Positions 1 to 64,000 of a DNA stretch of 64,000 nt are shown piece by piece. Positions within the stretch are counted from its first letter, which is position 1. Every line of letters starts with the position of its first letter. Under the pieces are notes generated by a model. It ran no database searches and was not told where the DNA came from. It saw only the letters and a program-made list of their open reading frames with translations. A program made the translations under genes and the position numbers. The DNA lies in NCBI GenBank assembly GCA_021604145.1, contig BQIX01000001.1, positions 186,001 through 250,000 on the forward strand. Reading direction: 5' to 3'. This stretch comes from Nitrospirales bacterium (GTDB taxonomy: Bacteria > Nitrospirota > Nitrospiria > Nitrospirales > UBA8639).

Positions 1-2
1 AC

Positions 3-407
3 ACCACATTAAATCCTGGTGGTGTTCGTATTGGCACCGCAGAAATCTACCGAATCGTTGAAGGCATAGAGGAAGTGGTGGACAGTTTGATCATCGGTGT
101 GGAGGAAGATCACGATATACGGATGATTCTTTTCGTGGTGTTAAAGAACGGGACCGATGGCGTGTCTCACTACAGGGGAAAAATCAAACAAAGGCTTCGA
201 AGACAAGCGACACCTCGTCATGTGCCTCATGAAATTTACGAGATTCGAGAGGTTCCCAAAACGATGAACGGGAAAAAAATGGAATCGACTATTCGGGATA
301 TGTTTCATAAGAAAAATTTGGTCAACCAATCGTCCATCGCTAATCTGGATTGTTTGAAAGAATTTGAAGAAATCTACGCGAGTCGATTGGTAGGCAAAAG
401 CGGATGA
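3..407 (+). CDS. Acetoacetyl-CoA synthetase, C-terminal end (5' partial)
   Basis: The reading frame enters from the left edge and stops at 407, giving the last ~134 residues of an acyl-CoA/acetoacetyl-CoA ligase. The opening motif NPGGVRIGTAEIYR is the conserved C-terminal domain hinge of acetoacetate-CoA ligases. The lysine in PKTMNGKKME is the usual catalytic, acetylatable lysine of the ANL superfamily. The enzyme activates acetoacetate to acetoacetyl-CoA with ATP, usually for use of ketone bodies or polyhydroxybutyrate breakdown products. The ATG at 75 lies inside the domain and is not the true start. No partner gene is visible downstream, because the next gene is on the other strand. Confidence 0.85.
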   Translation, partial: TTLNPGGVRIGTAEIYRIVEGIEEVVDSLIIGVEEDHDIRMILFVVLKNGTDGVSHYRGKIKQRLRRQATPRHVPHEIYEIREVPKTMNGKKMESTIRDMFHKKNLVNQSSIANLDCLKEFEEIYASRLVGKSG

Positions 408-540
408 ATATAGCGAATCCAATTAAATGCCAGTTGAATGATTGAGACTGCCATATAGCGTAAGACTACGCCTCAAATATCGGAAGTTATTTGATACGGC
501 TATAAGTGGGTATATAGTACATTAACATTCAACGATGACA

Positions 541-574
541 CCTCCCCCCTGGAGGGAGAAGGGTCGGGTGAGGG
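541..574. repeat. REP-like palindromic repeat, copy 1
   Basis: An imperfect palindrome of C-rich and G-rich arms (CCTCCCCCCTGGAGGG, then GGGTCGGGTGAGGGG). Similar CCCTC/GAGGG elements occur at 6643-6675, 42708-42749 and, degraded, near 44749-44772. All are intergenic. They look like one dispersed extragenic repeat family. The rest of 408-626 holds nothing I can recognise. Confidence 0.5.
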
Positions 575-626
575 GAAATCCCATTTGAACGTTCAATGAA
601 TATTCACATTTGAGTCGTGATCTTCT

Positions 627-1475
627 TCAGAATGCTGTTTGATGCAACCGAGGTTCCCTCAAGGATTGGACGTTTTTCATTTCTTTCCGAGATTGATCCA
701 GACCTGACCAAAATGTGTAAATAGCATTCAGGGCCTTGCCCCCAGCCTCAATAAATTTTTTCCCATCAAATTCCGGTTTCGAAAACGATTCCTTTAGTTC
801 ATCCAGAACATTATCACCGTGTCCTTTTTCGCTATTAAAATGGAACAGGAAAAATTTCAAAGGAATGGCCGAATCACCAGCCAGTTTGTTTTTCTTGTTA
901 TACCTTTCTATTCCCGTTATCAATTCTTTCCAGAAATTATTGGACTCGGCTGCCTCACCCTGTCCAATGCCCCAGGCAGCCCATGTTTCGATGGCATAGC
1001 TTGCACCCCGGCCAACTTCACCATCCTTGTTGCCATAGGTTTCTTCTAGTCCTCTGATAAAGGCGCGGGTGGAGGAAGATGCCGAATCCCAACTGCCAAG
1101 TTTTTCTGGATCGAGATTCAGTGGCCGGGCCGTATCTCGCAGCCAGTTGATATGCGCCCATTGGGTTTTGAATGGTTGGTTTTCTGTCGAACCGTCAGAA
1201 TTGATTCGAACACCCAACTCGTTTGCCAATATGTATCGTGCATGGGCCTCAGCTTCAAGGTCCGACGCATTCAAAACTCTCATCAATTGGGCTAATAAAA
1301 ACCATTTGGAAAAGACGGCAAATTGTTCAAACAAGTCAATTAACTGCCCCTCGACCGCCTCGCCCTTTTTAAACCATTGGCAATAGGGATTATGCATGAT
1401 AACCGGATGACTATGGATTTCATTCTTGACCTCACCCCAAAACTTTTCAAAGCTTTGGCCTTTTGAATTATTCAT
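627..1475 (-). CDS. Haem-oxygenase-fold protein (TenA/PqqC/HDO-like)
   Basis: A 282-residue, probably all-helical cytosolic protein. The start at 1475 has an AGAGG ribosome site a few bases upstream. The helices carry candidate metal ligands in the order typical of haem-oxygenase-like diiron oxidases and CADD/TenA relatives: an early glutamate in LFEQFAVFSKWF, a central EAEAHARYILANELG, and a late HFNSEKGHGD with His, Glu and His spaced as in CADD. The family includes thiaminase II, PqqC and diiron oxidases that act on amino-acid or fatty-acid substrates, so the fold is clearer than the reaction. It is monocistronic and convergent with the acetoacetyl-CoA synthetase gene. No cofactor-synthesis neighbours help to define the substrate. 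Confidence 0.6.
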   Translation of the reverse strand: MNNSKGQSFEKFWGEVKNEIHSHPVIMHNPYCQWFKKGEAVEGQLIDLFEQFAVFSKWFLLAQLMRVLNASDLEAEAHARYILANELGVRINSDGSTENQPFKTQWAHINWLRDTARPLNLDPEKLGSWDSASSSTRAFIRGLEETYGNKDGEVGRGASYAIETWAAWGIGQGEAAESNNFWKELITGIERYNKKNKLAGDSAIPLKFFLFHFNSEKGHGDNVLDELKESFSKPEFDGKKFIEAGGKALNAIYTFWSGLDQSRKEMKNVQSLREPRLHQTAF

Positions 1476-2043
1476 GGTGAACCTCTTAAGCTATAAGTGT
1501 TCCAAAGAGTTTCCGTGGTTCTGACCTTCTCAGAAATCCTAAGTTTTTCTCCTCCTACACACAATGAACGGGATAACCACTGCTATCAATATTTTACCGC
1601 AGGAATTGATTAGGGGGAAGTTATTGAAGAACGGAAATAAAGAATCGGATCAGTTCGTGTGTTTCATGGGACAGTGCTTTATCTACTGGATTGTATTATG
1701 GAAATCTGTGTTTTCTTTGCTTCGCTTCCGTATCGAGATCGTGGGGAAACTTATGGTCTCTATATCGGACCATTCACATGTCACCATAAGGGCGGTCTAG
1801 CGATGCTTCTCAGCTGATGCCTTTTGCCCCAGCTCTCATCTCTCATCGAGTTGCGTTTCGCCTCAAACCACAACCCCCATTGTTGTATTAAAAGATATTT
1901 CCTTCATTCTTCTCTGGTTCATACACTAATTCACGGGCCTTATCGGAGCACTTCAGCAAGGCATAGCTCTTGCGTTTATCGAATAAAGATAGTTGGATGT
2001 GCGAACGAGGGAAGACATTCCACACAGTTCTATGAAAGTGTAA
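1476..2043. other. Intergenic region upstream of the oxidoreductase operon
   Basis: About 570 bases between two divergently transcribed genes. Short open frames here have no recognisable motif and no ribosome sites. Promoters for both flanking genes must lie in it, but I cannot assign -35/-10 or -24/-12 boxes with confidence. Confidence 0.4.
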
Positions 2044-2619
2044 ATGATGTTTCACATTCGGATTCATGGACGTGGCGGGCAGGGGGTCGTGACAGCAGCT
2101 GAGCTGCTCTCCATCGCGGCTTTCTTTGATGGGAAATATGCGCAGGCGTTTCCAAGTTTCGGATCTGAAAGAATGGGTGCTCCTGTGACAGCATATTGTC
2201 GAATTGGCCATGTGGAAATACGGTCACGTGAACCAGTTTCCCATCCAAATATCGTCATCATTCAAGATTCCACCTTGCTGTTACATGTCGATGTTTTTAG
2301 TGGTTTATCGAAAACGGGATACGTCCTCATCAACTCCGCCCGAACACTTGAGGCTTTGCAGGTCGCAGAGTTTTGTTCGACGCTTCCTGAGGGACATTGT
2401 TGTGTGATTCCTGTTTCTGAAATCGCGATTCGCCATCTGGGGCGACCGTTGGTCAATACGGGGCTTGTCGCAGGGTTTGCGAAGCTCACGGGTGCACTCA
2501 GTAAAGAATCCGTGGAGAGGGCGATTAAGCAAAAATTTCCAGGCTATATAGGTGATGTGAATACTCAGATAGTCGCGAAAGTTTATGAGCAGAATATTGA
2601 GCCAACTCTCTTGGTGTAA
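2044..2619 (+). CDS. porG: 2-oxoacid:ferredoxin oxidoreductase, gamma subunit
   Basis: 191 residues. The N-terminal HIRIHGRGGQGVVTAAELL is the signature of the gamma (catalytic gamma / PorC-like) subunit of pyruvate and related 2-oxoacid:ferredoxin oxidoreductases. The following QAFPSFGSERMGAPV is equally characteristic. The subunit helps close the CoA-binding part of the complex. It begins an operon: the alpha gene starts 9 bases after its stop. Two ATG codons are adjacent at 2044 and 2047, with only a weak GAAAG site upstream, so the exact start is ambiguous by one codon. In an autotroph the complex would run reductively, fixing CO2 onto an acyl-CoA with reduced ferredoxin. That direction is inference. 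Confidence 0.88.
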   Translation: MMFHIRIHGRGGQGVVTAAELLSIAAFFDGKYAQAFPSFGSERMGAPVTAYCRIGHVEIRSREPVSHPNIVIIQDSTLLLHVDVFSGLSKTGYVLINSARTLEALQVAEFCSTLPEGHCCVIPVSEIAIRHLGRPLVNTGLVAGFAKLTGALSKESVERAIKQKFPGYIGDVNTQIVAKVYEQNIEPTLLV

Positions 2620-2628
2620 AGGTATGGA

Positions 2629-3834
2629 ATGAAACAACAAATCGAAGGATCCCAGGCCGTGGCCACTGCCGTAGCCCTCTGTCGTCCTGAAGTCATGGCC
2701 TGTTACCCCATCTCGCCACAGACGCATATTGTGGAAACTTTGTCTAAAAAGGTAAAGGCAGGAGAGGTTGGTCTCTGCCAGTTTCTCAATGTGGAATCGG
2801 AGTTTGCTGCGTTAGGTGTGCTCATTGGAGCATCAGCCATGGGAGCACGATCGTATACGGCAACGACAAGTCAAGGCCTCTTATTTATGGCTGAAGCCGT
2901 CTATAACGCCGCAGGTCTTGGTTTGCCAATCGTGATGACCATTGCGAATCGAGCGGTGGGAGCGCCTATCAATATTTGGAATGATCACTCGGACAGTATG
3001 GCGATGCGTGATGCTGGTTGGATTCAACTCTTCGCTGAAAATAATCAAGAAGCGCTAGATCTTCATATGCAGGCCTTTCGGTTAGCTGAAGAACTAAGTG
3101 TTCCCGTGATGGTCTGTATGGATGGGTATATTCTCACGCATGCTTTTGAGCTGGTGGATGTACCAACCCAAGAACAAGTCGATGAGTACCTCCCAGAATT
3201 TGAACCGGTTCAAGTCTTGGATCCTTCGGATCCTGTTTCCATCGGCGCCATGGTCGGCCCTGATGCCTTTATGGAAGTGCGCTATCTTGCTCATCACAAA
3301 CATATTCGAGCCCTTAAAGCCATTCCACATATGAGCGAGGTCTTTCATGAACAGTTCGGTCGAATGGCGGGCGGTCTATTAACGCCATACCGTACAGAGG
3401 AGGCTGAAACGATTATCATCGCGCTTGGTTCGGTTAATGGGACAATCAAAGATGCTGTTGATGAATTGCGTCTTTCTGGCCTTTCAGTTGGTTCCGTTAA
3501 AATCTCGTCCTACCGTCCCTTTCCGACTCATGCCTTGCACGAAGTCGTCAAAAATGCAAAGCGGATCGTCGTGATCGAAAAGGATTTAGCCGTTGGGAAG
3601 GGAGGAATCGTCTCGAGCGATGTAAGAATGGCTGTGCAGAATTTGCCGCTTGTCGTGATGACCGTCATCGCAGGTCTAGGTGGCCGAGCGATTCCGAGAA
3701 GCTCGATCGTGCGGATGATCCGTGAAGCATGTCTCGAGGGATTAGAAGAACCACATTTTCTCGACCTCAATTGGAAAGCTGTGAACAATGAATTTGTTCG
3801 GCAACAACCAACGTCGATCTGGTCCTATCCCTGA
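2629..3834 (+). CDS. porA: 2-oxoacid:ferredoxin oxidoreductase, alpha subunit
   Basis: 401 residues, the usual length for the alpha subunit of four-subunit-type pyruvate:ferredoxin oxidoreductases. Pyrimidine-binding region: CYPISPQTHIVETL near the N terminus, then a conserved glutamate in NVESEFAALGVLIGASAMGAR and the TTSQGLLFMAEAVYNAAGLGLPIV segment. A transketolase-C-like domain follows in the C-terminal third (VGSVKISSYRPFPTHAL). The pattern fits pyruvate or 2-ketoisovalerate type enzymes better than the 2-oxoglutarate type, but substrate cannot be settled by eye. It follows porG directly and precedes porB by 140 bases. Confidence 0.88.
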   Translation: MKQQIEGSQAVATAVALCRPEVMACYPISPQTHIVETLSKKVKAGEVGLCQFLNVESEFAALGVLIGASAMGARSYTATTSQGLLFMAEAVYNAAGLGLPIVMTIANRAVGAPINIWNDHSDSMAMRDAGWIQLFAENNQEALDLHMQAFRLAEELSVPVMVCMDGYILTHAFELVDVPTQEQVDEYLPEFEPVQVLDPSDPVSIGAMVGPDAFMEVRYLAHHKHIRALKAIPHMSEVFHEQFGRMAGGLLTPYRTEEAETIIIALGSVNGTIKDAVDELRLSGLSVGSVKISSYRPFPTHALHEVVKNAKRIVVIEKDLAVGKGGIVSSDVRMAVQNLPLVVMTVIAGLGGRAIPRSSIVRMIREACLEGLEEPHFLDLNWKAVNNEFVRQQPTSIWSYP

Positions 3835-3974
3835 GAATGTATTAAAGCAAATAGGCCGTCCAGAAATAAATATCCTGTCAACCTCGTGATGAATGTTGTT
3901 TCCAAGATGATGAATGGTAAAACCTATCAGATCGTTATTGGGTATTGTGCTCCTATGATTGAGAGATAAAGCCT

Positions 3975-4985
3975 ATGGCACATCAACATATCAAATTTTA
4001 TCAAACCGGCACATTTACAGTGGGAAATCGTCTGCTCGATGAATCCAACCGAACCGTGCAATCTCAGATGGAACGAACCAATTCACTCAATTCTGGTCAT
4101 CGAGCTTGCCAAGGTTGTGGTGAAGCATTAGGCGCCCGGTATGCCATCGATGCAGCGATGCGGGCGTCGGATAATCAGCTTGTCGCGGTCAATGCAACTG
4201 GATGCTTAGAAGTCTTTTCGAGTCCTTACCGCGAAAGTGCCTGGAAAATTCCCTGGATGCATTCCCTCTTTGGAAATGCTCCTGCTGTCGCTAGTGGTGT
4301 GGCGGCGGCATTGCGAGCTAAAGGGAAATCAGAGGTCAGGGTCATTGCCCAGGGCGGAGATGGTGCGACTGTGGATATTGGTTTTGGGTGTCTGTCAGGT
4401 ATGTTTGAACGTAATGATGATGTGCTCTACATCTGTTACGACAATGAAGCTTACATGAATACTGGAGTTCAACGCTCAGGTTCAACGCCACCAAGAGCCT
4501 GGACAAATACGACACAAGCGGTTGGGGCAAACCCTGGAAACCCAACCGGAATTGGGAAAAATGTCCCGCGTATTGCCATGGCTCATGGGATTCCTTACGT
4601 CGCAACCGCATCAGTTGCGGATTTGCATGATCTCGAAGCAAAGGTGGCGAAGGCGATGGGTCTGCATGGGGCACGGTACATCCATATTCATGTGCCTTGC
4701 CCGCTGGGATGGAAATCTGACCCAGCGCTCACCCTTAAGGTGGCGCGCTTGGCCGTCGAGAGTGGCCTGTTTCCGTTATTTGAAGCGGAACATGGAGAAG
4801 TGACGGATTGCACGCCGATTCGATGCCAGGTTCCCGTCGAACGCTACTTAGAATTGCAAGGTCGTTTTAAACATTTGTTTAGTGATCCCACAGATTGTGA
4901 ATCGCTTGATGCTATTCAAGTCATGGCCGATGCCAATATTACACGGTATGGTTTATTGGAAAAGGGTGAGAAAAATGGAACGTAA
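3975..4985 (+). CDS. porB: 2-oxoacid:ferredoxin oxidoreductase, beta subunit (TPP-binding)
   Basis: 336 residues. GHRACQGCGEALGAR near residues 35-50 supplies the CxxC of the proximal [4Fe-4S] cluster. The thiamine diphosphate/Mg site is visible as GGDGATVDIGFG, with a downstream YDNEAYMNTGVQRSGSTP segment. NATGCLEVFSSPY matches PorB-type beta subunits. With porG and porA it forms the catalytic core that interconverts a 2-oxoacid plus CoA and acyl-CoA plus CO2 with ferredoxin. The last 11 bases overlap the next flavoprotein gene, so translation is probably coupled. No separate delta ferredoxin gene is present; that domain appears fused to the downstream gene. Confidence 0.9.
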   Translation: MAHQHIKFYQTGTFTVGNRLLDESNRTVQSQMERTNSLNSGHRACQGCGEALGARYAIDAAMRASDNQLVAVNATGCLEVFSSPYRESAWKIPWMHSLFGNAPAVASGVAAALRAKGKSEVRVIAQGGDGATVDIGFGCLSGMFERNDDVLYICYDNEAYMNTGVQRSGSTPPRAWTNTTQAVGANPGNPTGIGKNVPRIAMAHGIPYVATASVADLHDLEAKVAKAMGLHGARYIHIHVPCPLGWKSDPALTLKVARLAVESGLFPLFEAEHGEVTDCTPIRCQVPVERYLELQGRFKHLFSDPTDCESLDAIQVMADANITRYGLLEKGEKNGT

Positions 4986-6603
4986 ACCTTTTGCGATTAC
5001 ACTTGATCCAAGTTCGAGCCTTGCCAATCATACAGGAAACTGGCGAAGTATGCGTCCCGTGTACGCAGAACATCTTCCCCCCTGCAATCACGCATGTCCG
5101 GCTGGGGAAAATATTCAATCATGGCTCTATCATGCGGAAGAAGGTAACTATGAAGAAGCATGGCGAACCATCATGGAAGACAATCCATTTCCAGCGATTC
5201 ACGGTCGGGTCTGCTATCACCCGTGCGAACCTGCATGCAATAGAGGCCAGCTTGATGAGCCTGTGAGCATTCATGCTGTGGAGCGTTTTCTTGGAGATCA
5301 TGCGATCAAGCAGGGATGGCACGTACAGCCAGGAACGTCCACAGGAAAACATGTGCTCGTGGTGGGCGCAGGGCCAAGTGGTCTATCAGCTGCCTACCAT
5401 CTTGCACGATTTGGTCATCAGGTGACGATCTATGAAGCGGGTCCCAAACCTGGAGGAATGATGCGATTTGGCATCCCAAAGTACCGCCTATCTCGGGCTG
5501 TCCTCGATGCAGAAATTTCTCGAATTGAAGCCATGGGCGTAACAATCGTGCTGAATAAGAAAGTTGAAGATTTGGAAGCGACGATCAAAAATGAGCGGTG
5601 GGAGGCCGTGTTTCTCGCGGTTGGGGCTCACTTGAGTAAACGGGTTGACATTCCTGGTCGAGACGCTGGTCGAATTGTAGACGCACGTTCTTTCCTCTCG
5701 AATATGGAAGGGAAGACGCCTCCAAAAATTGGGAGACGAGTGGCTGTTTATGGTGGGGGAAACACGGCCATAGATGCTGCGCGCACGGCAAAACGTCTTG
5801 GGGCTTCTGAGACGATGATTATCTATCGTCGAGATGAGAAGCATATGCCGGCCCACACATTTGAAGTAGAGGAAGCTGTAGAAGAGGGTGTGTTGATGCG
5901 TTGGCTCCAAACTATTAAGCAGATGGATGATGGAACGATAACGGTCGAACGAATGGAATTGGATGAACATGGCTGGCCACAACCCACAGGACAGTACGAG
6001 ACCCTTGAGGCTGATACCGTCATTCTGGCGCTTGGGCAAGACGTCGATTTAAAATTTTTACAGGACGTTCCGGGTCTCAAGATTTCTCATGATGGCGTGA
6101 TTCAAGTCGATGACGCCATGATGACCAGTCGTTTGGGTGTCTTCGCAGGAGGGGACATGGTTCCTGCTGAGCGAACGGTGACAGTGGCGACAGGGCACGG
6201 AAAAAAGGCTGCACGGCACATTGATGCCTATCTGCAAGGAACTCAATACGTGAAGCAGGCACCTAATCCATTTGCGTCATTTGAAAACTTGAACCCATGG
6301 TATTACACGGATGCTGAACAAAGTCAGCAATCCTATTTGGCTTTGGTAAGACGACAAGACAGTTTTGAGGAAGTAGTGAGCGGACTCGATGAGAATACGG
6401 CCTTGTTCGAAGCAAGACGGTGTTTATCCTGTGGAACCTGTTTTGAATGCGATAACTGCTTTGGTGTCTGTCCAGATAATGCCGTAATCAAGCTCGGTCC
6501 TGGCAAACGCTACGAAATTGACTATGACTATTGCAAAGGGTGTGGTATGTGCGCAGAAGAATGTCCGAGTGGTGTCATTGATATGGTCCAAGAAGTTCGG
6601 TGA
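4975..6603 (+). CDS. GltD-like FAD/NAD(P) oxidoreductase fused to a PorD-like ferredoxin
   Basis: 542 residues from the ATG at 4975, which sits just after AAAGGGTGAG and overlaps the end of porB; an open frame further upstream is less plausible. Domain order: an N-terminal Fe-S domain of glutamate-synthase-small-subunit type (CNHACPAGENIQ and CYHPCEPACNRG), an FAD site (VVGAGPSGLSAAYHLARFG), an NAD(P)-binding segment (VYGGGNTAIDAARTAKRLG), and a C-terminal two-cluster ferredoxin domain (CLSCGTCFECDNCFGVCP and CKGCGMCAEECPSG). The last domain resembles the delta subunit missing from this operon. I infer that it passes electrons between NAD(P)H and the oxidoreductase. No glutamate synthase large subunit is nearby. 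Confidence 0.85.
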   Translation: MERKPFAITLDPSSSLANHTGNWRSMRPVYAEHLPPCNHACPAGENIQSWLYHAEEGNYEEAWRTIMEDNPFPAIHGRVCYHPCEPACNRGQLDEPVSIHAVERFLGDHAIKQGWHVQPGTSTGKHVLVVGAGPSGLSAAYHLARFGHQVTIYEAGPKPGGMMRFGIPKYRLSRAVLDAEISRIEAMGVTIVLNKKVEDLEATIKNERWEAVFLAVGAHLSKRVDIPGRDAGRIVDARSFLSNMEGKTPPKIGRRVAVYGGGNTAIDAARTAKRLGASETMIIYRRDEKHMPAHTFEVEEAVEEGVLMRWLQTIKQMDDGTITVERMELDEHGWPQPTGQYETLEADTVILALGQDVDLKFLQDVPGLKISHDGVIQVDDAMMTSRLGVFAGGDMVPAERTVTVATGHGKKAARHIDAYLQGTQYVKQAPNPFASFENLNPWYYTDAEQSQQSYLALVRRQDSFEEVVSGLDENTALFEARRCLSCGTCFECDNCFGVCPDNAVIKLGPGKRYEIDYDYCKGCGMCAEECPSGVIDMVQEVR

Positions 6604-6642
6604 AATCACGAAGGCCGTTTCCAAGTCCGAGGAGCTTCTGTT

Positions 6643-6675
6643 CCCTCTCCTCGAAGGGAAGAGGATAGGTGAGGG
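6643..6675. repeat. REP-like palindromic repeat, copy 2
   Basis: CCCTCTCCTCGAAGGG followed by GAGG and GGTGAGGG, of the same family as the repeat at 541-574. It lies between the flavoprotein and the Usp gene, where it could act as a transcript-stabilising hairpin. Confidence 0.45.
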
Positions 6676-6737
6676 CAGACTTCAATGTGGAAAAAAGGAA
6701 AGGGAATTAGTGAACGAAGGTAACGGGAGAAATTATC

Positions 6738-7601
6738 ATGAAAATCATTTTGGCAGTAGATGGATCTGAACAATCCTACGAGGCAGCAAGAGGACTGAGT
6801 GGGTTATCTCGCGCAGAGGAATTGACCGTGCTGACGGTTGTTGATGTTCCTAGATTATCGTATCCCAGCATTGGCGTCGGGATAGCTAAAGATTTGTCGA
6901 TAGAAGTCGAGAAAGCAATGCGAGAGGAAGGAGAACGACTATTAGAGCGCATCATCTCTCTTTTGCCACGTCATCCCGGTCCAGTGAAAAAATCTTTACA
7001 GCTCGGTAATCCTGCAGAAATCATTATCGATACCGCGGAAAAGCGACAGGCCAATCTCATCGTACTAGGGGCGAGAGGGCTCGGCCAAATTCAAGAGAAA
7101 ATGTTTGGGAGTGTCTCGCATAGAGTCATGACGCATGCACCGTGTTCGACTCTTATTGTCAAAGAGTCATTGCGGAAAATTCAAAATATTCTCATTCCTC
7201 TCGGGAATCAAGAGGATGGAGAAGCGATTGTTCGGTTTTTTGAGACAAAACCGTTTCAAGAATCTGGTCATGTCACGTTGATGCATGTCGTGCCTTTTTC
7301 ACAACCTGTTTGGCCTGTGGGCGCGATGATCCCAGAAGAATTTCGAAAAGAAATCATTGAACATGGTGAGCAGTTTACTGAAGATGTGGCAACAAAGTTA
7401 CGAAGCCTGGGACACGAAGCCAATGGGTTCGCCGTCATGGGGGCACCTTCTATGAGCATTGCGGATGAAGTGAAGCAACGTAAGCCAGATCTCATTGTCA
7501 TGCGAACACACAGTCGGTCTGGACTCAGTCGTTTTTTCTTGGGAAGTGTGTCGCACTCAGTTGTCCATCATACACATTGTTCTGTACTTCTTGTGAGGTG
7601 A
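6738..7601 (+). CDS. Tandem-domain universal stress protein (UspA family)
   Basis: 287 residues made of two Usp domains. Domain 1 starts KIILAVDGSEQSYEAARGL and ends with the nucleotide-binding loop VLGARGLGQIQEKMFGSVSHRV. Domain 2 starts NILIPLGNQEDGEA and ends VMRTHSRSGLSRFFLGSVSHSV. The Gly-x-x-Gly-x(9)-Gly-Ser pattern suggests ATP binding, which is known for several members of the family. Usp proteins accumulate under energy limitation, hypoxia and stationary phase. It sits 134 bases after the oxidoreductase operon, and a small membrane-protein gene starts 4 bases after its stop. It is one of five intact Usp genes in the window. Confidence 0.92.
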   Translation: MKIILAVDGSEQSYEAARGLSGLSRAEELTVLTVVDVPRLSYPSIGVGIAKDLSIEVEKAMREEGERLLERIISLLPRHPGPVKKSLQLGNPAEIIIDTAEKRQANLIVLGARGLGQIQEKMFGSVSHRVMTHAPCSTLIVKESLRKIQNILIPLGNQEDGEAIVRFFETKPFQESGHVTLMHVVPFSQPVWPVGAMIPEEFRKEIIEHGEQFTEDVATKLRSLGHEANGFAVMGAPSMSIADEVKQRKPDLIVMRTHSRSGLSRFFLGSVSHSVVHHTHCSVLLVR

Positions 7602-7605
7602 AGGT

Positions 7606-7740
7606 ATGCATCAAGAAGACAAAATGCAAGACAGGAAGGGATTAGGTCAGATTAATCGTTGGATGCTGTGGGGTTCGTTCATCCTTGGATTGAGTATCGT
7701 TCTTTATCTCCTGTTCTTCTGTCCTGAAGAATGTCATTGA
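7606..7740 (+). CDS. Small single-pass membrane protein, copy A
   Basis: 44 residues, beginning at ATG 7606 with GTGAAGG just upstream, directly after the Usp stop. A charged, glutamine-rich N terminus (MHQEDKMQDRKGLGQ) is followed by one hydrophobic helix (SFILGLSIVLYLLFF) and a short CPEECH tail. A second copy lies at 8531-8647 and shares almost all of the sequence, so this is a maintained small protein and not a chance frame. Function is unknown. Translation coupled to Usp suggests a role at the membrane under the same conditions. Confidence 0.6.
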   Translation: MHQEDKMQDRKGLGQINRWMLWGSFILGLSIVLYLLFFCPEECH

Positions 7741-7990
7741 AGGGACTGTTGAAGAATGCCGCTAGCGGATCTTTCTAGTGCGTCGCTCGCGAATCGTATC
7801 TCGTATTTCGTAAAAGATAAAGAAAGTATTTCACAAGATGCGACGAAGAAACGACTTTTCGGGAATTGGGCCTTGGGTTGGCTCGCATTACCTCATGCCA
7901 ATTAAGATCTCCTCACTTCGAGAGAAATGTCTAGCGTATATACGACCAACACATGAAGTCTATGAGGCAAGTCTTTTTTGAACAGTCCCT
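7741..7990. mobile_element. MITE-like element with 10-bp terminal inverted repeats
   Basis: The segment starts AGGGACTGTT immediately after the stop of the small membrane protein and ends AACAGTCCCT, a perfect 10-bp inverted repeat (12 of 13 if extended inward). It is 250 bases long and has no reading frame. Inside, 7780-7826 carries a CGCTCGCGAATCGTATCTCG block that recurs at 45014-45119. Size, termini and lack of coding point to a non-autonomous element. I see no clear target-site duplication. Confidence 0.5.
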
Positions 7991-8030
7991 GAATGGGATG
8001 CAAAGCTAAGCGGTGAAAGGAGGGTGTACC

Positions 8031-8492
8031 ATGTTCGGTAATCCATCACTCATTACTCGAATCGCAATCGGCAAGGGAATTGGCTTTATCGTTGGACTTG
8101 TAGGCTTTCTTTTGTTGCCATTTTTTTTACCTGAGGCCAGTTGGTTCTTACGCTGGGGAATCTTGTTCTGGTATACGACTGTCGGCGCCGTCATTGGCGT
8201 ATATGGAGTCTTTACATGGCACCCTATCTTAAAGATGCCGATGCCATGGTGGTTTCGTTCCACCGTGATTGGCGCATGGATGAATTTCGTGCTGACGTTC
8301 TTCGCCTACAACGATTTGAAGGCCATCATGGTGCATAGCTTTGGCCCAAACGGCACGTTGTCCTCGCCATTTTGGTTCGTACTCGAAGGAGCTATAGTCG
8401 GAATTATCATAGGATATTTCGCGACTCGGTTTGGTGGCGAAGGTAAGGAGACCGTCGCAGAGCGAGACACGATCGCAGTAAGCCCAAGCTGA
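8031..8492 (+). CDS. Small multi-pass membrane protein of unknown function
   Basis: 153 residues from ATG 8031, which follows a strong AGGAGG site; the GTG at 8013 lies upstream of that site. About four hydrophobic segments are visible: GIGFIVGLVGFLLLPFFL, WGILFWYTTVGAVIGVYGVF, a span around VIGAWMNFVLTFFAY, and FWFVLEGAIVGIIIGYFA. The tail is short, charged and cytosolic. I do not recognise a family. It is bracketed by the two copies of the tiny membrane protein, so the three may form one functional unit, separated from copy A by the MITE-like element. Confidence 0.65.
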   Translation: MFGNPSLITRIAIGKGIGFIVGLVGFLLLPFFLPEASWFLRWGILFWYTTVGAVIGVYGVFTWHPILKMPMPWWFRSTVIGAWMNFVLTFFAYNDLKAIMVHSFGPNGTLSSPFWFVLEGAIVGIIIGYFATRFGGEGKETVAERDTIAVSPS

Positions 8493-8530
8493 ATCGTTTG
8501 TCGACGCGTAAATATGAGCAAGAAGACAAG

Positions 8531-8647
8531 ATGCAAAATAGGAAGAGATTTGGTCAGATTAATCGTTGGATGTTGTGGAGTTCGTTTCTCCTTGGCTTGG
8601 GTATCGTTCTCTATCTCCTGTTTTTCTGTCCTGAGGAAGGCCACTGA
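8531..8647 (+). CDS. Small single-pass membrane protein, copy B
   Basis: 38 residues from ATG 8531, ending at 8647. It matches copy A at 7606-7740 from the QINRW segment through the hydrophobic helix to CPEEGH. The equivalent of copy A's first ATG has been lost: the upstream ATG at 8514 is now out of frame, and translation must start at the internal methionine. Nucleotide identity with copy A is high and extends across the coding part, indicating a recent duplication. Confidence 0.5.
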   Translation: MQNRKRFGQINRWMLWSSFLLGLGIVLYLLFFCPEEGH

Positions 8648-8837
8648 ACTTGCTAGTCTTGTCTGTCACTTCACTGCAATCATCAATGACCCCTCGCCAT
8701 CATTTGCTGGGAACTTCGCATTGAATAGGTCAAAAGGGAAGGGTTGGATGTTGGGGGGAAAGGCAGTTTCTTGACTTTTGAGTGAAATAGCCTAGCATCA
8801 AGGACTACATGGAATTAAAGCAAGAAGGAGAATCTAC

Positions 8838-9110
8838 ATGCGACGTACGATCCCGTTGGCCGAAGCCAAGCATAAACTTTCAGCGATTGTCCAAGAAGTC
8901 AATGAATCTTACGAACAAGTTGTGATTATAAAAAATGGGACTGATGCCGCTGTACTCCTGAGTGCCAACGAGTATGAGGGATTGCTAGATACGCTTGACC
9001 TGCGATCCCATCCCGACGAAGAGCAGGCCATCCTCCGTGCCAAAAAGCAAGCCCGTAAAGGGCAGACGGTTGCGCTCTCCACCATGAAGAAAAAACTGGC
9101 ACTTTCGTGA
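8838..9110 (+). CDS. Phd/YefM-family antitoxin
   Basis: 90 residues. The N terminus MRRTIPLAEAKHKLSAIVQEVN is the Phd/YefM DNA-binding fold, and VVIIKNGTDAAVLLSANEYEGLLDTLDL is its conserved middle. An AGAAGGAGAA ribosome site lies upstream. It should bind and silence a cognate RelE/ParE toxin and repress its own promoter. The toxin frame starts inside its stop codon (GTGA overlap), the usual arrangement for such modules, but that toxin is frameshifted. Confidence 0.85.
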   Translation: MRRTIPLAEAKHKLSAIVQEVNESYEQVVIIKNGTDAAVLLSANEYEGLLDTLDLRSHPDEEQAILRAKKQARKGQTVALSTMKKKLALS

Positions 9111-9366
9111 ATTATGTGGTTCGATTCACACGTGAATCTGAACATGATATGGTTCAACTAGCAAAGGCAGATCGCCAGCTTTGTCAGCGAATGATGCGGA
9201 AGCTGGAGACCTTGGAGACCGCACCACTTCAAGGGAACCGTTAGTTGGGAATCATGCAGGAGAGCGATCTTTACGAGTGGGAGCCTATCGAATCGTGTAC
9301 GAAGTTTGGGAAGGCAAAAAACAGGTGATCATCCTCACAGTCAAGCAACGCCGTCACGTCTATTAG
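9107..9366 (+). pseudogene. RelE/ParE-family toxin, frameshifted
   Basis: The GTG at 9107 overlaps the antitoxin stop. The first frame reads VNYVVRFTRESEHDMVQLAK through ETAPLQGNR and then hits TAG. The C-terminal half continues in another frame as LVGNHAGERSLRVGAYRIVYEV and VIILTVKQRRHVY, the classic RelE ending. A single-base loss around 9236-9245 explains both halves. Either the toxin is dead and only the antitoxin remains, or this is a read error. The antitoxin frame is intact, so inactivation would be tolerated. Confidence 0.8.
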
Positions 9367-9545
9367 GCCAAAAGGAAACCTTTCATAGATGCGCGTACGG
9401 CACGAGCGGCATTTCCTCAAAAAAACTTGAATTGCTGCTCATTCTTATGTCTCTTTCTCAATCTTGGGTACGTACGTAGGTAGGTTGTTTCGTTGGATCA
9501 TATAAAAAAGGAGAATGTCCCCATTTCCTAAATAATATTGGCTTT

Positions 9546-10523
9546 TTGTTTGGTTCAGGTACTTCAAAAGAGGCTGGATATCCTCTTCTGCCTGATCTAA
9601 CCAAAGCAGTTATTGAGAATCTGGGAGCTACAAGTAAGGAGCTAGTTGATGAAATTTTCAATGATAAAGGGTTCACTTATGATCCTACTATCGGGACACC
9701 AAATATTGAAGATCTTTCGGATTTAGTAACTGAATACTGCGTAAATACAAACGATCCTAGGTACTTGAAACTTGAATGTGAAATCCGGAAATTAATTTTT
9801 GAAAATATTCTTTCTGTTGAAAATCCAAATATTACACACCATATACGATTTCTCGAGGCTTTGAAGAAAAGAGCGCATGGCACGCCAGCTACTGTGACAA
9901 TAATAACAACGAACTATGATGTTCTTTTTGAGTTAGCTGCTAGGCATGTCGGGCTTCGGGTTGAAACGGGTTTTGATGGCCCGCTATGTAGGACTTTCGA
10001 TCCTTTAGTTTTTGATCTTAGCCGTGGTGTAATCGAAAAAAACCGTTTTAGCGAAAGAGCAGAATTACATCTAAATATTCTCAAACTCCATGGTTCAATT
10101 TCTTGGCTATTAGAAAATGGACATGTATTTGAGAGCGGTTTGGATTTAAACAAAGTCTCGTCGCAAAGAGCCATGATACTACCACGTCGTAAAAAGGTCC
10201 TCGATACGCTTGCTGATCCTTTCGATCAATTATTTACCCGTACATCTAGGCTGCTTGGTTCCAAATGCAAATATTTAGTCAGTTGCGGATTTAGTTTTGG
10301 TGACAAGCATATAAATGATCAACTTTTATTCCCAAAACTTAGTGCAGGGCAGATACGACTAGTGGCACTTTGCGGCCAAGAGCCTGAATGCATTTCAGAA
10401 TTAAAAAAGTTTTCTGCGTTATCTGCGGGATTTCCTACTTATTGCTACATTGATGGAAATACGATAAATACGGGAACTGATCTATGGAAGTTTAGTTCTC
10501 TTACGGAACTGCTAATTCCATAG
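9546..10523 (+). CDS. SIR2-domain NADase-like defence protein (SIR2-HerA system)
   Basis: At least 325 residues. LFGSGTSKEAGYPLLPDLT is the SIR2 nucleotide loop, TTNYD (about residue 121) carries the conserved Asn, and LKLHGS (about residue 180) the catalytic His. In anti-phage SIR2 proteins this domain cleaves NAD+ to stop infected-cell growth. The partner HerA ATPase starts 21 bases downstream. The start is uncertain: TTG 9546 cuts into the first strand. The frame is open back to 9480, encoding a plausible HFLNNIGFLFGSG lead-in but no ATG; an in-frame ATG at 9447 is separated by a TAG at 9477. The N terminus may be damaged or use a rare start. The region is AT-richer than its surroundings, consistent with transfer. 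Confidence 0.8.
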   Translation: MFGSGTSKEAGYPLLPDLTKAVIENLGATSKELVDEIFNDKGFTYDPTIGTPNIEDLSDLVTEYCVNTNDPRYLKLECEIRKLIFENILSVENPNITHHIRFLEALKKRAHGTPATVTIITTNYDVLFELAARHVGLRVETGFDGPLCRTFDPLVFDLSRGVIEKNRFSERAELHLNILKLHGSISWLLENGHVFESGLDLNKVSSQRAMILPRRKKVLDTLADPFDQLFTRTSRLLGSKCKYLVSCGFSFGDKHINDQLLFPKLSAGQIRLVALCGQEPECISELKKFSALSAGFPTYCYIDGNTINTGTDLWKFSSLTELLIP

Positions 10524-10544
10524 TAGTAATAAGGAACATAAGAA

Positions 10545-12260
10545 ATGAGTGATTATCGAATTGGTAAAATAGTTAGCGTTTCCGGCGAACGAATTTTCAT
10601 CTCTTTAATTGATTATTCAGATGGGGATGGTATTGAGGAGGGTGTCCCACCCACAATGATTGTCAATCTTTCAACTGCACACGGACCTACTCCTCTCCTG
10701 ATTGGTCAGCCCGGTACTTTTCTATCAGTTTGCCTACCCGTAGGGAGGCTACTTGCAATGATTACAACCATTGATATGCGGGAATCAATTCCGATTCAAA
10801 GTGAGGTTAAAACTGCCGAAGCCGAAGGATTGGCAATAATTGAAGGACATAAACGAGTAGTGTGCGCAGTACCCGTTGGAACATTGGATCCTGGTGGGAA
10901 ATTTGAAAGAGGAACGGATGTGTTACCTACCGTCAATTCCTCAGCTCTTGCTGTTTCTCCTGTTACAATTAATAAAGTTTATGAACAGTATGCTGAAGGT
11001 ACTTTTTCCCTTGGTCATCTTTCTCTAATTCCAAGTCAACCAGCAAATATAAACTTAGACGCGTTCCTTTCAAGGCATGGGGCAATACTCGGGCAAACTG
11101 GTGGCGGTAAATCATGGGCGGTAGCTTCATTCCTGCAGAAGATTTCTTTATTTCCTCAATCAACTGCCGTGCTATTCGATCTCCATGGCGAATATTCTTC
11201 TGCTTTTGGAAATGAAGCAGACGTTATTTCAGGCAATGATATTGAGTTGCCATATTGGCTGATGAACAGCGAAGAGTTGCTTGGCCTTATGGTTGACCGA
11301 ACCGAATCTGCTGCTCCGAATCAAATTGCTAAGTTTAAAGATCTACTTCAGGCAGCTAAAGACAACCATCCTGAGAATCAGGCGCTTGGGCTTGATCGAA
11401 TTACTATCGATACTCCGGTTTACTTTAATTTTAAAGAAATATTACAAGAATTTCGTCGGTTGGATACTCAAATGGTTCAAGGTGCAAATAATCGAGAAAG
11501 ACAAGGTCCACTTTTTGGTCAATTCACTCGTCTCTTAATGAGAGTTGATTCTAGGTTGAATGACCGACGATACGATCTCATCTTTAATCCTAAAACTTAT
11601 GCTACAAGCGCATCTATGGAAGACTTATTCCGACGACTCTTAGGTGAGCAGCCAGAGAATCAAAAGAAACTTGTGATCATTGATCTTAGTCCTGTTCCAT
11701 ATGATGTTAGAAATTCAGTAATCTCTCTTATCCTACGTTGTCTTTTTGATTTTTCATATTGGTATCGCAGATTGAACGGGGCCTCATATCCAATTGCCGT
11801 ATTCGCCGATGAGGCACATATTTACCTAAATGAGCATGACTCAAACTCTCGGCCAGCATGTGAATCAGCAGAACGAATAGCAAAAGAGGGAAGGAAATAC
11901 GGCATCAGCCTCACTGTTATTAGCCAAAGACCACGTGAAGTTTCTTCGACAATTCTTTCCCAGTGTAACTCTTTTCTATGTCTTAGGATATCGAATCCAG
12001 ATGATCAGAGTTACGTGAAAAACCTACTCCCGGATTCCGTTCGGGGTATTACTAGTATGTTTGCTACGCTCCGGCGAGGCGAGTGCATACTGTTAGGAGA
12101 ATCGGTAATGATGCCAACACGTATTAAGATTGACCCTCCAAGTCCAACGCCGCATAGTGATGATACATCGTTCTATACCACCTGGAACAAAGCACATGAG
12201 CAACTAAATGTTGCAGATGTGCTAAATGCATGGAGACGTCAAGGTATTCTGGACAAATAG
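10545..12260 (+). CDS. HerA/DUF87-type ATPase of SIR2-HerA defence system
   Basis: 571 residues. An N-terminal HAS-barrel-like region (YRIGKIVSVSGERIFISL) precedes the ATPase core. Walker A is GQTGGGKSW at about residues 183-191, Walker B is VFADEAHIYL at about 417-426, and the later GRKYGISLTVISQRPREVSSTILSQC is the motif III/arginine-finger region typical of HerA. HerA ATPases form hexamers. In SIR2-HerA they assemble with SIR2 subunits into a large complex that responds to phage. It lies just downstream of the SIR2 gene on the same strand. A tandem repeat begins 8 bases after its stop. Confidence 0.85.
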   Translation: MSDYRIGKIVSVSGERIFISLIDYSDGDGIEEGVPPTMIVNLSTAHGPTPLLIGQPGTFLSVCLPVGRLLAMITTIDMRESIPIQSEVKTAEAEGLAIIEGHKRVVCAVPVGTLDPGGKFERGTDVLPTVNSSALAVSPVTINKVYEQYAEGTFSLGHLSLIPSQPANINLDAFLSRHGAILGQTGGGKSWAVASFLQKISLFPQSTAVLFDLHGEYSSAFGNEADVISGNDIELPYWLMNSEELLGLMVDRTESAAPNQIAKFKDLLQAAKDNHPENQALGLDRITIDTPVYFNFKEILQEFRRLDTQMVQGANNRERQGPLFGQFTRLLMRVDSRLNDRRYDLIFNPKTYATSASMEDLFRRLLGEQPENQKKLVIIDLSPVPYDVRNSVISLILRCLFDFSYWYRRLNGASYPIAVFADEAHIYLNEHDSNSRPACESAERIAKEGRKYGISLTVISQRPREVSSTILSQCNSFLCLRISNPDDQSYVKNLLPDSVRGITSMFATLRRGECILLGESVMMPTRIKIDPPSPTPHSDDTSFYTTWNKAHEQLNVADVLNAWRRQGILDK

Positions 12261-12267
12261 GAGAATA

Positions 12268-12477
12268 GAAAAGGGGACATTATTTTTTTTGAAATCAAAA
12301 TGTGACTTCTCCGTTTCTCGATTTTTTTCACGCCGAGGAGACCGAAGTTTCTTAGCCAATACCTTGCTCTGGGAAAAGGGGTCATTCTTCTTTTTAACGT
12401 CAAAACGTAACTTCTCTGCTTCTCGATTTCCCCCAAGTCGAGGAGGTCTAAGTTTCTTTGAAGATACCGCACTCTGC
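12268..12477. repeat. Two tandem ~105-bp direct repeats after the defence module
   Basis: Unit 1 (12268-12372) and unit 2 (12373-12477) begin GAAAAGGGG and share CTTCTC, TTTCTCGATTT, CGAGGAG and AAGTTTCTT blocks at the same spacing. Each could form an imperfect hairpin between CTTCTCC...CTCG and CGAGGAG...GAAG. Unit 1 contains GGGGACATT at 12273-12281, the inverted match of AATGTCCCC at 9514-9522, so the SIR2-HerA pair is bracketed by an inverted motif. Confidence 0.6.
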
Positions 12478-12504
12478 AAGCTTCAAAACGAAGGATGTTT
12501 CCTT

Positions 12505-13830
12505 TTACCTTCGTAATTGCTGTGGGGGTGTTTTCATCTGGAGAATATCTGCTTTGGTTTTTGGGTACTTCTTCAATTCTTCTTTACTGGCTCCCTGCAC
12601 GAGATCAGTTGGTGATGATAAACGTAAGTAACTCATCATGCCAAAGTGGGTGTCCTTATCAAATGTGAGACTGGCCATCACCGAATCACCTTTTATTCTG
12701 CCTAAGGTCGTTCGGGCCTCATCGTGCGATCGTGCGTGAACCTCAAAGATGTTTGTTTTCGCCCGTTCAGGAGTCATGAGATGTTCAAATAACTGCCGTC
12801 GTGGATTGCCTTGAGCCACGGGCCACACAACGGGAATTAACACATGGAGTTTGTCCCATTCTTGGGGACCTAATTTTTGTTTCCATTGGCTTAGTGCGCT
12901 CAACCCCGCTTGTATTTGCAATTCCATGGCGGCTTTCATGGCCTCGGCGATGTGAGGGATGATTTTATGAGCAAATGCACTATAAGACTTTTCATCACCT
13001 GCACCATTTGCGATACAGTCCTGTAAATACGTATTCACCATATCTAACATCGTTATGGCTCTGCCGGATGTTGCTTGACTCATATCACTTTTTTTCAGAA
13101 CGTCTTTTATATTTTCAACATGTTTTTTATATTCAACCAGAGGTTCCTCCCATCCTTCGGGGCGATTGGCCACATTGTCAAAGTAGGGGGAGATCAAAAT
13201 AAAGACGCCCATTGGTATGTGGGAAAGGATTTTTTCCATCTCATACATGACCGAAGTCGGCGTGACCGTTTCTACAGGACGGTCTCTTCGGTACAGGTAA
13301 TAGGTACTGCCGACCCCCTCTTTTCCTGGTTCATAGTCACTCGCAATGATCACGGGATAAATATTCTGACCTACGTTTCGGATGAAATTTTGATAATTGT
13401 TTTTCCGAAACCAATCCATGTTGCGCATGGCTTGGTATGTTTGTTTTCTGAAATGAGCGGCATCCGTCCCAGTATCAGTAGATTCGGCTCCTTCTCCATT
13501 GACCGTGGGCCTGACACCTTTATAGTCAATATAATCCACTTTCTTGTCACCCGCGTACGAAACACTTTTCATCAAAAATTCTTTATAAGCCTCGTCTTTT
13601 TCGAGTTCTAGGAGGGCTTTAAAATATTCTTTATCACCCTCTGGGTACACCTTTTCCGACTCAGAAAAGACCGGCATCGGCAACAATAACGTTTGAAAAA
13701 ACATGCCGGTCCCCACGATCAATGTCAATAAAAATTTCTTGAGCGTCATGAAATGACGTTGTTGAAAAAATAGAGATGATGAATGAGTAACAATAAGCGG
13801 TTTGCGCTTCTTTTGAAATTTTTGCAACAT
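12505..13830 (-). CDS. Secreted or periplasmic protein of unknown function
   Basis: 441 residues from ATG 13830, chosen because AGGGAG stands about 8 bases upstream. A second possible start at 13749 would begin exactly at a clean signal peptide (MTLKKFLLTLIVGTGMFFQ). The mature part is hydrophilic and mostly helical, without cysteine pairs or CxxCH. It includes VIIASDYEPGKEGVGSTYYLYRRD and LHVLIPVVWPVAQGNPRRQLFEHLMTPE segments. I recognise no family. It stands alone between the SIR2-HerA repeats and an integrase relic, so it may be cargo of the same acquired region. Confidence 0.7.
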   Translation of the reverse strand: MLQKFQKKRKPLIVTHSSSLFFQQRHFMTLKKFLLTLIVGTGMFFQTLLLPMPVFSESEKVYPEGDKEYFKALLELEKDEAYKEFLMKSVSYAGDKKVDYIDYKGVRPTVNGEGAESTDTGTDAAHFRKQTYQAMRNMDWFRKNNYQNFIRNVGQNIYPVIIASDYEPGKEGVGSTYYLYRRDRPVETVTPTSVMYEMEKILSHIPMGVFILISPYFDNVANRPEGWEEPLVEYKKHVENIKDVLKKSDMSQATSGRAITMLDMVNTYLQDCIANGAGDEKSYSAFAHKIIPHIAEAMKAAMELQIQAGLSALSQWKQKLGPQEWDKLHVLIPVVWPVAQGNPRRQLFEHLMTPERAKTNIFEVHARSHDEARTTLGRIKGDSVMASLTFDKDTHFGMMSYLRLSSPTDLVQGASKEELKKYPKTKADILQMKTPPQQLRR

Positions 13831-13974
13831 AATGATCTCCCTAATCAAAAAAAATGGTTGGGGATTCTAACACGATTTTCACACCTATTGTTGACTGCTC
13901 CAGATAGGACATTCTTCTTTTCTTAATCTACATTCTTCTCCACTGGCGTGGCAGCTGGTTGACCACCAGAAGCA

Positions 13975-14100
13975 TCGAAGGTTTTTGGTTCTTCTATCGA
14001 TGAGAGTTGTTTTCGTTCTTCTCAATGACTGAGTGCCATAGAGCAATGTATCGAGGCCAATCATCTCGATGCACTTGTGAACGATTCGAGCATATTGCTT
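13975..14100 (-). pseudogene. Tyrosine recombinase (phage-type integrase) fragment
   Basis: Reading the minus strand, one frame gives ARIVHKCIEMIGLDT then LLYGTQSLRRTKTTLIDRRT and KNLR. This matches the GTHSLRRTK-type segment that carries a catalytic Arg in a common family of short integrases. The rest of the enzyme, including the tyrosine region, is not recognisable. It is a remnant only. The rest of 13831-14283 shows nothing else. Confidence 0.6.
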
Positions 14101-14283
14101 GAGGTAAATACAACATAATTATAATCTCCTTTTTTTGGTGAATTATAATGATGGTTTAGATGTTTAATGTTCGCTATCCATCTCAATGCGGATGTTCGAT
14201 GATGTGATTTTCGTTCAGAGGTCATGTCAGGTTTTACGCGGTGGCGGCAGATTGAAAACGAGGTATGTGGATTAGTGTTCTGT

Positions 14284-14613
14284 TTAGTTTTTACGTGATG
14301 CGATCCGTCCGTAGTATTCCCCCCATTCCTGCATGGCCAACAACACGCGTTTGAGTGAGCGTCCAACGGGAGACAACGAATATTCCACACGAGGTGGAAT
14401 TTCTCGATAGTCTTTTCGTTTAAGCAATCCTCGTTCTTCCATTTCACGCAATTGTTTGGTGAGCGTGCGATGGGTAATACCGCCTAACTCCCGTTGCAAT
14501 TGATTGAACCGCTTGGTGCCCTCAAGTAACTGATGAATAATTAAGATTTTCCATCGTCCCGCAATGACTTCTAGTGTCACTTCTACCGGGCAAGAGACAT
14601 TCTTTGTGGGCAT
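14284..14613 (-). CDS. HxlR-family transcriptional regulator
   Basis: 109 residues from ATG 14613, which follows AAAGGAGACCTCA; a longer upstream frame lacks such a site. The winged helix is plain: CPVEVTLEVIAGRWKILIIHQLLEG, then LGGITHRTLTKQLREMEERGLL and a wing ending in VEYSLSPVGRSL. An early cysteine (about residue 7) is at the position of the redox or aldehyde-sensing cysteine in several HxlR proteins. It is divergent from the pirin gene, which with the isochorismatase-type hydrolase is its likely target. Confidence 0.9.
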   Translation of the reverse strand: MPTKNVSCPVEVTLEVIAGRWKILIIHQLLEGTKRFNQLQRELGGITHRTLTKQLREMEERGLLKRKDYREIPPRVEYSLSPVGRSLKRVLLAMQEWGEYYGRIASRKN

Positions 14614-14749
14614 TGAGGTCTCCTTTGGTTTTGGCGGTATCCTTAAGGTCCGTACTTGCATAAAGAACGTGTAAGGTTTATATATCATTGAAGCATTGAA
14701 AAAGAAACGCTTTTTATCTCGCTGCTACACGGAAAAAAGGAAGAATGCT

Positions 14750-15613
14750 ATGACAATGAAATCCAAAAACCTCGTCAACATCGAACGAAAAACCGGCCAG
14801 CATTGGGTTGGAAATGGGTTCCCCGTCACGACGATGTTTTCGTATGACGATCTTGGAAAGGAGTTGAGCCCGTTTCTCCTGCTTGATTATGCTGGCCCTC
14901 TGGCATTCGAACCGTCCGACAAACCACGGGGAGTTGAACAACACCCACACCGTGGGTTTGAAACCGTCACCATTGTGTATCAAGGTGAGGTCGAACACCG
15001 CGACAATGCCGGGAATGCCGGGAAAATCGGACCAGGCGATGTCCAATGGATGACGGCAGCACGCGGGATTCTCCATGAAGAAATGCACGGACGGGACTTT
15101 ACCAACAATGGCGGCACCCTCGAGATGATCCAGCTTTGGGTCAATCTGCCTGCGAAAGACAAAATGGGCGAACCGCGGTATCAGGAAATTGTCAACAATG
15201 ATATTCCGATCGTGCCGTTAGCTGAAAACGGCGGTATGGTTCGAGTCATCGCAGGTGATTATCAAGGCACAAGGGGGGCGGCGAAGACCTTTACCTCCAT
15301 CAATGTCTGGGACATACACCTGAACACAGGACAGAAGCTCGATCTGTCCTTGCCCGAAGGATTTACTACCGCACTCTTAGGCATGAAAGGCACGGTGATG
15401 ATGAATGGCACGCAAGCACTTAATGGCAAAGAGCTGGCGCGATTCGAACGAAATGGTGACCATGTTGCCCTGGAAGCTACAAGCGAGGCGACCATTCTCG
15501 TCTTGAACGGAGAACCGATTGACGAGCCCATCGTGGGACAAGGTCCGTTTGTCATGAGCACAGAAGCAGAGATTCATCAGGCCATGACCGATTATCGAGC
15601 CGGTCGCTTCTAA
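14750..15613 (+). CDS. Pirin-family bicupin protein
   Basis: 287 residues from ATG 14750 after a GGAAAAAAGGAAG site. The metal ligands of pirins are present: two histidines in EQHPHRGFETVT and a third histidine plus glutamate in ILHEEMHG. Bacterial pirins bind iron; some have quercetinase activity or modulate pyruvate dehydrogenase. It is transcribed away from the HxlR regulator, with an isochorismatase-type hydrolase gene 47 bases downstream. This regulator-pirin-hydrolase set is common in responses to quinones or electrophiles, which is inference for this case. Confidence 0.9.
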   Translation: MTMKSKNLVNIERKTGQHWVGNGFPVTTMFSYDDLGKELSPFLLLDYAGPLAFEPSDKPRGVEQHPHRGFETVTIVYQGEVEHRDNAGNAGKIGPGDVQWMTAARGILHEEMHGRDFTNNGGTLEMIQLWVNLPAKDKMGEPRYQEIVNNDIPIVPLAENGGMVRVIAGDYQGTRGAAKTFTSINVWDIHLNTGQKLDLSLPEGFTTALLGMKGTVMMNGTQALNGKELARFERNGDHVALEATSEATILVLNGEPIDEPIVGQGPFVMSTEAEIHQAMTDYRAGRF

Positions 15614-15660
15614 TATTTTGAGTACTCAGCAAACAAAATTTTTATAGGAAGGATCAACCC

Positions 15661-16287
15661 ATGGCATCAAACTACCAGTATAAGCGTCTTTCCAAGGATG
15701 ACGCGGCCTTATTGTTGGTGGATCATCAATCAGGCCTGATCTCCGTCGTACAAGATTTTGGACCCGGTGAGTTCAAAAATAATGTCTTGGCCGTGGCGGC
15801 ATGTGGTGCCTATTTCAACCTCCCGACTATCTTGACGACTAGCTTTGAAAATGGCCCCAACGGCCCCTTGGTTCCCGAACTGAAAGAGATGTTTCCCAAA
15901 GCGCCCTACATTGCGCGTCCAGGAAACATCAATGCCTGGGACAATGAGGACTTTGTCAGTGCGGTGAAGAAAACAGGTCGGAAGCAACTCATTATCGCCG
16001 GGGTCGTGACAGAAGTATGCGTGGCTTTCCCCGCTCTCTCGGCGATTGAAGAGGGCTACGACGTCTTTGTGATCACCGACGCCTCTGGCACCTTCAACGA
16101 GGTCACCCGTCACAGTGCATGGTTACGTATGCAGGCTGCTGGCGCGCAAATGATGAGCTGGTTTGGCATGGCGTGTGAGCTGCATCGCGATTGGCGCAAT
16201 GATATTGAAGGATTGGGCACCTTATTTTCGAACCATATTCCCAATTACCGGAACCTCATGACCAGCTATTTTGCTAAGAACGGGTAG
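15661..16287 (+). CDS. Isochorismatase-family cysteine hydrolase (YcaC-like)
   Basis: 208 residues, start preceded by AGGAAGGATC. The family triad is visible: Asp in LLVDHQSGL, Lys in RKQLIIAG, and Cys in GVVTEVCVAFPALSAIEEG. The C-terminal GAQMMSWFGMACELHRDWR matches YcaC-like hydrolases, whose natural substrates are mostly unknown. It sits in one transcription unit with pirin. A fragment of a MarR-type regulator begins directly after its stop. Confidence 0.88.
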   Translation: MASNYQYKRLSKDDAALLLVDHQSGLISVVQDFGPGEFKNNVLAVAACGAYFNLPTILTTSFENGPNGPLVPELKEMFPKAPYIARPGNINAWDNEDFVSAVKKTGRKQLIIAGVVTEVCVAFPALSAIEEGYDVFVITDASGTFNEVTRHSAWLRMQAAGAQMMSWFGMACELHRDWRNDIEGLGTLFSNHIPNYRNLMTSYFAKNG

Positions 16288-16496
16288 ACGGTCGCAGGCA
16301 TGCGGTTCTTACGTTGCTAACAGCGACGCAACGAGAGGTCCTCGCGCGGATCTTAGAAACTGTGCTTCAATCGTTAACCGATGCGAAAGACGCTGAGCGA
16401 AGCATCTGTCGGCTTTGTGATGAGTGAGTGTGTAGACCACAGGATTGTCCAGTTGAAATCGCAGCAGGGCTAAGGGAGGCGGAATCGAGTACCTAG
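16288..16496 (+). pseudogene. MarR-family regulator, C-terminal remnant
   Basis: The frame directly after the hydrolase stop reads TATQREVLARILETVLQSL, then DAERSICRLCDE, a TGA at 16425-16427, and VCRPQDCPVEIAAGL. This is the cysteine-containing tail of a MarR subfamily (RICRLCDE...C....CPVE). The DNA-binding part is missing, so it is a decayed gene. The remaining bases to 16611 show nothing recognisable. Confidence 0.6.
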
Positions 16497-16611
16497 CGGT
16501 TTTTCAATGACTGCTCTTGGGTGTTTGGGCCGTTTCGGCCAGGGGGAACAGGTACCCGCAAATGGACATTGCGGAAATATTATATATTAAGATGTTAGAA
16601 TTCTAAAGTTT

Positions 16612-16998
16612 ATGGGAATTGAACCATTCATCAAATGTAGCGAAATATCGGAGTCATTAAAATTTTATACCAACATTTTGGATTTCGTAATCGTACGCCC
16701 GCCCGAAGCTGACCCAGCCTCTTTCATGTCAAAATATTCTCTAATTGAACGAGATGGATGTTTAGTCCATCTTTCGTCCCATAGCGGAGATGGAGTATTT
16801 GGAAATTCCATTTATGTGCGCGTTGATGACATTGCTCCTCTATATCGTCAGTTTGTTGCCAATGGTCTCAATACGGATGACCCTGACAAATACCCATCGT
16901 TGAGAATACAACCAGTGGTACAAACTTGGGGAATGAAAGAATTTTCTGTAGCAGATCCAGATGGGAATAAACTTACGTTTGGGCACCAGATACTGTGA
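16612..16998 (+). CDS. VOC-superfamily (glyoxalase/bleomycin-resistance-like) protein
   Basis: 128 residues. Paired beta-alpha-beta units are visible: FIKCSEISESLKFYTNILDFVIV at the N terminus and SIYVRVDDIAPLYRQFVANG, then MKEFSVADPDGNKLTFGHQ at the C terminus. The final Glu/Asp-containing strand is typical of VOC metal or substrate pockets. Such proteins bind drugs or catalyse isomerase or dioxygenase chemistry; substrate is unknown. No clear ribosome site precedes the ATG. It stands alone. Confidence 0.8.
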   Translation: MGIEPFIKCSEISESLKFYTNILDFVIVRPPEADPASFMSKYSLIERDGCLVHLSSHSGDGVFGNSIYVRVDDIAPLYRQFVANGLNTDDPDKYPSLRIQPVVQTWGMKEFSVADPDGNKLTFGHQIL

Positions 16999-17313
16999 CG
17001 AAGGTTCTCACAAGTGCTTCCAACTGACTCAGCTACGCCTCGACGCTCAACCATCGTTAATGCCGGCTATTGGCTAAACTCTGCGGAACAGTTTAAACGA
17101 TTGTCAAAGAGGCTACGACCAGACAGTAAATTGCCGAGTTCGACGGTGAGTTCAATTGATCTGCGCAACCCGATTTTCCACTGTCTAAAAAATCGCATGG
17201 TGACGAGGTCATTTAATCTCTTCCCGTCAGCAATCTGAAACGGTCCTAAAACAGGTTTTCTTTATCAGGACTTATAGTAAATCCTTCATCACAAAGTATT
17301 GTTCTCCTACCAG

Positions 17314-17336
17314 CCCACTGACTGTTGATCAGTGGG
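17314..17336. terminator. Strong hairpin in the 17.0-17.4 kb intergenic region
   Basis: CCCACTGA and TCAGTGGG form a perfect 8-bp stem with a 7-base loop. It lies between the VOC gene and the convergent Usp gene, so a terminator role for either strand is plausible, but neither side has a long T tract. The rest of 16999-17432 has no supported gene. Confidence 0.4.
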
Positions 17337-17432
17337 TCTTAACCACCTCATTTCTCTCTTAGGCCTTTTCTCTGGGTAAGAGCTTCGTCAATTTCAAATC
17401 TGAGTGTCGTGTGTCACAGATAATCCTTCCCT

Positions 17433-18287
17433 TTATTCTGCCGGTACAGCCAAGACTGGGCATCGCGCCTTTCGAACGATCTGCTCTGTGGTACTTCCAC
17501 GGAGTGCATCCAAAAATCCTTGATGTCCTTGGGTGGGCATCACAATAAGGTCAGCCGCTAATTCCTGCTCGACTTGTAAGATCTCTTCAACCACGTCACC
17601 AGATCGAACGATGTAATTCCAGGTACCGTTGGTCCGTTGAGATTGATCGCACTCGGGCATCTCTTGCTCATCGCCGATATACAACACGGTAACGGAAGTA
17701 TTGACACAGCCCAAGGTATTTATCAGGGTTGTAATGGCCTGTAAGGCCACCGGTGGCTGTGGGTCATGATCGATGGGAATAAGAATGTTCTGTAGGGTGA
17801 GCGTTCCGTTTTCTGGTGACACAAAGCCATCTGTGGAGAAGGGAACAAATAGGGTCATGATTTTAGATTTTCGTGCGACGGGCTCAGAGACAGAATGAAA
17901 AAATGGTCGTCCGCCAAGTTGATGTGTTGCAAGGACCAGGAGGTCTGCAGGATGACGGTCGAGATGTTCGAGGATTGAGTCTGAAGGATCTTTTCCTCTG
18001 TAGAGGATTTTTTCAACATCAATTTTGGAATGCGGCCTATGATCTATTGAATGTTCGTGAGAGGGGAGATCCCATTTGGCCAGCGTCGCTCTCACCGATG
18101 GAAACTCTTGCCAATTCAGTTCGTCTAAACCTTCATTGACATGGAACAGAGTGAGTTTCGCACTTGCGCCCCACGCAAGCTTGAGCGCATGCGCAAAGGC
18201 AATATCTGGATTCGACGAGAAGTCGTTCGCATGAAATATGGTATTCAGTGAAATTGTCTGAAGGGGTGAGCCTGTATCAGATGTCAT
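17433..18287 (-). CDS. Tandem-domain universal stress protein
   Basis: 284 residues with two Usp domains. Domain 1 opens SLNTIFHANDFSSNPDIAFAHAL and domain 2 opens NILIPIDHDPQPPVALQAI, ending VMPTQGHQGFLDALRGSTTEQIV and RKARCPVLAVPAE. The second nucleotide loop retains the Gly-Ser end; the first is diverged. It is downstream of, and on the same strand as, the hydrogenase cluster, 470 bases beyond its end, so it probably has its own promoter. A striking palindrome lies upstream at 18383-18401. Confidence 0.9.
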   Translation of the reverse strand: MTSDTGSPLQTISLNTIFHANDFSSNPDIAFAHALKLAWGASAKLTLFHVNEGLDELNWQEFPSVRATLAKWDLPSHEHSIDHRPHSKIDVEKILYRGKDPSDSILEHLDRHPADLLVLATHQLGGRPFFHSVSEPVARKSKIMTLFVPFSTDGFVSPENGTLTLQNILIPIDHDPQPPVALQAITTLINTLGCVNTSVTVLYIGDEQEMPECDQSQRTNGTWNYIVRSGDVVEEILQVEQELAADLIVMPTQGHQGFLDALRGSTTEQIVRKARCPVLAVPAE

Positions 18288-18382
18288 ATGATTCCAACTT
18301 CCTTCCTGTTACATGTTCAAAGTTTCACGGTTTAACATCAGTGGTTTTTCGGATTCTTGATGTCACCCGCCTACTAGCTCGA

Positions 18383-18401
18383 GGCACGTCGCTAACGTGC
18401 C
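18383..18401. promoter_or_regulatory. Operator-like palindrome upstream of a Usp gene
   Basis: GGCACGT and ACGTGCC form a perfect inverted repeat around five bases, about 100 bases before the Usp start at 18287. Its size and spacing fit a dimeric regulator's site. It also contains a TGGCACG block like a -24 element, but no matching -12 GC, so I do not call it a sigma-54 promoter. The rest of 18288-18759 shows no gene. Confidence 0.35.
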
Positions 18402-18759
18402 ATAGCTGCTTTCTCTCGTTCAGGAATTGTTTGTTGATGTCGATACCATAACCGGAATCGTGTCGTTGCTGTTTTGCCTATGATGTCAATAGAGCAATTT
18501 GAAACATGGCTCCTACTAGAACGACGTTCAAGTGTACGATATTTTTTAGAACCTGTAAGATAACATTTGTCAGCGAGTAAGGAAATTCTTTGGATATATA
18601 AGTCAATGGTCCTCCATCTTTCTCTGAAAACCTGGCAAATCCATTGATTCAGAATAGTAGCAGTTTTTCTTGGTGATGCTCTCGCGTGTGGGGGGAGTGT
18701 TTTTCCGGATACTCAGAGTGCCATGGCGCCAGGAGTCCTAACCCGCGTCGTGTTCATGA

Positions 18760-20061
18760 TTATATTTTCTTAATTCGAAATTTTAAAAAATGTGTGGCAC
18801 AAGAGATACATGGATCATAGCTGCGTACGATTTTCTCACATTGTAAAGCCACTTCTTCGTCTGGTCGATCAAGAATGTGGGGTAGAAAAGCTCGCAGGTC
18901 TTCTTCAATTCGTCGTTGGTTTTGAGAAGTTGGTGGAACGATCTTCGCAACCTGGATTGTTCCATCTTCATTGATCTGATACCGGTGATAGAGAAGTCCA
19001 CGTGGAGCTTCGGTGATGGCCATGCCAGTGCCAGCTCGAGGGCTTACGGAAACCGATGCATCCTTCGAATCTTTGTACTGTTCAATAATACGCAATGCCT
19101 CATCAACGGCATGCAGAATCTCTAGCGATCGCGCCACAATTCCCTGCGATGCCTGCTTAAACGGTAAAAAAAGTTCTGTTGTAGAAAGGACCTCTTTCAC
19201 AAGAGGCGAAAGCCGATCAAAGTTGAGATGGAGACGCGCCAGAGGGCCGGCTAAGTATGATTGTCCGTTGAACAGGCAATGGAGTGCATTGGAATAGGGA
19301 ACTTGTACCTCTTGAAACTGTTGTTCAAAGTTTACAGCAGAGATTTCTAGTCCGCGGTTGGACGCCACAAGTCCTTCGTTCATCGGATAGTCCATCGCTG
19401 ATCGGAGAGCCACAAATGTGTACTCGTGTTCTAAGTCGGTAAACTCAAATGCAGCTGTCCATTGAACGGTGTCGATTGCCGCATCTCGAGCCCACAAGAG
19501 ATCCTCTCTAAGGGTTTCCAATTCTCGTTTTGAGGGAATTCGAGAGAAACCTCCGACTTTTACAGACACAGGATGGACCGATCGACCGCCGAGTAGGGTT
19601 AAAAGTTGATTGCCAACTTTTTTGAGCCGAAGCCCTCGTTTGACAATATCAGGATAGTCCTTGGCCATTTCGATCCCGCTTGCGTAACCAAGAAAATCTG
19701 GCGCATGAAGCATATAAATGTGAAGCGCATGACTTTCAATCCATTCTGCGCAATATAAGAGCCGACGCAGAATTCGAATGGATTGTGGTACCTCAATCCC
19801 GAAGATGGGTTCCAAGGCATGAACAGCACTCATTTGATAGGCGACGGGGCAGATACCACAAATGCGAGCCACGATGTCTGGGACTTCGCTGTAATGACGT
19901 CCTTGAAGAAAGGCTTCAAAAAATCGAGGGGGCTCAAAAATTCGAAGTTGCACATCTTGAACTTCTTGATCACGGACGGTGACATGGAGTGCACCCTCTC
20001 CTTCAACTCGTGCCATCATGCCAACTTTAATGGTTCTGGTGTTACTTGGTTTCCCAGGCAT
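18760..20061 (-). CDS. hydA: Group 3b-type [NiFe] hydrogenase, large (alpha) subunit
   Basis: 433 residues from ATG 20061, with a purine-rich GAGAAGAGAG upstream and a 20-base overlap with the small-subunit gene. The nickel-site motifs are both present: RICGICPVAYQMSAVHALE near the N terminus and DPCISCATH at the C terminus. The latter is followed by a nine-residue tail suggesting protease maturation after the His. The L1 form CGICPVAYQ is characteristic of cytosolic group 3 enzymes such as the sulfhydrogenase of Pyrococcus. It should interconvert H2 with protons, coupled to NAD(P). No hyp maturation genes are in the window. Confidence 0.92.
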   Translation of the reverse strand: MPGKPSNTRTIKVGMMARVEGEGALHVTVRDQEVQDVQLRIFEPPRFFEAFLQGRHYSEVPDIVARICGICPVAYQMSAVHALEPIFGIEVPQSIRILRRLLYCAEWIESHALHIYMLHAPDFLGYASGIEMAKDYPDIVKRGLRLKKVGNQLLTLLGGRSVHPVSVKVGGFSRIPSKRELETLREDLLWARDAAIDTVQWTAAFEFTDLEHEYTFVALRSAMDYPMNEGLVASNRGLEISAVNFEQQFQEVQVPYSNALHCLFNGQSYLAGPLARLHLNFDRLSPLVKEVLSTTELFLPFKQASQGIVARSLEILHAVDEALRIIEQYKDSKDASVSVSPRAGTGMAITEAPRGLLYHRYQINEDGTIQVAKIVPPTSQNQRRIEEDLRAFLPHILDRPDEEVALQCEKIVRSYDPCISCATHFLKFRIKKI

Positions 20062-20893
20062 CGCTCTCTTCTCGAAATGGTCGAACATATCCGTTGATTC
20101 CCCTGAATCGACGAACCATGTCCCGGGGAATTATCTGGAATCCTTGATGAAATTGTTGAGCTAGAGACGACGTATTGGGCGGGACACCAGGGCCCTGAGA
20201 TGGACTCTCAGCAGGACCGAAACATCCATAGCACTCACGTCCCATTTGAGGACAAATGGCTCCACAGCCTGTACGTGTGACAGGTCCAAGACACGGAAGA
20301 CCCTTGGCCACCAAGACACACACCTGTCCCTGACGTTTACATTCAAGGCACACACTGTGGGTTGGAATTCGAGGTTCGACTCCCGCAATCAGATTCGTCA
20401 ACACATTCAGCAGTTGATAGCGATCAATCGGACAACCCCAAAGTTCGTAATCAACCCGCACATGTTCTGAGATTGGGGTTGAGGTGCTCAAGCTTAGAAT
20501 GTGCTCTGGACTTGGGTAAACAGCCTGCCTGAAAGCTTCGACATTTCCCCAATTGCGTAAGGCTTGAATGCCTCCTGCAGTGGCACATGCGCCAATCGTC
20601 ACGAGAATCTTTGCTTGGTTTCGAATTTCGATAATGCGAGAGGCGTCTTCTGGGGTGGTAATGGATCCTTCGACTAGGACAATATCATAAGGGCCTGGGG
20701 TCATCCGACTTGATGCTTCAGGAAAGTAGGCGATATCCATGGCCTCGCCGAGCGTTAATAACTCGTCTTCCATGTTCAACACATTAAGTTGGCATCCATC
20801 ACAGGACGTGAATTTAAACACTGCCAGCGTTGGACGTGTTGATCCCTGGGCTGACTCGTGCTTTTGCTGATATTTGAGAGCTTCTTTTCTCAT
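20042..20893 (-). CDS. hydD: [NiFe] hydrogenase small (delta) subunit
   Basis: 283 residues. FKFTSCDGCQLNVLNMEDEL supplies the first two proximal-cluster cysteines, TIGACATAGGIQALRNWG the next, and further cysteines occur in CLECKRQGQVCVLVAKGLPCLGPVT and GCGAICPQMGRECYGCFGP. That is enough for three [4Fe-4S] clusters, as in group 3b small subunits. It overlaps the gamma gene by four bases and the large-subunit gene by twenty, so the three are translationally coupled. There is no Tat signal, consistent with a cytosolic enzyme. Confidence 0.92.
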   Translation of the reverse strand: MRKEALKYQQKHESAQGSTRPTLAVFKFTSCDGCQLNVLNMEDELLTLGEAMDIAYFPEASSRMTPGPYDIVLVEGSITTPEDASRIIEIRNQAKILVTIGACATAGGIQALRNWGNVEAFRQAVYPSPEHILSLSTSTPISEHVRVDYELWGCPIDRYQLLNVLTNLIAGVEPRIPTHSVCLECKRQGQVCVLVAKGLPCLGPVTRTGCGAICPQMGRECYGCFGPAESPSQGPGVPPNTSSLAQQFHQGFQIIPRDMVRRFRGINGYVRPFREESDAWETK

Positions 20894-21753
20894 ATGCCAC
20901 CTTTTCCTAAAAACGGCAAAACGTGATCAAGTCGCATTACGGGTCCATCTTTACACAAAAAGAATGGCCCCAGTTGGCAATGCCCACAAAGCCCGATGCC
21001 GCACTCCATATGACGTTCCAGTGAGACGTACATGTGATCAGGGCGAAGTCCTCGATGTGTCAGCATACTCATCGACACGCGCATCATGATTTCTGGACCG
21101 CACATCATCACGAGAGTTTGATCAGGGTTTAGGTTGATGCGATCAAATAATTCTGTGACCACTCCCACATGGTAATGCCAAGTTTTGCCCGGTTCGTCAC
21201 TTGTGAGATAGACTTCCGTATCTGGGTGATTTCGCCATATGTCAAAACGCTCTCGGTATAAAAGATCATGAGGTGCTTTGACCCCATGAAGAATTTTAAT
21301 CGTGCCATATTGCTCTCTTCGCTGAAACATGTACTCGATAGCTCCCACGACAGGTGCGCACCCTAAGCCGCCTGTAATCACCAACACGTCCTTTCCCTTA
21401 GCTTCTTCCATAGGCCATCCCTTGCCGAATGCTCCACGAACACCTAGGCTATCTCCAATATTCATGCGTCCTATCACTTGGGTCGTTCGGCCAACGAGAC
21501 GGATTGTGTGATCCAGGTACTCGGGTTCATCAGGATCTGAGACGATCGAGATGGCAACTTCCCCAACTCCGAAGACGTAGAGCATGTTGAACTGGCCAGC
21601 CTGGAAACGAAACTGCTGCCGAACGCCAGGATCAGTCAGTTGTAATCGGAAGCTGACGATATCCGAGGCTTCGTGTCGCTTCTCGATAATCGTCGCTGCG
21701 TGAATCAGGTAGGGATTGGAAAGCATGAGATTCTCATGAGTCTTCTCTATCAC
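20890..21753 (-). CDS. hydG: Hydrogenase gamma subunit, FAD/NAD(P)-binding (sulfhydrogenase type)
   Basis: 287 residues. A ferredoxin-reductase-like FAD domain (FRFQAGQFNMLYVFGVGE, with the serine in VAISIVSD) is followed by a nucleotide site (VLVITGGLGCAPVVGAIEYM). A C-terminal [2Fe-2S] cluster motif reads ERHMECGIGLCGHCQLG, then FLCKDGPV. This is the diaphorase module that exchanges electrons with NAD(P)H in group 3b hydrogenases and in dihydroorotate dehydrogenase electron-transfer subunits. Hydrogenase beta is not adjacent but lies 4 kb upstream, separated by cytochrome and reductase genes. Confidence 0.9.
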   Translation of the reverse strand: MIEKTHENLMLSNPYLIHAATIIEKRHEASDIVSFRLQLTDPGVRQQFRFQAGQFNMLYVFGVGEVAISIVSDPDEPEYLDHTIRLVGRTTQVIGRMNIGDSLGVRGAFGKGWPMEEAKGKDVLVITGGLGCAPVVGAIEYMFQRREQYGTIKILHGVKAPHDLLYRERFDIWRNHPDTEVYLTSDEPGKTWHYHVGVVTELFDRINLNPDQTLVMMCGPEIMMRVSMSMLTHRGLRPDHMYVSLERHMECGIGLCGHCQLGPFFLCKDGPVMRLDHVLPFLGKGGI

Positions 21754-21792
21754 AATTTTTACGATATGAGAAAAGCGAATAATTGAAACAGG

Positions 21793-21993
21793 TTACTGAC
21801 TGAGAATCCGGAGGTAGGCAAAGATATCATGCGTTTCCGCATCTGAAAAATCACCGTTCCAAGAGGACATGGCTGTTCCTGGACAGCCATTTCGAATGAC
21901 ATCGAGCAGCTGATTATCTGACTTCTGTCCTGGACAGTGAAGTCGGCTGCTGGTGAGATGAGTGATTGGCCAATAGGCAGTCACCTTCTCCAA
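21793..21993 (-). pseudogene. Haem-less cytochrome c fragment
   Basis: 66 residues that align with the C-terminal half of small class I cytochromes c: QKSDNQLLDVIRNGCPGTAM (the Met is the usual distal ligand), then DFSDAETHDIFAYLRILSQ. There is no CxxCH anywhere in it. It begins 10 bases after the stop of a complete cytochrome c gene, leaving no space for a haem-attachment half. It is probably a deletion remnant of a second cytochrome domain. A functional haem-less protein cannot be excluded, but no signal peptide is present. Confidence 0.6.
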
Positions 21994-22003
21994 ATAAAAG
22001 ATT

Positions 22004-22471
22004 CTAGGCCCCTTGAAACGATCTCAAATAGGTGACAAGTTGCCATGCCTCTTTTTCGCTGACATATTGGGGCATAAATGCAGCCATATCTGTTCCGTGA
22101 CTTCCATTTTTGAGAATCCAAAAAATTTCTCCATCGCTTCTTGCCGTTTGCCATGCTCCATCAGTGAAATTTGTAGGCAAAGGTTGAGAAGAACTATCAT
22201 AGTCTGGTCCTACTGGTAGCCCTTGCCCGTCACGTCCATGACAAACCGAACAAAAGGCCCGTCCTTCGTAAAGAATCCTTCCTTTATCAACAAACTCCTT
22301 GGTGACGGAATATGGATTCTTGAGCGACTGTGCTTCTTGTAGTTGATCAGGAGGAACACGCGACTTCAATTCTCCGGAGTAGGCGATAAATCCAAGCTGA
22401 ACACTCAAGATGAGCGTGAAAACCGTTACTAGGGAAGTACGTCTTTTGACGTTCAATATGTGCTGGTTCAT
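22004..22471 (-). CDS. Monohaem c-type cytochrome
   Basis: 155 residues with an N-terminal export segment (SLVTVFTLILSVQLGFIAYSG). One haem motif, CSVCHGRDGQGLPVG, sits in the middle. The C-terminal GTDMAAFMPQYVSEKEAWQLVTYLRSFQG provides a candidate Met ligand and the closing helix. A periplasmic electron carrier is expected. It lies between the tetrahaem cytochrome and the hydrogenase gamma gene, so it may exchange electrons in the same pathway. The hydrogenase is predicted cytosolic, however, and direct contact is unlikely. Confidence 0.88.
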   Translation of the reverse strand: MNQHILNVKRRTSLVTVFTLILSVQLGFIAYSGELKSRVPPDQLQEAQSLKNPYSVTKEFVDKGRILYEGRAFCSVCHGRDGQGLPVGPDYDSSSQPLPTNFTDGAWQTARSDGEIFWILKNGSHGTDMAAFMPQYVSEKEAWQLVTYLRSFQGA

Positions 22472-22519
22472 TGGAGTCCCCTTTCTTCAACTGGGCATCA
22501 ATGAATGATCAATCATCGA

Positions 22520-23953
22520 TTACTTGGCTAATGTTCGGATATAGTGAATGAGCTGCCAGATTTGATTATCCGGCATACCCGCAAACGCCATCATTCCAGT
22601 TCCTGCAGATCCATTTTTGATAATCCAAAACATCTGTCCATCTGAAATGTCTTTCATGGTCTCTCCGCACGTAAAGTTCCGCGGATGTGGATTCAACGCG
22701 GCCCCCATGGGTCCATTCCCGTCGCCTTGTTCGCCATGACATTGTATGCACGCCAAGGGCTGCGCCGTTTCATGATACAAGATTTCTCCACCCTTGATGT
22801 TCTCTTGAGAATTCGGCAATGGATTAGCAAGCTTGCGAAACTTTCCAGGTGCTTGCTTCGTGTTTCGTGGTTGGGGACACACACCTGATGCTGTGTCTGA
22901 TGGTGAAGCCGAGCTCGCGGTTTCCGGTGATCCTTTAAATGTCGCTGTTAAATAGGCAATGACATCGGCCACACCTTGTTTTCCGCCAATCGTCAGTCCC
23001 CAATACGGCATCAAGGGTGACTTCCCGACGCCTTTTCCTCCGTAATAAATCACGTTATACAGATAATCGAGAGGAATTTTCTCAAACGGGATATTGGCAT
23101 GGACTGCTGGTTTGGGCTCTAATCCCGACGCCGCAGGCCCATCGCCTTTCCCTTCCGCTCCATGGCATTGCGCACAATATTCTTTGTAAATGCGAGCGCC
23201 ATTTTCGACATTCGGATGATCGAACTCGTCACTTTTCCAAGGTTCATAAAAGAGAAAGTCATCAACCCCTCGAGTGGCGATAAACCCTGTGACATATCGA
23301 AGTCCGAGTTCACTGACATCCCCCACAAATTCCCCACTGTGTGGCACAAAATCCGGGGGGCTGGAGTTGAAACGGTAGATCCAATCAGCGTTCAGTCTTT
23401 TTCCTGCATCAAAGAACGAAGCGCTTTGCGGCCCTCCGGTCTTTTTCCCATCGACCATGATTTGATGACAGCCAATACAGGAATGTTGCGTGAAAATTTC
23501 CTCACCAAGCTTAGCCTCTTGCTGACTAAACGTGCTCATATCGATTGAATTGTTCTTCACTCGAGGGTCTTGCAAGTGCTTCTCGAAGTAATCCGCAATG
23601 GCCTCGGCCTCCTTTTGAGATACAGTGATGTGGGTCTCTGGCTCTTGGGAAAGATCCCAGCGATAGCTTTTTTGATAGAGCATTGGGACCTTTCCTGTCA
23701 GCCAATCCAGTAGCCATGGTCGCTGGAATTTACTTCCTCCCCACATGAGATCTGGGGCTTTTATATTGAACCGACTTTCACTCTCACCATTAAATTTATG
23801 GCAGGTGGAACAGAGATTTTCGACGAACTTCTTGCCTTCTTGCTCTCCACCCGCTCTACTCACGCCGGGGTTGAAAAGAAATACAAAGACACCCACAATG
23901 ACTGCACAAACAGTTAATGATGACGCGTTCAACGCTCGGCCGACGTGATGCAT
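22520..23953 (-). CDS. Four-haem c-type cytochrome, multidomain
   Basis: 477 residues from ATG 23953, selected because GAGGAGG lies eight bases upstream. A signal peptide (VCAVIVGVFVFLFNPGVSRAGG) is followed by four CxxCH sites in four class I-like domains: CSTCHKF, CIGCHQIM, CAQCHGAEGKGDG and CIQCHGEQGDGNGPM. Domains 3 and 4 resemble the single-haem cytochromes nearby. Domain 1-2 spacing with WLLDWL and VSQKEAEAIADYF resembles cytochromes found next to respiratory complexes. The protein is presumably periplasmic. Partner and redox role cannot be read from sequence. Confidence 0.88.
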   Translation of the reverse strand: MHHVGRALNASSLTVCAVIVGVFVFLFNPGVSRAGGEQEGKKFVENLCSTCHKFNGESESRFNIKAPDLMWGGSKFQRPWLLDWLTGKVPMLYQKSYRWDLSQEPETHITVSQKEAEAIADYFEKHLQDPRVKNNSIDMSTFSQQEAKLGEEIFTQHSCIGCHQIMVDGKKTGGPQSASFFDAGKRLNADWIYRFNSSPPDFVPHSGEFVGDVSELGLRYVTGFIATRGVDDFLFYEPWKSDEFDHPNVENGARIYKEYCAQCHGAEGKGDGPAASGLEPKPAVHANIPFEKIPLDYLYNVIYYGGKGVGKSPLMPYWGLTIGGKQGVADVIAYLTATFKGSPETASSASPSDTASGVCPQPRNTKQAPGKFRKLANPLPNSQENIKGGEILYHETAQPLACIQCHGEQGDGNGPMGAALNPHPRNFTCGETMKDISDGQMFWIIKNGSAGTGMMAFAGMPDNQIWQLIHYIRTLAK

Positions 23954-24086
23954 GGTCAAAACCTCCTCAAAAAAAATGGCAAAAGTCTTTTGGGTTTTCA
24001 TTGGGGAATTACTCCACAGTATGAATATTCATATTGTCGTTTTTTGCCTCAAAATGAACGTTCTTATTCATTTGAGTAGAGTAATC

Positions 24087-24102
24087 AGCAAATTTGACAC
24101 CA
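24087..24102 (-). promoter_or_regulatory. Possible sigma-54 promoter before the tetrahaem cytochrome
   Basis: On the minus strand TGGTGTCAAATTTGCT has the GG and GC of the -24 and -12 elements exactly ten bases apart, and a full TTGCT, but only a partial -24 match. It is about 135 bases upstream of the cytochrome start, in the largest gap (309 bases) inside the minus-strand cluster. It is the weakest member of the set described in the findings. Confidence 0.35.
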
Positions 24103-24262
24103 GGATTCTATGCAAGGAACAGTGAAAGGCAAAGCCAGTAATGACAAAGCATTTATAGATATAATTGAAATAATGCTTTGGGTGAGAGAAGTCATACGTT
24201 AACTCGAGAGCGTTAAGCTGTAACTTAACGCGTAAACAAAAAGAGAAACGAGGATTGGATAT

Positions 24263-25954
24263 TTAGATATTTTGGGTTTTCGTATTTTCTGGAAGTAGGG
24301 GATAACTTAACATTCCCCCCGTGAGATTGTAGACGTGCTCGAACCCATGTTGAAGCAAGATGCGTACAGCGAGGTATCCCCTTAGCCCCACGCGGCAATA
24401 GACCACGGTTTCTGTTTGAGGGTCGAGCTCGTGAAGGTGTTCGCGAAGGTTATCAATTGGAATAAGACGGGCCTGCTGGAGATGTTGTTCAGCAAATTCG
24501 CTTGGGCTTCGCACATCGAGGAGTTGTAGGTCCGGATTATTCGTGAGTTTATACTGTAATTCCTCACTCGTGATGGTCTGTACTTCCCCTCGTAGCGTAT
24601 TGGCAGCAACAAATCCAGCCATAATGACTGGTCCTTTGGCCGAATTGAATTGAGGAGCATAGGCTAAGTCCAACTGTTCTAAGTCTTCGACGGTTAATCC
24701 TGCGGTGAGTGCAGTTGCGAGCACATCAATTCGTTTGTCTACCCCGTGTTCCCCAATAATTTGAGCGCCGAGCAACTTTCCTGTCTTTTGTTCAACTGTC
24801 AACTTCATATGGAGTTGTTCCGCCCCAGGGTAATACCCTGCGTGATCGAGTGGATGGGTGACAGACACGAAGTAGTCATAGTCGTGTGTCTTTGCATCCT
24901 TTTCCGATAAGCCGGTTTTGGCGGCAATGATTCCCATGGTCTCCACAATGGCCGTACCCAGGGCACCTGGGAAGTGCAGATCGCCACCCGCAGCATTGGC
25001 TCCCGCGACACGTCCTTGTTTATTGGCCGGGCCGGCCAGTGGCATACGTGTTGCCTTACCGGTCACCAAATGTCGAACCTCCACGGCATCACCGGCCGCA
25101 TAGATATCTGGATCTGACGTTTGTTGGTGATCGTTCACGACAATTCCTCCAGCATCCCCGATGTGAAGTCCAGCTTCACGAGCTAGTTTGAGTTCCGGTC
25201 GTACCCCAATTGAGAGAATGGCAAGGTCCATAGATAGTCGCAGACCACTTTGCAGCTCAGCTTCATATGCGATGCCATCCCGATCGTGGAATGCTCGAAT
25301 TCCATCGCCTTCGATGATATGAATGCCTTTTTCTCGAAGATGCGCGGAGACGAGAGTTGCCATGTCTGGGTCGAATGGAAGCAGGATTTGATCGGCCATT
25401 TCTACGACAGTGACATCTAACTTGAGATTTATGAGAGCTTCTGCGGTTTCAAGCCCGATGAAACCTCCACCAACGACTACGGCCTGCTTGGGAGTATGTT
25501 CTGCCATGAACGTTTTGATTGCATCGGAGTCAGGAACGGTCTTGACGGTAAAAATATTTTTCGCAATGATTCCTGGTAGGGGAGGGACGATCGCACCGGC
25601 ACCGGGAGCCAGAATGAGTTTATCATATGGTTCATGCGAGATAGCGCCGGTTTTCAAGTTTTTCACTTCTACATGTTGTTTGGAACGGTTAATACTTAAT
25701 ACATCATGGCTAATTTTTACTTTGACCCGGAATCGTTTCCAAAAACTTTCCGGTGTTTGAAGCAAGAGTTCGTGCCGATCTGCGATGGTGTTGCCGACGT
25801 AGTATGGCAACCCACAGTTGGCAAATGAGACAAATGAGCCGCGTTCGAACATGACAATATCTGCGGCTTCATTGATGCGGCGTGCTTTGGCCGCCGCGCT
25901 CGCGCCACCCGCGACGCCACCAATGATAATAATTTTGAGGGGATGGCTTGTCAT
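24263..25954 (-). CDS. CoA-disulfide/persulfide reductase with C-terminal rhodanese domain
   Basis: 563 residues. Domain order: FAD site [19 protein letters not shown], active-site Cys in [15 protein letters not shown](P) site [18 protein letters not shown], a second FAD motif [11 protein letters not shown], the dimerisation domain, then a rhodanese domain from about residue 460 ending in [16 protein letters not shown] with its catalytic Cys. This architecture is that of CoADR-RHD / NADH-dependent persulfide reductases, which reduce CoA disulfides, persulfides or polysulfide. It lies between hydrogenase beta and the cytochromes, and group 3b hydrogenases can themselves reduce sulfur, so a shared role in sulfane-sulfur handling is plausible. 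Confidence 0.88.
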
Positions 25955-25992
25955 GGTTCAGCGCGAGTTCGCGGTCCTAACACTCGCATTCA

Positions 25993-27120
25993 TCAGGTAG
26001 ACGATGATTCTCTTGGTTTGCAAAGTGCTTTCACTTCTTCAGTGATGTCGATGCCGACTGGGCACCAGGTGATGCATCGCCCGCAACCCACACAACCCGA
26101 CATGCCGAATTGATCGACCCATGTTCCAAGCTTGTGCGTCAACCACATACGATAGCGATCCTTAATCGTGGGACGGAAGTTTTTGCCGTGAATATAGCCA
26201 TGATCAGGGGTAAAGCACGAATCCCAAACTCGGGTATGTTCACTTTTCTGATAAGTCAGATCTGGTTGTTCCTCAACGGTATGGCAGAAACATGTGGGAC
26301 AGACCATGGTGCAATTCGTACAAGCCAAGCACCGGTTCGCAACCTCATCCCACCGTGAGTGATCATGGGCTTCATACAGGGCTTCAGGGAGGCGAGTGGA
26401 ATCGATGTTTCGAGTTTGACTAGCCGCACAAGCTTCGATTCGGTCGTTGTCCTGCTTTAGTCGAGCATCGGATACTGGCGAGAGTGGAAGCTGTTCAAGA
26501 ATCTCTTCCCCTGCAGGACTTCCCGCCTCTAGAACAAAGTCTTGATCATCTTCAGTGAGCACTAAGTCAAAGCCTGATGTAGCCATCGGTCCTGTGTTCA
26601 TTGACGCACAAAAACATGTGTCCAACGCACGAGTACAATTGACGGCGATCAGAAAAAGCGATTCGCGTCGTACTTGATAATATGGGTCTGGAAATTGATC
26701 CTGAAGAAAAATGCGATCCTGTATATTCAGAGCTGCAAGATCACAAGCACGGACACCGAGTATGGCTGTTGGGGCATTTTGTGGAAGAACTGGTTCAGCG
26801 GAAAAACTGTTCTTGCGACGTTCGATCGTTAAGAGTGGCTCTCGCGGTGCAAAGGTTTCCCGTTTTAAGGATTCTGGTCCATGTACGACATCAAACAACC
26901 GCTGAGTGTGTTTCGCTTCTAGGCGGTATTGTCCCGGTTGTTGATGATCTTGCCAGCCGATGGGCAGATCGTCCACTTTGTCAATTTCATCCCAGGTTAT
27001 GGCGTTATCTCGTACGACAGGTCCGAGTGTTCGGTAGCCTGCATGCTTGAGGGCAGTCAGTAGGCGCGGGAAGTCTTCACGTTCGAGAAGGCCGACATTA
27101 TCTATGTGAGAAGGAGTCAT
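25993..27120 (-). CDS. hydB: Hydrogenase beta subunit, 4Fe-4S protein (sulfhydrogenase type)
   Basis: 375 residues. Cysteine clusters [16 protein letters not shown] and [14 protein letters not shown] in the C-terminal third bind two [4Fe-4S] clusters. Upstream are [18 protein letters not shown] and a cysteine pair in [13 protein letters not shown]. This is the beta subunit of P. furiosus-type sulfhydrogenases and is related to anaerobic sulfite reductase subunit A. It relays electrons between the gamma flavoprotein and the NiFe core. It is separated from gamma, delta and alpha by about 4.2 kb of other genes on the same strand, which is unusual because the four are normally contiguous. Confidence 0.88.
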
Positions 27121-27156
27121 TGTCTTGAGAAAGAGAAGCCGTATGATCAGGAGCGA

Positions 27157-28542
27157 TTAAATTCCGACATGCCCTCGGAGTATATTGTAGTCATACCCTC
27201 GTGTCCCCGTGCGACGATAGGCGAGATCGTCTTGTTCCATTTGATCAATCAGAGCGGCAACTGTGCCCGTGTCTCCATCTCTCGAACAGACATGTCGTGG
27301 AGTTTCATCATGTAATACTGGACATGGCCGTTCTGCCCAGTCCAAATACACCGTCTCCAATAAGGGTCTCAGTATTTTCTGATCATCTTCTATGGCTACA
27401 ATGACAGGCCTTGCGTTAAAGGTATCAGAGAGTAGGTCAACCTCAGGTGGAATATGAGCTGGAGGTGTCGTGATTTCTCCTCGAAAGTGTAGTGAGAATC
27501 CAAATGTTCGAGCTAGTTCGTGCTTGAGGGTGTCGAGACGTTCTCCAGAATCAGTTTCAACAAAGAGTTGAGTGCGAGTGAGTGTTAATCTCGCCACACA
27601 CAACTCTGAGGTTCCTTGAGTTGCATCGGTATTTTTCTGCTCCCATACCATAACAGTGAAATCATTACCTGACGGTTTCCGGTCAGTGGTTTCAGGTAAA
27701 AAGGCCCGTTCAAATCCTTTAAGCTGATCTAACCCTTTCTCAAAAATTGCTGGCTCTCGATGTTCATAGATTGCTATGGCGTAAAGATAGGACTTGCCAT
27801 TTGCCTCACGGTACTGTACCTGGGAATCTGCCATCCATATTGCGCCACTACGAACTTTTACCAGAGTCCAGAGAAAAACATATCCATATTGTTTAGCAAA
27901 CGCTGGCCATTCTCCTAACGCAAATTGCCCTAACCCTATTTCTATTTCACGACGCTCGTCATCTATTAACGTGAAGAGGGTTTTACCCATGTTTGCTGAC
28001 AGTGTCACTGCTGCTCCAGGAAAGGAGATATGATCAGGTTGACGAATGAGCCGAGTAAGAAGGATTTGGCCTTTTTTAAGAGTGGAGGACAAGATATTCT
28101 CAGTAACACGAAACTCTTGTCCATCACCTAAAGACTTTAGTAAGAGACTGCTGGAATCTGCTCCCACCTCTATCTGTGTGATTTCAAAGACGTCCATATA
28201 TGAATGCCTGACGGCATCCAGCCATTCACGTTCTTCTTGTGGGACATGTTCCGTAATGAGGTCTCTCACCTGTTCAATCAGCGTGGGATGGCCATCAGTC
28301 GGAAAGTAATCGCTATAGAGGTACAACGACGCCAGTTCCACTTCCTCGTGAAGCGGTACGACTTGAAAGGGTTGGCTCGGTTCAAAATAGGGACGTAGTG
28401 CAAACGAAAGTCCTAATTCTCTCTGTGCCTGAAAATCAGGTGCGAGAGCCTGATGCTCTAGACGATCGAATAGTGCTTTTAGCCAAGGATCAACGGTCAT
28501 TTGCTGAAGTAATGGCTTATCGGTGGAACTCAAAGTATTCAT
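27157..28542 (-). CDS. Unknown ~460-residue protein in the hydrogenase cluster
   Basis: 461 residues from ATG 28542, seven bases after the upstream Usp stop; a longer frame would overlap that gene. It is soluble, acidic and without cysteine motifs. The N-terminal half is mixed alpha/beta. The C terminus (ERPCPVLHDETPRHVCSRDG, then TVAALIDQMEQDD and YDYNILRGHVGI) resembles the short TPR-x-A(x)n-V-x-x-L-x-x-M-E helix found at the end of SEC-C and Xre/MbcA-like proteins. I do not recognise a family for the whole. Tight packing between Usp and hydrogenase beta implies co-expression, perhaps a regulator or assembly factor. Confidence 0.75.
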   Translation of the reverse strand: MNTLSSTDKPLLQQMTVDPWLKALFDRLEHQALAPDFQAQRELGLSFALRPYFEPSQPFQVVPLHEEVELASLYLYSDYFPTDGHPTLIEQVRDLITEHVPQEEREWLDAVRHSYMDVFEITQIEVGADSSSLLLKSLGDGQEFRVTENILSSTLKKGQILLTRLIRQPDHISFPGAAVTLSANMGKTLFTLIDDERREIEIGLGQFALGEWPAFAKQYGYVFLWTLVKVRSGAIWMADSQVQYREANGKSYLYAIAIYEHREPAIFEKGLDQLKGFERAFLPETTDRKPSGNDFTVMVWEQKNTDATQGTSELCVARLTLTRTQLFVETDSGERLDTLKHELARTFGFSLHFRGEITTPPAHIPPEVDLLSDTFNARPVIVAIEDDQKILRPLLETVYLDWAERPCPVLHDETPRHVCSRDGDTGTVAALIDQMEQDDLAYRRTGTRGYDYNILRGHVGI

Positions 28543-28549
28543 GGTTATT

Positions 28550-29524
28550 CTACTGAGGGGATTCCTGAACAGTCTCTTTCTGGGTATGTTCAGAATCATG
28601 TTTAAATTTTGGGCTTTTGACTGTGAGGACCGGAACTGGAGATTGGCGAAGGACCGCCGCCGCAACATTTCCCATGACTAAGCGTCGGAGTCCTCGACGT
28701 CCATGAGTTCCCATGACAATAAGATCAGCACCTGATTCAGTCAGTGCCTCGACAATGGCTTCGGAGACAGATTTGGTCTTAATCATATACCTGGCAGTAA
28801 TCCCTTGTCTGGTGAACGCGTCAGTCAGGGAAGCTAACCGCGTTTTCACTTCCTCACGGTGCTGCTGGTCTTCCACGGGATGACTCAGAGTGAAATCTAA
28901 ACTATAAGAAAAGGGTTCCAGTACATGGAGCAAGGTGATTGAGGCCTCAAAGGACTTCTCAAGATTGTCGGCATATTCGTATGCCTCAAGGGAGCAATCA
29001 GAGAAATCTATGGGAAGGAGGATATGACGAGGAGCAGCGCTAGCAGTCTCAGCTTTCGGTTCGCCAGTTGTCGTCGTTTGCCCACGTTCCATATTTCGAA
29101 CACTGAGAACTGGGCACGGAGCCTTACAGATTACGCGTTCAGCTACACTTCCCATCAAGACCCGATCAATTCCTGTCCATCCATGGGTTCCCATAATAAC
29201 GAGATCGGTTTGAGACGATACGGCAAGGCCAGATATTTCGTCCGAGGGTATGCCGTGAAGAAGATGCCACTGAACTTCCGATACTCTTTCTCTTGCTTGC
29301 ATAACAAGAGTCTCCAATTGGGCCTGTGAAGTCTTCTCTTGCGCTTTGATGTAATTATTTGCGCTAAAAGAAGTGAGGTAGATAGGAGGAAGAATGCCTA
29401 TCACATGGACGATGTCCAGTTTAGCCTCCCATGCCTCTGCCCACTTCAGTGCCATGTGAACACTTCGTTCGGACGAGGGAGAAAAATCAGTAGCTAAGAG
29501 TATGCGGCGAATGAATGTGTTCAT
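28550..29524 (-). CDS. Tandem-domain universal stress protein
   Basis: 324 residues with two typical Usp domains. Domain 1 runs from RRILLATDFSPSSERSVHMAL to VIMGTHGWTGIDRVLMGSVAERVI. Domain 2 runs from HILLPIDFSDCSLEAYEYA to VMGTHGRRGLRRLVMGNVAAAVL. Both keep the Gly-rich ATP-binding loop, though in the second the final Ser is Asn. A charged tail ends the protein. It lies inside the minus-strand cluster between the cupredoxin and the unknown 461-residue protein, 44 and 7 bases away, and is probably co-transcribed with the hydrogenase genes. Confidence 0.92.
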   Translation of the reverse strand: MNTFIRRILLATDFSPSSERSVHMALKWAEAWEAKLDIVHVIGILPPIYLTSFSANNYIKAQEKTSQAQLETLVMQARERVSEVQWHLLHGIPSDEISGLAVSSQTDLVIMGTHGWTGIDRVLMGSVAERVICKAPCPVLSVRNMERGQTTTTGEPKAETASAAPRHILLPIDFSDCSLEAYEYADNLEKSFEASITLLHVLEPFSYSLDFTLSHPVEDQQHREEVKTRLASLTDAFTRQGITARYMIKTKSVSEAIVEALTESGADLIVMGTHGRRGLRRLVMGNVAAAVLRQSPVPVLTVKSPKFKHDSEHTQKETVQESPQ

Positions 29525-29568
29525 TTGGAGATATTCCTGAAATTCTTTCGTGCGAAACAGTATATTGA

Positions 29569-29994
29569 TTATGCCGTCCCTGCACTGATTAAAAGAATTT
29601 CTCCTTTCATGTCAGGATGAATAGAACATTGGAAATGATATCGTCCTGATTCACGAATCACAAAGTGAAACGTCGCCTTATGGCCTGGTTCAATAAACGC
29701 TCCTCCGACGTCATTTCCGTAAGCAATGACTCCCCCACTTTCCACTCGAGTATTGGAATTGTAAAAGATTGAAGATCCGAAGTCGTGACGAACTTCATCT
29801 TTATTGACGACGTTAATGACTGTTTGGGCATTGAGTTGAAGAGGCATTTGCGTTGAACGAAATTCGAAATCTTTAATGAGCACATCAACATATTGCTCAG
29901 ATTGAGAATGTCCCAGCGACAATCCTATTCCCCAAATGCCAATCACGACCAGCAATCCGATGAGCATTCTGCTAGTGATGTATTTGAGTCGCAT
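29569..29994 (-). CDS. Cupredoxin (plastocyanin-like) exported protein
   Basis: 141 residues with a signal peptide or membrane anchor (RMLIGLLVVIGIWGIGLSLG). The blue-copper ligands are visible: His in EVRHDFGSSIF and the Cys-x-x-His-x-x-Met loop in YHFQCSIHPDMKGEI. It would carry single electrons in the periplasm, alongside the c-type cytochromes encoded on both sides. The gene is 50 bases from the upstream cytochrome c and 44 from the downstream Usp. Confidence 0.88.
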   Translation of the reverse strand: MRLKYITSRMLIGLLVVIGIWGIGLSLGHSQSEQYVDVLIKDFEFRSTQMPLQLNAQTVINVVNKDEVRHDFGSSIFYNSNTRVESGGVIAYGNDVGGAFIEPGHKATFHFVIRESGRYHFQCSIHPDMKGEILLISAGTA

Positions 29995-30044
29995 AGTCTG
30001 ATTTCTCCTCTTCCTCAGGCCAATGTGTTAAGAGATAAACGAAG

Positions 30045-30512
30045 TCAGTTTGTCTTATCTGCATCCGGCGGCGGTTCAGGACTTTTCGGAAACGTGGCCA
30101 GGTATCGGAGGATTTTCCATATCTCCTGGTCGGTTAACAGACTCTGGGATTCCAACATTCCTGTCCCTGCACTTCCGTTCTTAATAGTCCAAAACAGTTC
30201 TCCCTCATTGCGATGTTTCCAAAAGTCATGCTTTCGAAAGTTTCTGGGTGGAGTGTGTAGTTTGATTGATCCAGTACCTTTACCATCGCCATACGTTCCA
30301 TGGCATCGAATGCACAAACCCTTACCCTCGTAAAGAGTTTTTCCTTCATCAATGACGTGTTGAGATCGCGGGAGAGGGTTGACCAGCGCACGAGCTTCAA
30401 GACGATGGGTTGTAGGAACCTTGGAGTGCATAAACGCAGAGCCTCCCGCGCAACTGATCAGTGAACACATAAGCCAAATAATCCCTCCATGTTGTACCTG
30501 TGAAAATCTCAT
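30045..30512 (-). CDS. Monohaem cytochrome c, probable lipoprotein
   Basis: 155 residues. The N terminus IIWLMCSLISCAGGS has a lipobox-like Leu-Ile-Ser-Cys, suggesting lipid anchoring. The haem motif is CIRCHGTYGDGKGTG, and GTGMLESQSLLTDQEIWKILRYLATF gives the Met ligand and last helix. It resembles the fourth domain of the tetrahaem cytochrome at 22520-23953. It lies 104 bases after hsp20 and 50 before the cupredoxin, so it probably belongs to the same transcript. Confidence 0.87.
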   Translation of the reverse strand: MRFSQVQHGGIIWLMCSLISCAGGSAFMHSKVPTTHRLEARALVNPLPRSQHVIDEGKTLYEGKGLCIRCHGTYGDGKGTGSIKLHTPPRNFRKHDFWKHRNEGELFWTIKNGSAGTGMLESQSLLTDQEIWKILRYLATFPKSPEPPPDADKTN

Positions 30513-30616
30513 AATTTCTTTCCCAAAACCTTATACAAGAACTTGTCGCTGAGGAATGTAGAGTTCCTCTTCCACACATCGATCCACCGACGACCGCTGC
30601 ATCTCATACGCGAACG

Positions 30617-31072
30617 TTACCCCACCTTCACTTCGATGCTTTTAGGTTTGGCTTTATGTGTTTTCGGAAGATGTACCTTGAGAAGCCCGTCCTTAAACTC
30701 TGCTGACACTTGCTCCGCATCGGCGTCTTCAGGGACGGTGAATGTACGAGCAAAGCTTCCGTACGCCCGCTCAATTCGATGGACTTTTTTGCTTTTTTCT
30801 TCTTTCTCGTATTTTCGTTCACCCGTGATACTCAAGACATCATTTTGTACCGAAATTTTCACTTCGTCGCTTTTCACTTCGGGGAGCTCGGCCTTAATCA
30901 CATACTCTTTTTCATCTTCCGAAATGTCTACAAGAGGAGCCCACTGAGCCACGCTCAATGCTTCTTGATTGCCACCACGTTGCTTGACTGGTGCACGTCC
31001 GAACAAGGTTGAAAGCCGGTTTTGGAGGTCGTCTAATTCACTTAATGGGTCCCATCGGGTCAGTGTGTTCAT
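30617..31072 (-). CDS. Hsp20-family small heat-shock protein
   Basis: 151 residues. The alpha-crystallin domain runs from about residue 45 (WAPLVDISEDEKEYVIKAELPEV) through SVQNDVLSITGERKYE to FSRTFTV-like YGSFARTFTVPEDADAEQ, ending with the conserved DGLLKVHLPK. It is an ATP-independent holdase chaperone. It is the first gene of a long minus-strand run that includes cytochromes, cupredoxin, Usp and hydrogenase. A near-consensus sigma-54 promoter lies 71-86 bases upstream, which is unusual for an Hsp20 gene and suggests control by an NtrC-type activator. Confidence 0.93.
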   Translation of the reverse strand: MNTLTRWDPLSELDDLQNRLSTLFGRAPVKQRGGNQEALSVAQWAPLVDISEDEKEYVIKAELPEVKSDEVKISVQNDVLSITGERKYEKEEKSKKVHRIERAYGSFARTFTVPEDADAEQVSAEFKDGLLKVHLPKTHKAKPKSIEVKVG

Positions 31073-31142
31073 CGTCCTTCTCCATTTTTGGAATACATAA
31101 AATATGACTAGAAGTCTTCATGTCCTGTTAGGTGAGAGATGA

Positions 31143-31158
31143 AGCAAGCTACGTACCA
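31143..31158 (-). promoter_or_regulatory. Sigma-54 promoter of hsp20
   Basis: Minus-strand TGGTACGTAGCTTGCT matches the sigma-54 consensus TGGCACGNNNNTTGCW with one mismatch. The GG and GC are ten bases apart. The start site would fall about 58-60 bases before the hsp20 ATG. The rest of 31159-31612 holds no gene I can support. Confidence 0.7.
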
Positions 31159-31612
31159 TCACTGTGGCCCAAAATACTTTTATATGTGGTGAATATGTAG
31201 AGAATTTTTTTCCAAGCGTCTTCTCATGTTCTCAATGCTGTGGAAAGGCGCCTCACCTATTTTCTAGAGAAATGGGGCAGAACACCTCAAAAGTCATGGA
31301 CTAGGTCGTGAATGAGAAAACAGGAAAATACTGAATTTCGTTCCAAGACAATGGGGGGATCAAGACTCTGGCACAGAGAGAGCAATGTTTGGATGTTCTG
31401 TTTTAATAGCTGAGGTTAGCGACAAAGATTGGCGTTTTTTTGTTGTGGACGACCATACTTGCAGCTCGCAAGTAGTATCATAAATTGTTTCGTTCTGGGC
31501 GAGCAGAACGGGATGACAAACTCACAGAACACGATCTTGGCCAGATGGCCAGAGATACATGCACTGAGAGGTCCTTCATGACGCTTGGCTATGATGTTTC
31601 GTTCAGAGGTAC

Positions 31613-32500
31613 TTATGTAGTTCCGTACTGCGCTTCACGTACAATAAAAACTGGACAGTCAGCTTGATGAAGCACGCTGTGAGAAACACTTCCGAGTAAG
31701 AAGCGAGAAATGCCGTGTCGTCCATGAGAGCCCATCATTATCATGTCGGCCTTATTGGCACGTTGTTGTTCCAAGATGGCGTAGGAAGGATCTCCTAATC
31801 CGACATAGCTGGTTGCTGGATACCCCATGGTGCCTAGCTTGACAGTGAGAGAGTCGAGTTGTTCTTGTGCGTGTGTGATCGCATGCTCTTCTATCAACTT
31901 GCTTTGTCCTAAAGTGATAGGCCAAGGGGTTTGAGGCTGAGGCCATACCAGCATGAGTTGAATCTCCACAGACTCGCGAAAGGGCTTTTCTGCTAAAAAC
32001 TTAAATGCCACGTGAGCATCCTCTTCTCCCTCAACTGGCAGAAGTATTTTTCGTAAAGAGGCCAAAGGATCTTTGAAAATAACGGTCGAACAAGGCGCAT
32101 GGAGCACGGTACGGTGAGAGACACTTCCCAATAGGAGTTCCTTCATTTTTCCTAACCCTCGGGCTCCTATCAGGATCACGTCAGGAAGAGCCGACTGTGC
32201 GGTTTCCAATATGACCTGCGCTGGAGATCCGATTTGATGAATTTGTTGCGCTGGTCCAAAATCCCTCGGTAAATCTTGAACCGCATTGGTAAGCAAGGCA
32301 TTTCCTTTCTGACGCAATTGCTTTTCAATGTTATCACGCACTTGATCGCGGACTTCAGATGTAATCATAGGATGGTCTAATTCCGGCAGCGTCAGTGCAT
32401 GCACGAGGGTTAATTCTTCCGGAGGCTTGAAATGTGCAAGAGCATGAACTGCATTCATTGACTGAGTCGAACCATCGATTGCAACAAGCAATTTCATCTC
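31613..32500 (-). CDS. Tandem-domain universal stress protein
   Basis: 295 residues from ATG 32500, preceded by AAGGA; a frame start nine codons earlier lacks a site. Domain 1 opens KLLVAIDGSTQSMNAVHAL and closes LIGARGLGKMKELLLGSVSHRTV. Domain 2 opens ILLPVEGEEDAHVAFKF and closes MGSHGRHGISRFLLGSVSHSV. It is the closest in pattern to the Usp at 6738-7601, including the SVSHxV ends. It has its own excellent sigma-54 promoter (32561-32576) and is divergent from the NtrC-type regulator. Confidence 0.93.
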   Translation of the reverse strand, partial: EMKLLVAIDGSTQSMNAVHALAHFKPPEELTLVHALTLPELDHPMITSEVRDQVRDNIEKQLRQKGNALLTNAVQDLPRDFGPAQQIHQIGSPAQVILETAQSALPDVILIGARGLGKMKELLLGSVSHRTVLHAPCSTVIFKDPLASLRKILLPVEGEEDAHVAFKFLAEKPFRESVEIQLMLVWPQPQTPWPITLGQSKLIEEHAITHAQEQLDSLTVKLGTMGYPATSYVGLGDPSYAILEQQRANKADMIMMGSHGRHGISRFLLGSVSHSVLHQADCPVFIVREAQYGTT

Positions 32501-32560
32501 GTAATTCCTTTTTATGAATTTCCACAAGATCCAAGAGTAAGTCGCACATGAATTAAAGTG

Positions 32561-32576
32561 AGCAAGAGGAGTGCCA
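32561..32576 (-). promoter_or_regulatory. Sigma-54 promoter of a Usp gene
   Basis: Minus-strand TGGCACTCCTCTTGCT has a complete TGGCAC at -24 and TTGCT at -12, with the invariant GG/GC ten bases apart. It is 61 bases upstream of the Usp start. The remaining 316 bases before the divergent regulator include a GGGGC-tattt-GCCCC hairpin at 32778-32792. Confidence 0.75.
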
Positions 32577-32892
32577 CTGCGGTTATTGCGATGAATGGAG
32601 ATGAGCAGGAAAAGAAAGGGATATTCATGTGAGTCTAGTTGATTTAATGAATTCTAGGGTAAAAGTGACGATGAATCATTGAACTCAACTCTCCTTACTA
32701 GATTATGGATTACTTTAATCACAAAAGATGGATGAAGAAATTTGTCCTATTTTGCTACAGTGAATATAGCGAATGCAGGGGCTATTTGCCCCAAAGTCTG
32801 GAAGTGAAGCTATTTGAACAGAAAGATGTTTTGTAGCGTAAGAAGTAGGAGGAGCTAGCGTTAGATTTTTAAACCAGTAACTTAGGTGGTGT

Positions 32893-34266
32893 ATGGTTCA
32901 AGACCCAAATCGAATTCTGATCGTTGATGACGATCCAGAGATGCGAAATGTACTCCGTGATATTTTACTCGATCAATCCTATCATGTTGAAACAGCTCAA
33001 GAGGGACGAGAGGCTTTGCAACGACTTGCCAACCAACCATTCTCTATCGTCTTGACTGATCTTCGAATGAAAGGGATGGATGGTTTAGAGCTCCTTCAAG
33101 AAGTCGCGAAGAATCATCAAGAATGCAACCTTATCATGATGACAGCATTTGGGACCGTTGAAACGGCTGTTGAAGCTATGAGGAAGGGAGCTTTTGATTA
33201 CCTCACCAAGCCGATTAAGACGGAAGAGCTTTTGGTGACGGTTGATAAGGCTATGCGCGAGGCACTGTTGCGCCGTGAAGTTAAGTATCTTCGAAAGCAG
33301 GTATATCGGGAATTCTCGTTTGATCAAATTCTCGGAAAAAGCAAACCCATGCGTGAGGTGTTTGACCTTATTCGTCGTGTCGCCGATTCACAAACGAATA
33401 TCTTAATTACTGGAGAAAGTGGAACAGGCAAGGAGCTTGTGGCCAAGGCTATTCATTTTAATAGCCAACGTCAGTCAGCTCCCTTCGTTCCAGTGAATTG
33501 TGCGGCCATTCCCGAGCAATTGCTCGAAAGCGAATTGTTTGGTCACGTGAGGGGCGCATTTACGGACGCCAAATCGGATAAACGGGGTCTGTTCGAGGAA
33601 GCACAAGGCGGCACACTCTTTCTGGATGAGATTAGTGAATTGCCCATGATGCTTCAAGCCAAATTACTTCGAGCAGTGCAGGAACGAGAAATTCGACGAG
33701 TTGGTGCCACTCGCTCTAGCCCTATCGATGTCCGGATCATTGCCGCAACAAATGTGAAGTTAGAGGAAGAAGTGAAAGCCAAGAATTTTCGAGAAGATCT
33801 CTACTATCGGTTAAATGTAATTGAAATTCGTCTCCCAGCGCTTCGTGAACGTAAGGAAGATATTCCACTATTAGTTCAAGGGTTACTTGAGAAAAGTATT
33901 GCTGGACAGCAAAAGAGCATCCATGAAGTCGTCGAAGGGGCTCTTGCTCGATTATTGGATTATCAATGGCCAGGGAATGTTCGAGAACTTGAAAATATCA
34001 TTGAACGGGCTGCCACACTTTGCCCAGGAGAAAAAATCACCCTGGAGGATTTACCTCCGGTCATTCGTGAGGTCCGAGGTGAAGGGCAATTGGTTGAAGA
34101 TGCGGTCGATCGAATGCTTCCCTTAGAAGAATTAGAGCAAACGTACATTCGGCGAATTCTTGAAAAAATGGGTGGTAATAAATATCAAGCGGCTCAAGTG
34201 TTGGGAATTGACCGGAAAACTCTGTACAGGAAATTAGGTGAAATGGAAGAGAGGAGTAAAGTCTAA
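32893..34266 (+). CDS. NtrC/AtoC-family sigma-54-dependent response regulator
   Basis: 457 residues. The receiver domain starts RILIVDDDPEMRNVL, with the phosphorylation Asp in VLTDLRMKGMDG. The AAA+ domain has Walker A GESGTGKELVAKAIH, the sigma-54 contact loop as GAFTDA rather than GAFTGA, and Walker B GGTLFLDEISELP. A Fis-type HTH ends the protein (GGNKYQAAQVLGIDRKTLYRKL). It activates sigma-54 promoters after phosphorylation. The matching PAS kinase is downstream, past an inserted four-helix-bundle gene. Five good sigma-54 promoters within about 9 kb are its likely targets; that link is inference. Confidence 0.93.
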   Translation: MVQDPNRILIVDDDPEMRNVLRDILLDQSYHVETAQEGREALQRLANQPFSIVLTDLRMKGMDGLELLQEVAKNHQECNLIMMTAFGTVETAVEAMRKGAFDYLTKPIKTEELLVTVDKAMREALLRREVKYLRKQVYREFSFDQILGKSKPMREVFDLIRRVADSQTNILITGESGTGKELVAKAIHFNSQRQSAPFVPVNCAAIPEQLLESELFGHVRGAFTDAKSDKRGLFEEAQGGTLFLDEISELPMMLQAKLLRAVQEREIRRVGATRSSPIDVRIIAATNVKLEEEVKAKNFREDLYYRLNVIEIRLPALRERKEDIPLLVQGLLEKSIAGQQKSIHEVVEGALARLLDYQWPGNVRELENIIERAATLCPGEKITLEDLPPVIREVRGEGQLVEDAVDRMLPLEELEQTYIRRILEKMGGNKYQAAQVLGIDRKTLYRKLGEMEERSKV

Positions 34267-34278
34267 AGTATAAATATG

Positions 34279-34313
34279 AGTTTCAAGTTTCAAGTTTCAG
34301 GTTCAAAGTTTAA
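34279..34313. repeat. Left flank of four-helix-bundle insertion (TTTCAAG/TTTCAGG repeat)
   Basis: Repeated TTTCAAG units lead into GTTTCAGGTTCAAAGTTTAA. The inverted counterpart is at 34743-34777, on the other side of the four-helix-bundle gene. A related run lies at 36734-36778 after the kinase gene. Confidence 0.6.
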
Positions 34314-34334
34314 TGTTAAAGCGTAGGAGAACAA

Positions 34335-34724
34335 TTGGGAAAAGTTGAATGCTTTGAAGATCTTCAAGTCTGGCAAAAAGCAAGAATACTTTGTCATGAA
34401 ATCTATCATGTGTCTAGCCGCAGAGAGTTTGCTAAGGATTTTGGACTTCGTGACCAGGTTCGGAGGGCCAGTGTATCGATCTTGTCAAATATTGCAGAGG
34501 GTTTTGAGCGAGATGGTTCGAAAGAATTTATTCAGTTCCTTTCACTTGCCAAAGGATCTGCTGGCGAGTTCAGGGCTCAATTGTATGTGGCGAGTGATCA
34601 ATCATATTTGACAGAAAAAGAATTTGATAAATTGAAAGGTCAAGTTCAAGAAGTTATTCGTTTAACAAATGAGCTCATGAAATATCTTCGCAACTCAAAT
34701 CTTAAGGGTAACAAATTCAAGTAA
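34335..34724 (+). CDS. Four-helix-bundle protein (23S rRNA intervening-sequence type)
   Basis: 129 residues from TTG 34335, with AGGAG six bases upstream. The family signature is clear: FEDLQVWQKARILCHEIY, then FGLRDQVRRASVSILSNIAEG and SKEFIQFLSLAKGSAGEFRAQL. These proteins are known from intervening sequences in bacterial 23S rRNA and as orphan genes scattered in genomes; their function is unsettled. Here the gene sits between a response regulator and its kinase and is flanked by inverted TTTCAGG-type repeats. It looks like a mobile or selfish insertion and not a signalling component. Confidence 0.88.
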   Translation: MGKVECFEDLQVWQKARILCHEIYHVSSRREFAKDFGLRDQVRRASVSILSNIAEGFERDGSKEFIQFLSLAKGSAGEFRAQLYVASDQSYLTEKEFDKLKGQVQEVIRLTNELMKYLRNSNLKGNKFK

Positions 34725-34742
34725 TTTTTCAGGTACTTTTAG

Positions 34743-34777
34743 CTTGAGACTTGAACGTGAGACTTTAAACCTGAAAC
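34743..34777. repeat. Right flank of four-helix-bundle insertion (inverted)
   Basis: The reverse complement reads GTTTCAGGTTTAAAGTCTCA and continues with CTTGAAC-like units, matching 34279-34313 in inverted orientation (GTTTCAGGTT-C/T-AAAGT). It ends directly before the kinase ATG at 34785. Confidence 0.6.
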
Positions 34778-34784
34778 AACTAAC

Positions 34785-36725
34785 ATGAATCCTAAATCAA
34801 GAGAAGAACAACTTGAGCATGAATTATTTGCCCTACGTGAAGAGGTGGCCGAACTTCGTGCCATTCATAATATTCATAAGCATACAAAAGAAGGATTGGA
34901 AGCCATTGAGCTTCAGCTTGCTGGGGTCATCCACTCTGCCATGGACGCCATTATTACCGTTGATGAAGCGCAAGAAATTGTCATTTTCAATGCGGCTGCC
35001 GAAAAGATGTTTGGGTGTTCGGCTCCTGAAGTCATCGGCACAACTATTGATCGGTTTATTCCTTTACAATTTCGCGAGAACCATCATCATCATATTGAAC
35101 AGTTTGGCCATGCGATGGTTACAAATCGCCGCATGGGAGATTTGGGCGCTATTTCGGGTCTGCGCACCAATGGTGAGGAATTTCCAATTGAAGCGTCAAT
35201 TTCTCGCGTCGAGGTTTCCGGTCATAAATTATTTACCGTGATTCTTCGGGATATTTCAGAGCGAAAGCTGGCTGAAGAACACATTACACAATTAGGAAGT
35301 TTGCTGGATGAATCCTTAAATGAAATCTTCTTATTTGATGTCGAAACATTAAAATTTGTCCGGGTCAATCGTGGGGCACAGGAAAATCTTGGTTACTCGA
35401 TGGAGGAGCTAAGTCAGATGACCCCAGTGTCTTTGAAGCCAGAGTTTACCCATGAAACGTTTGGAAAGCTTATTCAACCATTGAGAGCTGGCACCGTTCC
35501 AAGGATTGAGTTTCGTACGAAACACTGTCGAAAAGATGGAACGCACTACCCAGTTGAGGTTCATCTCCAACTCGTGGCTCATAAATCGACTCAGGTGTTT
35601 GTGGCAATCATCCTTGATCTCAGCGAACGGCTGAAGGCTGAAGCAGCCTTGCAAGAAACTCAACGAACCTTGTCCACCTTGATGAAAAATCTTCCAGGAA
35701 TGGTCTATCGATGTACGAATGATACTGGTTGGCCCATAGAGTTTATAAGTTCCGGGTGTCACCTGCTTACGGGATATTCGCCTGAAGATTTTGTCAAAAA
35801 CCGAAAGGTTTCTTACGGTCGAGATGTGATTGCACCAGAAGATCGAGAGCGAATATGGAAAGAAGTTGAAGCTGCGAATGCAGAACGTCGATCTTTTCAA
35901 TTGTCGTATAAAATACAAACTGCGGATGGATCAACAAAATGGGTATGGGAACAGGGGGCAGGAGTCTTTTCTGCTGATGGAACCCTTTGTGCGTTGGAGG
36001 GCTATATCTTTGATGTGACTCAAGTAAAAACTCTGGAAGATCGACTTCGAAAGACGGAACGACTCGCTGAGTTAGGTACGTTAGCGTCAGGAATGGCCCA
36101 TGAAATCGGCACTCCCATGAACGTCATCTTAGGACGTGCCGAATTCTTGATGAGAAAAAGCTCTGATGAGAATACGAAGAAAGGGCTGGAGACAATCGTG
36201 ACACAAGTTGAGCGTATTACCAAAATCATGAATCAATTGCTCAGTTTTGCGAGAAAGCGACCAGTTGAACGTCGTCCTCTTGACCTTGCCACGATCATTT
36301 TGACAACACTTGATATTATGCGAGAACGCTTGAATACTCATCAGATACAGGTTGAGACGGATATGGATCCCGACAGGCCACATGTCTTTGCTGATCAAGA
36401 TCAGCTTAGTCAAGTCCTCTTGAACTTAGTCCTGAACTCATGTCACGCCATGCCTGAGGGTGGCACTCTTCGAATCGCTATTGGGACTAGCAACAACCTA
36501 ATGCATCTGACCCTTTCAGACACAGGCAGTGGAATCAAGAAAGAAGACCTTTCCAGGCTTTTTGATCCCTTTTTTACAACCAAACCAGTTGGAGAAGGGA
36601 CAGGGTTAGGCTTAACGGTCGTCCATGGCATCATTCAAGAGCATGATGGGTTAATTCGTGTGGAGAGCGAACTTGGGAAGGGAACTGCCTTTCATATTTT
36701 CTTGCCAATTTATCACTCTGGTTGA
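34785..36725 (+). CDS. Soluble PAS-domain sensor histidine kinase (NtrB/FixL-like)
   Basis: 646 residues, with no transmembrane segment. A short coiled coil (LEHELFALREEVAELRAIH) leads to three PAS domains: about residues 45-165 (AMDAIITVDEAQEIVIFNAAAEKMFG), 170-285 (EIFLFDVETLKFVRVNRGAQE) and 300-415 (GMVYRCTNDTGWPIEFISSG, ending in a PAC motif). The kinase core has the H-box LASGMAHEIGTPMNVILGRAE, N-box NLVLNSCHAMPEGG and G-boxes DTGSGIKKED and GEGTGLGLTV. It probably phosphorylates the upstream NtrC-type regulator. With no membrane span, it must sense a cytosolic signal such as redox state, oxygen or energy status; which one is not evident. Confidence 0.92.
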   Translation: MNPKSREEQLEHELFALREEVAELRAIHNIHKHTKEGLEAIELQLAGVIHSAMDAIITVDEAQEIVIFNAAAEKMFGCSAPEVIGTTIDRFIPLQFRENHHHHIEQFGHAMVTNRRMGDLGAISGLRTNGEEFPIEASISRVEVSGHKLFTVILRDISERKLAEEHITQLGSLLDESLNEIFLFDVETLKFVRVNRGAQENLGYSMEELSQMTPVSLKPEFTHETFGKLIQPLRAGTVPRIEFRTKHCRKDGTHYPVEVHLQLVAHKSTQVFVAIILDLSERLKAEAALQETQRTLSTLMKNLPGMVYRCTNDTGWPIEFISSGCHLLTGYSPEDFVKNRKVSYGRDVIAPEDRERIWKEVEAANAERRSFQLSYKIQTADGSTKWVWEQGAGVFSADGTLCALEGYIFDVTQVKTLEDRLRKTERLAELGTLASGMAHEIGTPMNVILGRAEFLMRKSSDENTKKGLETIVTQVERITKIMNQLLSFARKRPVERRPLDLATIILTTLDIMRERLNTHQIQVETDMDPDRPHVFADQDQLSQVLLNLVLNSCHAMPEGGTLRIAIGTSNNLMHLTLSDTGSGIKKEDLSRLFDPFFTTKPVGEGTGLGLTVVHGIIQEHDGLIRVESELGKGTAFHIFLPIYHSG

Positions 36726-36808
36726 TAAACAATAGTTTCACGTTTCAAGAATCAGGTTTCAGGTCTGAAGTCTTAAGTCAACAATCCTAACTTTAAACTG
36801 TATACAAA

Positions 36809-37693
36809 TCATGTGTGCCCTTCCGGCTCGACATGCACGATCACGTCTTCAACATTTGGAAAATGTTTCTTCATCGCGTCTTCCGCATCATGGGCCAACT
36901 GATGGGCTAACTGGATGGAGATGTGCGGTTGAACGTGAATTGAAAGATCAACAAAGACATGACTAGAAAGACCCCGTGTTCGAATCTCATGACAATCGAG
37001 TATCCCTGGAATCTCCATAACGACAGAATGAACCCTATCCGGATCTAGGCGAACTTTATCCACAAGGGAATCCGTGACTTCTTTGAGCACCTTGATCGCT
37101 GTCCATGCAATGACGACCGCAACAAACATGGCGACAAGAGGATCGACAATGGGATATCCAAGTCGAATAGCCAATAAACCAATGAGCACGGAGAACGAGG
37201 TCAATACGTCACTGGCGGTATGGTAAGAGTCCGCAATCAAAATTTCACTGTGTAATTCCTTTCCCTTTCTTTGTTCCCACCTTGTCACTCCAAGATTAAT
37301 CAACATCGTTGTGATCATGACTCCAAAGCTCAGCCCCGTGACTTGAGGGGTAGCCTCTTGTTCCAGTGCGTGAATGCTTTTCCACAGTAAATACAGACAT
37401 GTGCCAAGCAGCATCCCCCCAATTCCAGCAGCAGCAAGGACTTCAAATTTTTTATGTCCATAGGGATGATCCTTATCAGGAGGGTTCGAGGCTAACCACA
37501 ATCCAGTTAGCCCAATGACATTTGAAACTCCATCGAACAGGGAATGAAATCCATCCGCTTGCATCCCTAAGGACCCGGTGATTAATCCATAGCTCAGTTT
37601 AGCGAGAGCGACGAAGAGGTTGAGGATGAGGATCGACCAAAGGACAAATCGTATCTCTTGAAGTCTGCTGATTGGTGAATGTGTTTTGCTCAT
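36809..37693 (-). CDS. Cation diffusion facilitator (CDF) metal exporter
   Basis: 294 residues. Six membrane helices with the CDF signatures: NLFVALAKLSYGLITGSLGMQADGFHSLFDGVSNVIGL contains the first metal-site HxxxD, and DSYHTASDVLTSFSVLIGL the second. The cytoplasmic C-terminal domain follows (VHSVVMEIPGILDCHEIRTRG, VFVDLSIHVQPHIS). It exchanges Zn2+, Fe2+, Mn2+ or similar against protons; the metal cannot be named. It is next to a proton antiporter gene on the same strand, 39 bases away, suggesting co-transcription. Confidence 0.92.
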   Translation of the reverse strand: MSKTHSPISRLQEIRFVLWSILILNLFVALAKLSYGLITGSLGMQADGFHSLFDGVSNVIGLTGLWLASNPPDKDHPYGHKKFEVLAAAGIGGMLLGTCLYLLWKSIHALEQEATPQVTGLSFGVMITTMLINLGVTRWEQRKGKELHSEILIADSYHTASDVLTSFSVLIGLLAIRLGYPIVDPLVAMFVAVVIAWTAIKVLKEVTDSLVDKVRLDPDRVHSVVMEIPGILDCHEIRTRGLSSHVFVDLSIHVQPHISIQLAHQLAHDAEDAMKKHFPNVEDVIVHVEPEGHT

Positions 37694-37732
37694 ATCTCAT
37701 CAATGCGTAGGAATTCGTCCTAATCAGTTTAG

Positions 37733-38953
37733 CTATTTTGGAAGAACTCTTCGCATAATAACAAGGGTTAGGAAGGTCGTGATCACGACCATGAGCACTA
37801 ATGCTGAAAACAGGTTTGAAACAATAAGGTTTTCATTATTCCCATAAGCAAATAGGCCTGCCTCATACGCAATACTTAACACGACAAGCTCTACCGCCCC
37901 ACGACTACTCATGCCGACCCCGACCGCCAATGCCTCCTGACGATTGAGTCCTAGCCAGTAAGCAGGCAGACTCGATCCGATTAACTTACCGACAAAGGCG
38001 ATGACGACGAGTAGAAGGATAAACAGGGGAATCTGAATCACGGCATCGAATGCCACATTGAGTCCAATCCAAATGAAAAATAATGGGCCAAGGACTCCTT
38101 GAGTAATCCCTGTCGCGATTAATTTCATTTCTTCATACGCTTCCTGACCGACCCGACTTGGTTCAAAGTAAAGTCCAGCCATAAAGGCTCCGAGAATCCA
38201 ATGCATTCCGAGAGCTTCTGCGAGAAGACCGTATGCTAAGGCCACAGCCATCAGAGCGCTGAACTCCACGGCAGCGAGTTTCAGCGCTTTGAGGCTCTGA
38301 CTAACTTTTGGATACACATGGATGCCCAGGCTAATGGTAATGCCGAAGAAGATGCCGACCTTGCCTAGAAGAATGATGAAAGCCATGGGGTCTGGGATAT
38401 GCCCGGTCTGAATCATCGAGGTCAGGATGGCCAGGAAGAATAATCCGAGAATATCGTCAACAATGGCTGCGCCAACAATTGTTTGTCCTATTCTTGAATG
38501 GAGTAATTCGAATTCTGCCAGGACCTTGATCGTCGCTGGAATAGAGGTAATAGACATGGTGATGCCAATCAGAAAGGCCTGAATGGACTTGACCTCTGAT
38601 TCGGGAAGAAATAGCCATCCCAAGATAACGCCGGCGAGCAAAGGAGCAAGCGCACCTCCAAGAGCCACAAAAATGGCACTACGTGAATTTTGTCGAAGTT
38701 CATCGAGTTTTGATTCAATTCCTGCCAACAGGACAAGAAAAAATATTCCAAGATGAGCAATCACTTCTAGAGTCTTGCTCGCGGTAAACTGAGTGAAAAT
38801 GGGAACTGATGGCCCACAAAGAGCCGCGGCGGCGGCTAACAAAACGCCAGCACTGAGTTCGCCCACTGCGGAGGGTTGCCCAATGCGTTCAGCCGTCTCT
38901 CCGAAGACCCTGGCAAGTAAAATGAGGATTAGAAGCTCGAGGAGGACATTCAA
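37733..38953 (-). CDS. CPA2-type Na+(K+)/H+ antiporter
   Basis: 406 residues with about 12 hydrophobic segments. Family features are AERIGQPSAVGELSAGVLL at the start, the paired charged region IVGAAIVDDILGLFFLAIL that forms the ion site, and a late GVGMSSRGAVELVVLSIAYEAGL. It lacks the C-terminal TrkA-N domain of KefB/KefC, so it is a shorter, NapA-like form. It should exchange monovalent cations for protons and help with pH and salt balance. It is the first gene of a two-gene unit with the CDF exporter. Confidence 0.9.
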   Translation of the reverse strand: MNVLLELLILILLARVFGETAERIGQPSAVGELSAGVLLAAAAALCGPSVPIFTQFTASKTLEVIAHLGIFFLVLLAGIESKLDELRQNSRSAIFVALGGALAPLLAGVILGWLFLPESEVKSIQAFLIGITMSITSIPATIKVLAEFELLHSRIGQTIVGAAIVDDILGLFFLAILTSMIQTGHIPDPMAFIILLGKVGIFFGITISLGIHVYPKVSQSLKALKLAAVEFSALMAVALAYGLLAEALGMHWILGAFMAGLYFEPSRVGQEAYEEMKLIATGITQGVLGPLFFIWIGLNVAFDAVIQIPLFILLLVVIAFVGKLIGSSLPAYWLGLNRQEALAVGVGMSSRGAVELVVLSIAYEAGLFAYGNNENLIVSNLFSALVLMVVITTFLTLVIMRRVLPK

Positions 38954-39046
38954 GAGAATCCTTTATGGCTTAACAAGGCGATTTGTTATGTACACGTTAT
39001 GATACTGTTTAGCTTTCATGGTTACGCGTTGCCAGGGAAATGGAAT

Positions 39047-39473
39047 CTAGAGCACAGGATAATTTACCGTTCGAATAACTTGCTCTGCGTTGCTGCCAGA
39101 AAAGATGCGCCTGACATCATCCCATCACGACGAGATCGACTTTCTCCAACTGTGCGGTTCGAGTCATTTGGGCAAAGGGTTTTCCTTCCCTTAAGAAACG
39201 CCTAATCTTGATCCCTTTTACTTCTTCTGTCTTCAGTAAATCTCTGGCTAGAAGTCTGGCGTGATGCCGAAGACATTTTAGAGGTCTTTTCTTCAGATGG
39301 TCTAGCGAGACCCATGGCATTGAGGGCTTCCAACGTCTTGAAATCGATAACATGGAGCAGAATAACTTGAGCTTCAAACGTTTTTGCTAGTTGGAGGCCC
39401 ATCGAAAATTCTGCACGGGAACTGAGGGACAATCAACAGGCGTCAAGATTTTCTTGAACGATGTGTTACCCAC
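39047..39473 (-). pseudogene. Universal stress protein gene, broken by at least three frameshifts
   Basis: Starting at GTG 39473 after AAAGGAG, the minus strand reads GNTSFKKILTPVD. It shifts to SSRAEFSMGLQLAKTFEAQV and ILLHVIDFKTLEALNAMGLA, then to LLARDLLKTEEVKGIKIRRF and LEKVDLVVMG, and finally to RRIFSGSNAEQVIRTVNYPV before a stop at 39047. Joined, these make a complete single-domain Usp. The part of the ATP loop after VVMG is deleted. The upstream sigma-54 promoter (39502-39517) is still intact, so decay is probably recent. Confidence 0.85.
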
Positions 39474-39501
39474 AGTCGTTTCTCCTTTACCTTTTAGTCT
39501 C

Positions 39502-39517
39502 AGCAAGCCGGATGCCA
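39502..39517 (-). promoter_or_regulatory. Sigma-54 promoter of the decayed Usp gene
   Basis: Minus-strand TGGCATCCGGCTTGCT keeps TGGCA at -24 and TTGCT at -12 with the correct ten-base GG/GC spacing. The predicted start is about 18 bases before the GTG start and just upstream of AAAGGAG. Confidence 0.65.
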
Positions 39518-39745
39518 TGACAGAGCGATCAAGCTCCTTTATGGGAAACGGCTACCGAACCGTCAATTTATTTAGAACGCGAAAAGTTTTGAGGAATGCT
39601 TCATCACAGACCGTAGGAAAATTCCACAGTTTGGTGTCATCTTAGTGTCCCAAATAAGGGCAAAGGAAAGGCGGGGGAAAGGCAAAGGACGTTGAATATC
39701 TCAAGGTAGCAAAGTCAGCCATATTGGACGATTGAGCGCAGCTTC

Positions 39746-39761
39746 TGGTCCTTCTTTTGCT
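39746..39761 (+). promoter_or_regulatory. Sigma-54 promoter of the redox/CcdA fusion gene
   Basis: TGGTCCTTCTTTTGCT has TGG and TTGCT at the right spacing but a weaker middle of the -24 box. It is 66 bases before the GTG start at 39827. The rest of 39518-39826 has no supported gene. Confidence 0.5.
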
Positions 39762-39826
39762 ATAGACATATCAATGCTTGGTAACTAAAGCCTTGGAGTT
39801 GAAACCTTTGGAGGGAAAAGAGAGTC

Positions 39827-41029
39827 GTGATTGCTAAACAGGTTTTTGCGATAGTGTGCGTTATAGTTTTGCTGGGAATGGCGCCCAACCCCAAAGTTCC
39901 ACAAGAGTCACACCCTGTTGATCTCGAAGTGTTTGTTCGCAAGGGTTGTCCTCATTGTGCAGCAGCAAAAACTTTTCTGAAGCAACTGAAAGGTGAAGAT
40001 CCACAAATTCGAATAAAAATACGAGACCTTGATGAGGATCAAGAGGCCCTCACTCGATTAACTCATCTTGCGTCAAGGTTGGGTGTCAAACATATTGGTG
40101 TTCCTACATTTTATATTCAAGGCGAACTTGTTGTTGGGTTTACATCGGAAGAAGTCACAGGCCAAATGATTCGGAATTTATTAGCCAGACCTCCTCCTCA
40201 GTCCAAACACGATCCCCCGGATGGAACGTGTGCTCTGAAGAATGACGAGCCATGTACGTCTTCGATAACGCATAAGCCCACCGAGACATCGGAGATTACT
40301 CTTCCATTCGTTGGTCCTCGCAGCCTACCTGATCTTGGTCTTCCGCTCTTTACCGTACTACTTGGTCTTCTCGACGGATTCAATCCATGTGCCATGTGGG
40401 TGTTGCTTTTTTTGCTTTCCCTTCTGGCAACGCTTCGTGATCGACAGAAGATGTTTCTGATAGCGGGCACATTTGTTGTCGTGAGTGGGCTCGTCTATTT
40501 CGCGTTCATGGCAGCATGGCTCAACGTGTTCCTTATCATAGGGTATTCCCGCGTGACGCAACTCCTGTTGGGAGGAATCGCACTGATAATTGGGGCGATT
40601 AATGTCAAAGATTTCTTCGCCTTTCGAAAAGGAGTCTCTCTCACGATTCCAGAATCAGCAAAGCCAGGACTGTACACGCGGATGCGGAAGATCCTTCAAG
40701 CAGAACATACGCTAGGTGCCCTGTTTGGGGTCATCGTTCTTGCAACGCTGGTGAATATGATTGAGTTGGTATGTACCGCAGGATTTCCAGCGATCTATAC
40801 TGAATTACTGGCCCGTCAAGATTTCGAATGGTGGCGGTATTACAGCTACCTTGGCCTATACAATCTTGCCTATATTGCAGATGATGTTTTTATGGTGACA
40901 ATTGCTGTGTTCACCTTGAGCCATCGAAAGTTACAAGAACGAGAAGGACGTTGGTTAAAACTTATCAGTGGCGTGGTGATGATTGGATTAGGCACCACTC
41001 TTATTGGATCACCTGGCTGGTTAGTGTAA
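39827..41029 (+). CDS. Thioredoxin/glutaredoxin-like domain fused to CcdA/DsbD-type membrane domain
   Basis: 400 residues from GTG 39827 after GGAGGGAAAAG. An N-terminal signal anchor (FAIVCVIVLLGMAP) leads to a thioredoxin-fold domain with CPHC at about residues 39-42 and the cis-proline in HIGVPTFYIQG. A linker follows, then about six membrane helices from residue 165 with LLDGFNPCAMWVLLFLLSLL and MIELVCTAGFPAIYTELL; the paired cysteines match CcdA. The predicted job is to move reducing power from the cytosol to periplasmic thiols, for example for cytochrome c assembly. That suits a region rich in c-type cytochromes. Confidence 0.85.
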   Translation: MIAKQVFAIVCVIVLLGMAPNPKVPQESHPVDLEVFVRKGCPHCAAAKTFLKQLKGEDPQIRIKIRDLDEDQEALTRLTHLASRLGVKHIGVPTFYIQGELVVGFTSEEVTGQMIRNLLARPPPQSKHDPPDGTCALKNDEPCTSSITHKPTETSEITLPFVGPRSLPDLGLPLFTVLLGLLDGFNPCAMWVLLFLLSLLATLRDRQKMFLIAGTFVVVSGLVYFAFMAAWLNVFLIIGYSRVTQLLLGGIALIIGAINVKDFFAFRKGVSLTIPESAKPGLYTRMRKILQAEHTLGALFGVIVLATLVNMIELVCTAGFPAIYTELLARQDFEWWRYYSYLGLYNLAYIADDVFMVTIAVFTLSHRKLQEREGRWLKLISGVVMIGLGTTLIGSPGWLV

Positions 41030-41148
41030 TGAACATTCGACGCAAGTTTGTCATTGAAGATGGCAAAGAAGCGGTTGGCTTACTCTCATCGACACCTGAT
41101 CTTCCTGCACGCTGTATAATGGTATGTTTATTGCTCGATATTATTTAG
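41029..41148 (+). CDS. Small ORF overlapping the CcdA gene stop, doubtful
   Basis: 39 codons starting in a TAATG overlap. The product MNIRRKFVIEDGKEAVGLLS resembles the first strand of dienelactone-hydrolase-like proteins and then ends, so it may be a truncated relic. The last part coincides with a sigma-54 promoter (41120-41135), which argues against a maintained coding role. Confidence 0.25.
   Translation: MNIRRKFVIEDGKEAVGLLSSTPDLPARCIMVCLLLDII
41120..41135 (+). promoter_or_regulatory. Sigma-54 promoter of the macro-domain/Usp operon
   Basis: TGGTATGTTTATTGCT matches TGGCACGNNNNTTGCW with two mismatches, and GG and GC are ten bases apart. The leader to the macro-domain ATG at 41263 would be about 115 bases. 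The space contains a GGGAGGG ribosome site. Confidence 0.65.
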
Positions 41149-41262
41149 GGCAGGGGATGAGAGTCATCCATGTTCGATACATACAAGCGGCGGTAACTCT
41201 GTTGAGAAGTCGTTTAATTTAAGAGGATCAACAAAAACTTTACTTGTAGGGAGGGTGAATTA

Positions 41263-41751
41263 ATGATTCATGAAGTTGAAGGAGACATTCTACTGACAGA
41301 CGCTGAATGCATTGCACATGGGGTGGCACCAGAAGATCATTTTTCGCAAGGACTGGCACTCAGTTTACGGGAAGAATGGCCTTCCATGGTAAAAGATTTT
41401 CGTCATTATTGCCAAACCTCAAACCCGAAACCTGGCGAAGTTGTTGTGTGGGGAGGTCCTGGGGGAAAACGTCTTATCCATTTACTGACACAAGAAGCTT
41501 CCCCCGTTCAAGGCGGTCGACCTGGTCGGGCGACAACAGTGTATATCAATCATGCATTGCGAGAACTGAAATTATTGATTGAGAAAGAGGGTGTGAAGAG
41601 CCTTGCATTACCGAGATTGGCGACTGGCGTTGGAGGGCTGAAGTGGGAAGAGGTGCGACCCCTAATTATTCAACAACTTGGTGATCTGGCCATCCCAATT
41701 TATGTGTATACGGTATTTCATAAAGGTGTCAAGGCGAAGGAGGAAGTATGA
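41263..41751 (+). CDS. Macro-domain protein (ADP-ribose/NAD-metabolite binding)
   Basis: 162 residues with a GGGAGG ribosome site. Macro-fold landmarks: EVEGDILLTDAECIAHGVAPEDHFSQGLAL at the N terminus (the ADP-ribose-binding Asp and loop), GEVVVWGGPGGKRLIHLLTQ, then SLALPRLATGVGGLKWEEV, the phosphate-binding loop. Members bind ADP-ribose or reverse ADP-ribosylation; activity of this one cannot be read. Its stop overlaps the ATG of a Usp gene by four bases, so the two are translationally coupled. Confidence 0.85.
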   Translation: MIHEVEGDILLTDAECIAHGVAPEDHFSQGLALSLREEWPSMVKDFRHYCQTSNPKPGEVVVWGGPGGKRLIHLLTQEASPVQGGRPGRATTVYINHALRELKLLIEKEGVKSLALPRLATGVGGLKWEEVRPLIIQQLGDLAIPIYVYTVFHKGVKAKEEV

Positions 41752-42662
41752 AAGTTTTATGTGCGGTTGACGGATCTGAATTTTCAGATTGGGCCGTTGA
41801 GGCGTTGGGGACATTGTTTCATCAATCCCTAAAAGAGGTCGTGCTCCTCCATGTCGTCGATGATGTGCAGTTGCGACAGGGTATGAAAAAAGAGGGCGCG
41901 AGTCAGGCCAAAGTCACGAAGGTGATCACGGCGATGAATCAACATGGCAAACAGCTGTTGAAGCAGGCTGAAATCCACGCTGCGCTCGTCATCAATCAGG
42001 CACAGACGAAACCCTTTGTGGCGATTCGGACGGTGTTAATGCACGGCCATGTCACCAATGTGGTCACGAAACAGGCTGAAAAACGAAAAGTCGACTTAAT
42101 TGTCATGGGATCACGGGGGCTGAGTAATATCACTGGCTATTTGATGGGGAGTGTCTCACGAAAAGTTTTGACGCATGCGCCCTGTGCGGTCTTAACAGTA
42201 AAAGAGCCGATTCCTGAAAAGCCAAAGATTGTTTTAGCCGTTGATGGCTCAAATGCTTCGAAGCGTGCTGTCGCCGCGTTTCATTCATGGATCTATCAGG
42301 AGGCTATTGCACTTCACGTTCTCTCGGTTGTCCCACAGTTTCTCACGGATATAGGTCCAAAGCTTCTTTCGAAATCGCACGTACAAGGTTTGATGAAGCC
42401 GTTTCAACAGCGCGCAAAGGAAGTCACCGCACAATATCGAGCGTTCTTTCTTAAGGAAGGGTATCGGGTGACAGTCGATGTTAAAGAGGGCGATCCAAGA
42501 AAAATAATTCTTGATCAGCTCGAAACCAAAAAAGTTGATTTGGCAGTTTTAGGCTCAAAGGGATTAACCGGACCCGAACGATTCCAAATGGGTAGCGTCT
42601 CTGAATGGGTGGCGGGGTATACGTCATGCTCAACATTGGTGATTCGCCCTCGAGTGTCATAA
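41748..42662 (+). CDS. Tandem-domain universal stress protein
   Basis: 304 residues with two Usp domains. Domain 1 goes from KVLCAVDGSEFSDWAVEAL to VMGSRGLSNITGYLMGSVSRKVL. Domain 2 goes from KIVLAVDGSNASKRAVAAF to VLGSKGLTGPERFQMGSVSEWVAG. Both nucleotide loops are complete. It shares an operon and a sigma-54 promoter with the macro-domain protein. The GAAGGAGG site lies inside the end of the macro gene. Confidence 0.93.
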   Translation: MKVLCAVDGSEFSDWAVEALGTLFHQSLKEVVLLHVVDDVQLRQGMKKEGASQAKVTKVITAMNQHGKQLLKQAEIHAALVINQAQTKPFVAIRTVLMHGHVTNVVTKQAEKRKVDLIVMGSRGLSNITGYLMGSVSRKVLTHAPCAVLTVKEPIPEKPKIVLAVDGSNASKRAVAAFHSWIYQEAIALHVLSVVPQFLTDIGPKLLSKSHVQGLMKPFQQRAKEVTAQYRAFFLKEGYRVTVDVKEGDPRKIILDQLETKKVDLAVLGSKGLTGPERFQMGSVSEWVAGYTSCSTLVIRPRVS

Positions 42663-42707
42663 CAGATCTTATAGAGTTTTAACTTTTCTCTAGTACATCT
42701 AAGTTTT

Positions 42708-42749
42708 CCCTCGCCCCCTTTCCAGGGGGAGAGGGCAAGGGTGAGAGGG
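42708..42749. repeat. REP-like palindromic repeat, copy 3
   Basis: CCCTCGCCCCCTTTCCAGGGGG, a near-perfect stem, followed by AGAGGG, GGGTGAGAGGG and then TTCTTTTT. It is the best-formed member of the family at 541, 6643 and 44749. Its position 45 bases after the Usp stop with a T-rich tail would let it work as a terminator. Confidence 0.55.
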
Positions 42750-43283
42750 TTCTTTTTAATCAAAGAGTTTAAGCACAATATTTTTACATGAGTTTGAAAA
42801 CTTAGACCTCATTTCCTAAATCGTCGTCTTTCACCCTGCAGTCATGTCCGCGGTCATCGTCGATTCATAGGCCTATTATGGTTGGCGTGGGGTCTTGCGC
42901 TGTGCTCATTTTTTAATAGTTCAGGTCAGTGCGATATGGTTTCCCGATAAAGGCGGGGAGCCATCCGATAAAACCCTCCGATGAATAAGATTTCGATTTT
43001 GGACGCTTCGATCATTTGCAATATGGTTAAGGCATGTGGGCTTGTCAGGATGAACTCCTGGTGTACTTGTTTGACCTCCCTTCGCCAGTCTTCATCTCTG
43101 TACGTCTGCTGCTTGCAGGAAAGCCCTAATCGTAAAACCTAGGGATGTTTTTTTAAACGAGGATTTTTCCTAGTTGTGAAATGGTGTTCCTTTGGTATTG
43201 TCATCATGAGTTTCCATACAGGTGGCATATTCAAATGAGAGGCCATTTAAGAGCGGTTTGTAACAATTCCAGAAGTTGAAGCT
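42750..43283. other. Gene-poor stretch with one decayed frame
   Basis: The minus strand from about 43142 to 42926 has a frame reading WRREVKQVHQEFILTSPHAL, then KIEILFIGGFYRMAPRLYRE, with no start codon. It has coding-like composition but no family I recognise, and may be a truncated relic. The rest is featureless. Confidence 0.25.
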
Positions 43284-43533
43284 TTACGTAAGCAGTCGTT
43301 CATATTCATCGTGACGGCCAATCCACACCCAGATAAAGTCCTCTCCATCTTTAACAGCTAAAGTCCTGTGGTTGATTCCCACGCGGGCTGACCAAAACCC
43401 ACCAATCTTTTTGAAATGGAGAGAAGGATGCCGGGGGGCATTTTTGAGGAGCTGGAAGTTCTGTTTGGCTAGATTCTTGATGGGGCAGGAAGTGTTTCAA
43501 GGCGTTTCCTAAAGCAACCGTTGGGCGATGCAT
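43284..43533 (-). pseudogene. RelE/ParE-like toxin, frameshifted
   Basis: From ATG 43533 the first frame gives MHRPTVALGNALKHFLP. After one frame change it continues IKNLAKQNFQLLKNAPRHPS, LHFKKIGGFWSARVGINHRT and FIWVWIGRHDEYERLLT to a stop at 43284. The second part is the classic C-terminal body and HDEY end of ParE/RelE-type toxins. The frameshift destroys it, unless it is a read error. Confidence 0.75.
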
Positions 43534-43536
43534 TTA

Positions 43537-43734
43537 TCATTCCTTCAAACTCCCGTTCTCCTTTTCATCGAGAGTCTTTTTGATGAGTCAGTCCAACTTT
43601 CCGCCCTCGAAGTCCGCCTGAATCTGTTGGTCCCACAATTGCCAATCCTTCTCTGAGAGCCATAGCCGTGGTTGGATGTATACCAATTTCGGAAGCGTAT
43701 TAATCGCTGCCTTAATTTGGTCACCGTTTGACAT
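43537..43734 (-). pseudogene. Antitoxin of the decayed module, interrupted by TGA
   Basis: From ATG 43734, after GAAGGAGAGCT, the frame reads MSNGDQIKAAINTLPKLVYI through DFEGGKLD. It meets TGA at 43588-43590, then continues LIKKTLDEKENGSLKE to 43537, just before the toxin start. The LSEKDWQLWDQQI and GGKLDxLIKK pattern is that of small addiction-module antitoxins paired with ParE/RelE toxins. Both genes carry a lesion, which supports true decay over a single sequencing error. Confidence 0.65.
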
Positions 43735-43793
43735 AGCTCTCCTTCATGAAGATGAAGCAAAAGGCAGGCCGAAGAAATATGTTCAGAGTTAGT

Positions 43794-44357
43794 TTATACA
43801 AACAAATCAGACAAGGGGAGAGAAAAGTCAGGAAAGAGCTCAGAGGTCAGTATGTCATGAGCTTCAAGGCTTAAGAGGTCTGGAGTTATGAATACGTTGG
43901 TCTGGAGTTGGAAGCGTTTCACTGTCTCTAACACGGGATCGATGAGCCAATACTCTTTGACCTGATGGCGTTCATACAATTTTCGCTTGATCACTTCATC
44001 GATTTTCCGATTGCCTTCTGACAATATTTCTACAACTAGGTCAGGAGCTGCTTGAATGTTGGCCTCAGTCACAATGTCCATCCGATTAGCAGAAATAAAC
44101 AGAAAATCTGGTTGAACAACATCAAGTTCTGTCAGCATCACATCCGTCGGTGCCGAAAAGACAATGCCTAAGTTCTGTTCATGGATAAATGGTCCAATGA
44201 GACGGTGTAAATTAGAAATGATGCGTTTGTGCTTGGTCAAAGGAGCAGGCGTCAGGTAATGTTCTCCATCTATAAGCTCATGCTGTTTCCCATCATCAGG
44301 AAAGCAGAGATAATCTTCGTAAGTGAATTTGAGAAATGAAGGAGTGGAGGTCATCAT
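43794..44357 (-). CDS. Uma2-family (DUF820) putative restriction-fold nuclease
   Basis: 187 residues from ATG 44357, preceded by AAAGGAA; an upstream frame extension has no site. TYEDYLCFPDDGKQHELIDGEHY and the catalytic-type acidic motif VVQPDFLFIS with PDLVVEILSEGN are typical of Uma2 proteins. These have a PD-(D/E)XK-like core, are very abundant in Cyanobacteria, and their role is unproven. It stands directly next to the decayed toxin-antitoxin pair. Confidence 0.85.
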   Translation of the reverse strand: MMTSTPSFLKFTYEDYLCFPDDGKQHELIDGEHYLTPAPLTKHKRIISNLHRLIGPFIHEQNLGIVFSAPTDVMLTELDVVQPDFLFISANRMDIVTEANIQAAPDLVVEILSEGNRKIDEVIKRKLYERHQVKEYWLIDPVLETVKRFQLQTNVFITPDLLSLEAHDILTSELFPDFSLPLSDLFV

Positions 44358-44660
44358 TGAATTTCCTTTATTACGCCAATTGTCTCCCTGTTTCATCCGC
44401 CTATTGCTACAAGGGAAAGAAATGGCGGTTTTCCCCGCGAAAGAAGGCCACAAAACCTTTCGGAAAAACGATTCTATGCCTTAAGGATAAAGGATCTTTT
44501 TCCAGTTAGCAATGTAATTGGGCACGATTTGTGTCTCTGTCAAAGGAGTCCACTAAACGGTACCGTATGTGCGGACTGCCCCCCTGGTTGCAGAGAAAAA
44601 GGCTGATCGAGCGGGAGCCACATGAGGTGCAAGGCGGTCATATAAGCACGAATAAAAACC

Positions 44661-44688
44661 TGGATTCCCGTCTTCGCGGCAATGACAG
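44661..44688. repeat. Short dispersed-repeat fragment
   Basis: CTGGATTCCCGTCTTCGCGG, then CAATGACAG, resembles the TGGATTCCCG...GGAATGACA palindromes scattered in many environmental bacterial genomes. It is in a 470-base stretch (44358-44833) with no gene; a degraded REP-like copy follows at 44749-44772. Confidence 0.35.
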
Positions 44689-44833
44689 ATTGTTGGTCCT
44701 TTAACACAGGGCCTCAATTACTATCTTGTTTTAACGTTCTTAAGAATTCCCTCACCCTTGCCCCCTGAGCCTCTCTTCGAGACTCAGCTTCTTGGGAACG
44801 AAGCCACACAGAAGCTACAGGGATTTTCTGTGT

Positions 44834-45011
44834 CTATTGCAACATGCCGCTGACGATGAGCTCGGTTGCCTGTTCTGGGTCTAATTCGTGAGCCAGCAGG
44901 GTCTCTAATTCTTTCTGGTCGACGCTGCTAATGGCGGCTTCGTGGGTGACTGTAGCTAGGGGACGCGTCACCTTTACGAAGGGCACGGCACTCGCTATAG
45001 CATAGTCTTTA
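44834..45011 (-). pseudogene. SufB/SufD-type Fe-S assembly protein, C-terminal remnant
   Basis: The minus strand gives DYAIASAVPFVKVTRPLATV, THEAAISSVDQKELETLLAH, then ELDPEQATELIVSGMLQ and a stop at 44834. The THEAAIxSVD-x-KELETLxARGL pattern is the conserved end of SufB/SufD proteins. All upstream sequence is missing and is replaced by a dispersed repeat (45014-45119). Confidence 0.7.
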
Positions 45012-45013
45012 AC

Positions 45014-45119
45014 CGTCGCTCATTGTTCGTATCTCGTTGCTCGTGAATCGTCGTTCGTAAAAGAAAGATCGGAACGCTTTTCTTATGCGAGATACGCTTC
45101 ACGAACGACGCTTCACGCA
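45014..45119. repeat. Inverted-arm repeat inserted between Suf remnants
   Basis: The left arm (GTCGCT, GTATCTCGT, CTCGTGAATCGTCGTTCG) and the right arm (GCGAGATACGCTTCACGAAC, GACGCTTCACG) are inverted relatives with a short spacer. The CTCG-GAATCGT-ATCTCG block also occurs inside the MITE-like element at 7780-7826. It looks like a small non-coding mobile repeat. Confidence 0.5.
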
Positions 45120-45132
45120 CCAGGTAAGCACG

Positions 45133-45314
45133 TCTGTCCGTCCTTTGTTCGCGGCGTACCCATCGCAGCCCATTACGATATAAGCGAGCGTGCTTTTTCC
45201 CGAGCCATTTGCTGCAAGCAGCCCATATATTTCTTGATGGCCAAGAGTAAGATCGAGCCCATTCAAGATTTTCTATTCACCACTGTTGAAGGTAAGGTGA
45301 GTAACATCAAGCAC
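45133..45314 (-). pseudogene. SufC-type ABC ATPase, N-terminal remnant
   Basis: From GTG 45314 the minus strand reads VLDVTHLTFNSGE, a TAG (45273-45275), then KILNGLDLTLGHQEIYGLLA, the Walker A ANGSGKSTLAYIVMGCDGY and AANKGR. These are SufC hallmarks. With the SufB/D tail next to it, this is a gutted sufC-sufB pair; the middle was lost where the repeat now lies. Confidence 0.7.
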
Positions 45315-45348
45315 GTTCGTGGACGATCAAACCCCGGTGGACTCAAAA

Positions 45349-46221
45349 TTATGGTAGGGAAGGCTCAGTTGGTTTAGTTTCCTCGTAATACTTGAGACAT
45401 TCGGATTCACGCCCACTCACAATACGGTGACCTTTCAGTATTCCCCATTCTCCGGTGATCACCGTACATTGCCACTCTCTCTTGCCATCGTCATAGAAAA
45501 GAATAACCCAATCCTGGGTCTTTCCTTTTTGATGAGCTCGTGCGGTGTTTGAAAACAATGCGGTATAATGACGGACTCCACGTTCTGTATGTTAGACTGG
45601 CAGCCAAGCTTGCCCGGTTGGATTAAAGCGGCGGGGTGCAAATTTGTGGAGTTGATTCGCTGCGTCTTTTTCACGATATTCACGATCGACATCCAAGAGC
45701 TCCTCTATGGAAGGTGCCTCGAGACGTGTGCTCTCGCTTTTTGAGCGTACTCGTCCTAGGCGCTCAGTCAAACTGGAAATAATCCCAGAGAGGCGTTTGT
45801 CCCCAATTCCCTTGAAATGGCTGAGTCGGCCATCATAGGCTGCCAATTCCAAATCCTCGAGCGTGTCGATTGCTAGTTCATAATGGAGTCGTTCGGCCAT
45901 TTTCCTCCCAATTCCGGGTACAGACGCAAGCAGATTCACTGGTTCAGTTTCACCTCGCAGGCGTTCCAGCATGGGCAGCCTGCCGGTTAGCACAAGATCT
46001 CGAACTGCCCGCGCGATACTTTCACCGATGGCAGGTAAATGTTTCAGTCCATCGAGTCCCTCTGATTTTAAGATTTCATTAACCGGTTTCTCTAACTGCA
46101 CTAAGGTTTCAGCTGCGTGACGATATGCCTGCACACGAAAGGGATTGCTGCCCTGATCATGTAGGAGTTGAGCGACTTCTTTTAAGCGTTCGGCAATATC
46201 GTGATTTATCGAGGAAAGCAT
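45349..46221 (-). pseudogene. Helix-hairpin-helix DNA-binding protein (PolX-like N-terminal fold), in-frame nonsense
   Basis: From ATG 46221 the frame encodes LSSINHDIAERLKEVAQLLH and a DNA polymerase beta-type 8-kDa fold with HhH motifs (LKHLPAIGESIARAVRDLV, LLASVPGIGRKMAERLHYEL). It then reaches GQAWLPV and TAA at about 45592. The same frame goes straight on as HTERGVRHYTALFSNTARAH, DWVILFYDDGK and KGHRIVSGRESECLKYYEE to 45349, the normal C-terminal domain of this family. The family usually has a leucine at the stop position, so TTA to TAA would explain it. Either it is a recent nonsense mutation or both parts are still made separately. Confidence 0.75.
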
Positions 46222-46566
46222 GATTTTGTCAACTCTCAAATGGTGTGTTGTCTCTGTAGCTGATGCTTATGTCGTGAATGACCTTATATGAGAATCTTCA
46301 GCAAGATTGACGCCACACATTTCGTTTTCAGGGTAGAAAAAATGTTATGTCAGGGCAAGACAAACTTTCTAGCTCACACCCTATTCAGTAATGAGGTTAT
46401 TCGCTACAGCTTACGAGCTAACAGATGTCGCAATAAGCAGCAAACGTAGGAAGAGAAACATTGATCTAATCAAGGGAACAATCTTGTACAAAGATTCGAT
46501 GCCTTCTTAGAAAGGCTTTGTCTTATTGGGAATAGATGTTGCTGACAAGATATCTGAGGAGAAATA

Positions 46567-47847
46567 ATGAGAAAACAAATTGGATTCAAAGTTAGTTGTG
46601 TGTCGAGCTTTCTGTTGCTCATCGGGTGCATCGTCTATCTTTATGCGAGTTTTTCGACGGCTTTGGTTCATGCGAGTAATCAACCAGCCTGTGATGGACC
46701 ATTCCAGAATAAGGCAGTAAGTCCAGAAGTGCTCTCTCAAGTTCTCAGTGCCCATGGAAAGTGGTTAGTGGATCCTAGTAGTCCAGAAGGAAAACGGGCT
46801 AATTTGTGCCAGGCTGACTTAGCGAGAGCGGATTTGCGAGAAGCTGATCTGAGTGGAGCGAATTTACATGGGGCGAATCTTTATCAAGCCAATTTCAAGG
46901 GGGCAACTTTGGTCAAAACCGACCTTCAGGAAACCAATGCTCAAGATGCGTCTTTCTATGCGGCTAATTTTCAAGGAGCCAATCTACAAAATGGATTTTT
47001 TCAAGGAGCCGACTTTCGAAAAGCCAATCTCAACCATGCCAATCTAGGTGCCGCTGACTTACGATTCGCCAATCTTGCTGAGACTAATATGGGCGTCGCA
47101 AATCTTCAAGATGCGGAAATGGAAGAAGTGCATCTTGTAGAAGCCAATCTCCAGCAGGCCAATTTAACTCGGACCAAGCTATTCCGTGCTGATCTTCGAA
47201 AAGCCCAGCTCAACAATGCCGTGTTAGTGCATGCAGAGCTTCGAGAGGCGGATCTCTATCAAGCAAACCTGAAAGACGCTGATTTACAGCACGCGGATCT
47301 AAGGGGAGCGGGCTTAACCCTTGCGAATCTCAATGAAGCCAATCTTATGCATGCTAATCTTCGAGAGGCCACACTCGAACGAGCCGTGCTCTACAAGACG
47401 AATTTTCAAAAGACCAACTGTACTGAAGCTAATTTTCAGGTAGCGGATTTATTAGAGGCCAATTTATCGAATGCTGATCTGAGGGGAGCGTCATTCGATG
47501 AAGCGTACATGGCCAAAGCCACATTGCGCAGTGCAAATCTGGAAGGTGCTGACTTTGCCTGGGCTAACTTAGTGGATGCTGATCTGCGAAAAGCCAACCT
47601 TGAACAAACAACCTTCTATAAAGCCAAACTACAAGAGGCCATACTCGATCACGCTCAGTTTTATGGAGCCGACCTTCGTTTAACAGATTTTCATGGAGCT
47701 TCCTTGCAGGGTACCGATTTTCGAGGAGTCGTCTTGCATTTTGTCGTTGGATTGACACAAGTCCAAATTGACAAGGGCTGTGTTGATGAACTGACAGACC
47801 TTCCAACGGGACTGATAAGGTCAGCGACATGCACAACCATTCCATAA
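46567..47847 (+). CDS. Exported pentapeptide-repeat protein
   Basis: 426 residues after a TGAGGAGAAATA site. An N-terminal signal peptide (VSCVSSFLLLIGCIVYLYA) precedes a short linker with an early Cys. Continuous A(D/N)LxxA pentapeptides fill about residues 80-395, for example ANLCQADLARADLREADLSG, forming a right-handed beta-helix with roughly 60 coils-worth of repeats. The C terminus returns to ordinary sequence with a Cys pair (GCVDEL, ATCTT). Function is unknown; such helices act as scaffolds or DNA mimics. A degraded partial copy lies at 48911-49228. Confidence 0.88.
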   Translation: MRKQIGFKVSCVSSFLLLIGCIVYLYASFSTALVHASNQPACDGPFQNKAVSPEVLSQVLSAHGKWLVDPSSPEGKRANLCQADLARADLREADLSGANLHGANLYQANFKGATLVKTDLQETNAQDASFYAANFQGANLQNGFFQGADFRKANLNHANLGAADLRFANLAETNMGVANLQDAEMEEVHLVEANLQQANLTRTKLFRADLRKAQLNNAVLVHAELREADLYQANLKDADLQHADLRGAGLTLANLNEANLMHANLREATLERAVLYKTNFQKTNCTEANFQVADLLEANLSNADLRGASFDEAYMAKATLRSANLEGADFAWANLVDADLRKANLEQTTFYKAKLQEAILDHAQFYGADLRLTDFHGASLQGTDFRGVVLHFVVGLTQVQIDKGCVDELTDLPTGLIRSATCTTIP

Positions 47848-47861
47848 CCTGTAAGACGTAA

Positions 47862-47888
47862 CGGACCCCATGAGGATCCTCGGTTTTT
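47862..47888 (+). terminator. Possible terminator after the pentapeptide gene
   Basis: The palindrome GAGGATCCTC (47872-47881) runs into GGTTTTTTG. The stem is short and almost loop-less, so efficiency is uncertain. It lies between convergent genes and could serve the plus-strand gene. Confidence 0.3.
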
Positions 47889-47922
47889 TGTCGATGATGA
47901 GTGAAAAGAATAATCTGAAGTA

Positions 47923-48315
47923 TTAATCTACTCCGAGACTCGGCTCATAACTTTTAAAGTGTAAAACAAGATCACGCACGGATACTAAGCCCACAATTTT
48001 ATCTCCCTCACAAATAATCAAATGACGAACGCCGAGATCGCCCATCATGTCATGCGCTTCATGAGATGTACGTGTCACTTGTATGGATGGAAAGTCGGTG
48101 GTCATCAATTGCTCTGCGGTGGTTTGCTCCAGATTCCTCTTAACACTAACTCCTTTGCGAACAATGTCGGTATCAGTGAGGAGTCCGATGAACATGCCGT
48201 TCCGCTCAACTAAGAGCGCACTGATATTTTCTTGTCGCATTTTATCAGCAGTATCTGCGATGGATGTATCTGAAGGAATCGACTTTAAGGATTTTTGCAT
48301 GATTTCAGCTAACAT
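47923..48315 (-). CDS. Two-CBS-domain protein
   Basis: 130 residues with AAGGAGG upstream of the start. CBS 1: SLKSIPSDTSIADTADKM to FIGLLTDTDIVRKGV. CBS 2: DFPSIQVTRTSHEAHDMM to KIVGLVSVRDLVLHFKS. Paired CBS domains bind adenine nucleotides such as AMP, ATP or NADH and report energy state. Stand-alone CBS proteins are part of dormancy regulons such as Hrp1 of the DosR set. It is convergent with the pentapeptide gene. A TGGCAC is upstream, but no -12 element. Confidence 0.9.
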   Translation of the reverse strand: MLAEIMQKSLKSIPSDTSIADTADKMRQENISALLVERNGMFIGLLTDTDIVRKGVSVKRNLEQTTAEQLMTTDFPSIQVTRTSHEAHDMMGDLGVRHLIICEGDKIVGLVSVRDLVLHFKSYEPSLGVD

Positions 48316-48440
48316 GAGAAACCTCCTTGTTGTTGTGAATAGCGAGTGCCACAGAAAATTTGATGCCCGTAGGGCGTCCTTTCCATCATACTTCGATAGG
48401 ATATTCTTTAATATTAAATGAACCCATCCTTTTACGTAAA

Positions 48441-48675
48441 GGACGCAAGGTCTACGTCATGCAATATGGGTTTCATTCCTATATGTTTTCCTGGGGACTC
48501 GTGGTGAATAATTCCTATTACTATATCACCCAAAAAGATGCGCACTTTTCACTATCCGACATTTCACCCGGAGAGTATACTCTTTCAGCGAGGCACCCTG
48601 GGGGTAAATAAATTTCTCGAAAAACCTGTCGTGGTTCAGAGTGGTCAAGCGTTGAACGTCAACATTGAGTTATAG
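48441..48675 (+). pseudogene. Carboxypeptidase-regulatory-like domain fragment, frameshifted
   Basis: GRKVYVMQYGFHSYMFSWGL, then YYYITQKDAHFSLSDISPGE and YTLSARHPGG, is the C-terminal beta-sandwich of exported carboxypeptidase-regulatory-like or methylamine-utilisation-type proteins. It stops at TAA, while the true ending VNKFLEKPVVVQSGQALNVN continues in the next frame to TAG at 48675. The N-terminal part is absent. A 9-bp inverted repeat (48374-48382 and 48438-48446) borders its left end. Confidence 0.6.
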
Positions 48676-48910
48676 CCATCTCAAAGTCGACGGAGTCTTC
48701 ATGAGAGGGCGGAGAACTCACGGTTTGGCTTGGAGTTGCTCGGAGAGGGCGTAGAAATCTTACCTTCTCTTCGAGTGCAAAAGGCGTAAGAGCGCTTGAG
48801 GTGAATTACCTATCTAGGTTTGGGAGACTTCCTCTGAGTTGCCCATATGAAGCGTCGGTTTTGGTTGGTCTTTTTTTGATCTGCTCATGGACTCGGAAGC
48901 CAAATTTTAG

Positions 48911-49228
48911 ATCGCCGACTTATTAGGCGCGAGCTTATTGGGTGTTGATCTGAGAGGAACGTTCTTTGATGAGGGATACCTGGCTAAGGCTAATTTCCGG
49001 GGAGGGAACCTTCAGGTCCCTAATTAAATTGGATTAATTTGGTCTAAGCCGATTTTCGAGAAGCCAATCTCAAACTAACGACACGGTATAAGGCTACCAT
49101 GCATGAAGCTATAGCCGATAAACCTCACTGTTCTGGGTGCTAGTATTCTCGGGACACCTATTCATGAAGTTTCATTTCAAGTGCAGATTTTCTAGGAATA
49201 GCCATGCACTTTGTGGATGGGTTGACCA
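48911..49228 (+). pseudogene. Degenerate copy of the pentapeptide-repeat gene end
   Basis: IADLLGASLLGVDLRGTFFD, then EGYLAKANFRGGNLQ, aligns with ADLLEANLSNADLRGASFDE in the intact gene (47446-47760). After a stop, shifted frames keep matching as SKPIFEKPIS, LGASILGTPIHEVSFQVQIF and CTLWMG. It is therefore a decayed duplicate of the C-terminal third of 46567-47847. The stretch 48676-48910 holds nothing recognisable. Confidence 0.65.
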
Positions 49229-49342
49229 ACGAATGGAACTTCCAAGGAAGCTGACAAGACCATTTTCATGTACAATAATTGAATAACCGCAAAAACTCAC
49301 AGAAGGCACAGTTAAACGGTACGTATCTCCGAAAGGCTATGT

Positions 49343-49981
49343 ATGTTTGTTGTTTGGGAAGATGGAGGAATAAAGGTTCCATATACGCCAGGAAGTATTC
49401 GTGGTAGAAGGGTCGAGAAAGTCCAAAGGTCTTCTCCTATTCAAAAAACTGAGTCACGTTTACAAGATTCAAAAATTCAATCTCCAGAGACGGAAGCCTC
49501 TCGTGCCGCTGAAACCTATCAGCAATCTGAACCATCTCGCGATAGTCGACAACCGGCAATTCTTGCCAAACAAATCATGAGTGCGCCAGTTGTCACGCTT
49601 TCTCCATCGGCAAAACTTTCCGATGCCTGGAACATCATACAAGGGCAACGATTTCGTCATGTTCCAGTGCTTTCGTCGCAAGGCCATCTTGTCGGGATTC
49701 TTTCGGATCGAGATTTGTTTCGTGCCACAATTGAGATTGACGCATCATCAGAGCAGCCGGGAGTCAATGCGCATAATGGTCCTATTCAACAGCTTATGAC
49801 GCGTAACGTATTGTCGGCTGGTCCAGAGACAGAAATTCGAGCAATCGCCAGCATTCTCTTTGAAGAGCGAATTGGGGCTATGCCTATTGTCACGGAGACA
49901 GGCAATGTCATCGGTATTCTCACTCGAAGCGATATTCTTCGAACGGTAATCAACAAGGCCCCGATTGAATTGTGGATCTAA
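49343..49981 (+). CDS. CBS-domain-pair protein with N-terminal extension
   Basis: 212 residues. The first 75 residues are low-complexity and polar (SSPIQKTESRLQDSKIQSPE). Two CBS domains follow: ILAKQIMSAPVVTLSPSAKL to HLVGILSDRDLFRATIE, and IQQLMTRNVLSAGPETEIRA to NVIGILTRSDILRTV. It probably senses adenylates. It is convergent with mdoH. A GAAAGG site precedes the start. It is the second CBS gene of the stress-gene region. Confidence 0.88.
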   Translation: MFVVWEDGGIKVPYTPGSIRGRRVEKVQRSSPIQKTESRLQDSKIQSPETEASRAAETYQQSEPSRDSRQPAILAKQIMSAPVVTLSPSAKLSDAWNIIQGQRFRHVPVLSSQGHLVGILSDRDLFRATIEIDASSEQPGVNAHNGPIQQLMTRNVLSAGPETEIRAIASILFEERIGAMPIVTETGNVIGILTRSDILRTVINKAPIELWI

Positions 49982-50033
49982 AATACGTTTAGTCACTGGG
50001 AGGCCGAATGATGATTTGAGAAAGCTGGTACGC

Positions 50034-52166
50034 TTATGCTGTAGCTGGAACATGCATTTTTGTCTGTTGACGATCCTGAATCGCTTTACCCCAGTATGAT
50101 TGAGGTGCAGCTTGCCATGCCTGTTCATGTAGCCACTGTAAGCTATTGCGATCACGCATCAGTTGGGACAATTCATTAGTGGAGAGTGCTTCGGGCCCTT
50201 CTTGATAACATCGTGTACGAAGTGCAAATATCATTTCCTGTTTTAATCCACCTCGATGCGCATGCGTCATTCCCTGGTGGACACGGTTAAGGACAGGGTC
50301 CAAAATAGCCTGAACTGCTATATTCGTTTGGTGGTTAGGAAGGACATCTGGATTTTTCGTGAGATCATCGAGTAATTGGGAACCGTGATATTCTTCAGAA
50401 GTCTGCAAAAAACCCAAACGTTTTAATTTGTCACCTGGACCTACCCGACTGAGAAACACGGAGATGGGTGCGGCAAGTATTAATGGTAATGCAACGGGTA
50501 GGGACCAATAAAAGAACATCGGTTGAAGTTGGTAGGCAAAGGTCGCCCATGCTCCAGCGATCACTGTGCCAGGTGCCTGATGAAGGATCGCATCGGACCA
50601 TCGTGTTTCGTCAGTCCGATTCTGTCCAGCCCAACGTAATGACAGGTTCAACAACGATTCCACGACATAGCGACTATGGGCCAGCATACGAATAGGCGCC
50701 AACAACGCAGACACGAGATTCTCTATGATTACACTGGCTGACACTCGCAGCAGTCCTCCATGGCTTTTCAGTTGATGGCTTCGCATCAGATCAAAGATTG
50801 CAAGAAACTTTGGCACAAACAGTAAAAAGAGTGTAGTGCTTGCCAAGCCAATTGCCCGTTCAGGATTCCATTCCGGCCAGACTGGAAAGAGGCTGTGCTG
50901 GGCTGGAAAGTAATCGATAGGGAACAGCACCAACCTGGCAGTTTCGATCGTGGTGAGGATGAGGAATAGTAACCACAACGGGGAGGCCAAATAGGACATG
51001 ATGCCGTTAAGAAAATTCATTCGATGCGCCAGTCGTAACCGGGGCTCGAATAACATGAGCCACAGATGCTGCATGTTGCCCTTAACCCAGCGTTTATCGC
51101 GTTTCAAGTCATCCGCAAGTGTCGGGGGTGATTCTTCATGACTATGGGTGAGCTGAGGTTCAAGCCATATTTCATAACCGGCTCGCCCCATGAAGGATGC
51201 TTCCACAAAGTCGTGACTCAAGATAGGACCCTGAAACAGTCCAGGACCGCGTAATTGCTTTAGGCCGCAATGACGCATAAACGCATGAGTACGGATAATG
51301 GCATTATGTCCCCAGTACACGGCTTCTCCTAATTGCAATGATGCTAACCCTGTTGTAAACAATGGTCCATACACCTGGTTGGCAAACTGTTGAGCTCGCG
51401 CAAACAAAGAACGCGCATTAAGGAGTGTCGGACTTGTTTGAAGAATGCCTGTTTGCGGTTCGGCTTGCATGAGTTGGACCATCTTCACCAAGGTTTCCCC
51501 GCTCATAAGGCTGTCTGCATCGAGAACAATCATGTATTCATAGCCTCGTCCCCAGCGGCGAAGAAAGTCAGCAATATTTCCGCTCTTGTAATGTTGGTTC
51601 AACGTTCTGCGACGATAAAACAAACGACCTTCGGCTCCCAGTTCTTGACACAATTGATGCCATGCAGCTTGTTCCGATAGCCAGATATTCGGCTCTCGAC
51701 TGTCAGACAGTATGAAAAAATCGAAATGCTCTAGTTGACCTGTCTGCTCCAAGGATCGATAGACGGCACGCAATCCACCGAGTGAACGATTGATCGGTTC
51801 ATGATAAATCGGCATGACTATCGCTGTTCGTGCGAGATTCATCGCAGCCAATTTTTCAGGGGTATGACGGCCCAATAAAGAAAAACGATCACCGCCGACA
51901 CAGCGAATCACAAAACCAAACATCCCGATCCAGAAGCCAACTGAGATCCAAGCAAAAAGGAGGAAAAACAAAGCAATAATGCCCAGTTCCACACCACCAT
52001 CGCCATGGTATGGCAGTACAGAAACCATGTAAGAGGTCGCAAATAATGATTGACCGAGAACAAGTATGGTCAGCAAGATGCGCCGAAACCGCGCAACGGT
52101 AGGCCAACGGACTGTTGGGGATGTAAGGGGGACGGTCGTTGTCTGGAAGGCAGTCTGATTATTCAC
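50034..52166 (-). CDS. mdoH: Glucans biosynthesis glucosyltransferase MdoH/OpgH
   Basis: 710 residues from GTG 52166, whose first base is the last of the preceding gene's TAG. An N-terminal membrane hairpin is followed by a family-2 glycosyltransferase domain (TAIVMPIYHEPINRSLGGLR, DADSLMSGETLVKMV, a later KRDKRWVKGNMQHLWLM with the acceptor-site motif) and about five more membrane helices. MdoH polymerises UDP-glucose into the beta-1,2 backbone of osmoregulated periplasmic glucans and exports it. It is shorter than the E. coli protein (847), mainly at the N terminus. MdoG is encoded upstream in the same unit. Confidence 0.92.
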   Translation of the reverse strand: MNNQTAFQTTTVPLTSPTVRWPTVARFRRILLTILVLGQSLFATSYMVSVLPYHGDGGVELGIIALFFLLFAWISVGFWIGMFGFVIRCVGGDRFSLLGRHTPEKLAAMNLARTAIVMPIYHEPINRSLGGLRAVYRSLEQTGQLEHFDFFILSDSREPNIWLSEQAAWHQLCQELGAEGRLFYRRRTLNQHYKSGNIADFLRRWGRGYEYMIVLDADSLMSGETLVKMVQLMQAEPQTGILQTSPTLLNARSLFARAQQFANQVYGPLFTTGLASLQLGEAVYWGHNAIIRTHAFMRHCGLKQLRGPGLFQGPILSHDFVEASFMGRAGYEIWLEPQLTHSHEESPPTLADDLKRDKRWVKGNMQHLWLMLFEPRLRLAHRMNFLNGIMSYLASPLWLLFLILTTIETARLVLFPIDYFPAQHSLFPVWPEWNPERAIGLASTTLFLLFVPKFLAIFDLMRSHQLKSHGGLLRVSASVIIENLVSALLAPIRMLAHSRYVVESLLNLSLRWAGQNRTDETRWSDAILHQAPGTVIAGAWATFAYQLQPMFFYWSLPVALPLILAAPISVFLSRVGPGDKLKRLGFLQTSEEYHGSQLLDDLTKNPDVLPNHQTNIAVQAILDPVLNRVHQGMTHAHRGGLKQEMIFALRTRCYQEGPEALSTNELSQLMRDRNSLQWLHEQAWQAAPQSYWGKAIQDRQQTKMHVPATA

Positions 52167-52414
52167 TAGCCACCATATTCGATGCTACCGCGCACAATTT
52201 CTGGTGCCGCGGGCGGTAACTCTCTCGTCTTGAGCATAAAATGTTCAGGCATACGAGTCATCACAAATGCGAGCAAATCTTTCTCCCCGGAATTAAATGC
52301 TGCTTCAACCAATTGAAGAGCCTGCCTGTTCATTTCATGATTTAATTCAACACCGCTTGCTAAAAGGTAATCGCATACGCGTGAAAGAGCTTGCTCGGCA
52401 GGTGTGGATGCCAT
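52166..52414 (-). CDS. Small conserved-looking protein between mdoG and mdoH
   Basis: 82 residues, mostly helical, no signal or membrane segment: ALSRVCDYLLASGVELNHEM, then LQLVEAAFNSGEKDLLAFVM. The spacing is tight, 2 bases from the mdoG stop and a 1-base overlap with mdoH, so the three are translationally linked. I do not recognise a family. A role as a cytoplasmic adaptor or regulator of MdoH is a guess from position. Confidence 0.7.
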   Translation of the reverse strand: MASTPAEQALSRVCDYLLASGVELNHEMNRQALQLVEAAFNSGEKDLLAFVMTRMPEHFMLKTRELPPAAPEIVRGSIEYGG

Positions 52415-52416
52415 GA

Positions 52417-53961
52417 TTATTTTCCTTCAGGTAGAATATTATTATTTGCGGGTAAACGATAGGTCCAGGTTTCCGTTAATGTATATTGGTCATTACGCAA
52501 AAATGCTCGAAGATGAAGGGGCTTCGATGCGACATGTTTAGCGAGTATTGATAAGCGCCATCCATTAATAGCTTCATTGTAGACCACGTAATGCTCAAGA
52601 ATCTCGGAACCCTCTAGCGCTGTCACGTGACTGCTAATAGGAGCACCAGCAGAAAGTTTATCTAATTTACCTCCCTCAAAATCAACAATAATTCGATAGG
52701 CACCAGGAGCGGCTCCACCTCCAATACGGTTCCCATCACCAATGAATGTGTTGACCACGGTGCCCATGGGATTCTGCGATGTATTGGATTCTCCAAAATT
52801 CACATGATAAGAATAGGTCAGTGATGTTTCTGGTGTCACAGAAGATTGTGGTGACCAGAATGCCACAATGTTGTCATTCGTCTCATCGTTTGTCGGGAGC
52901 TGCACCAGTACGATATGACCTTTGCCCCACTCGCCTTGAGGCTCAACCCACGTGCTGGGACGCTGCTCATAACGTGCGTTTAAATCTTCATAATCTGAAA
53001 AGATGACGTCACGCTGCTCCAGACCGAAGCCGAGCACATTCTCTGTCATAAAATAGTCCATTTCCAGGGTTTTGGGATTTAATAATGGACGCCATAGCCA
53101 TTCATCGTTCACGCCATCATGGATTTGCAATCCATCAGAATCATGAACTTGCCTGCGCCATTCTCCCTTTGGCCGCGAGGTGTTATCGCCATAAAAAAAC
53201 ATACTGGTTAAAGGTGCAATACCCACTAATTTGATTTCTTTCCGTGGGAAGAGGGTCATCTTGACTCGTAAGCGCGTTGGGCTACCGGGGACAGCCGTAA
53301 ATTGATAGGCGCCCGTGAGACTCGGACTATCTAACAGGCCATAAAACACCATCTCATTTGCGTCAGGAGAGGGTCGAACTAACCAAAACTCTGTAAATGC
53401 AGGAAACTCTTCCCCTGTAGATAATCCCGTATCGATGGCCAGTCCTCGCCCTGAAATCCCAAACCAATTGTCCTTACCGACTGCACGAAAATAGCTAGCC
53501 CCGGCAAACACCAAAAACTGATTTTGCTCATGCGATGAATTGAGCGGAAAGGTCAGCTTAAAGCCTGCGGCCCCAACATTCATCGGGACGCGCCTCTCAA
53601 CTTCAGGGTCATCAAAGGTAAAGTTATCTCTACTGACAGAAATGGGCTTGACCCCACTTGCATCGATGACATTCAAGTGAACGGCATGAGTGAAATAGCG
53701 TCCTGGCGGCATTAACATGACTTGAAATTTTGATTTGCTTTGCCGCCACAAACTTTTCTCGGGATCAAAGCGAATGCTCCGGTGGGCATCATACGACATA
53801 TCAAGCATGACTTGGGGGACGGGTTGAGGGGCTTCGTACTCCTGATGGGCGAGTTCTTCTGCTTGTTTCACCACATCAACAAAATCAAATTTTGCTTCGG
53901 CATAAAGTGGACACATGATGAACGTGAGAAGCGCGAAAATTTGAACTGTATTACGTTTCAT
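52417..53961 (-). CDS. mdoG: Periplasmic glucans biosynthesis protein MdoG/OpgG
   Basis: 514 residues from ATG 53961 with AGGAG upstream. The signal peptide is RNTVQIFALLTFIMCPLYAEA. The mature protein shows family blocks FDFVDVVKQAEELAHQEYEA, YRSIRF-like AHRSIRFDPEKSLWR, GISGRGLAIDTGLSTGEEFP and FFYGDNTSRP, and ends with a beta-sandwich. MdoG is needed to build the branched periplasmic glucan that MdoH starts. It is the first gene of the three-gene unit. Confidence 0.92.
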   Translation of the reverse strand: MKRNTVQIFALLTFIMCPLYAEAKFDFVDVVKQAEELAHQEYEAPQPVPQVMLDMSYDAHRSIRFDPEKSLWRQSKSKFQVMLMPPGRYFTHAVHLNVIDASGVKPISVSRDNFTFDDPEVERRVPMNVGAAGFKLTFPLNSSHEQNQFLVFAGASYFRAVGKDNWFGISGRGLAIDTGLSTGEEFPAFTEFWLVRPSPDANEMVFYGLLDSPSLTGAYQFTAVPGSPTRLRVKMTLFPRKEIKLVGIAPLTSMFFYGDNTSRPKGEWRRQVHDSDGLQIHDGVNDEWLWRPLLNPKTLEMDYFMTENVLGFGLEQRDVIFSDYEDLNARYEQRPSTWVEPQGEWGKGHIVLVQLPTNDETNDNIVAFWSPQSSVTPETSLTYSYHVNFGESNTSQNPMGTVVNTFIGDGNRIGGGAAPGAYRIIVDFEGGKLDKLSAGAPISSHVTALEGSEILEHYVVYNEAINGWRLSILAKHVASKPLHLRAFLRNDQYTLTETWTYRLPANNNILPEGK

Positions 53962-55277
53962 TCGAACTCCTAAGAATTTCTGAATCATAAAATATATACG
54001 TACCTATACCAATCCATATAGTTTGAAGTATCTCCCTACTCATGATTGGGAAGAGGAGACTATGTAAGGTGAAGGGAAGATCTGAGAGGAAGTGTCAAGA
54101 ATTCCCTCTCAATCTCATCTGCTTAATCTTCTCGTTAATGTGGCGAAGGTATAGAAGCCTATCAGCAATTGGTTATTATATGAATGTGTAAATATAACGC
54201 CAATTATTAAGAGTGTTTTGTGATGCCACGATACATTCAATATCACTCACCTCTTGGCTTCAGTTGTCATATATTGCCAACGAATCAGCCTTATGTTCTG
54301 TTTTCTTTCCTCATATTCTGTAAGTGGGAAGTAGTTGACTAATCAATATATTCGACAAAACCAAGTTTTCATTAAAAATAAACTGAAGACACAATTTTTT
54401 CAGATCTCAGGTGACAGTGAAATTATTGTATTTTCAGAGAGAGGAAGCAAGTGATTTTTATTCGAAAATTACCAGAGATTTATCCAATTACAATATTAGA
54501 CCGATTCGATATACAGCAGAGAGGCTAGATTTTTGTCCTGGGAGCTTTTCCCATTGATGCTGAGCTTTCGAGAGTCCGTACACGAGAAACTTAACTGAAT
54601 GAAGGGAACACCATACGAGTATTTGGAAACTATCAGAGAAGGAGGTTAATGCAAGTTGAAAAGTATACACTCACGATTCTGCCTACAGTTATTCATAAAG
54701 GCAACGTAAGAATGTATCATGCCCAGTTTTGTTAGATTTCTCGTATGATTATGGACGTTCTGTTGTCGAAAACTTACCTAAACCCCATTTAGGTCCATGA
54801 TGTTCCGGTAGGCCGAGGGTCATCTTGCCCCAGCCTCTCAAAGGCGGAGGCAAAACCTATCGTACAGCTAGGTAGCGTGACTAAAAATCTGAGATTTCAA
54901 TTGAAATCAAGGGTAGCTGGGGGAAGTTTAGGTATTCATCTAACCAGTCAGTCAAATTTCTAGATAAACTTAACAAGATCAACCTGATTGGTGATACATC
55001 CTTAATCGTTGTAGATGCTCCTAACGTCTTAACAGGGTGAATTCCGGCAATCTTCATGGCTGGATTCCCAACCCGGCCGATAGCCCGAACATGAATGTTG
55101 GCAGGATCGATGGGTTGGTCACGACTCTGCGCACCTTCAGGTCGTCGTGAAGGACAGCTTTTCATTACCATTTTCGATGCTATCCTGCTATCTGTGTGGC
55201 TATACCATTTTCGAGCAATCTCATGTGCGGGTCATGTTTAGACAGTGCGCTCAACCAGTAAAAGTGAATTTGAGAGT
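53962..55277. other. Long AT-rich intergenic region
   Basis: About 1.3 kb without a gene I can support. It contains a perfect hairpin ACCTAAA-cccca-TTTAGGT (54776-54794). A minus-strand frame at 54881-55171 lacks a ribosome site and family motifs. Low GC and the change of gene content on either side suggest a junction between the mdo genes and an acquired sugar cluster. Confidence 0.4.
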
Positions 55278-56597
55278 ATGACAATAGATGGAGAAAAAAG
55301 ACTGGGCAAAAAACACTTGGCCAAGTTTGTGGTTGTCATGATTGTGCTGATTGCCATGACGGTTGCGTGCACAAACAGCAGCGATCAGGATGACATAGTA
55401 GAAATCAACTTTTGGGCCATGGGTCGCGAAGGGGAGATTGTTCCCGAGCTGCTCAAAGGGTTTGAACGAGAGAATCCGGGTGTTCGTGTCATTGTTCAGC
55501 AAGTTCCCTGGACTGCCGCCCATGAGAAATTGCTGACGGCATTTGCGGGAGACGCTCTGCCTGATATCGCTCAGATGGGTAATACATGGATAGCGGAATT
55601 TACCGCGCTGGATGCCATTGCCAGACTGGACGAAATGACCAAGGCTTCTTCCATTATTGTGAAGCAGGATTATTTCCCGGGTATCTGGGCGACGAATATA
55701 GTGAACGAGGCACTGTATGGGGTGCCCTGGTACGTGGATACGCGGTTGCTCTTCTACCGAAAGGATATACTCAGTGCCGTCGGGATTGATCGCCCACCAC
55801 GTAACTGGGCTGAATGGATGCAGGCGGCAACGGCCGTGAAGCAACACGTTGGGAAAGACAACTTTGCCCTTTCCCTGCCTTTGAATGAATTTGATATGCA
55901 AGTGTCCCTTGCTCTCCAGCAAGGAGTTCCATTGCTGCGAGACGGTGAAAGATATGGCAATTTTTCCAGCCCGAAGCTGGTGACAAGTATTGATTTTTAT
56001 CTCGACTTTTTCCGAAAGGGGCTTGCACCAATTTTCAGTGAATCCCATATGTCCAATGTGTGGGATGAATTTGCACGCGGTTACTTTACGTTCTATCTGA
56101 GCGGGCCATGGAATATAGGAGAATTTCGGCGCCGATTGCCTCGCGAGATGCAGGATAACTGGATGACGGCTATATTGCCGGGACCGACTGGTCCAGGTGC
56201 ATCGACAGCAGGCGGTTCAAGTCTCGTGGTGTTTAAACATTCAGTACATAGGGACGTAGCATTCCGGCTTATTGAATTTCTCTCCCGTCCAGAAATCCAG
56301 CAACAGTTTTACGAGATAAGCGGCAATCTGCCGCCTCGACGGACAAGCTGGCTTGGAAACCGGCTTTCTACCGATCCATATGTCAGGGCTTTCATGGAGC
56401 AGCTTGAGCGCGCAGTTCCGACACCAAAAATCCCTGAATGGGAACGCATCGTGCAGGAATTGCGTATGGTGACCGAGCGTGCAGTCCATGAGAACTGGAC
56501 CGCTGCCCAGACAGCGCGTGAATTGGATAGCCGGATTGATCGAATTCTCGAAAAGCGACGCTGGATGCTGGCGCGGAAAGAAGGAGACAGTTCGTGA
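55278..56597 (+). CDS. Sugar ABC transporter substrate-binding lipoprotein (family 1)
   Basis: 439 residues from ATG 55278; a longer upstream frame adds non-conserved residues. The N terminus FVVVMIVLIAMTVACTNS has a lipobox ending in Cys. The mature part is a carbohydrate-binding type 1 fold: EINFWAMGREGEIVPELLKG, FERENPGVRVIVQQVPWTAA, DIAQMGNTW, VPWYVDTRLLFYRKDIL. It feeds sugar to the two permeases encoded next, overlapping the first by four bases. The substrate is likely a glucoside or oligosaccharide, judged by the hydrolases in the same operon. Confidence 0.92.
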   Translation: MTIDGEKRLGKKHLAKFVVVMIVLIAMTVACTNSSDQDDIVEINFWAMGREGEIVPELLKGFERENPGVRVIVQQVPWTAAHEKLLTAFAGDALPDIAQMGNTWIAEFTALDAIARLDEMTKASSIIVKQDYFPGIWATNIVNEALYGVPWYVDTRLLFYRKDILSAVGIDRPPRNWAEWMQAATAVKQHVGKDNFALSLPLNEFDMQVSLALQQGVPLLRDGERYGNFSSPKLVTSIDFYLDFFRKGLAPIFSESHMSNVWDEFARGYFTFYLSGPWNIGEFRRRLPREMQDNWMTAILPGPTGPGASTAGGSSLVVFKHSVHRDVAFRLIEFLSRPEIQQQFYEISGNLPPRRTSWLGNRLSTDPYVRAFMEQLERAVPTPKIPEWERIVQELRMVTERAVHENWTAAQTARELDSRIDRILEKRRWMLARKEGDSS

Positions 56598-57475
56598 AAC
56601 CATCTATTGCAGGCTGGCTGTTGGCCGGTCCAGCGTTGGCTATCATTACCGTCTTTTTCTTTCTGCCCGTACTGGCTGCCCTGGCCATTAGTCTGACAGA
56701 CTTTGACATTTATGCTCTGGCCGATCTTTCTAATCTGCGGTTTGTCGGCTTCCGAAATTATACCGAGTTGTTGCAGAGACCGCTGTTCTGGCAGGCACTG
56801 GGTAATACTCTGTACTTCGTGCTGGCCGGTGCGCCGCTGTCGGTAATGGTTTCACTGGCGGCGGCACTGTTGTTGAACGGGCAGCTGGTGCGTTTCAAGG
56901 GATTCTTCCGGACCGCACTGTTTGCGCCGGTGGTGACGACGGTTGTGGCCGTAGCCGTGATATGGCGATATCTCCTGCATACCCGCTATGGGTTGTTCAA
57001 CTATAGTCTTGACGGATTAGGCTTGCCCACTGTGGACTGGCTTGGTGATCCGAATTTTTCCATGCCGTCAATTATCCTTTTCGCAGTCTGGAAAAACTTT
57101 GGGTACAATATGATTATTCTTCTGGCGGGTCTTCAGGCAATACCTAGCGATCTGTACGAAGCGGCCCGCATTGATGGTGCCAATGCCCGGCAGCGTTTTT
57201 TCTATGTCACATTGCCTGCTCTGGTTCCCTCGCTGTTTCTCGTTGGGGTACTGACCATGGCAGGGTATTTCCAGCTCTTTGCCGAACCCTATGTGATGAC
57301 ACAGGGCGGTCCTGTCCAAAGTACACTCAGCATCATCTATTTAATGTATGAAGAAGGCTTCAAATGGTGGAGTCTGGGTTCTGCATCCGCAGTCGCCTTC
57401 ATTCTTTTTCTGTTTATGATCGCTGCGGCCATTGGCCAGCTTGTTGTCATGCGACGGTACGGAAGCGGAGTGTAA
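56594..57475 (+). CDS. Sugar ABC transporter permease (MalF/UgpA type)
   Basis: 293 residues from GTG 56594, overlapping the binding-protein stop. Six membrane helices are visible, starting AGWLLAGPALAIITVFFFLP. The EAA loop that docks the ATPase is YEAARIDGANARQRFFYVTLP. It forms a channel with the next gene's product, which starts 3 bases after its stop. Confidence 0.92.
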   Translation: MKPSIAGWLLAGPALAIITVFFFLPVLAALAISLTDFDIYALADLSNLRFVGFRNYTELLQRPLFWQALGNTLYFVLAGAPLSVMVSLAAALLLNGQLVRFKGFFRTALFAPVVTTVVAVAVIWRYLLHTRYGLFNYSLDGLGLPTVDWLGDPNFSMPSIILFAVWKNFGYNMIILLAGLQAIPSDLYEAARIDGANARQRFFYVTLPALVPSLFLVGVLTMAGYFQLFAEPYVMTQGGPVQSTLSIIYLMYEEGFKWWSLGSASAVAFILFLFMIAAAIGQLVVMRRYGSGV

Positions 57476-57478
57476 CTC

Positions 57479-58300
57479 ATGAGAACACACTCGAGAGGAT
57501 TTGGTGCAAATATCGGCTTAAGTTTCCTTGCTGTATTTGCCGTTGGTCCGTTGCTGTGGATGCTGAGTGTTTCATTTATGTCTCCAGGAGAAGCCAGTAG
57601 TTTTCCGCCACCGCTATTACCGGAAACCCCGACACTCACCAATTATCTTATGCTCTTTGAGTATTCAAGCATGGGCAGAAACTTCCTAAATTCTCTGTTT
57701 GTCGCGTCGTCGGCTACGCTGTTGTCGCTCACGTTTAATGTCTCGGCCGGATATGCATTTGCCAAACTGGAATTCAAGGGCCGGCAATTACTGTTCCGAG
57801 GGCTTCTGAGCGCCCTTGTCATTCCTGCGCAGGTTTCTATGATTCCGCTGTTTCTGATGTTGAAAGGTATGGGACTGGTCAATAGCTGGATTGGTGTGCT
57901 GATCCCCTTCGTGGCCAGCATATTCGGGATCTTTCTGGTCCGGCAGTATGCCCTGTCCATTCCGACCGAACTGATTGAGTCGGCCAGAATTGAAGGAGCC
58001 AGTGAAATACGTATTTTCCGGTCAGTTATCTTACCGTTACTCACACCCATACTGATCACACTAGGGCTGTTTACTTTCCTCGCTGCATGGAACGATTTTT
58101 TGTGGCCACTCATCGTTCTCACCGACAGTGATAAATATACCTTACCAATTGCCTTGGCATCTCTATCACGAGAGCATGTGCAGGATGTCGAATTGATGAT
58201 GGCAGGAGCGGTGGTCACGGTGACACCGGTCCTCATTCTATTTCTGACACTTCAGCGTTTCTATATGAGTGGTTATCTGGCGGGAAGTGTCAAAGAATGA
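57479..58300 (+). CDS. Sugar ABC transporter permease (MalG/UgpE type)
   Basis: 273 residues, six membrane helices. The EAA loop is IESARIEGASEIRIFRSVILP. The ending FYMSGYLAGSVKE is the standard MalG-like C terminus. It overlaps the following hydrolase gene by four bases, showing one tightly coupled operon. Confidence 0.92.
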   Translation: MRTHSRGFGANIGLSFLAVFAVGPLLWMLSVSFMSPGEASSFPPPLLPETPTLTNYLMLFEYSSMGRNFLNSLFVASSATLLSLTFNVSAGYAFAKLEFKGRQLLFRGLLSALVIPAQVSMIPLFLMLKGMGLVNSWIGVLIPFVASIFGIFLVRQYALSIPTELIESARIEGASEIRIFRSVILPLLTPILITLGLFTFLAAWNDFLWPLIVLTDSDKYTLPIALASLSREHVQDVELMMAGAVVTVTPVLILFLTLQRFYMSGYLAGSVKE

Positions 58301-61300
58301 GATGTTCATGGTGGACACCATGCTGGTTATTTGCCGGAATGGCATCCTTGTCAATTGGCGTGTGCGCAGCGGGGGAGAAACCCGCCCATCAAGAAGTCCA
58401 ATTGTTAGATGGTTTTGAGAATGTCGGGGAATGGACAGCAGACGCCACGGAAGACAGCGATGCATTTGTCAGGACGACAGAAGGCAAGAGAGGCAAGGCG
58501 CTCCAACTTTCGTATGAATTCCGGACTTCAGGAGTCGCATACGCACGCCGGGCACTACCACTAGATTTATCAAAAAATTTCGAAATGGTCTTCCAGCTCA
58601 AGGGCGATGCCCCACAATCGACCTTTGAGGTGAAGCTGGTTGATGAAAGTGGTGCGAATGTCTGGTGGAAGCAATTTCGTAATTACGAGTTTTCTGATGA
58701 TTGGACAACAATCCGTATCCGGCGGGACGATTTCCAATTTGCCTGGGGACCAACCAAAGATTCTCATCTGAAGACTATCGCCAACATGGAGTTTGTCATT
58801 GTTGGCGCTAACGGTGACACAGGTGCGGTAGAGTTCGATACACTTGAGTTTCGAGCGTTGCCTGAACCGCCGACGGTTGTTCCTCCTGTCATCGCAACAG
58901 TCGGTGATGTTCCTGCTCCTACCGCAGTTGACGGTAACTCAAAGACTGTCTGGACGACGTCAAAAGCCACGGACCTCACGCTTGATCTAGGCTTTATGCG
59001 CGATCTTGGAGGTCTGACGTTGCGATGGGCCAAAGGGCAGGTCCCCAAAGCGATTGATATAGCAGTTTCAGAAGATGGAAGAGCCTGGACGGAGCCGGAC
59101 TGGCAATTGAATATAGGACCTTCCTCGACAGGAACCACGAGTTATTTTCGAACAACAGAAGCATTCGGACGTTATATTCGTCTTTCAGTTATACCGAAAT
59201 CCACAGATCAGATTGTCCTGATGGATGCAATGGTCGAACCACCGGAATTCGGGCAAGATGATAATCACTTCTTGCTCTCCCTCGCTCAGAAAGCACAAAA
59301 GGGATTCTATCCTCGCAGTTTCTTTGGTGAGCAGATTTACTGGACGATTGTCGGTGCCCCTCAGGGGGGACGTGCAGCACTGTTGTCAGAAGATGGCGCA
59401 ATAGAACCAGGACCCGGGGCTTTCTCGATTGAACCGTTTGTGATCGAGAACAATACCGTGAAGAGTTGGGCGAATGCCGAGCATAGCCACAGTCTGCTGG
59501 ACAAGTATCTGCCTTTGCCACGAGTGCGCAGAACGCATGAGGGATTTACTCTGGATATCAGTGCACATCGCCCGCCTGTGTATCTGAACAAAGACAGTGA
59601 GACGGATGGCAACGCCCGCGATGTGGTGACTCGATACCGTGTGGCCAATACCACCACTATCCGGCGAACGCTCACGCTGGCTCTTGCCATTCGCCCAATA
59701 CAGGTCAACCCGCATACCCAGACACTGAACCTGGTTGGGGGAGCCAGCAGAATTGAACAAATCAGCTGGAATGGTACCGCGTTTCAAGTGAATGAGAACT
59801 GGTCTGTCTATCCTGACCTGAAGCCGGACCACGTGTCACTAACGGGCTTTGAACGAGTCGGCTTCCCGCATAGACAACATATGGCAGCAACGACAGACTC
59901 ACACAGCCTGGCTGCTCCAGGAGGCTTCGGCTCCGGCGTCATGTATTTTCATTTTGATCTGAAGCCAAGTGAGGTTCGCGATGTGACGCTCGTCACCGTG
60001 CTCGGAAATGGTGACGTATATACGCCTGATCTAAGCCGCAAGACCATTGAATTCGCCGAACTGGCGGCAGCCGACGAATGGCGTGAGATTCTTGGCCAGG
60101 TGGAAATTTCAGGACCTCCTGAATCCATGCAGATTCTCAATGCCCTCAAAACCGCGTTGGCTCATATGATGATTACGCGCGAAGGGCCTGCACTGCGTCC
60201 AGGACCACGATCTTATGCTCGTTCGTGGATACGTGACGGAGCCATGATGAGTGAAAGCTTTCTGCGTCTTGGGCTCAATGGGCCGGCAATCGATTTTGCC
60301 CGCTGGTACGCACCATATCAGTTCTCGAGTGGCAAAGTACCTTGCTGTGTGGATAAACGTGGCGCTGATCCAGTTGTCGAAAATGACAGCCATGGCGAAC
60401 TGATTTTTCTGATAACGGATATTTATCGTTACACCAAAGATTCTGCCTTTGCTGAGTCTATGTGGCCTTATGCCGATAAAGCTGCCGCCGCGCTTGATAC
60501 ACTGAGGTTATTGGAACGGACGAAACGCAATCCTGAGGGTGACCGCAAAGCACTCTACGGTCTGTTGCCACCCTCGATCAGCCATGAGGGCTATTCGGAC
60601 AAACCAGCCTATTCATTTTGGGATAATTTCTGGGGATTAAAAGGGCTGAATGATGCGACTTTTCTTGCTGAGGAACTGAAGCATACCGACCGCTCAGTAG
60701 AAATCATGACCGATGCCTCCGAATTTTCCGGGGATATTGGAGCATCCGTCCAGTTGTTGGGTGCAGAGCTTGGATACGTGCCGGGGGCAGCCGACCGAAA
60801 GGATTTTGACCCAACATCTACGACAATCGCGCTGTCGCCGACCGATGCCGCAGCAACCCTGCCCCGAGAGTTGCTGGTCGCCACGTTTGAGAAAGCCTGG
60901 TCAGAGTTTGTCGCGCGGCGGGATGAGAAAAAGACGTGGGGTGTATATACACCATATGAATTCCGCCAGGTGAGTGCTTTTGTGCGTCTAGGTGAAGTAG
61001 AACGTGCTCACGCCTTGCTAGACTTTTATATGGATGACCGCCGTCCGATTGAATGGAACCAATGGAGTGAGGTGATCAGCCGACGTAAACGAGAACCGCA
61101 TTTTATAGGTGATATGCCTCATACCTGGGTGGGGTCGGATTTCATCCGGGCGGTGCTTGATCTGTTTGCCTATGCAAATACAGAAACGGACTCACTTGTT
61201 ATCGGCGCTGGCCTGCCAAGCTCTTGGCTTCAAGGTGAAGGGGTCCGGGTGCATGGGCTGAGAACGCCTTATGGCGAAGTTTCCTATACGGCGCGTGATA

Positions 61301-61437
61301 CAGGCGGTCAGGTGCATGTTGAACTAGAAGGATTGACCATGCCTCCTGGCGGCTATCTCCTGCCAACCTTCCAGAAGGGCAACGTCAGAGTGACATTCAA
61401 TGGAAACCCTGTGGACGTTTTCGGAACGCCACCATAA
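58297..61437 (+). CDS. Large secreted glycoside hydrolase-like protein (CBM + discoidin + six-hairpin barrel)
   Basis: 1046 residues with a signal peptide (LFAGMASLSIGVCAAG). Domain order: a jelly-roll CBM11/CIA30-like domain at about 35-190 (LLDGFENVGEWTAD to VEFDTLEFRAL), an F5/8 discoidin-like domain at about 195-310 (SKTVWTTSKATDLTLDLGFM), a linker beta-domain, and an alpha/alpha six-hairpin domain from about 600 to 960. The last has ARSWIRDGAMMSESFLRLGL, VENDSHGELIFLITDIYRY and SFWDNFWGLKGLNDA. The acidic residues in the barrel suggest an inverting hydrolase, but I cannot name a GH family. It is encoded inside a sugar-uptake operon, so it probably trims an outer polysaccharide. Confidence 0.8.
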   Translation: MRCSWWTPCWLFAGMASLSIGVCAAGEKPAHQEVQLLDGFENVGEWTADATEDSDAFVRTTEGKRGKALQLSYEFRTSGVAYARRALPLDLSKNFEMVFQLKGDAPQSTFEVKLVDESGANVWWKQFRNYEFSDDWTTIRIRRDDFQFAWGPTKDSHLKTIANMEFVIVGANGDTGAVEFDTLEFRALPEPPTVVPPVIATVGDVPAPTAVDGNSKTVWTTSKATDLTLDLGFMRDLGGLTLRWAKGQVPKAIDIAVSEDGRAWTEPDWQLNIGPSSTGTTSYFRTTEAFGRYIRLSVIPKSTDQIVLMDAMVEPPEFGQDDNHFLLSLAQKAQKGFYPRSFFGEQIYWTIVGAPQGGRAALLSEDGAIEPGPGAFSIEPFVIENNTVKSWANAEHSHSLLDKYLPLPRVRRTHEGFTLDISAHRPPVYLNKDSETDGNARDVVTRYRVANTTTIRRTLTLALAIRPIQVNPHTQTLNLVGGASRIEQISWNGTAFQVNENWSVYPDLKPDHVSLTGFERVGFPHRQHMAATTDSHSLAAPGGFGSGVMYFHFDLKPSEVRDVTLVTVLGNGDVYTPDLSRKTIEFAELAAADEWREILGQVEISGPPESMQILNALKTALAHMMITREGPALRPGPRSYARSWIRDGAMMSESFLRLGLNGPAIDFARWYAPYQFSSGKVPCCVDKRGADPVVENDSHGELIFLITDIYRYTKDSAFAESMWPYADKAAAALDTLRLLERTKRNPEGDRKALYGLLPPSISHEGYSDKPAYSFWDNFWGLKGLNDATFLAEELKHTDRSVEIMTDASEFSGDIGASVQLLGAELGYVPGAADRKDFDPTSTTIALSPTDAAATLPRELLVATFEKAWSEFVARRDEKKTWGVYTPYEFRQVSAFVRLGEVERAHALLDFYMDDRRPIEWNQWSEVISRRKREPHFIGDMPHTWVGSDFIRAVLDLFAYANTETDSLVIGAGLPSSWLQGEGVRVHGLRTPYGEVSYTARDTGGQVHVELEGLTMPPGGYLLPTFQKGNVRVTFNGNPVDVFGTPP

Positions 61438-61493
61438 ACCGGTTGCTGCGACCATATGAGTTTCAGACGATTCAAACATGAGGACGAACATAT

Positions 61494-62882
61494 ATGAAAA
61501 ACAATTTGACGTTTCCTGACGGATTTCTCTGGGGTGCTGCCACATCGGCATACCAAATTGAAGGAGCTCCACTGGCAGATGGTGCAGGCCCAAGTATATG
61601 GCAGCGTTTTGCCCACACACCAGGAAATACTGTGAATGGTGATACCGGCGACGTAGCCTGCGATCATTACCATCGATGGCGTGAGGACATTGCGCTCATG
61701 AAAGATCTAGGGTTACAGGCCTATCGATTTTCTGTGGCCTGGGCCCGTATTTTTCCTGAAGGCAAGGGACGCCGGAATGAGAAAGGTTTGGATTTTTACG
61801 AAAAACTGGTTGACGGCCTTCTGGAAGCAGGTATTGAACCTCTCGTAACGTTGTATCACTGGGATTTGCCGGCAGCGTTGGAAGATCGAGGGGGATGGCT
61901 CAATCCAGACATTGCGTACTGGTTTGCAGACTATGGAGAAACCATGTATCAGCGGCTGGATGGACGGGTAAAAAAATGGACGACACTCAATGAACCATGG
62001 GTGGTCACTGACGGCGGCTACTTGTATGGCGCACTAGCCCCAGGGCATTCCTGTCACTATGAAACGCCCGTTGCCGCGCATAATCTTATGCGCGCTCATG
62101 GTGCGGCTGTTCAAGCTTATCGAACTGTCGGGGCACATGAAATCGGCCTTGTCGTCAATATCGAGCCGAAGTATCCGGCTTCAGAGAATCCCAAAGATCT
62201 AGCGGCCACCAACCGCGCAGATGCGTATATGAACAGGCAGTTTCTTGATCCTGCACTTCTGGGATCCTATCCGGAGGAAATGAAGGAGATATTCGGTGAC
62301 GCCTGGCCTGAATGGCCCGCTGAAGATTTCGACCTTATTCGTCAGAAGATTGATTTTATTGGGCTGAATTATTACACCCGTGCCGTAACCTGTGATAAGC
62401 CGGACGCCTTACCAGTCAGGGCCGGAACCATTCGACAACCCCATAAGACCTACACCGAAACAGGGTGGGAGGTTTATCCAGACGGCCTGTCCGATACGCT
62501 GCTGTGGCTCAAGAAGCGTTATGGGGAGATGCCGCTGTATATCACCGAGAATGGCTCGGCATTTTTTGATCCACCGAAAGCGATGAATGGCCGTGTCATT
62601 GATCCATTACGGATGGATTATCTGAATCAGCATCTGTGCGCAATCCGAGCAGCGATTGCGAAAGGCGTAGATGTACGAGGATATATGGCTTGGTCACTCA
62701 TGGACAACTATGAATGGTCTCTTGGGTACGCCAAGCGATTTGGGATAGTTCATGTTGATTTTGAGACCCTTGAACGAACACCAAAGGATACGGCTCGTTA
62801 CTATTCGGAAATTATCAAATCCAATGGTTCGATTCTGGACGAACCGTTTCTGCCTCTCGCTGGGCATACGCGTCATGGCTAG
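61494..62882 (+). CDS. GH1 family beta-glucosidase
   Basis: 462 residues, the family's usual size. The catalytic acid/base is in TLNEPWVV (about residue 165) and the nucleophile in YITENGSAF (about residue 349). The N-terminal FPDGFLWGAATSAYQIEG and the ending MAWSLMDNYEWSLGYAKRFG are standard. There is no signal peptide, so it hydrolyses imported beta-glucosides such as cellobiose or glucan fragments in the cytosol. Its last 8 bases overlap the ATPase gene. Confidence 0.95.
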   Translation: MKNNLTFPDGFLWGAATSAYQIEGAPLADGAGPSIWQRFAHTPGNTVNGDTGDVACDHYHRWREDIALMKDLGLQAYRFSVAWARIFPEGKGRRNEKGLDFYEKLVDGLLEAGIEPLVTLYHWDLPAALEDRGGWLNPDIAYWFADYGETMYQRLDGRVKKWTTLNEPWVVTDGGYLYGALAPGHSCHYETPVAAHNLMRAHGAAVQAYRTVGAHEIGLVVNIEPKYPASENPKDLAATNRADAYMNRQFLDPALLGSYPEEMKEIFGDAWPEWPAEDFDLIRQKIDFIGLNYYTRAVTCDKPDALPVRAGTIRQPHKTYTETGWEVYPDGLSDTLLWLKKRYGEMPLYITENGSAFFDPPKAMNGRVIDPLRMDYLNQHLCAIRAAIAKGVDVRGYMAWSLMDNYEWSLGYAKRFGIVHVDFETLERTPKDTARYYSEIIKSNGSILDEPFLPLAGHTRHG

Positions 62883-63957
62883 TTTGACCCTGAAAAATAT
62901 TCACAAGAGCTTTGGGAACACCGCCGTATTATCCGGCATTGATCTGGCTGTCGAAGATGGTGAGTTTGCCGTGATTGTCGGCCCTTCGGGCTGCGGAAAG
63001 TCCACCTTGTTGCGTACGGTTGCGGGTCTTGAAGATATTGATGCAGGAACAATCACCATCGGAGAAAAAGATGTCACAAGGCTTCCGCCTTCGAAGCGTG
63101 GGATTGCGATGGTGTTCCAATCATATGCTTTGTATCCGCATATGACTGTCTATGAAAACATGAGTTTCGGAATGAAAATTGCCGGAGCACCTGCGGGAGA
63201 AATTGATCAGGCTGTGCGCGCTGCGGCCGATACACTTGGCCTGACAGCATTGCTTGATCGTAAACCAAAAGAACTTTCCGGTGGTCAGCGACAACGTGCA
63301 GCCATTGGCAGGGCAACAGTCAGACGCCCGAGCATATTTCTGTTTGATGAACCTCTGTCAAACTTGGATGCCTCCTTACGTGTGAAGATGCGTCATGAAT
63401 TTGCACGACTGCATGATACGCTTGAGACAACCATGGTTTATGTCACGCATGACCAGGTAGAGGCCATGACACTGGCAGATCGTATCGTCGTTCTGAAGGA
63501 TGGTCGTATTGAACAGACGGGTTCGCCGCACGAACTGTACAATCATCCTGTCAACCGTTTTGTGGCTGGCTTTATTGGCTCTCCAGCCATGAACTTCCTA
63601 GCCGGATCGGTAGTAGAAAGCCGGTCGGATAACATCATTGTTCGACTTAAGAGCGGCGCGACGATTCAAGTGCCTGCCCGTTCTCGAGAACTTTCTCCTG
63701 ATTCTCTGGTCACGCTTGGTATTCGTCCTGAGCATGTGTCGACAGAAGGCAATCACAATTTTGTAAAGACAGAGGTCATGCTCGTAGAACCACTCGGAAG
63801 TCATTCCTATGTCTATCTGGATACGCCAGATACCGATGAGCCACTGATCTTTCGGGGGTCCGGTAATTTTCGTGCCACGAAAGGAGACAGACTGACGGTG
63901 TCTATTTCGGCAGACCACTGCCATCTATTCGAGAATGACGGCAAGGTGCTTCGGTAA
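62875..63957 (+). CDS. Sugar ABC transporter ATP-binding protein (MalK/UgpC type)
   Basis: 360 residues from ATG 62875, where MASLTLKNIHKSFG begins the ABC domain; upstream in-frame starts lie inside the GH1 gene. Walker A GPSGCGKSTLLRTVAG, Q-loop VFQSYALYPHMTVYENMSFG, signature LSGGQRQRAAIGRA, Walker B IFLFDEPLSNLD and H-loop YVTHDQVEA are intact. The C-terminal TOBE/MalK regulatory domain is present (VTLGIRPEHVS). It powers the preceding permeases. A ribosome site (AAAGGAGAAC) at the window edge suggests another operon gene beyond 64000. Confidence 0.95.
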   Translation: MASLTLKNIHKSFGNTAVLSGIDLAVEDGEFAVIVGPSGCGKSTLLRTVAGLEDIDAGTITIGEKDVTRLPPSKRGIAMVFQSYALYPHMTVYENMSFGMKIAGAPAGEIDQAVRAAADTLGLTALLDRKPKELSGGQRQRAAIGRATVRRPSIFLFDEPLSNLDASLRVKMRHEFARLHDTLETTMVYVTHDQVEAMTLADRIVVLKDGRIEQTGSPHELYNHPVNRFVAGFIGSPAMNFLAGSVVESRSDNIIVRLKSGATIQVPARSRELSPDSLVTLGIRPEHVSTEGNHNFVKTEVMLVEPLGSHSYVYLDTPDTDEPLIFRGSGNFRATKGDRLTVSISADHCHLFENDGKVLR

Positions 63958-64000
63958 ACTCTTTCGAATCCATCACGGGAAGCCAAAGGAGAACATTGAT

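Follow-up and report, generated by a model that had tools for sequence, protein, structure and literature searches.

An IVP-family gene between inverted heptad arrays in a regulator-kinase operon of a Nitrospirales bacterium, and its probable place among small mobile elements

The window, which was the whole stretch of 64,000 nucleotides analysed, came from a draft assembly (G000; 4.77 Mb in 633 contigs). Within it, a sigma-54-dependent response regulator (32893 to 34266, forward strand; Pfam Response_reg, Sigma54_activat and HTH_8) lay upstream, and a histidine kinase with PAS (34785 to 36725, forward strand; Pfam PAS, HisKA and HATPase_c) downstream, of an IVP (S23p) four-helix-bundle gene (34335 to 34724, forward strand). 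The gene had an intact frame of 129 amino acids, with a TTG start preceded by AGGAG. It matched PF05635 (E 3e-36; 124.2 bits, cut-off 33.8) and TIGR02436 (E 9e-34; 115.9 bits, cut-off 24), and its predicted fold (AF2, pLDDT 92.5) matched the solved IVP structures 2gsc (TM 0.78-0.94) and 2rld (TM 0.73-0.88), so that the original prediction of a four-helix-bundle gene between a regulator and its kinase was borne out.

The left flank of the gene held a heptad array with unit AGTTTCA (34279 to 34320, forward strand), with a lag-7 score of 23 over 34257-34320 and clean heptads at 34279-34306, which decayed towards the gene. The right flank (34735 to 34778, reverse strand) held a degenerate inverted copy of the left array, detected from inverted pairs and arm alignment, and alone this weak arm stayed below a lag-run score of 13. 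In the repeat search the arms were 75% complementary across 40 nt (34282-34321 versus 34750-34789), and the local score of the left arm against the reverse complement of the right was 23, with 20 reached by 0 of 136 control pairs. The inverted repeats predicted for both flanks of the gene were thus present, as was the further run predicted behind the kinase: a solo, gene-less AGTTTCA array (36735 to 36779, forward strand; lag-7 score 18), sharing 74% identity with the left array across 47 nt. The left and post-kinase arrays were the sole runs at lags 7-9 scoring at least 13 in the window (shuffled windows: 0/5). The clean word pair, GTTTCAAGTTTCA, gave two overlapping matches and was absent elsewhere in the 4.77-Mb genome, and a scan of the window allowing 3 mismatches gave 17 matches, weakly above chance (shuffle mean 10.2; at least 17 in 4/100 shuffles). 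Array, gene and inverted array together made up a complete element of about 0.5 kb (34279 to 34778, forward strand), as judged from gap comparison in relatives, with limits set by analogy with elements of Nostoc. A second copy of the kinase, 88% identical, occurred on a short contig (C206; L054) that ended inside the 5' part of the kinase, and by eye an array with a different unit occupied the post-kinase position there; the assembly scored 6.7% contaminated and so may be a mixed strain.

Pfam profiles matched the window protein with PF05635 and PF22296 (bAvd) only, the latter at 21.8 bits and below its cut-off of 40, and no transposase or enzyme domain was found by them. The predicted fold also matched Avd (4dwl) and the DGR particles 8ube/8ub7, more weakly than the solved IVPs. 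With the window protein as query, 50,697 phage records gave 0 matches. Part of PMC4990558 describes another IVP protein, XCC0516, as a homopentamer. Pairwise dN/dS was 0.01-0.41 in the 15 pairs out of 16 for which it was computable, moved pairs included (14 at or below 0.26). By these ratios the IVP protein is under purifying selection, and it therefore works for something.

The regulator-kinase gap measured 521 nt in G000 and 19-413 nt in 16 other family genomes in which it was readable, none of which had an IVP gene there (0/16). The spacing comparison that the original prediction called for therefore went in its favour, and the gene was not seen at this spot in distant relatives without repeats. 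G023, the nearest relative (same genus), kept both arrays without the gene in a gap of 208 nt. No arrays were present in G024 and G021, also of the genus, whose gaps measured 49 and 19 nt. Array-like stretches of different words were found at the gap in G045 (run 13) and G033 (run 10). The IVP family was present in 22 of 48 genomes in the family-wide search.

A catalogue of the flanks of the family genes in G000 had also been proposed: the two matches above cut-off stood beside heptad arrays, with differing units, and a third match, below cut-off (25.7 bits), had no arrays. The second IVP locus of G000 (L002/L055, contig C140) had ACGAGAT-type arrays and lay beside a gene that by eye was pilC-like, and the IVP loci L009, L011 and L012 of relatives also adjoined a pilC-like gene (by eye). 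In genus g10 (L004-L008, L013, L020, L021, L023), IVP genes recurrently preceded a cheA-like gene (by eye); some of these copies were broken by stops or frameshifts, and words differed (L004, L005).

Loci were collected from 295 genomes of the phylum, from the best 80 of 586 confirmed named loci, a set biased to relatives of the window protein, and from four multi-copy genomes; 40 further copies were picked from among the best E-values, and strong matches were therefore over-represented. A lag run of 14 or more counted as an array, and windows 600-800 nt away served as controls. Array counts used 162 non-redundant loci out of 206 (excluding the masked flank on the left of L113), the arm-pair test 148 of 184 records (those whose flanks were short or near-identical, that contained N or that the HMM covered poorly were dropped), and the word-protein test the 126 of 162 loci with at least one array and a gene without stop.

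IVP matches occurred in 181 of the 295 sampled phylum genomes, with up to 11 copies each. At the 162 IVP loci, arrays were called on the left in 98 and on the right in 81, mostly with period 7 and in a range of mostly 7-9 nt, against 10/155 left and 3/154 right control windows and 0 in shuffles. At least one array was present at 110/162 IVP loci compared with 44/192 other intergenic gaps of the same loci (odds ratio 7.1). The association was not exclusive, because at the threshold used 52/162 IVP loci were without an array and 44/192 other gaps had one; heptad arrays, though found without IVP too, are strongly concentrated at IVP loci, and they accompany this gene family generally, in many bacterial phyla. 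The left arm matched its own right arm in inverted orientation with a score of at least 20 in 76/148 loci, compared with 1.4% of cross-locus pairs and 0/136 control pairs. The median number of copies per array was 5.4 and 5.6, on which the threshold imposes a minimum. At one locus, L233, the arrays ran in the same direction.

Between co-directional neighbours, the IVP gene was in sense at 114 loci and antisense at 5, while 21 loci had neighbours on opposite strands and 22 lacked, on one side, any called gene in the nearest 600 nt, all counts resting on simple ORF calls and not on curated genes. L304 and L306 were antisense to both neighbours. At sequence level, movement of the element is mostly into sites between genes of the same operon, in sense orientation. 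With most copies in sense within operons, their expression probably comes from transcription that reads through from the host promoter. L306 (43-2748; Nostoc edaphicum pNe_5) had AGTAGGG arrays and lay between nrdB and nrdA, the ribonucleotide reductase subunits. In an Armatimonadetes locus (L103), the left flank (300 nt before the IVP gene) was an array of the GGTAACGGCGG type with a period of about 9, with no clear right partner. An element with AAAAGCT arrays was located between cas6 and cas4 in Pseudanabaena galeata pPg_01 (L307:92-2256). A figure legend on CRISPR-associated proteins in PMC10910872 names 23S rRNA IVP, and elements such as the cas6-cas4 copy may explain its appearance in that CRISPR-association screen.

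Elements 75-95% identical were found in unrelated flanks, with similarity stopping at or near the arrays, in the pairs L086/L212, L018/L022, L184/L204 and L068/L178, and also within one genome (L089/L219); the cases L086/L212, L018/L022 and L089/L219 belonged to Nitrospirota. A site filled in G072 had no gene in G053, whose flanks were about 90% identical, and held in G063 a decayed copy that retained the arrays and the first codons. The gap in G053 was not a bare empty site, because a small hairpin of another word was present there.

Plasmids provided filled and empty sites with clean ends for the class, the relatives of the window copy being too diverged for this. Twenty-six plasmid records matched, of which six were read, together with eight further matches from follow-up searches. 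In Nostoc, a 418-nt IVP element of pC052_D separates two genes whose spacing in pNsp_c is about 4 nt. Conversely, pNsp_c carried a 506-nt insert, consisting of arrays, another IVP and a tail, where pC052_D had overlapping stop and start codons. Flanks were near-identical between the two plasmids and arrays were absent from both empty sites. Three further plasmid matches were empty at the second (506-nt) site, with the junction inspected in one. The 418-nt element recurred at other sites in Aulosira and, at a site common to both, in Trichormus and Scytonema; on the right these copies stop at one and the same base of the query, and on the left their ends fall within 18 bases. Only short, ambiguous matches were found by eye as target-site duplications at the Nostoc junctions, none of them clear. 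For the class, these comparisons show at sequence level that the gene travels together with its arrays, as a single unit, between sites that are not homologous. The suggestion of a mobile unit, drawn originally from the splitting of a two-component operon, was thereby strengthened by the gene-less gaps in relatives, the class-wide arrays and the clean reciprocal empty sites in Nostoc plasmids.

Gene-less copies were also frequent. Within the collected loci, 88 arrays lay more than 300 nt from an IVP gene, and their similarity to IVP arrays was 0.462 at their own locus versus 0.218 at other loci, the own locus ranking first in 33/88. One copy (L310) was a deletion derivative that retained both element ends, and in the Nostoc N6 plasmid pNPM1 (L311:780-961) a 182-nt array-only element with the same word was nested inside the resident IVP gene. 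The G072 locus as query had 76 matches in G063, mostly short matches to its arrays. In G063 (L288, L294, L296, L297 and others), dozens of gene-less GGCACAGAGG arrays were dispersed, several of them linked to arrays of a second type, GAATCGGTG. At sequence level, gene-less array copies are thus shown to arise and spread and to be able to interrupt other copies, and the post-kinase array of the window fits the solo-array pattern.

The 127 period-7 arrays had 100 distinct words, most of which held a fixed GT (T 0.89 and G 0.73 at adjacent positions, above the shuffled null). IVP copies within one genome had different words, and a reading of the arms as single-sequence TIRs was rejected for this reason. 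Similarity between arrays was correlated with similarity between IVPs (Mantel r 0.27, 126 loci; 0/2000 permutations), also for the 56 named loci across phyla (r 0.266; 0/2000 permutations) and once pairs with homologous neighbours were taken out (r 0.25 over 7666 pairs; 0/2000 permutations). Mean array similarity was 0.359 for same-clade IVPs in unrelated neighbourhoods (487 pairs), 0.199 for IVPs of different clades in the same genome (29 pairs), and 0.210 for the remaining pairs (7150). By these comparisons the word tracks the protein clade and not the host genome. The closest IVPs to the window protein had the words AGTTCCA, GGTTCAA, AGTCCAA and similar, and another clade had AGCTNTC. At one site in Flavobacterium, arms were of the AGTAGCTG type in two species and of the AGGTTCTA type in three, and the words had switched jointly on both sides.

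The window copy is probably one of a widespread kind of small (0.4-0.5 kb) mobile element, in which an IVP gene lies between inverted arrays of a 7-9-nt word. We propose that an IVP ring would bind its own word, whether in single-stranded nucleic acid or in DNA, and that bound IVP would mark the element ends for a mobilising enzyme, perhaps one of the host and not encoded by the element. If IVP marks ends for an enzyme acting on word-framed DNA, array-only copies would therefore be movable in trans. The logic would match REPIN-RAYT, except that the transposase is replaced by a protein that is not one. Several observations weigh against this explanation. Neither a catalytic domain nor a mobilising enzyme was found in the analysis, the right arm of the window copy was weak, and no target-site duplication was clear at the Nostoc junctions. 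Orthologues at the same site had low dN/dS and persisted both in Flavobacterium and in Nitrospirota, which also fits a resident useful gene. The agreement of word and protein could reflect co-descent instead of binding, but at protein similarities of 0.45-0.6 unconstrained DNA should no longer agree.

Inverted arms could alternatively pair in the operon transcript and be cut by RNase III, the element being an IVS borne on mRNA and an RNA processing module whose mobility is incidental. The arms did fold around the gene (z -2.67, for a single sequence), 114 of 119 copies between co-directional genes were in sense, and in Coxiella the rRNA IVS, with heptads before the S23p ORF, is cut by RNase III in the stem, according to a part of PMC4990558. 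Mismatches between arms had no G-U bias (213 wobble-type versus 209 non-wobble transitions; p 0.88; 100 loci). This reading was demoted because the wobble test was flat over these 100 loci, and it also sits poorly with copies antisense to both neighbours (L304 and L306 included), with the same-direction arrays of L233 and with the commonness of single solo arrays; we regard it as unlikely.

Persistence at one site raises the further case of a domesticated operon gene, by which IVP would regulate its host operon through the arrays and presence or absence would reflect gene loss. Same-site copies in Flavobacterium were kept with a dN/dS of 0.05-0.13, and the sense orientation agrees with such a role. 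The host genes were unrelated, however (regulator-kinase, cheA-like by eye, nrdB/nrdA, cas6-cas4 and plasmid genes), empty sites were clean, one of them with overlapping stop and start codons, and copies with stops or deletions exist, which makes domestication a rather improbable account.

The fold matches to Avd (4dwl, 8ube/8ub7) and the 21.8 bits with PF22296 would suit an accessory of a retroelement, DGR or other, IVP being the Avd-like companion of the reverse transcriptase by which the element is copied. The bAvd score was under the cut-off of 40, however, and RVT_1 occurred in 74/181 genomes with IVP versus 39/114 without (Fisher p 0.27), with no RVT_1 match in 28 of 53 genomes with at least 5 IVP genes. 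G000 had one RVT_1 match, and G123 and G233, with 5 IVP genes each, had neither Y1 nor RT among the matches listed. Dependence on a reverse transcriptase was rejected, as IVP and RVT_1 were unassociated across the 295 genomes, and an accessory role of this kind is improbable.

Growth of the arrays by slippage as simple-sequence repeats, among which IVP genes merely land, is disfavoured and highly improbable: heptad repeats are over-represented in many bacteria (in the sections of PMC4692102 consulted) and arrays occurred in 44/192 other intergenic gaps, but the arms are inverted copies of one word, the word tracks the protein clade across genomes, arrays arrive with the gene and are missing from empty sites, and element ends are constant at different sites.

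We class the window copy as a gene of the IVP family within a mobile, IVS-like unit that lies outside rRNA, and a new class of mobile element is a possibility. The rRNA IVS and the orphan heptad repeats are probably parts of the same system. A bolder and tentative proposal is that IVP elements form a new phylum-wide mobile class, in which a non-catalytic ring would recognise a clade-specific seven-letter word at both ends and recruit a host enzyme that copies or inserts whatever DNA the word frames, with rRNA IVS, the heptads of cyanobacteria and Xanthomonas and the TAACTGA of Beggiatoa as parts or remnants, and perhaps with five protomers corresponding to about five words. The IVP family, with structures solved, would gain a concrete target in its own flanking word. 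Heptad repeats variously described as regulatory signals, G-quadruplexes or strain markers would come under one account, which would also cover the heptamers of the Coxiella rRNA IVS. Should the mobilising step be found, this would be a mobile element without a known transposase or reverse transcriptase, whose protein-to-word code can be read off the sequence. The mobility of IVS, an old question, becomes testable in laboratory cyanobacteria.

Among known systems, the 23S rRNA IVS of Leptospira and Coxiella resemble IVP elements in protein family, a unit of about 430 nt, inverted ends and a single ORF, as far as described in the consulted part of PMC4990558. The same part calls rRNA IVS selfish and their mobility unproven, and reports for Coxiella tandem GACAGAT heptamers before the S23p ORF, in a strain-variable number. 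The likeness extends to the window copy, with its S23p ORF between inverted ends. In contrast to the rRNA IVS, IVP elements lie between protein-coding genes, the window copy between a regulator and a kinase and not in rRNA, and they are flanked by arrays on either side, occur many times per genome with different words, and show clean plasmid insertions.

Orphan heptad repeats described apart from any protein resemble IVP arrays as tandem 7-nt words in intergenic DNA, partly in inverted pairs. Excerpts of the respective papers report GGGAATC in Xanthomonas, with inverted pairs, and GGGGA(T/C)T in Nostoc (PMC4692102), intergenic TAACTGA in Beggiatoaceae, with speculation that a repeat-binding protein is the mobile element (PMC4679880), and intergenic MTYCTGA sites, mostly paired, in Geobacter (PMC2700814). 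The term S23 was absent from the text available of the Beggiatoaceae (PMC4679880) and Geobacter (PMC2700814) papers, as was 23S from that of the Xanthomonas paper (PMC4692102), and no link to IVP was made there. For Xanthomonas, GGGAATC arrays would be predicted beside XCC0516. No general link between IVP genes and heptad arrays was found in the open-access literature, subscription papers and preprints being outside its scope.

The DGR accessory Avd (PDB 4dwl, 8ube; PMC10053308) has the same fold as IVP, going by the fold matches, but IVP falls below the bAvd cut-off and had no association with reverse transcriptase in 295 genomes. Solo copies are similar to MITEs in being small, inverted-ended and gene-less, and differ from them in that their ends are arrays of variable words with no clear target duplication. 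We know of no parent transposase for array-only IVP elements. REPIN-RAYT systems differ in that RAYT is a Y1 HUH transposase, whereas IVP folds as a four-helix bundle and matches no transposase. They nonetheless resemble IVP elements in the arrangement of one protein gene with inverted cognate repeats around it and many gene-less repeat copies, and this combination of cognate inverted repeats and gene-less copies was strongest in G063.
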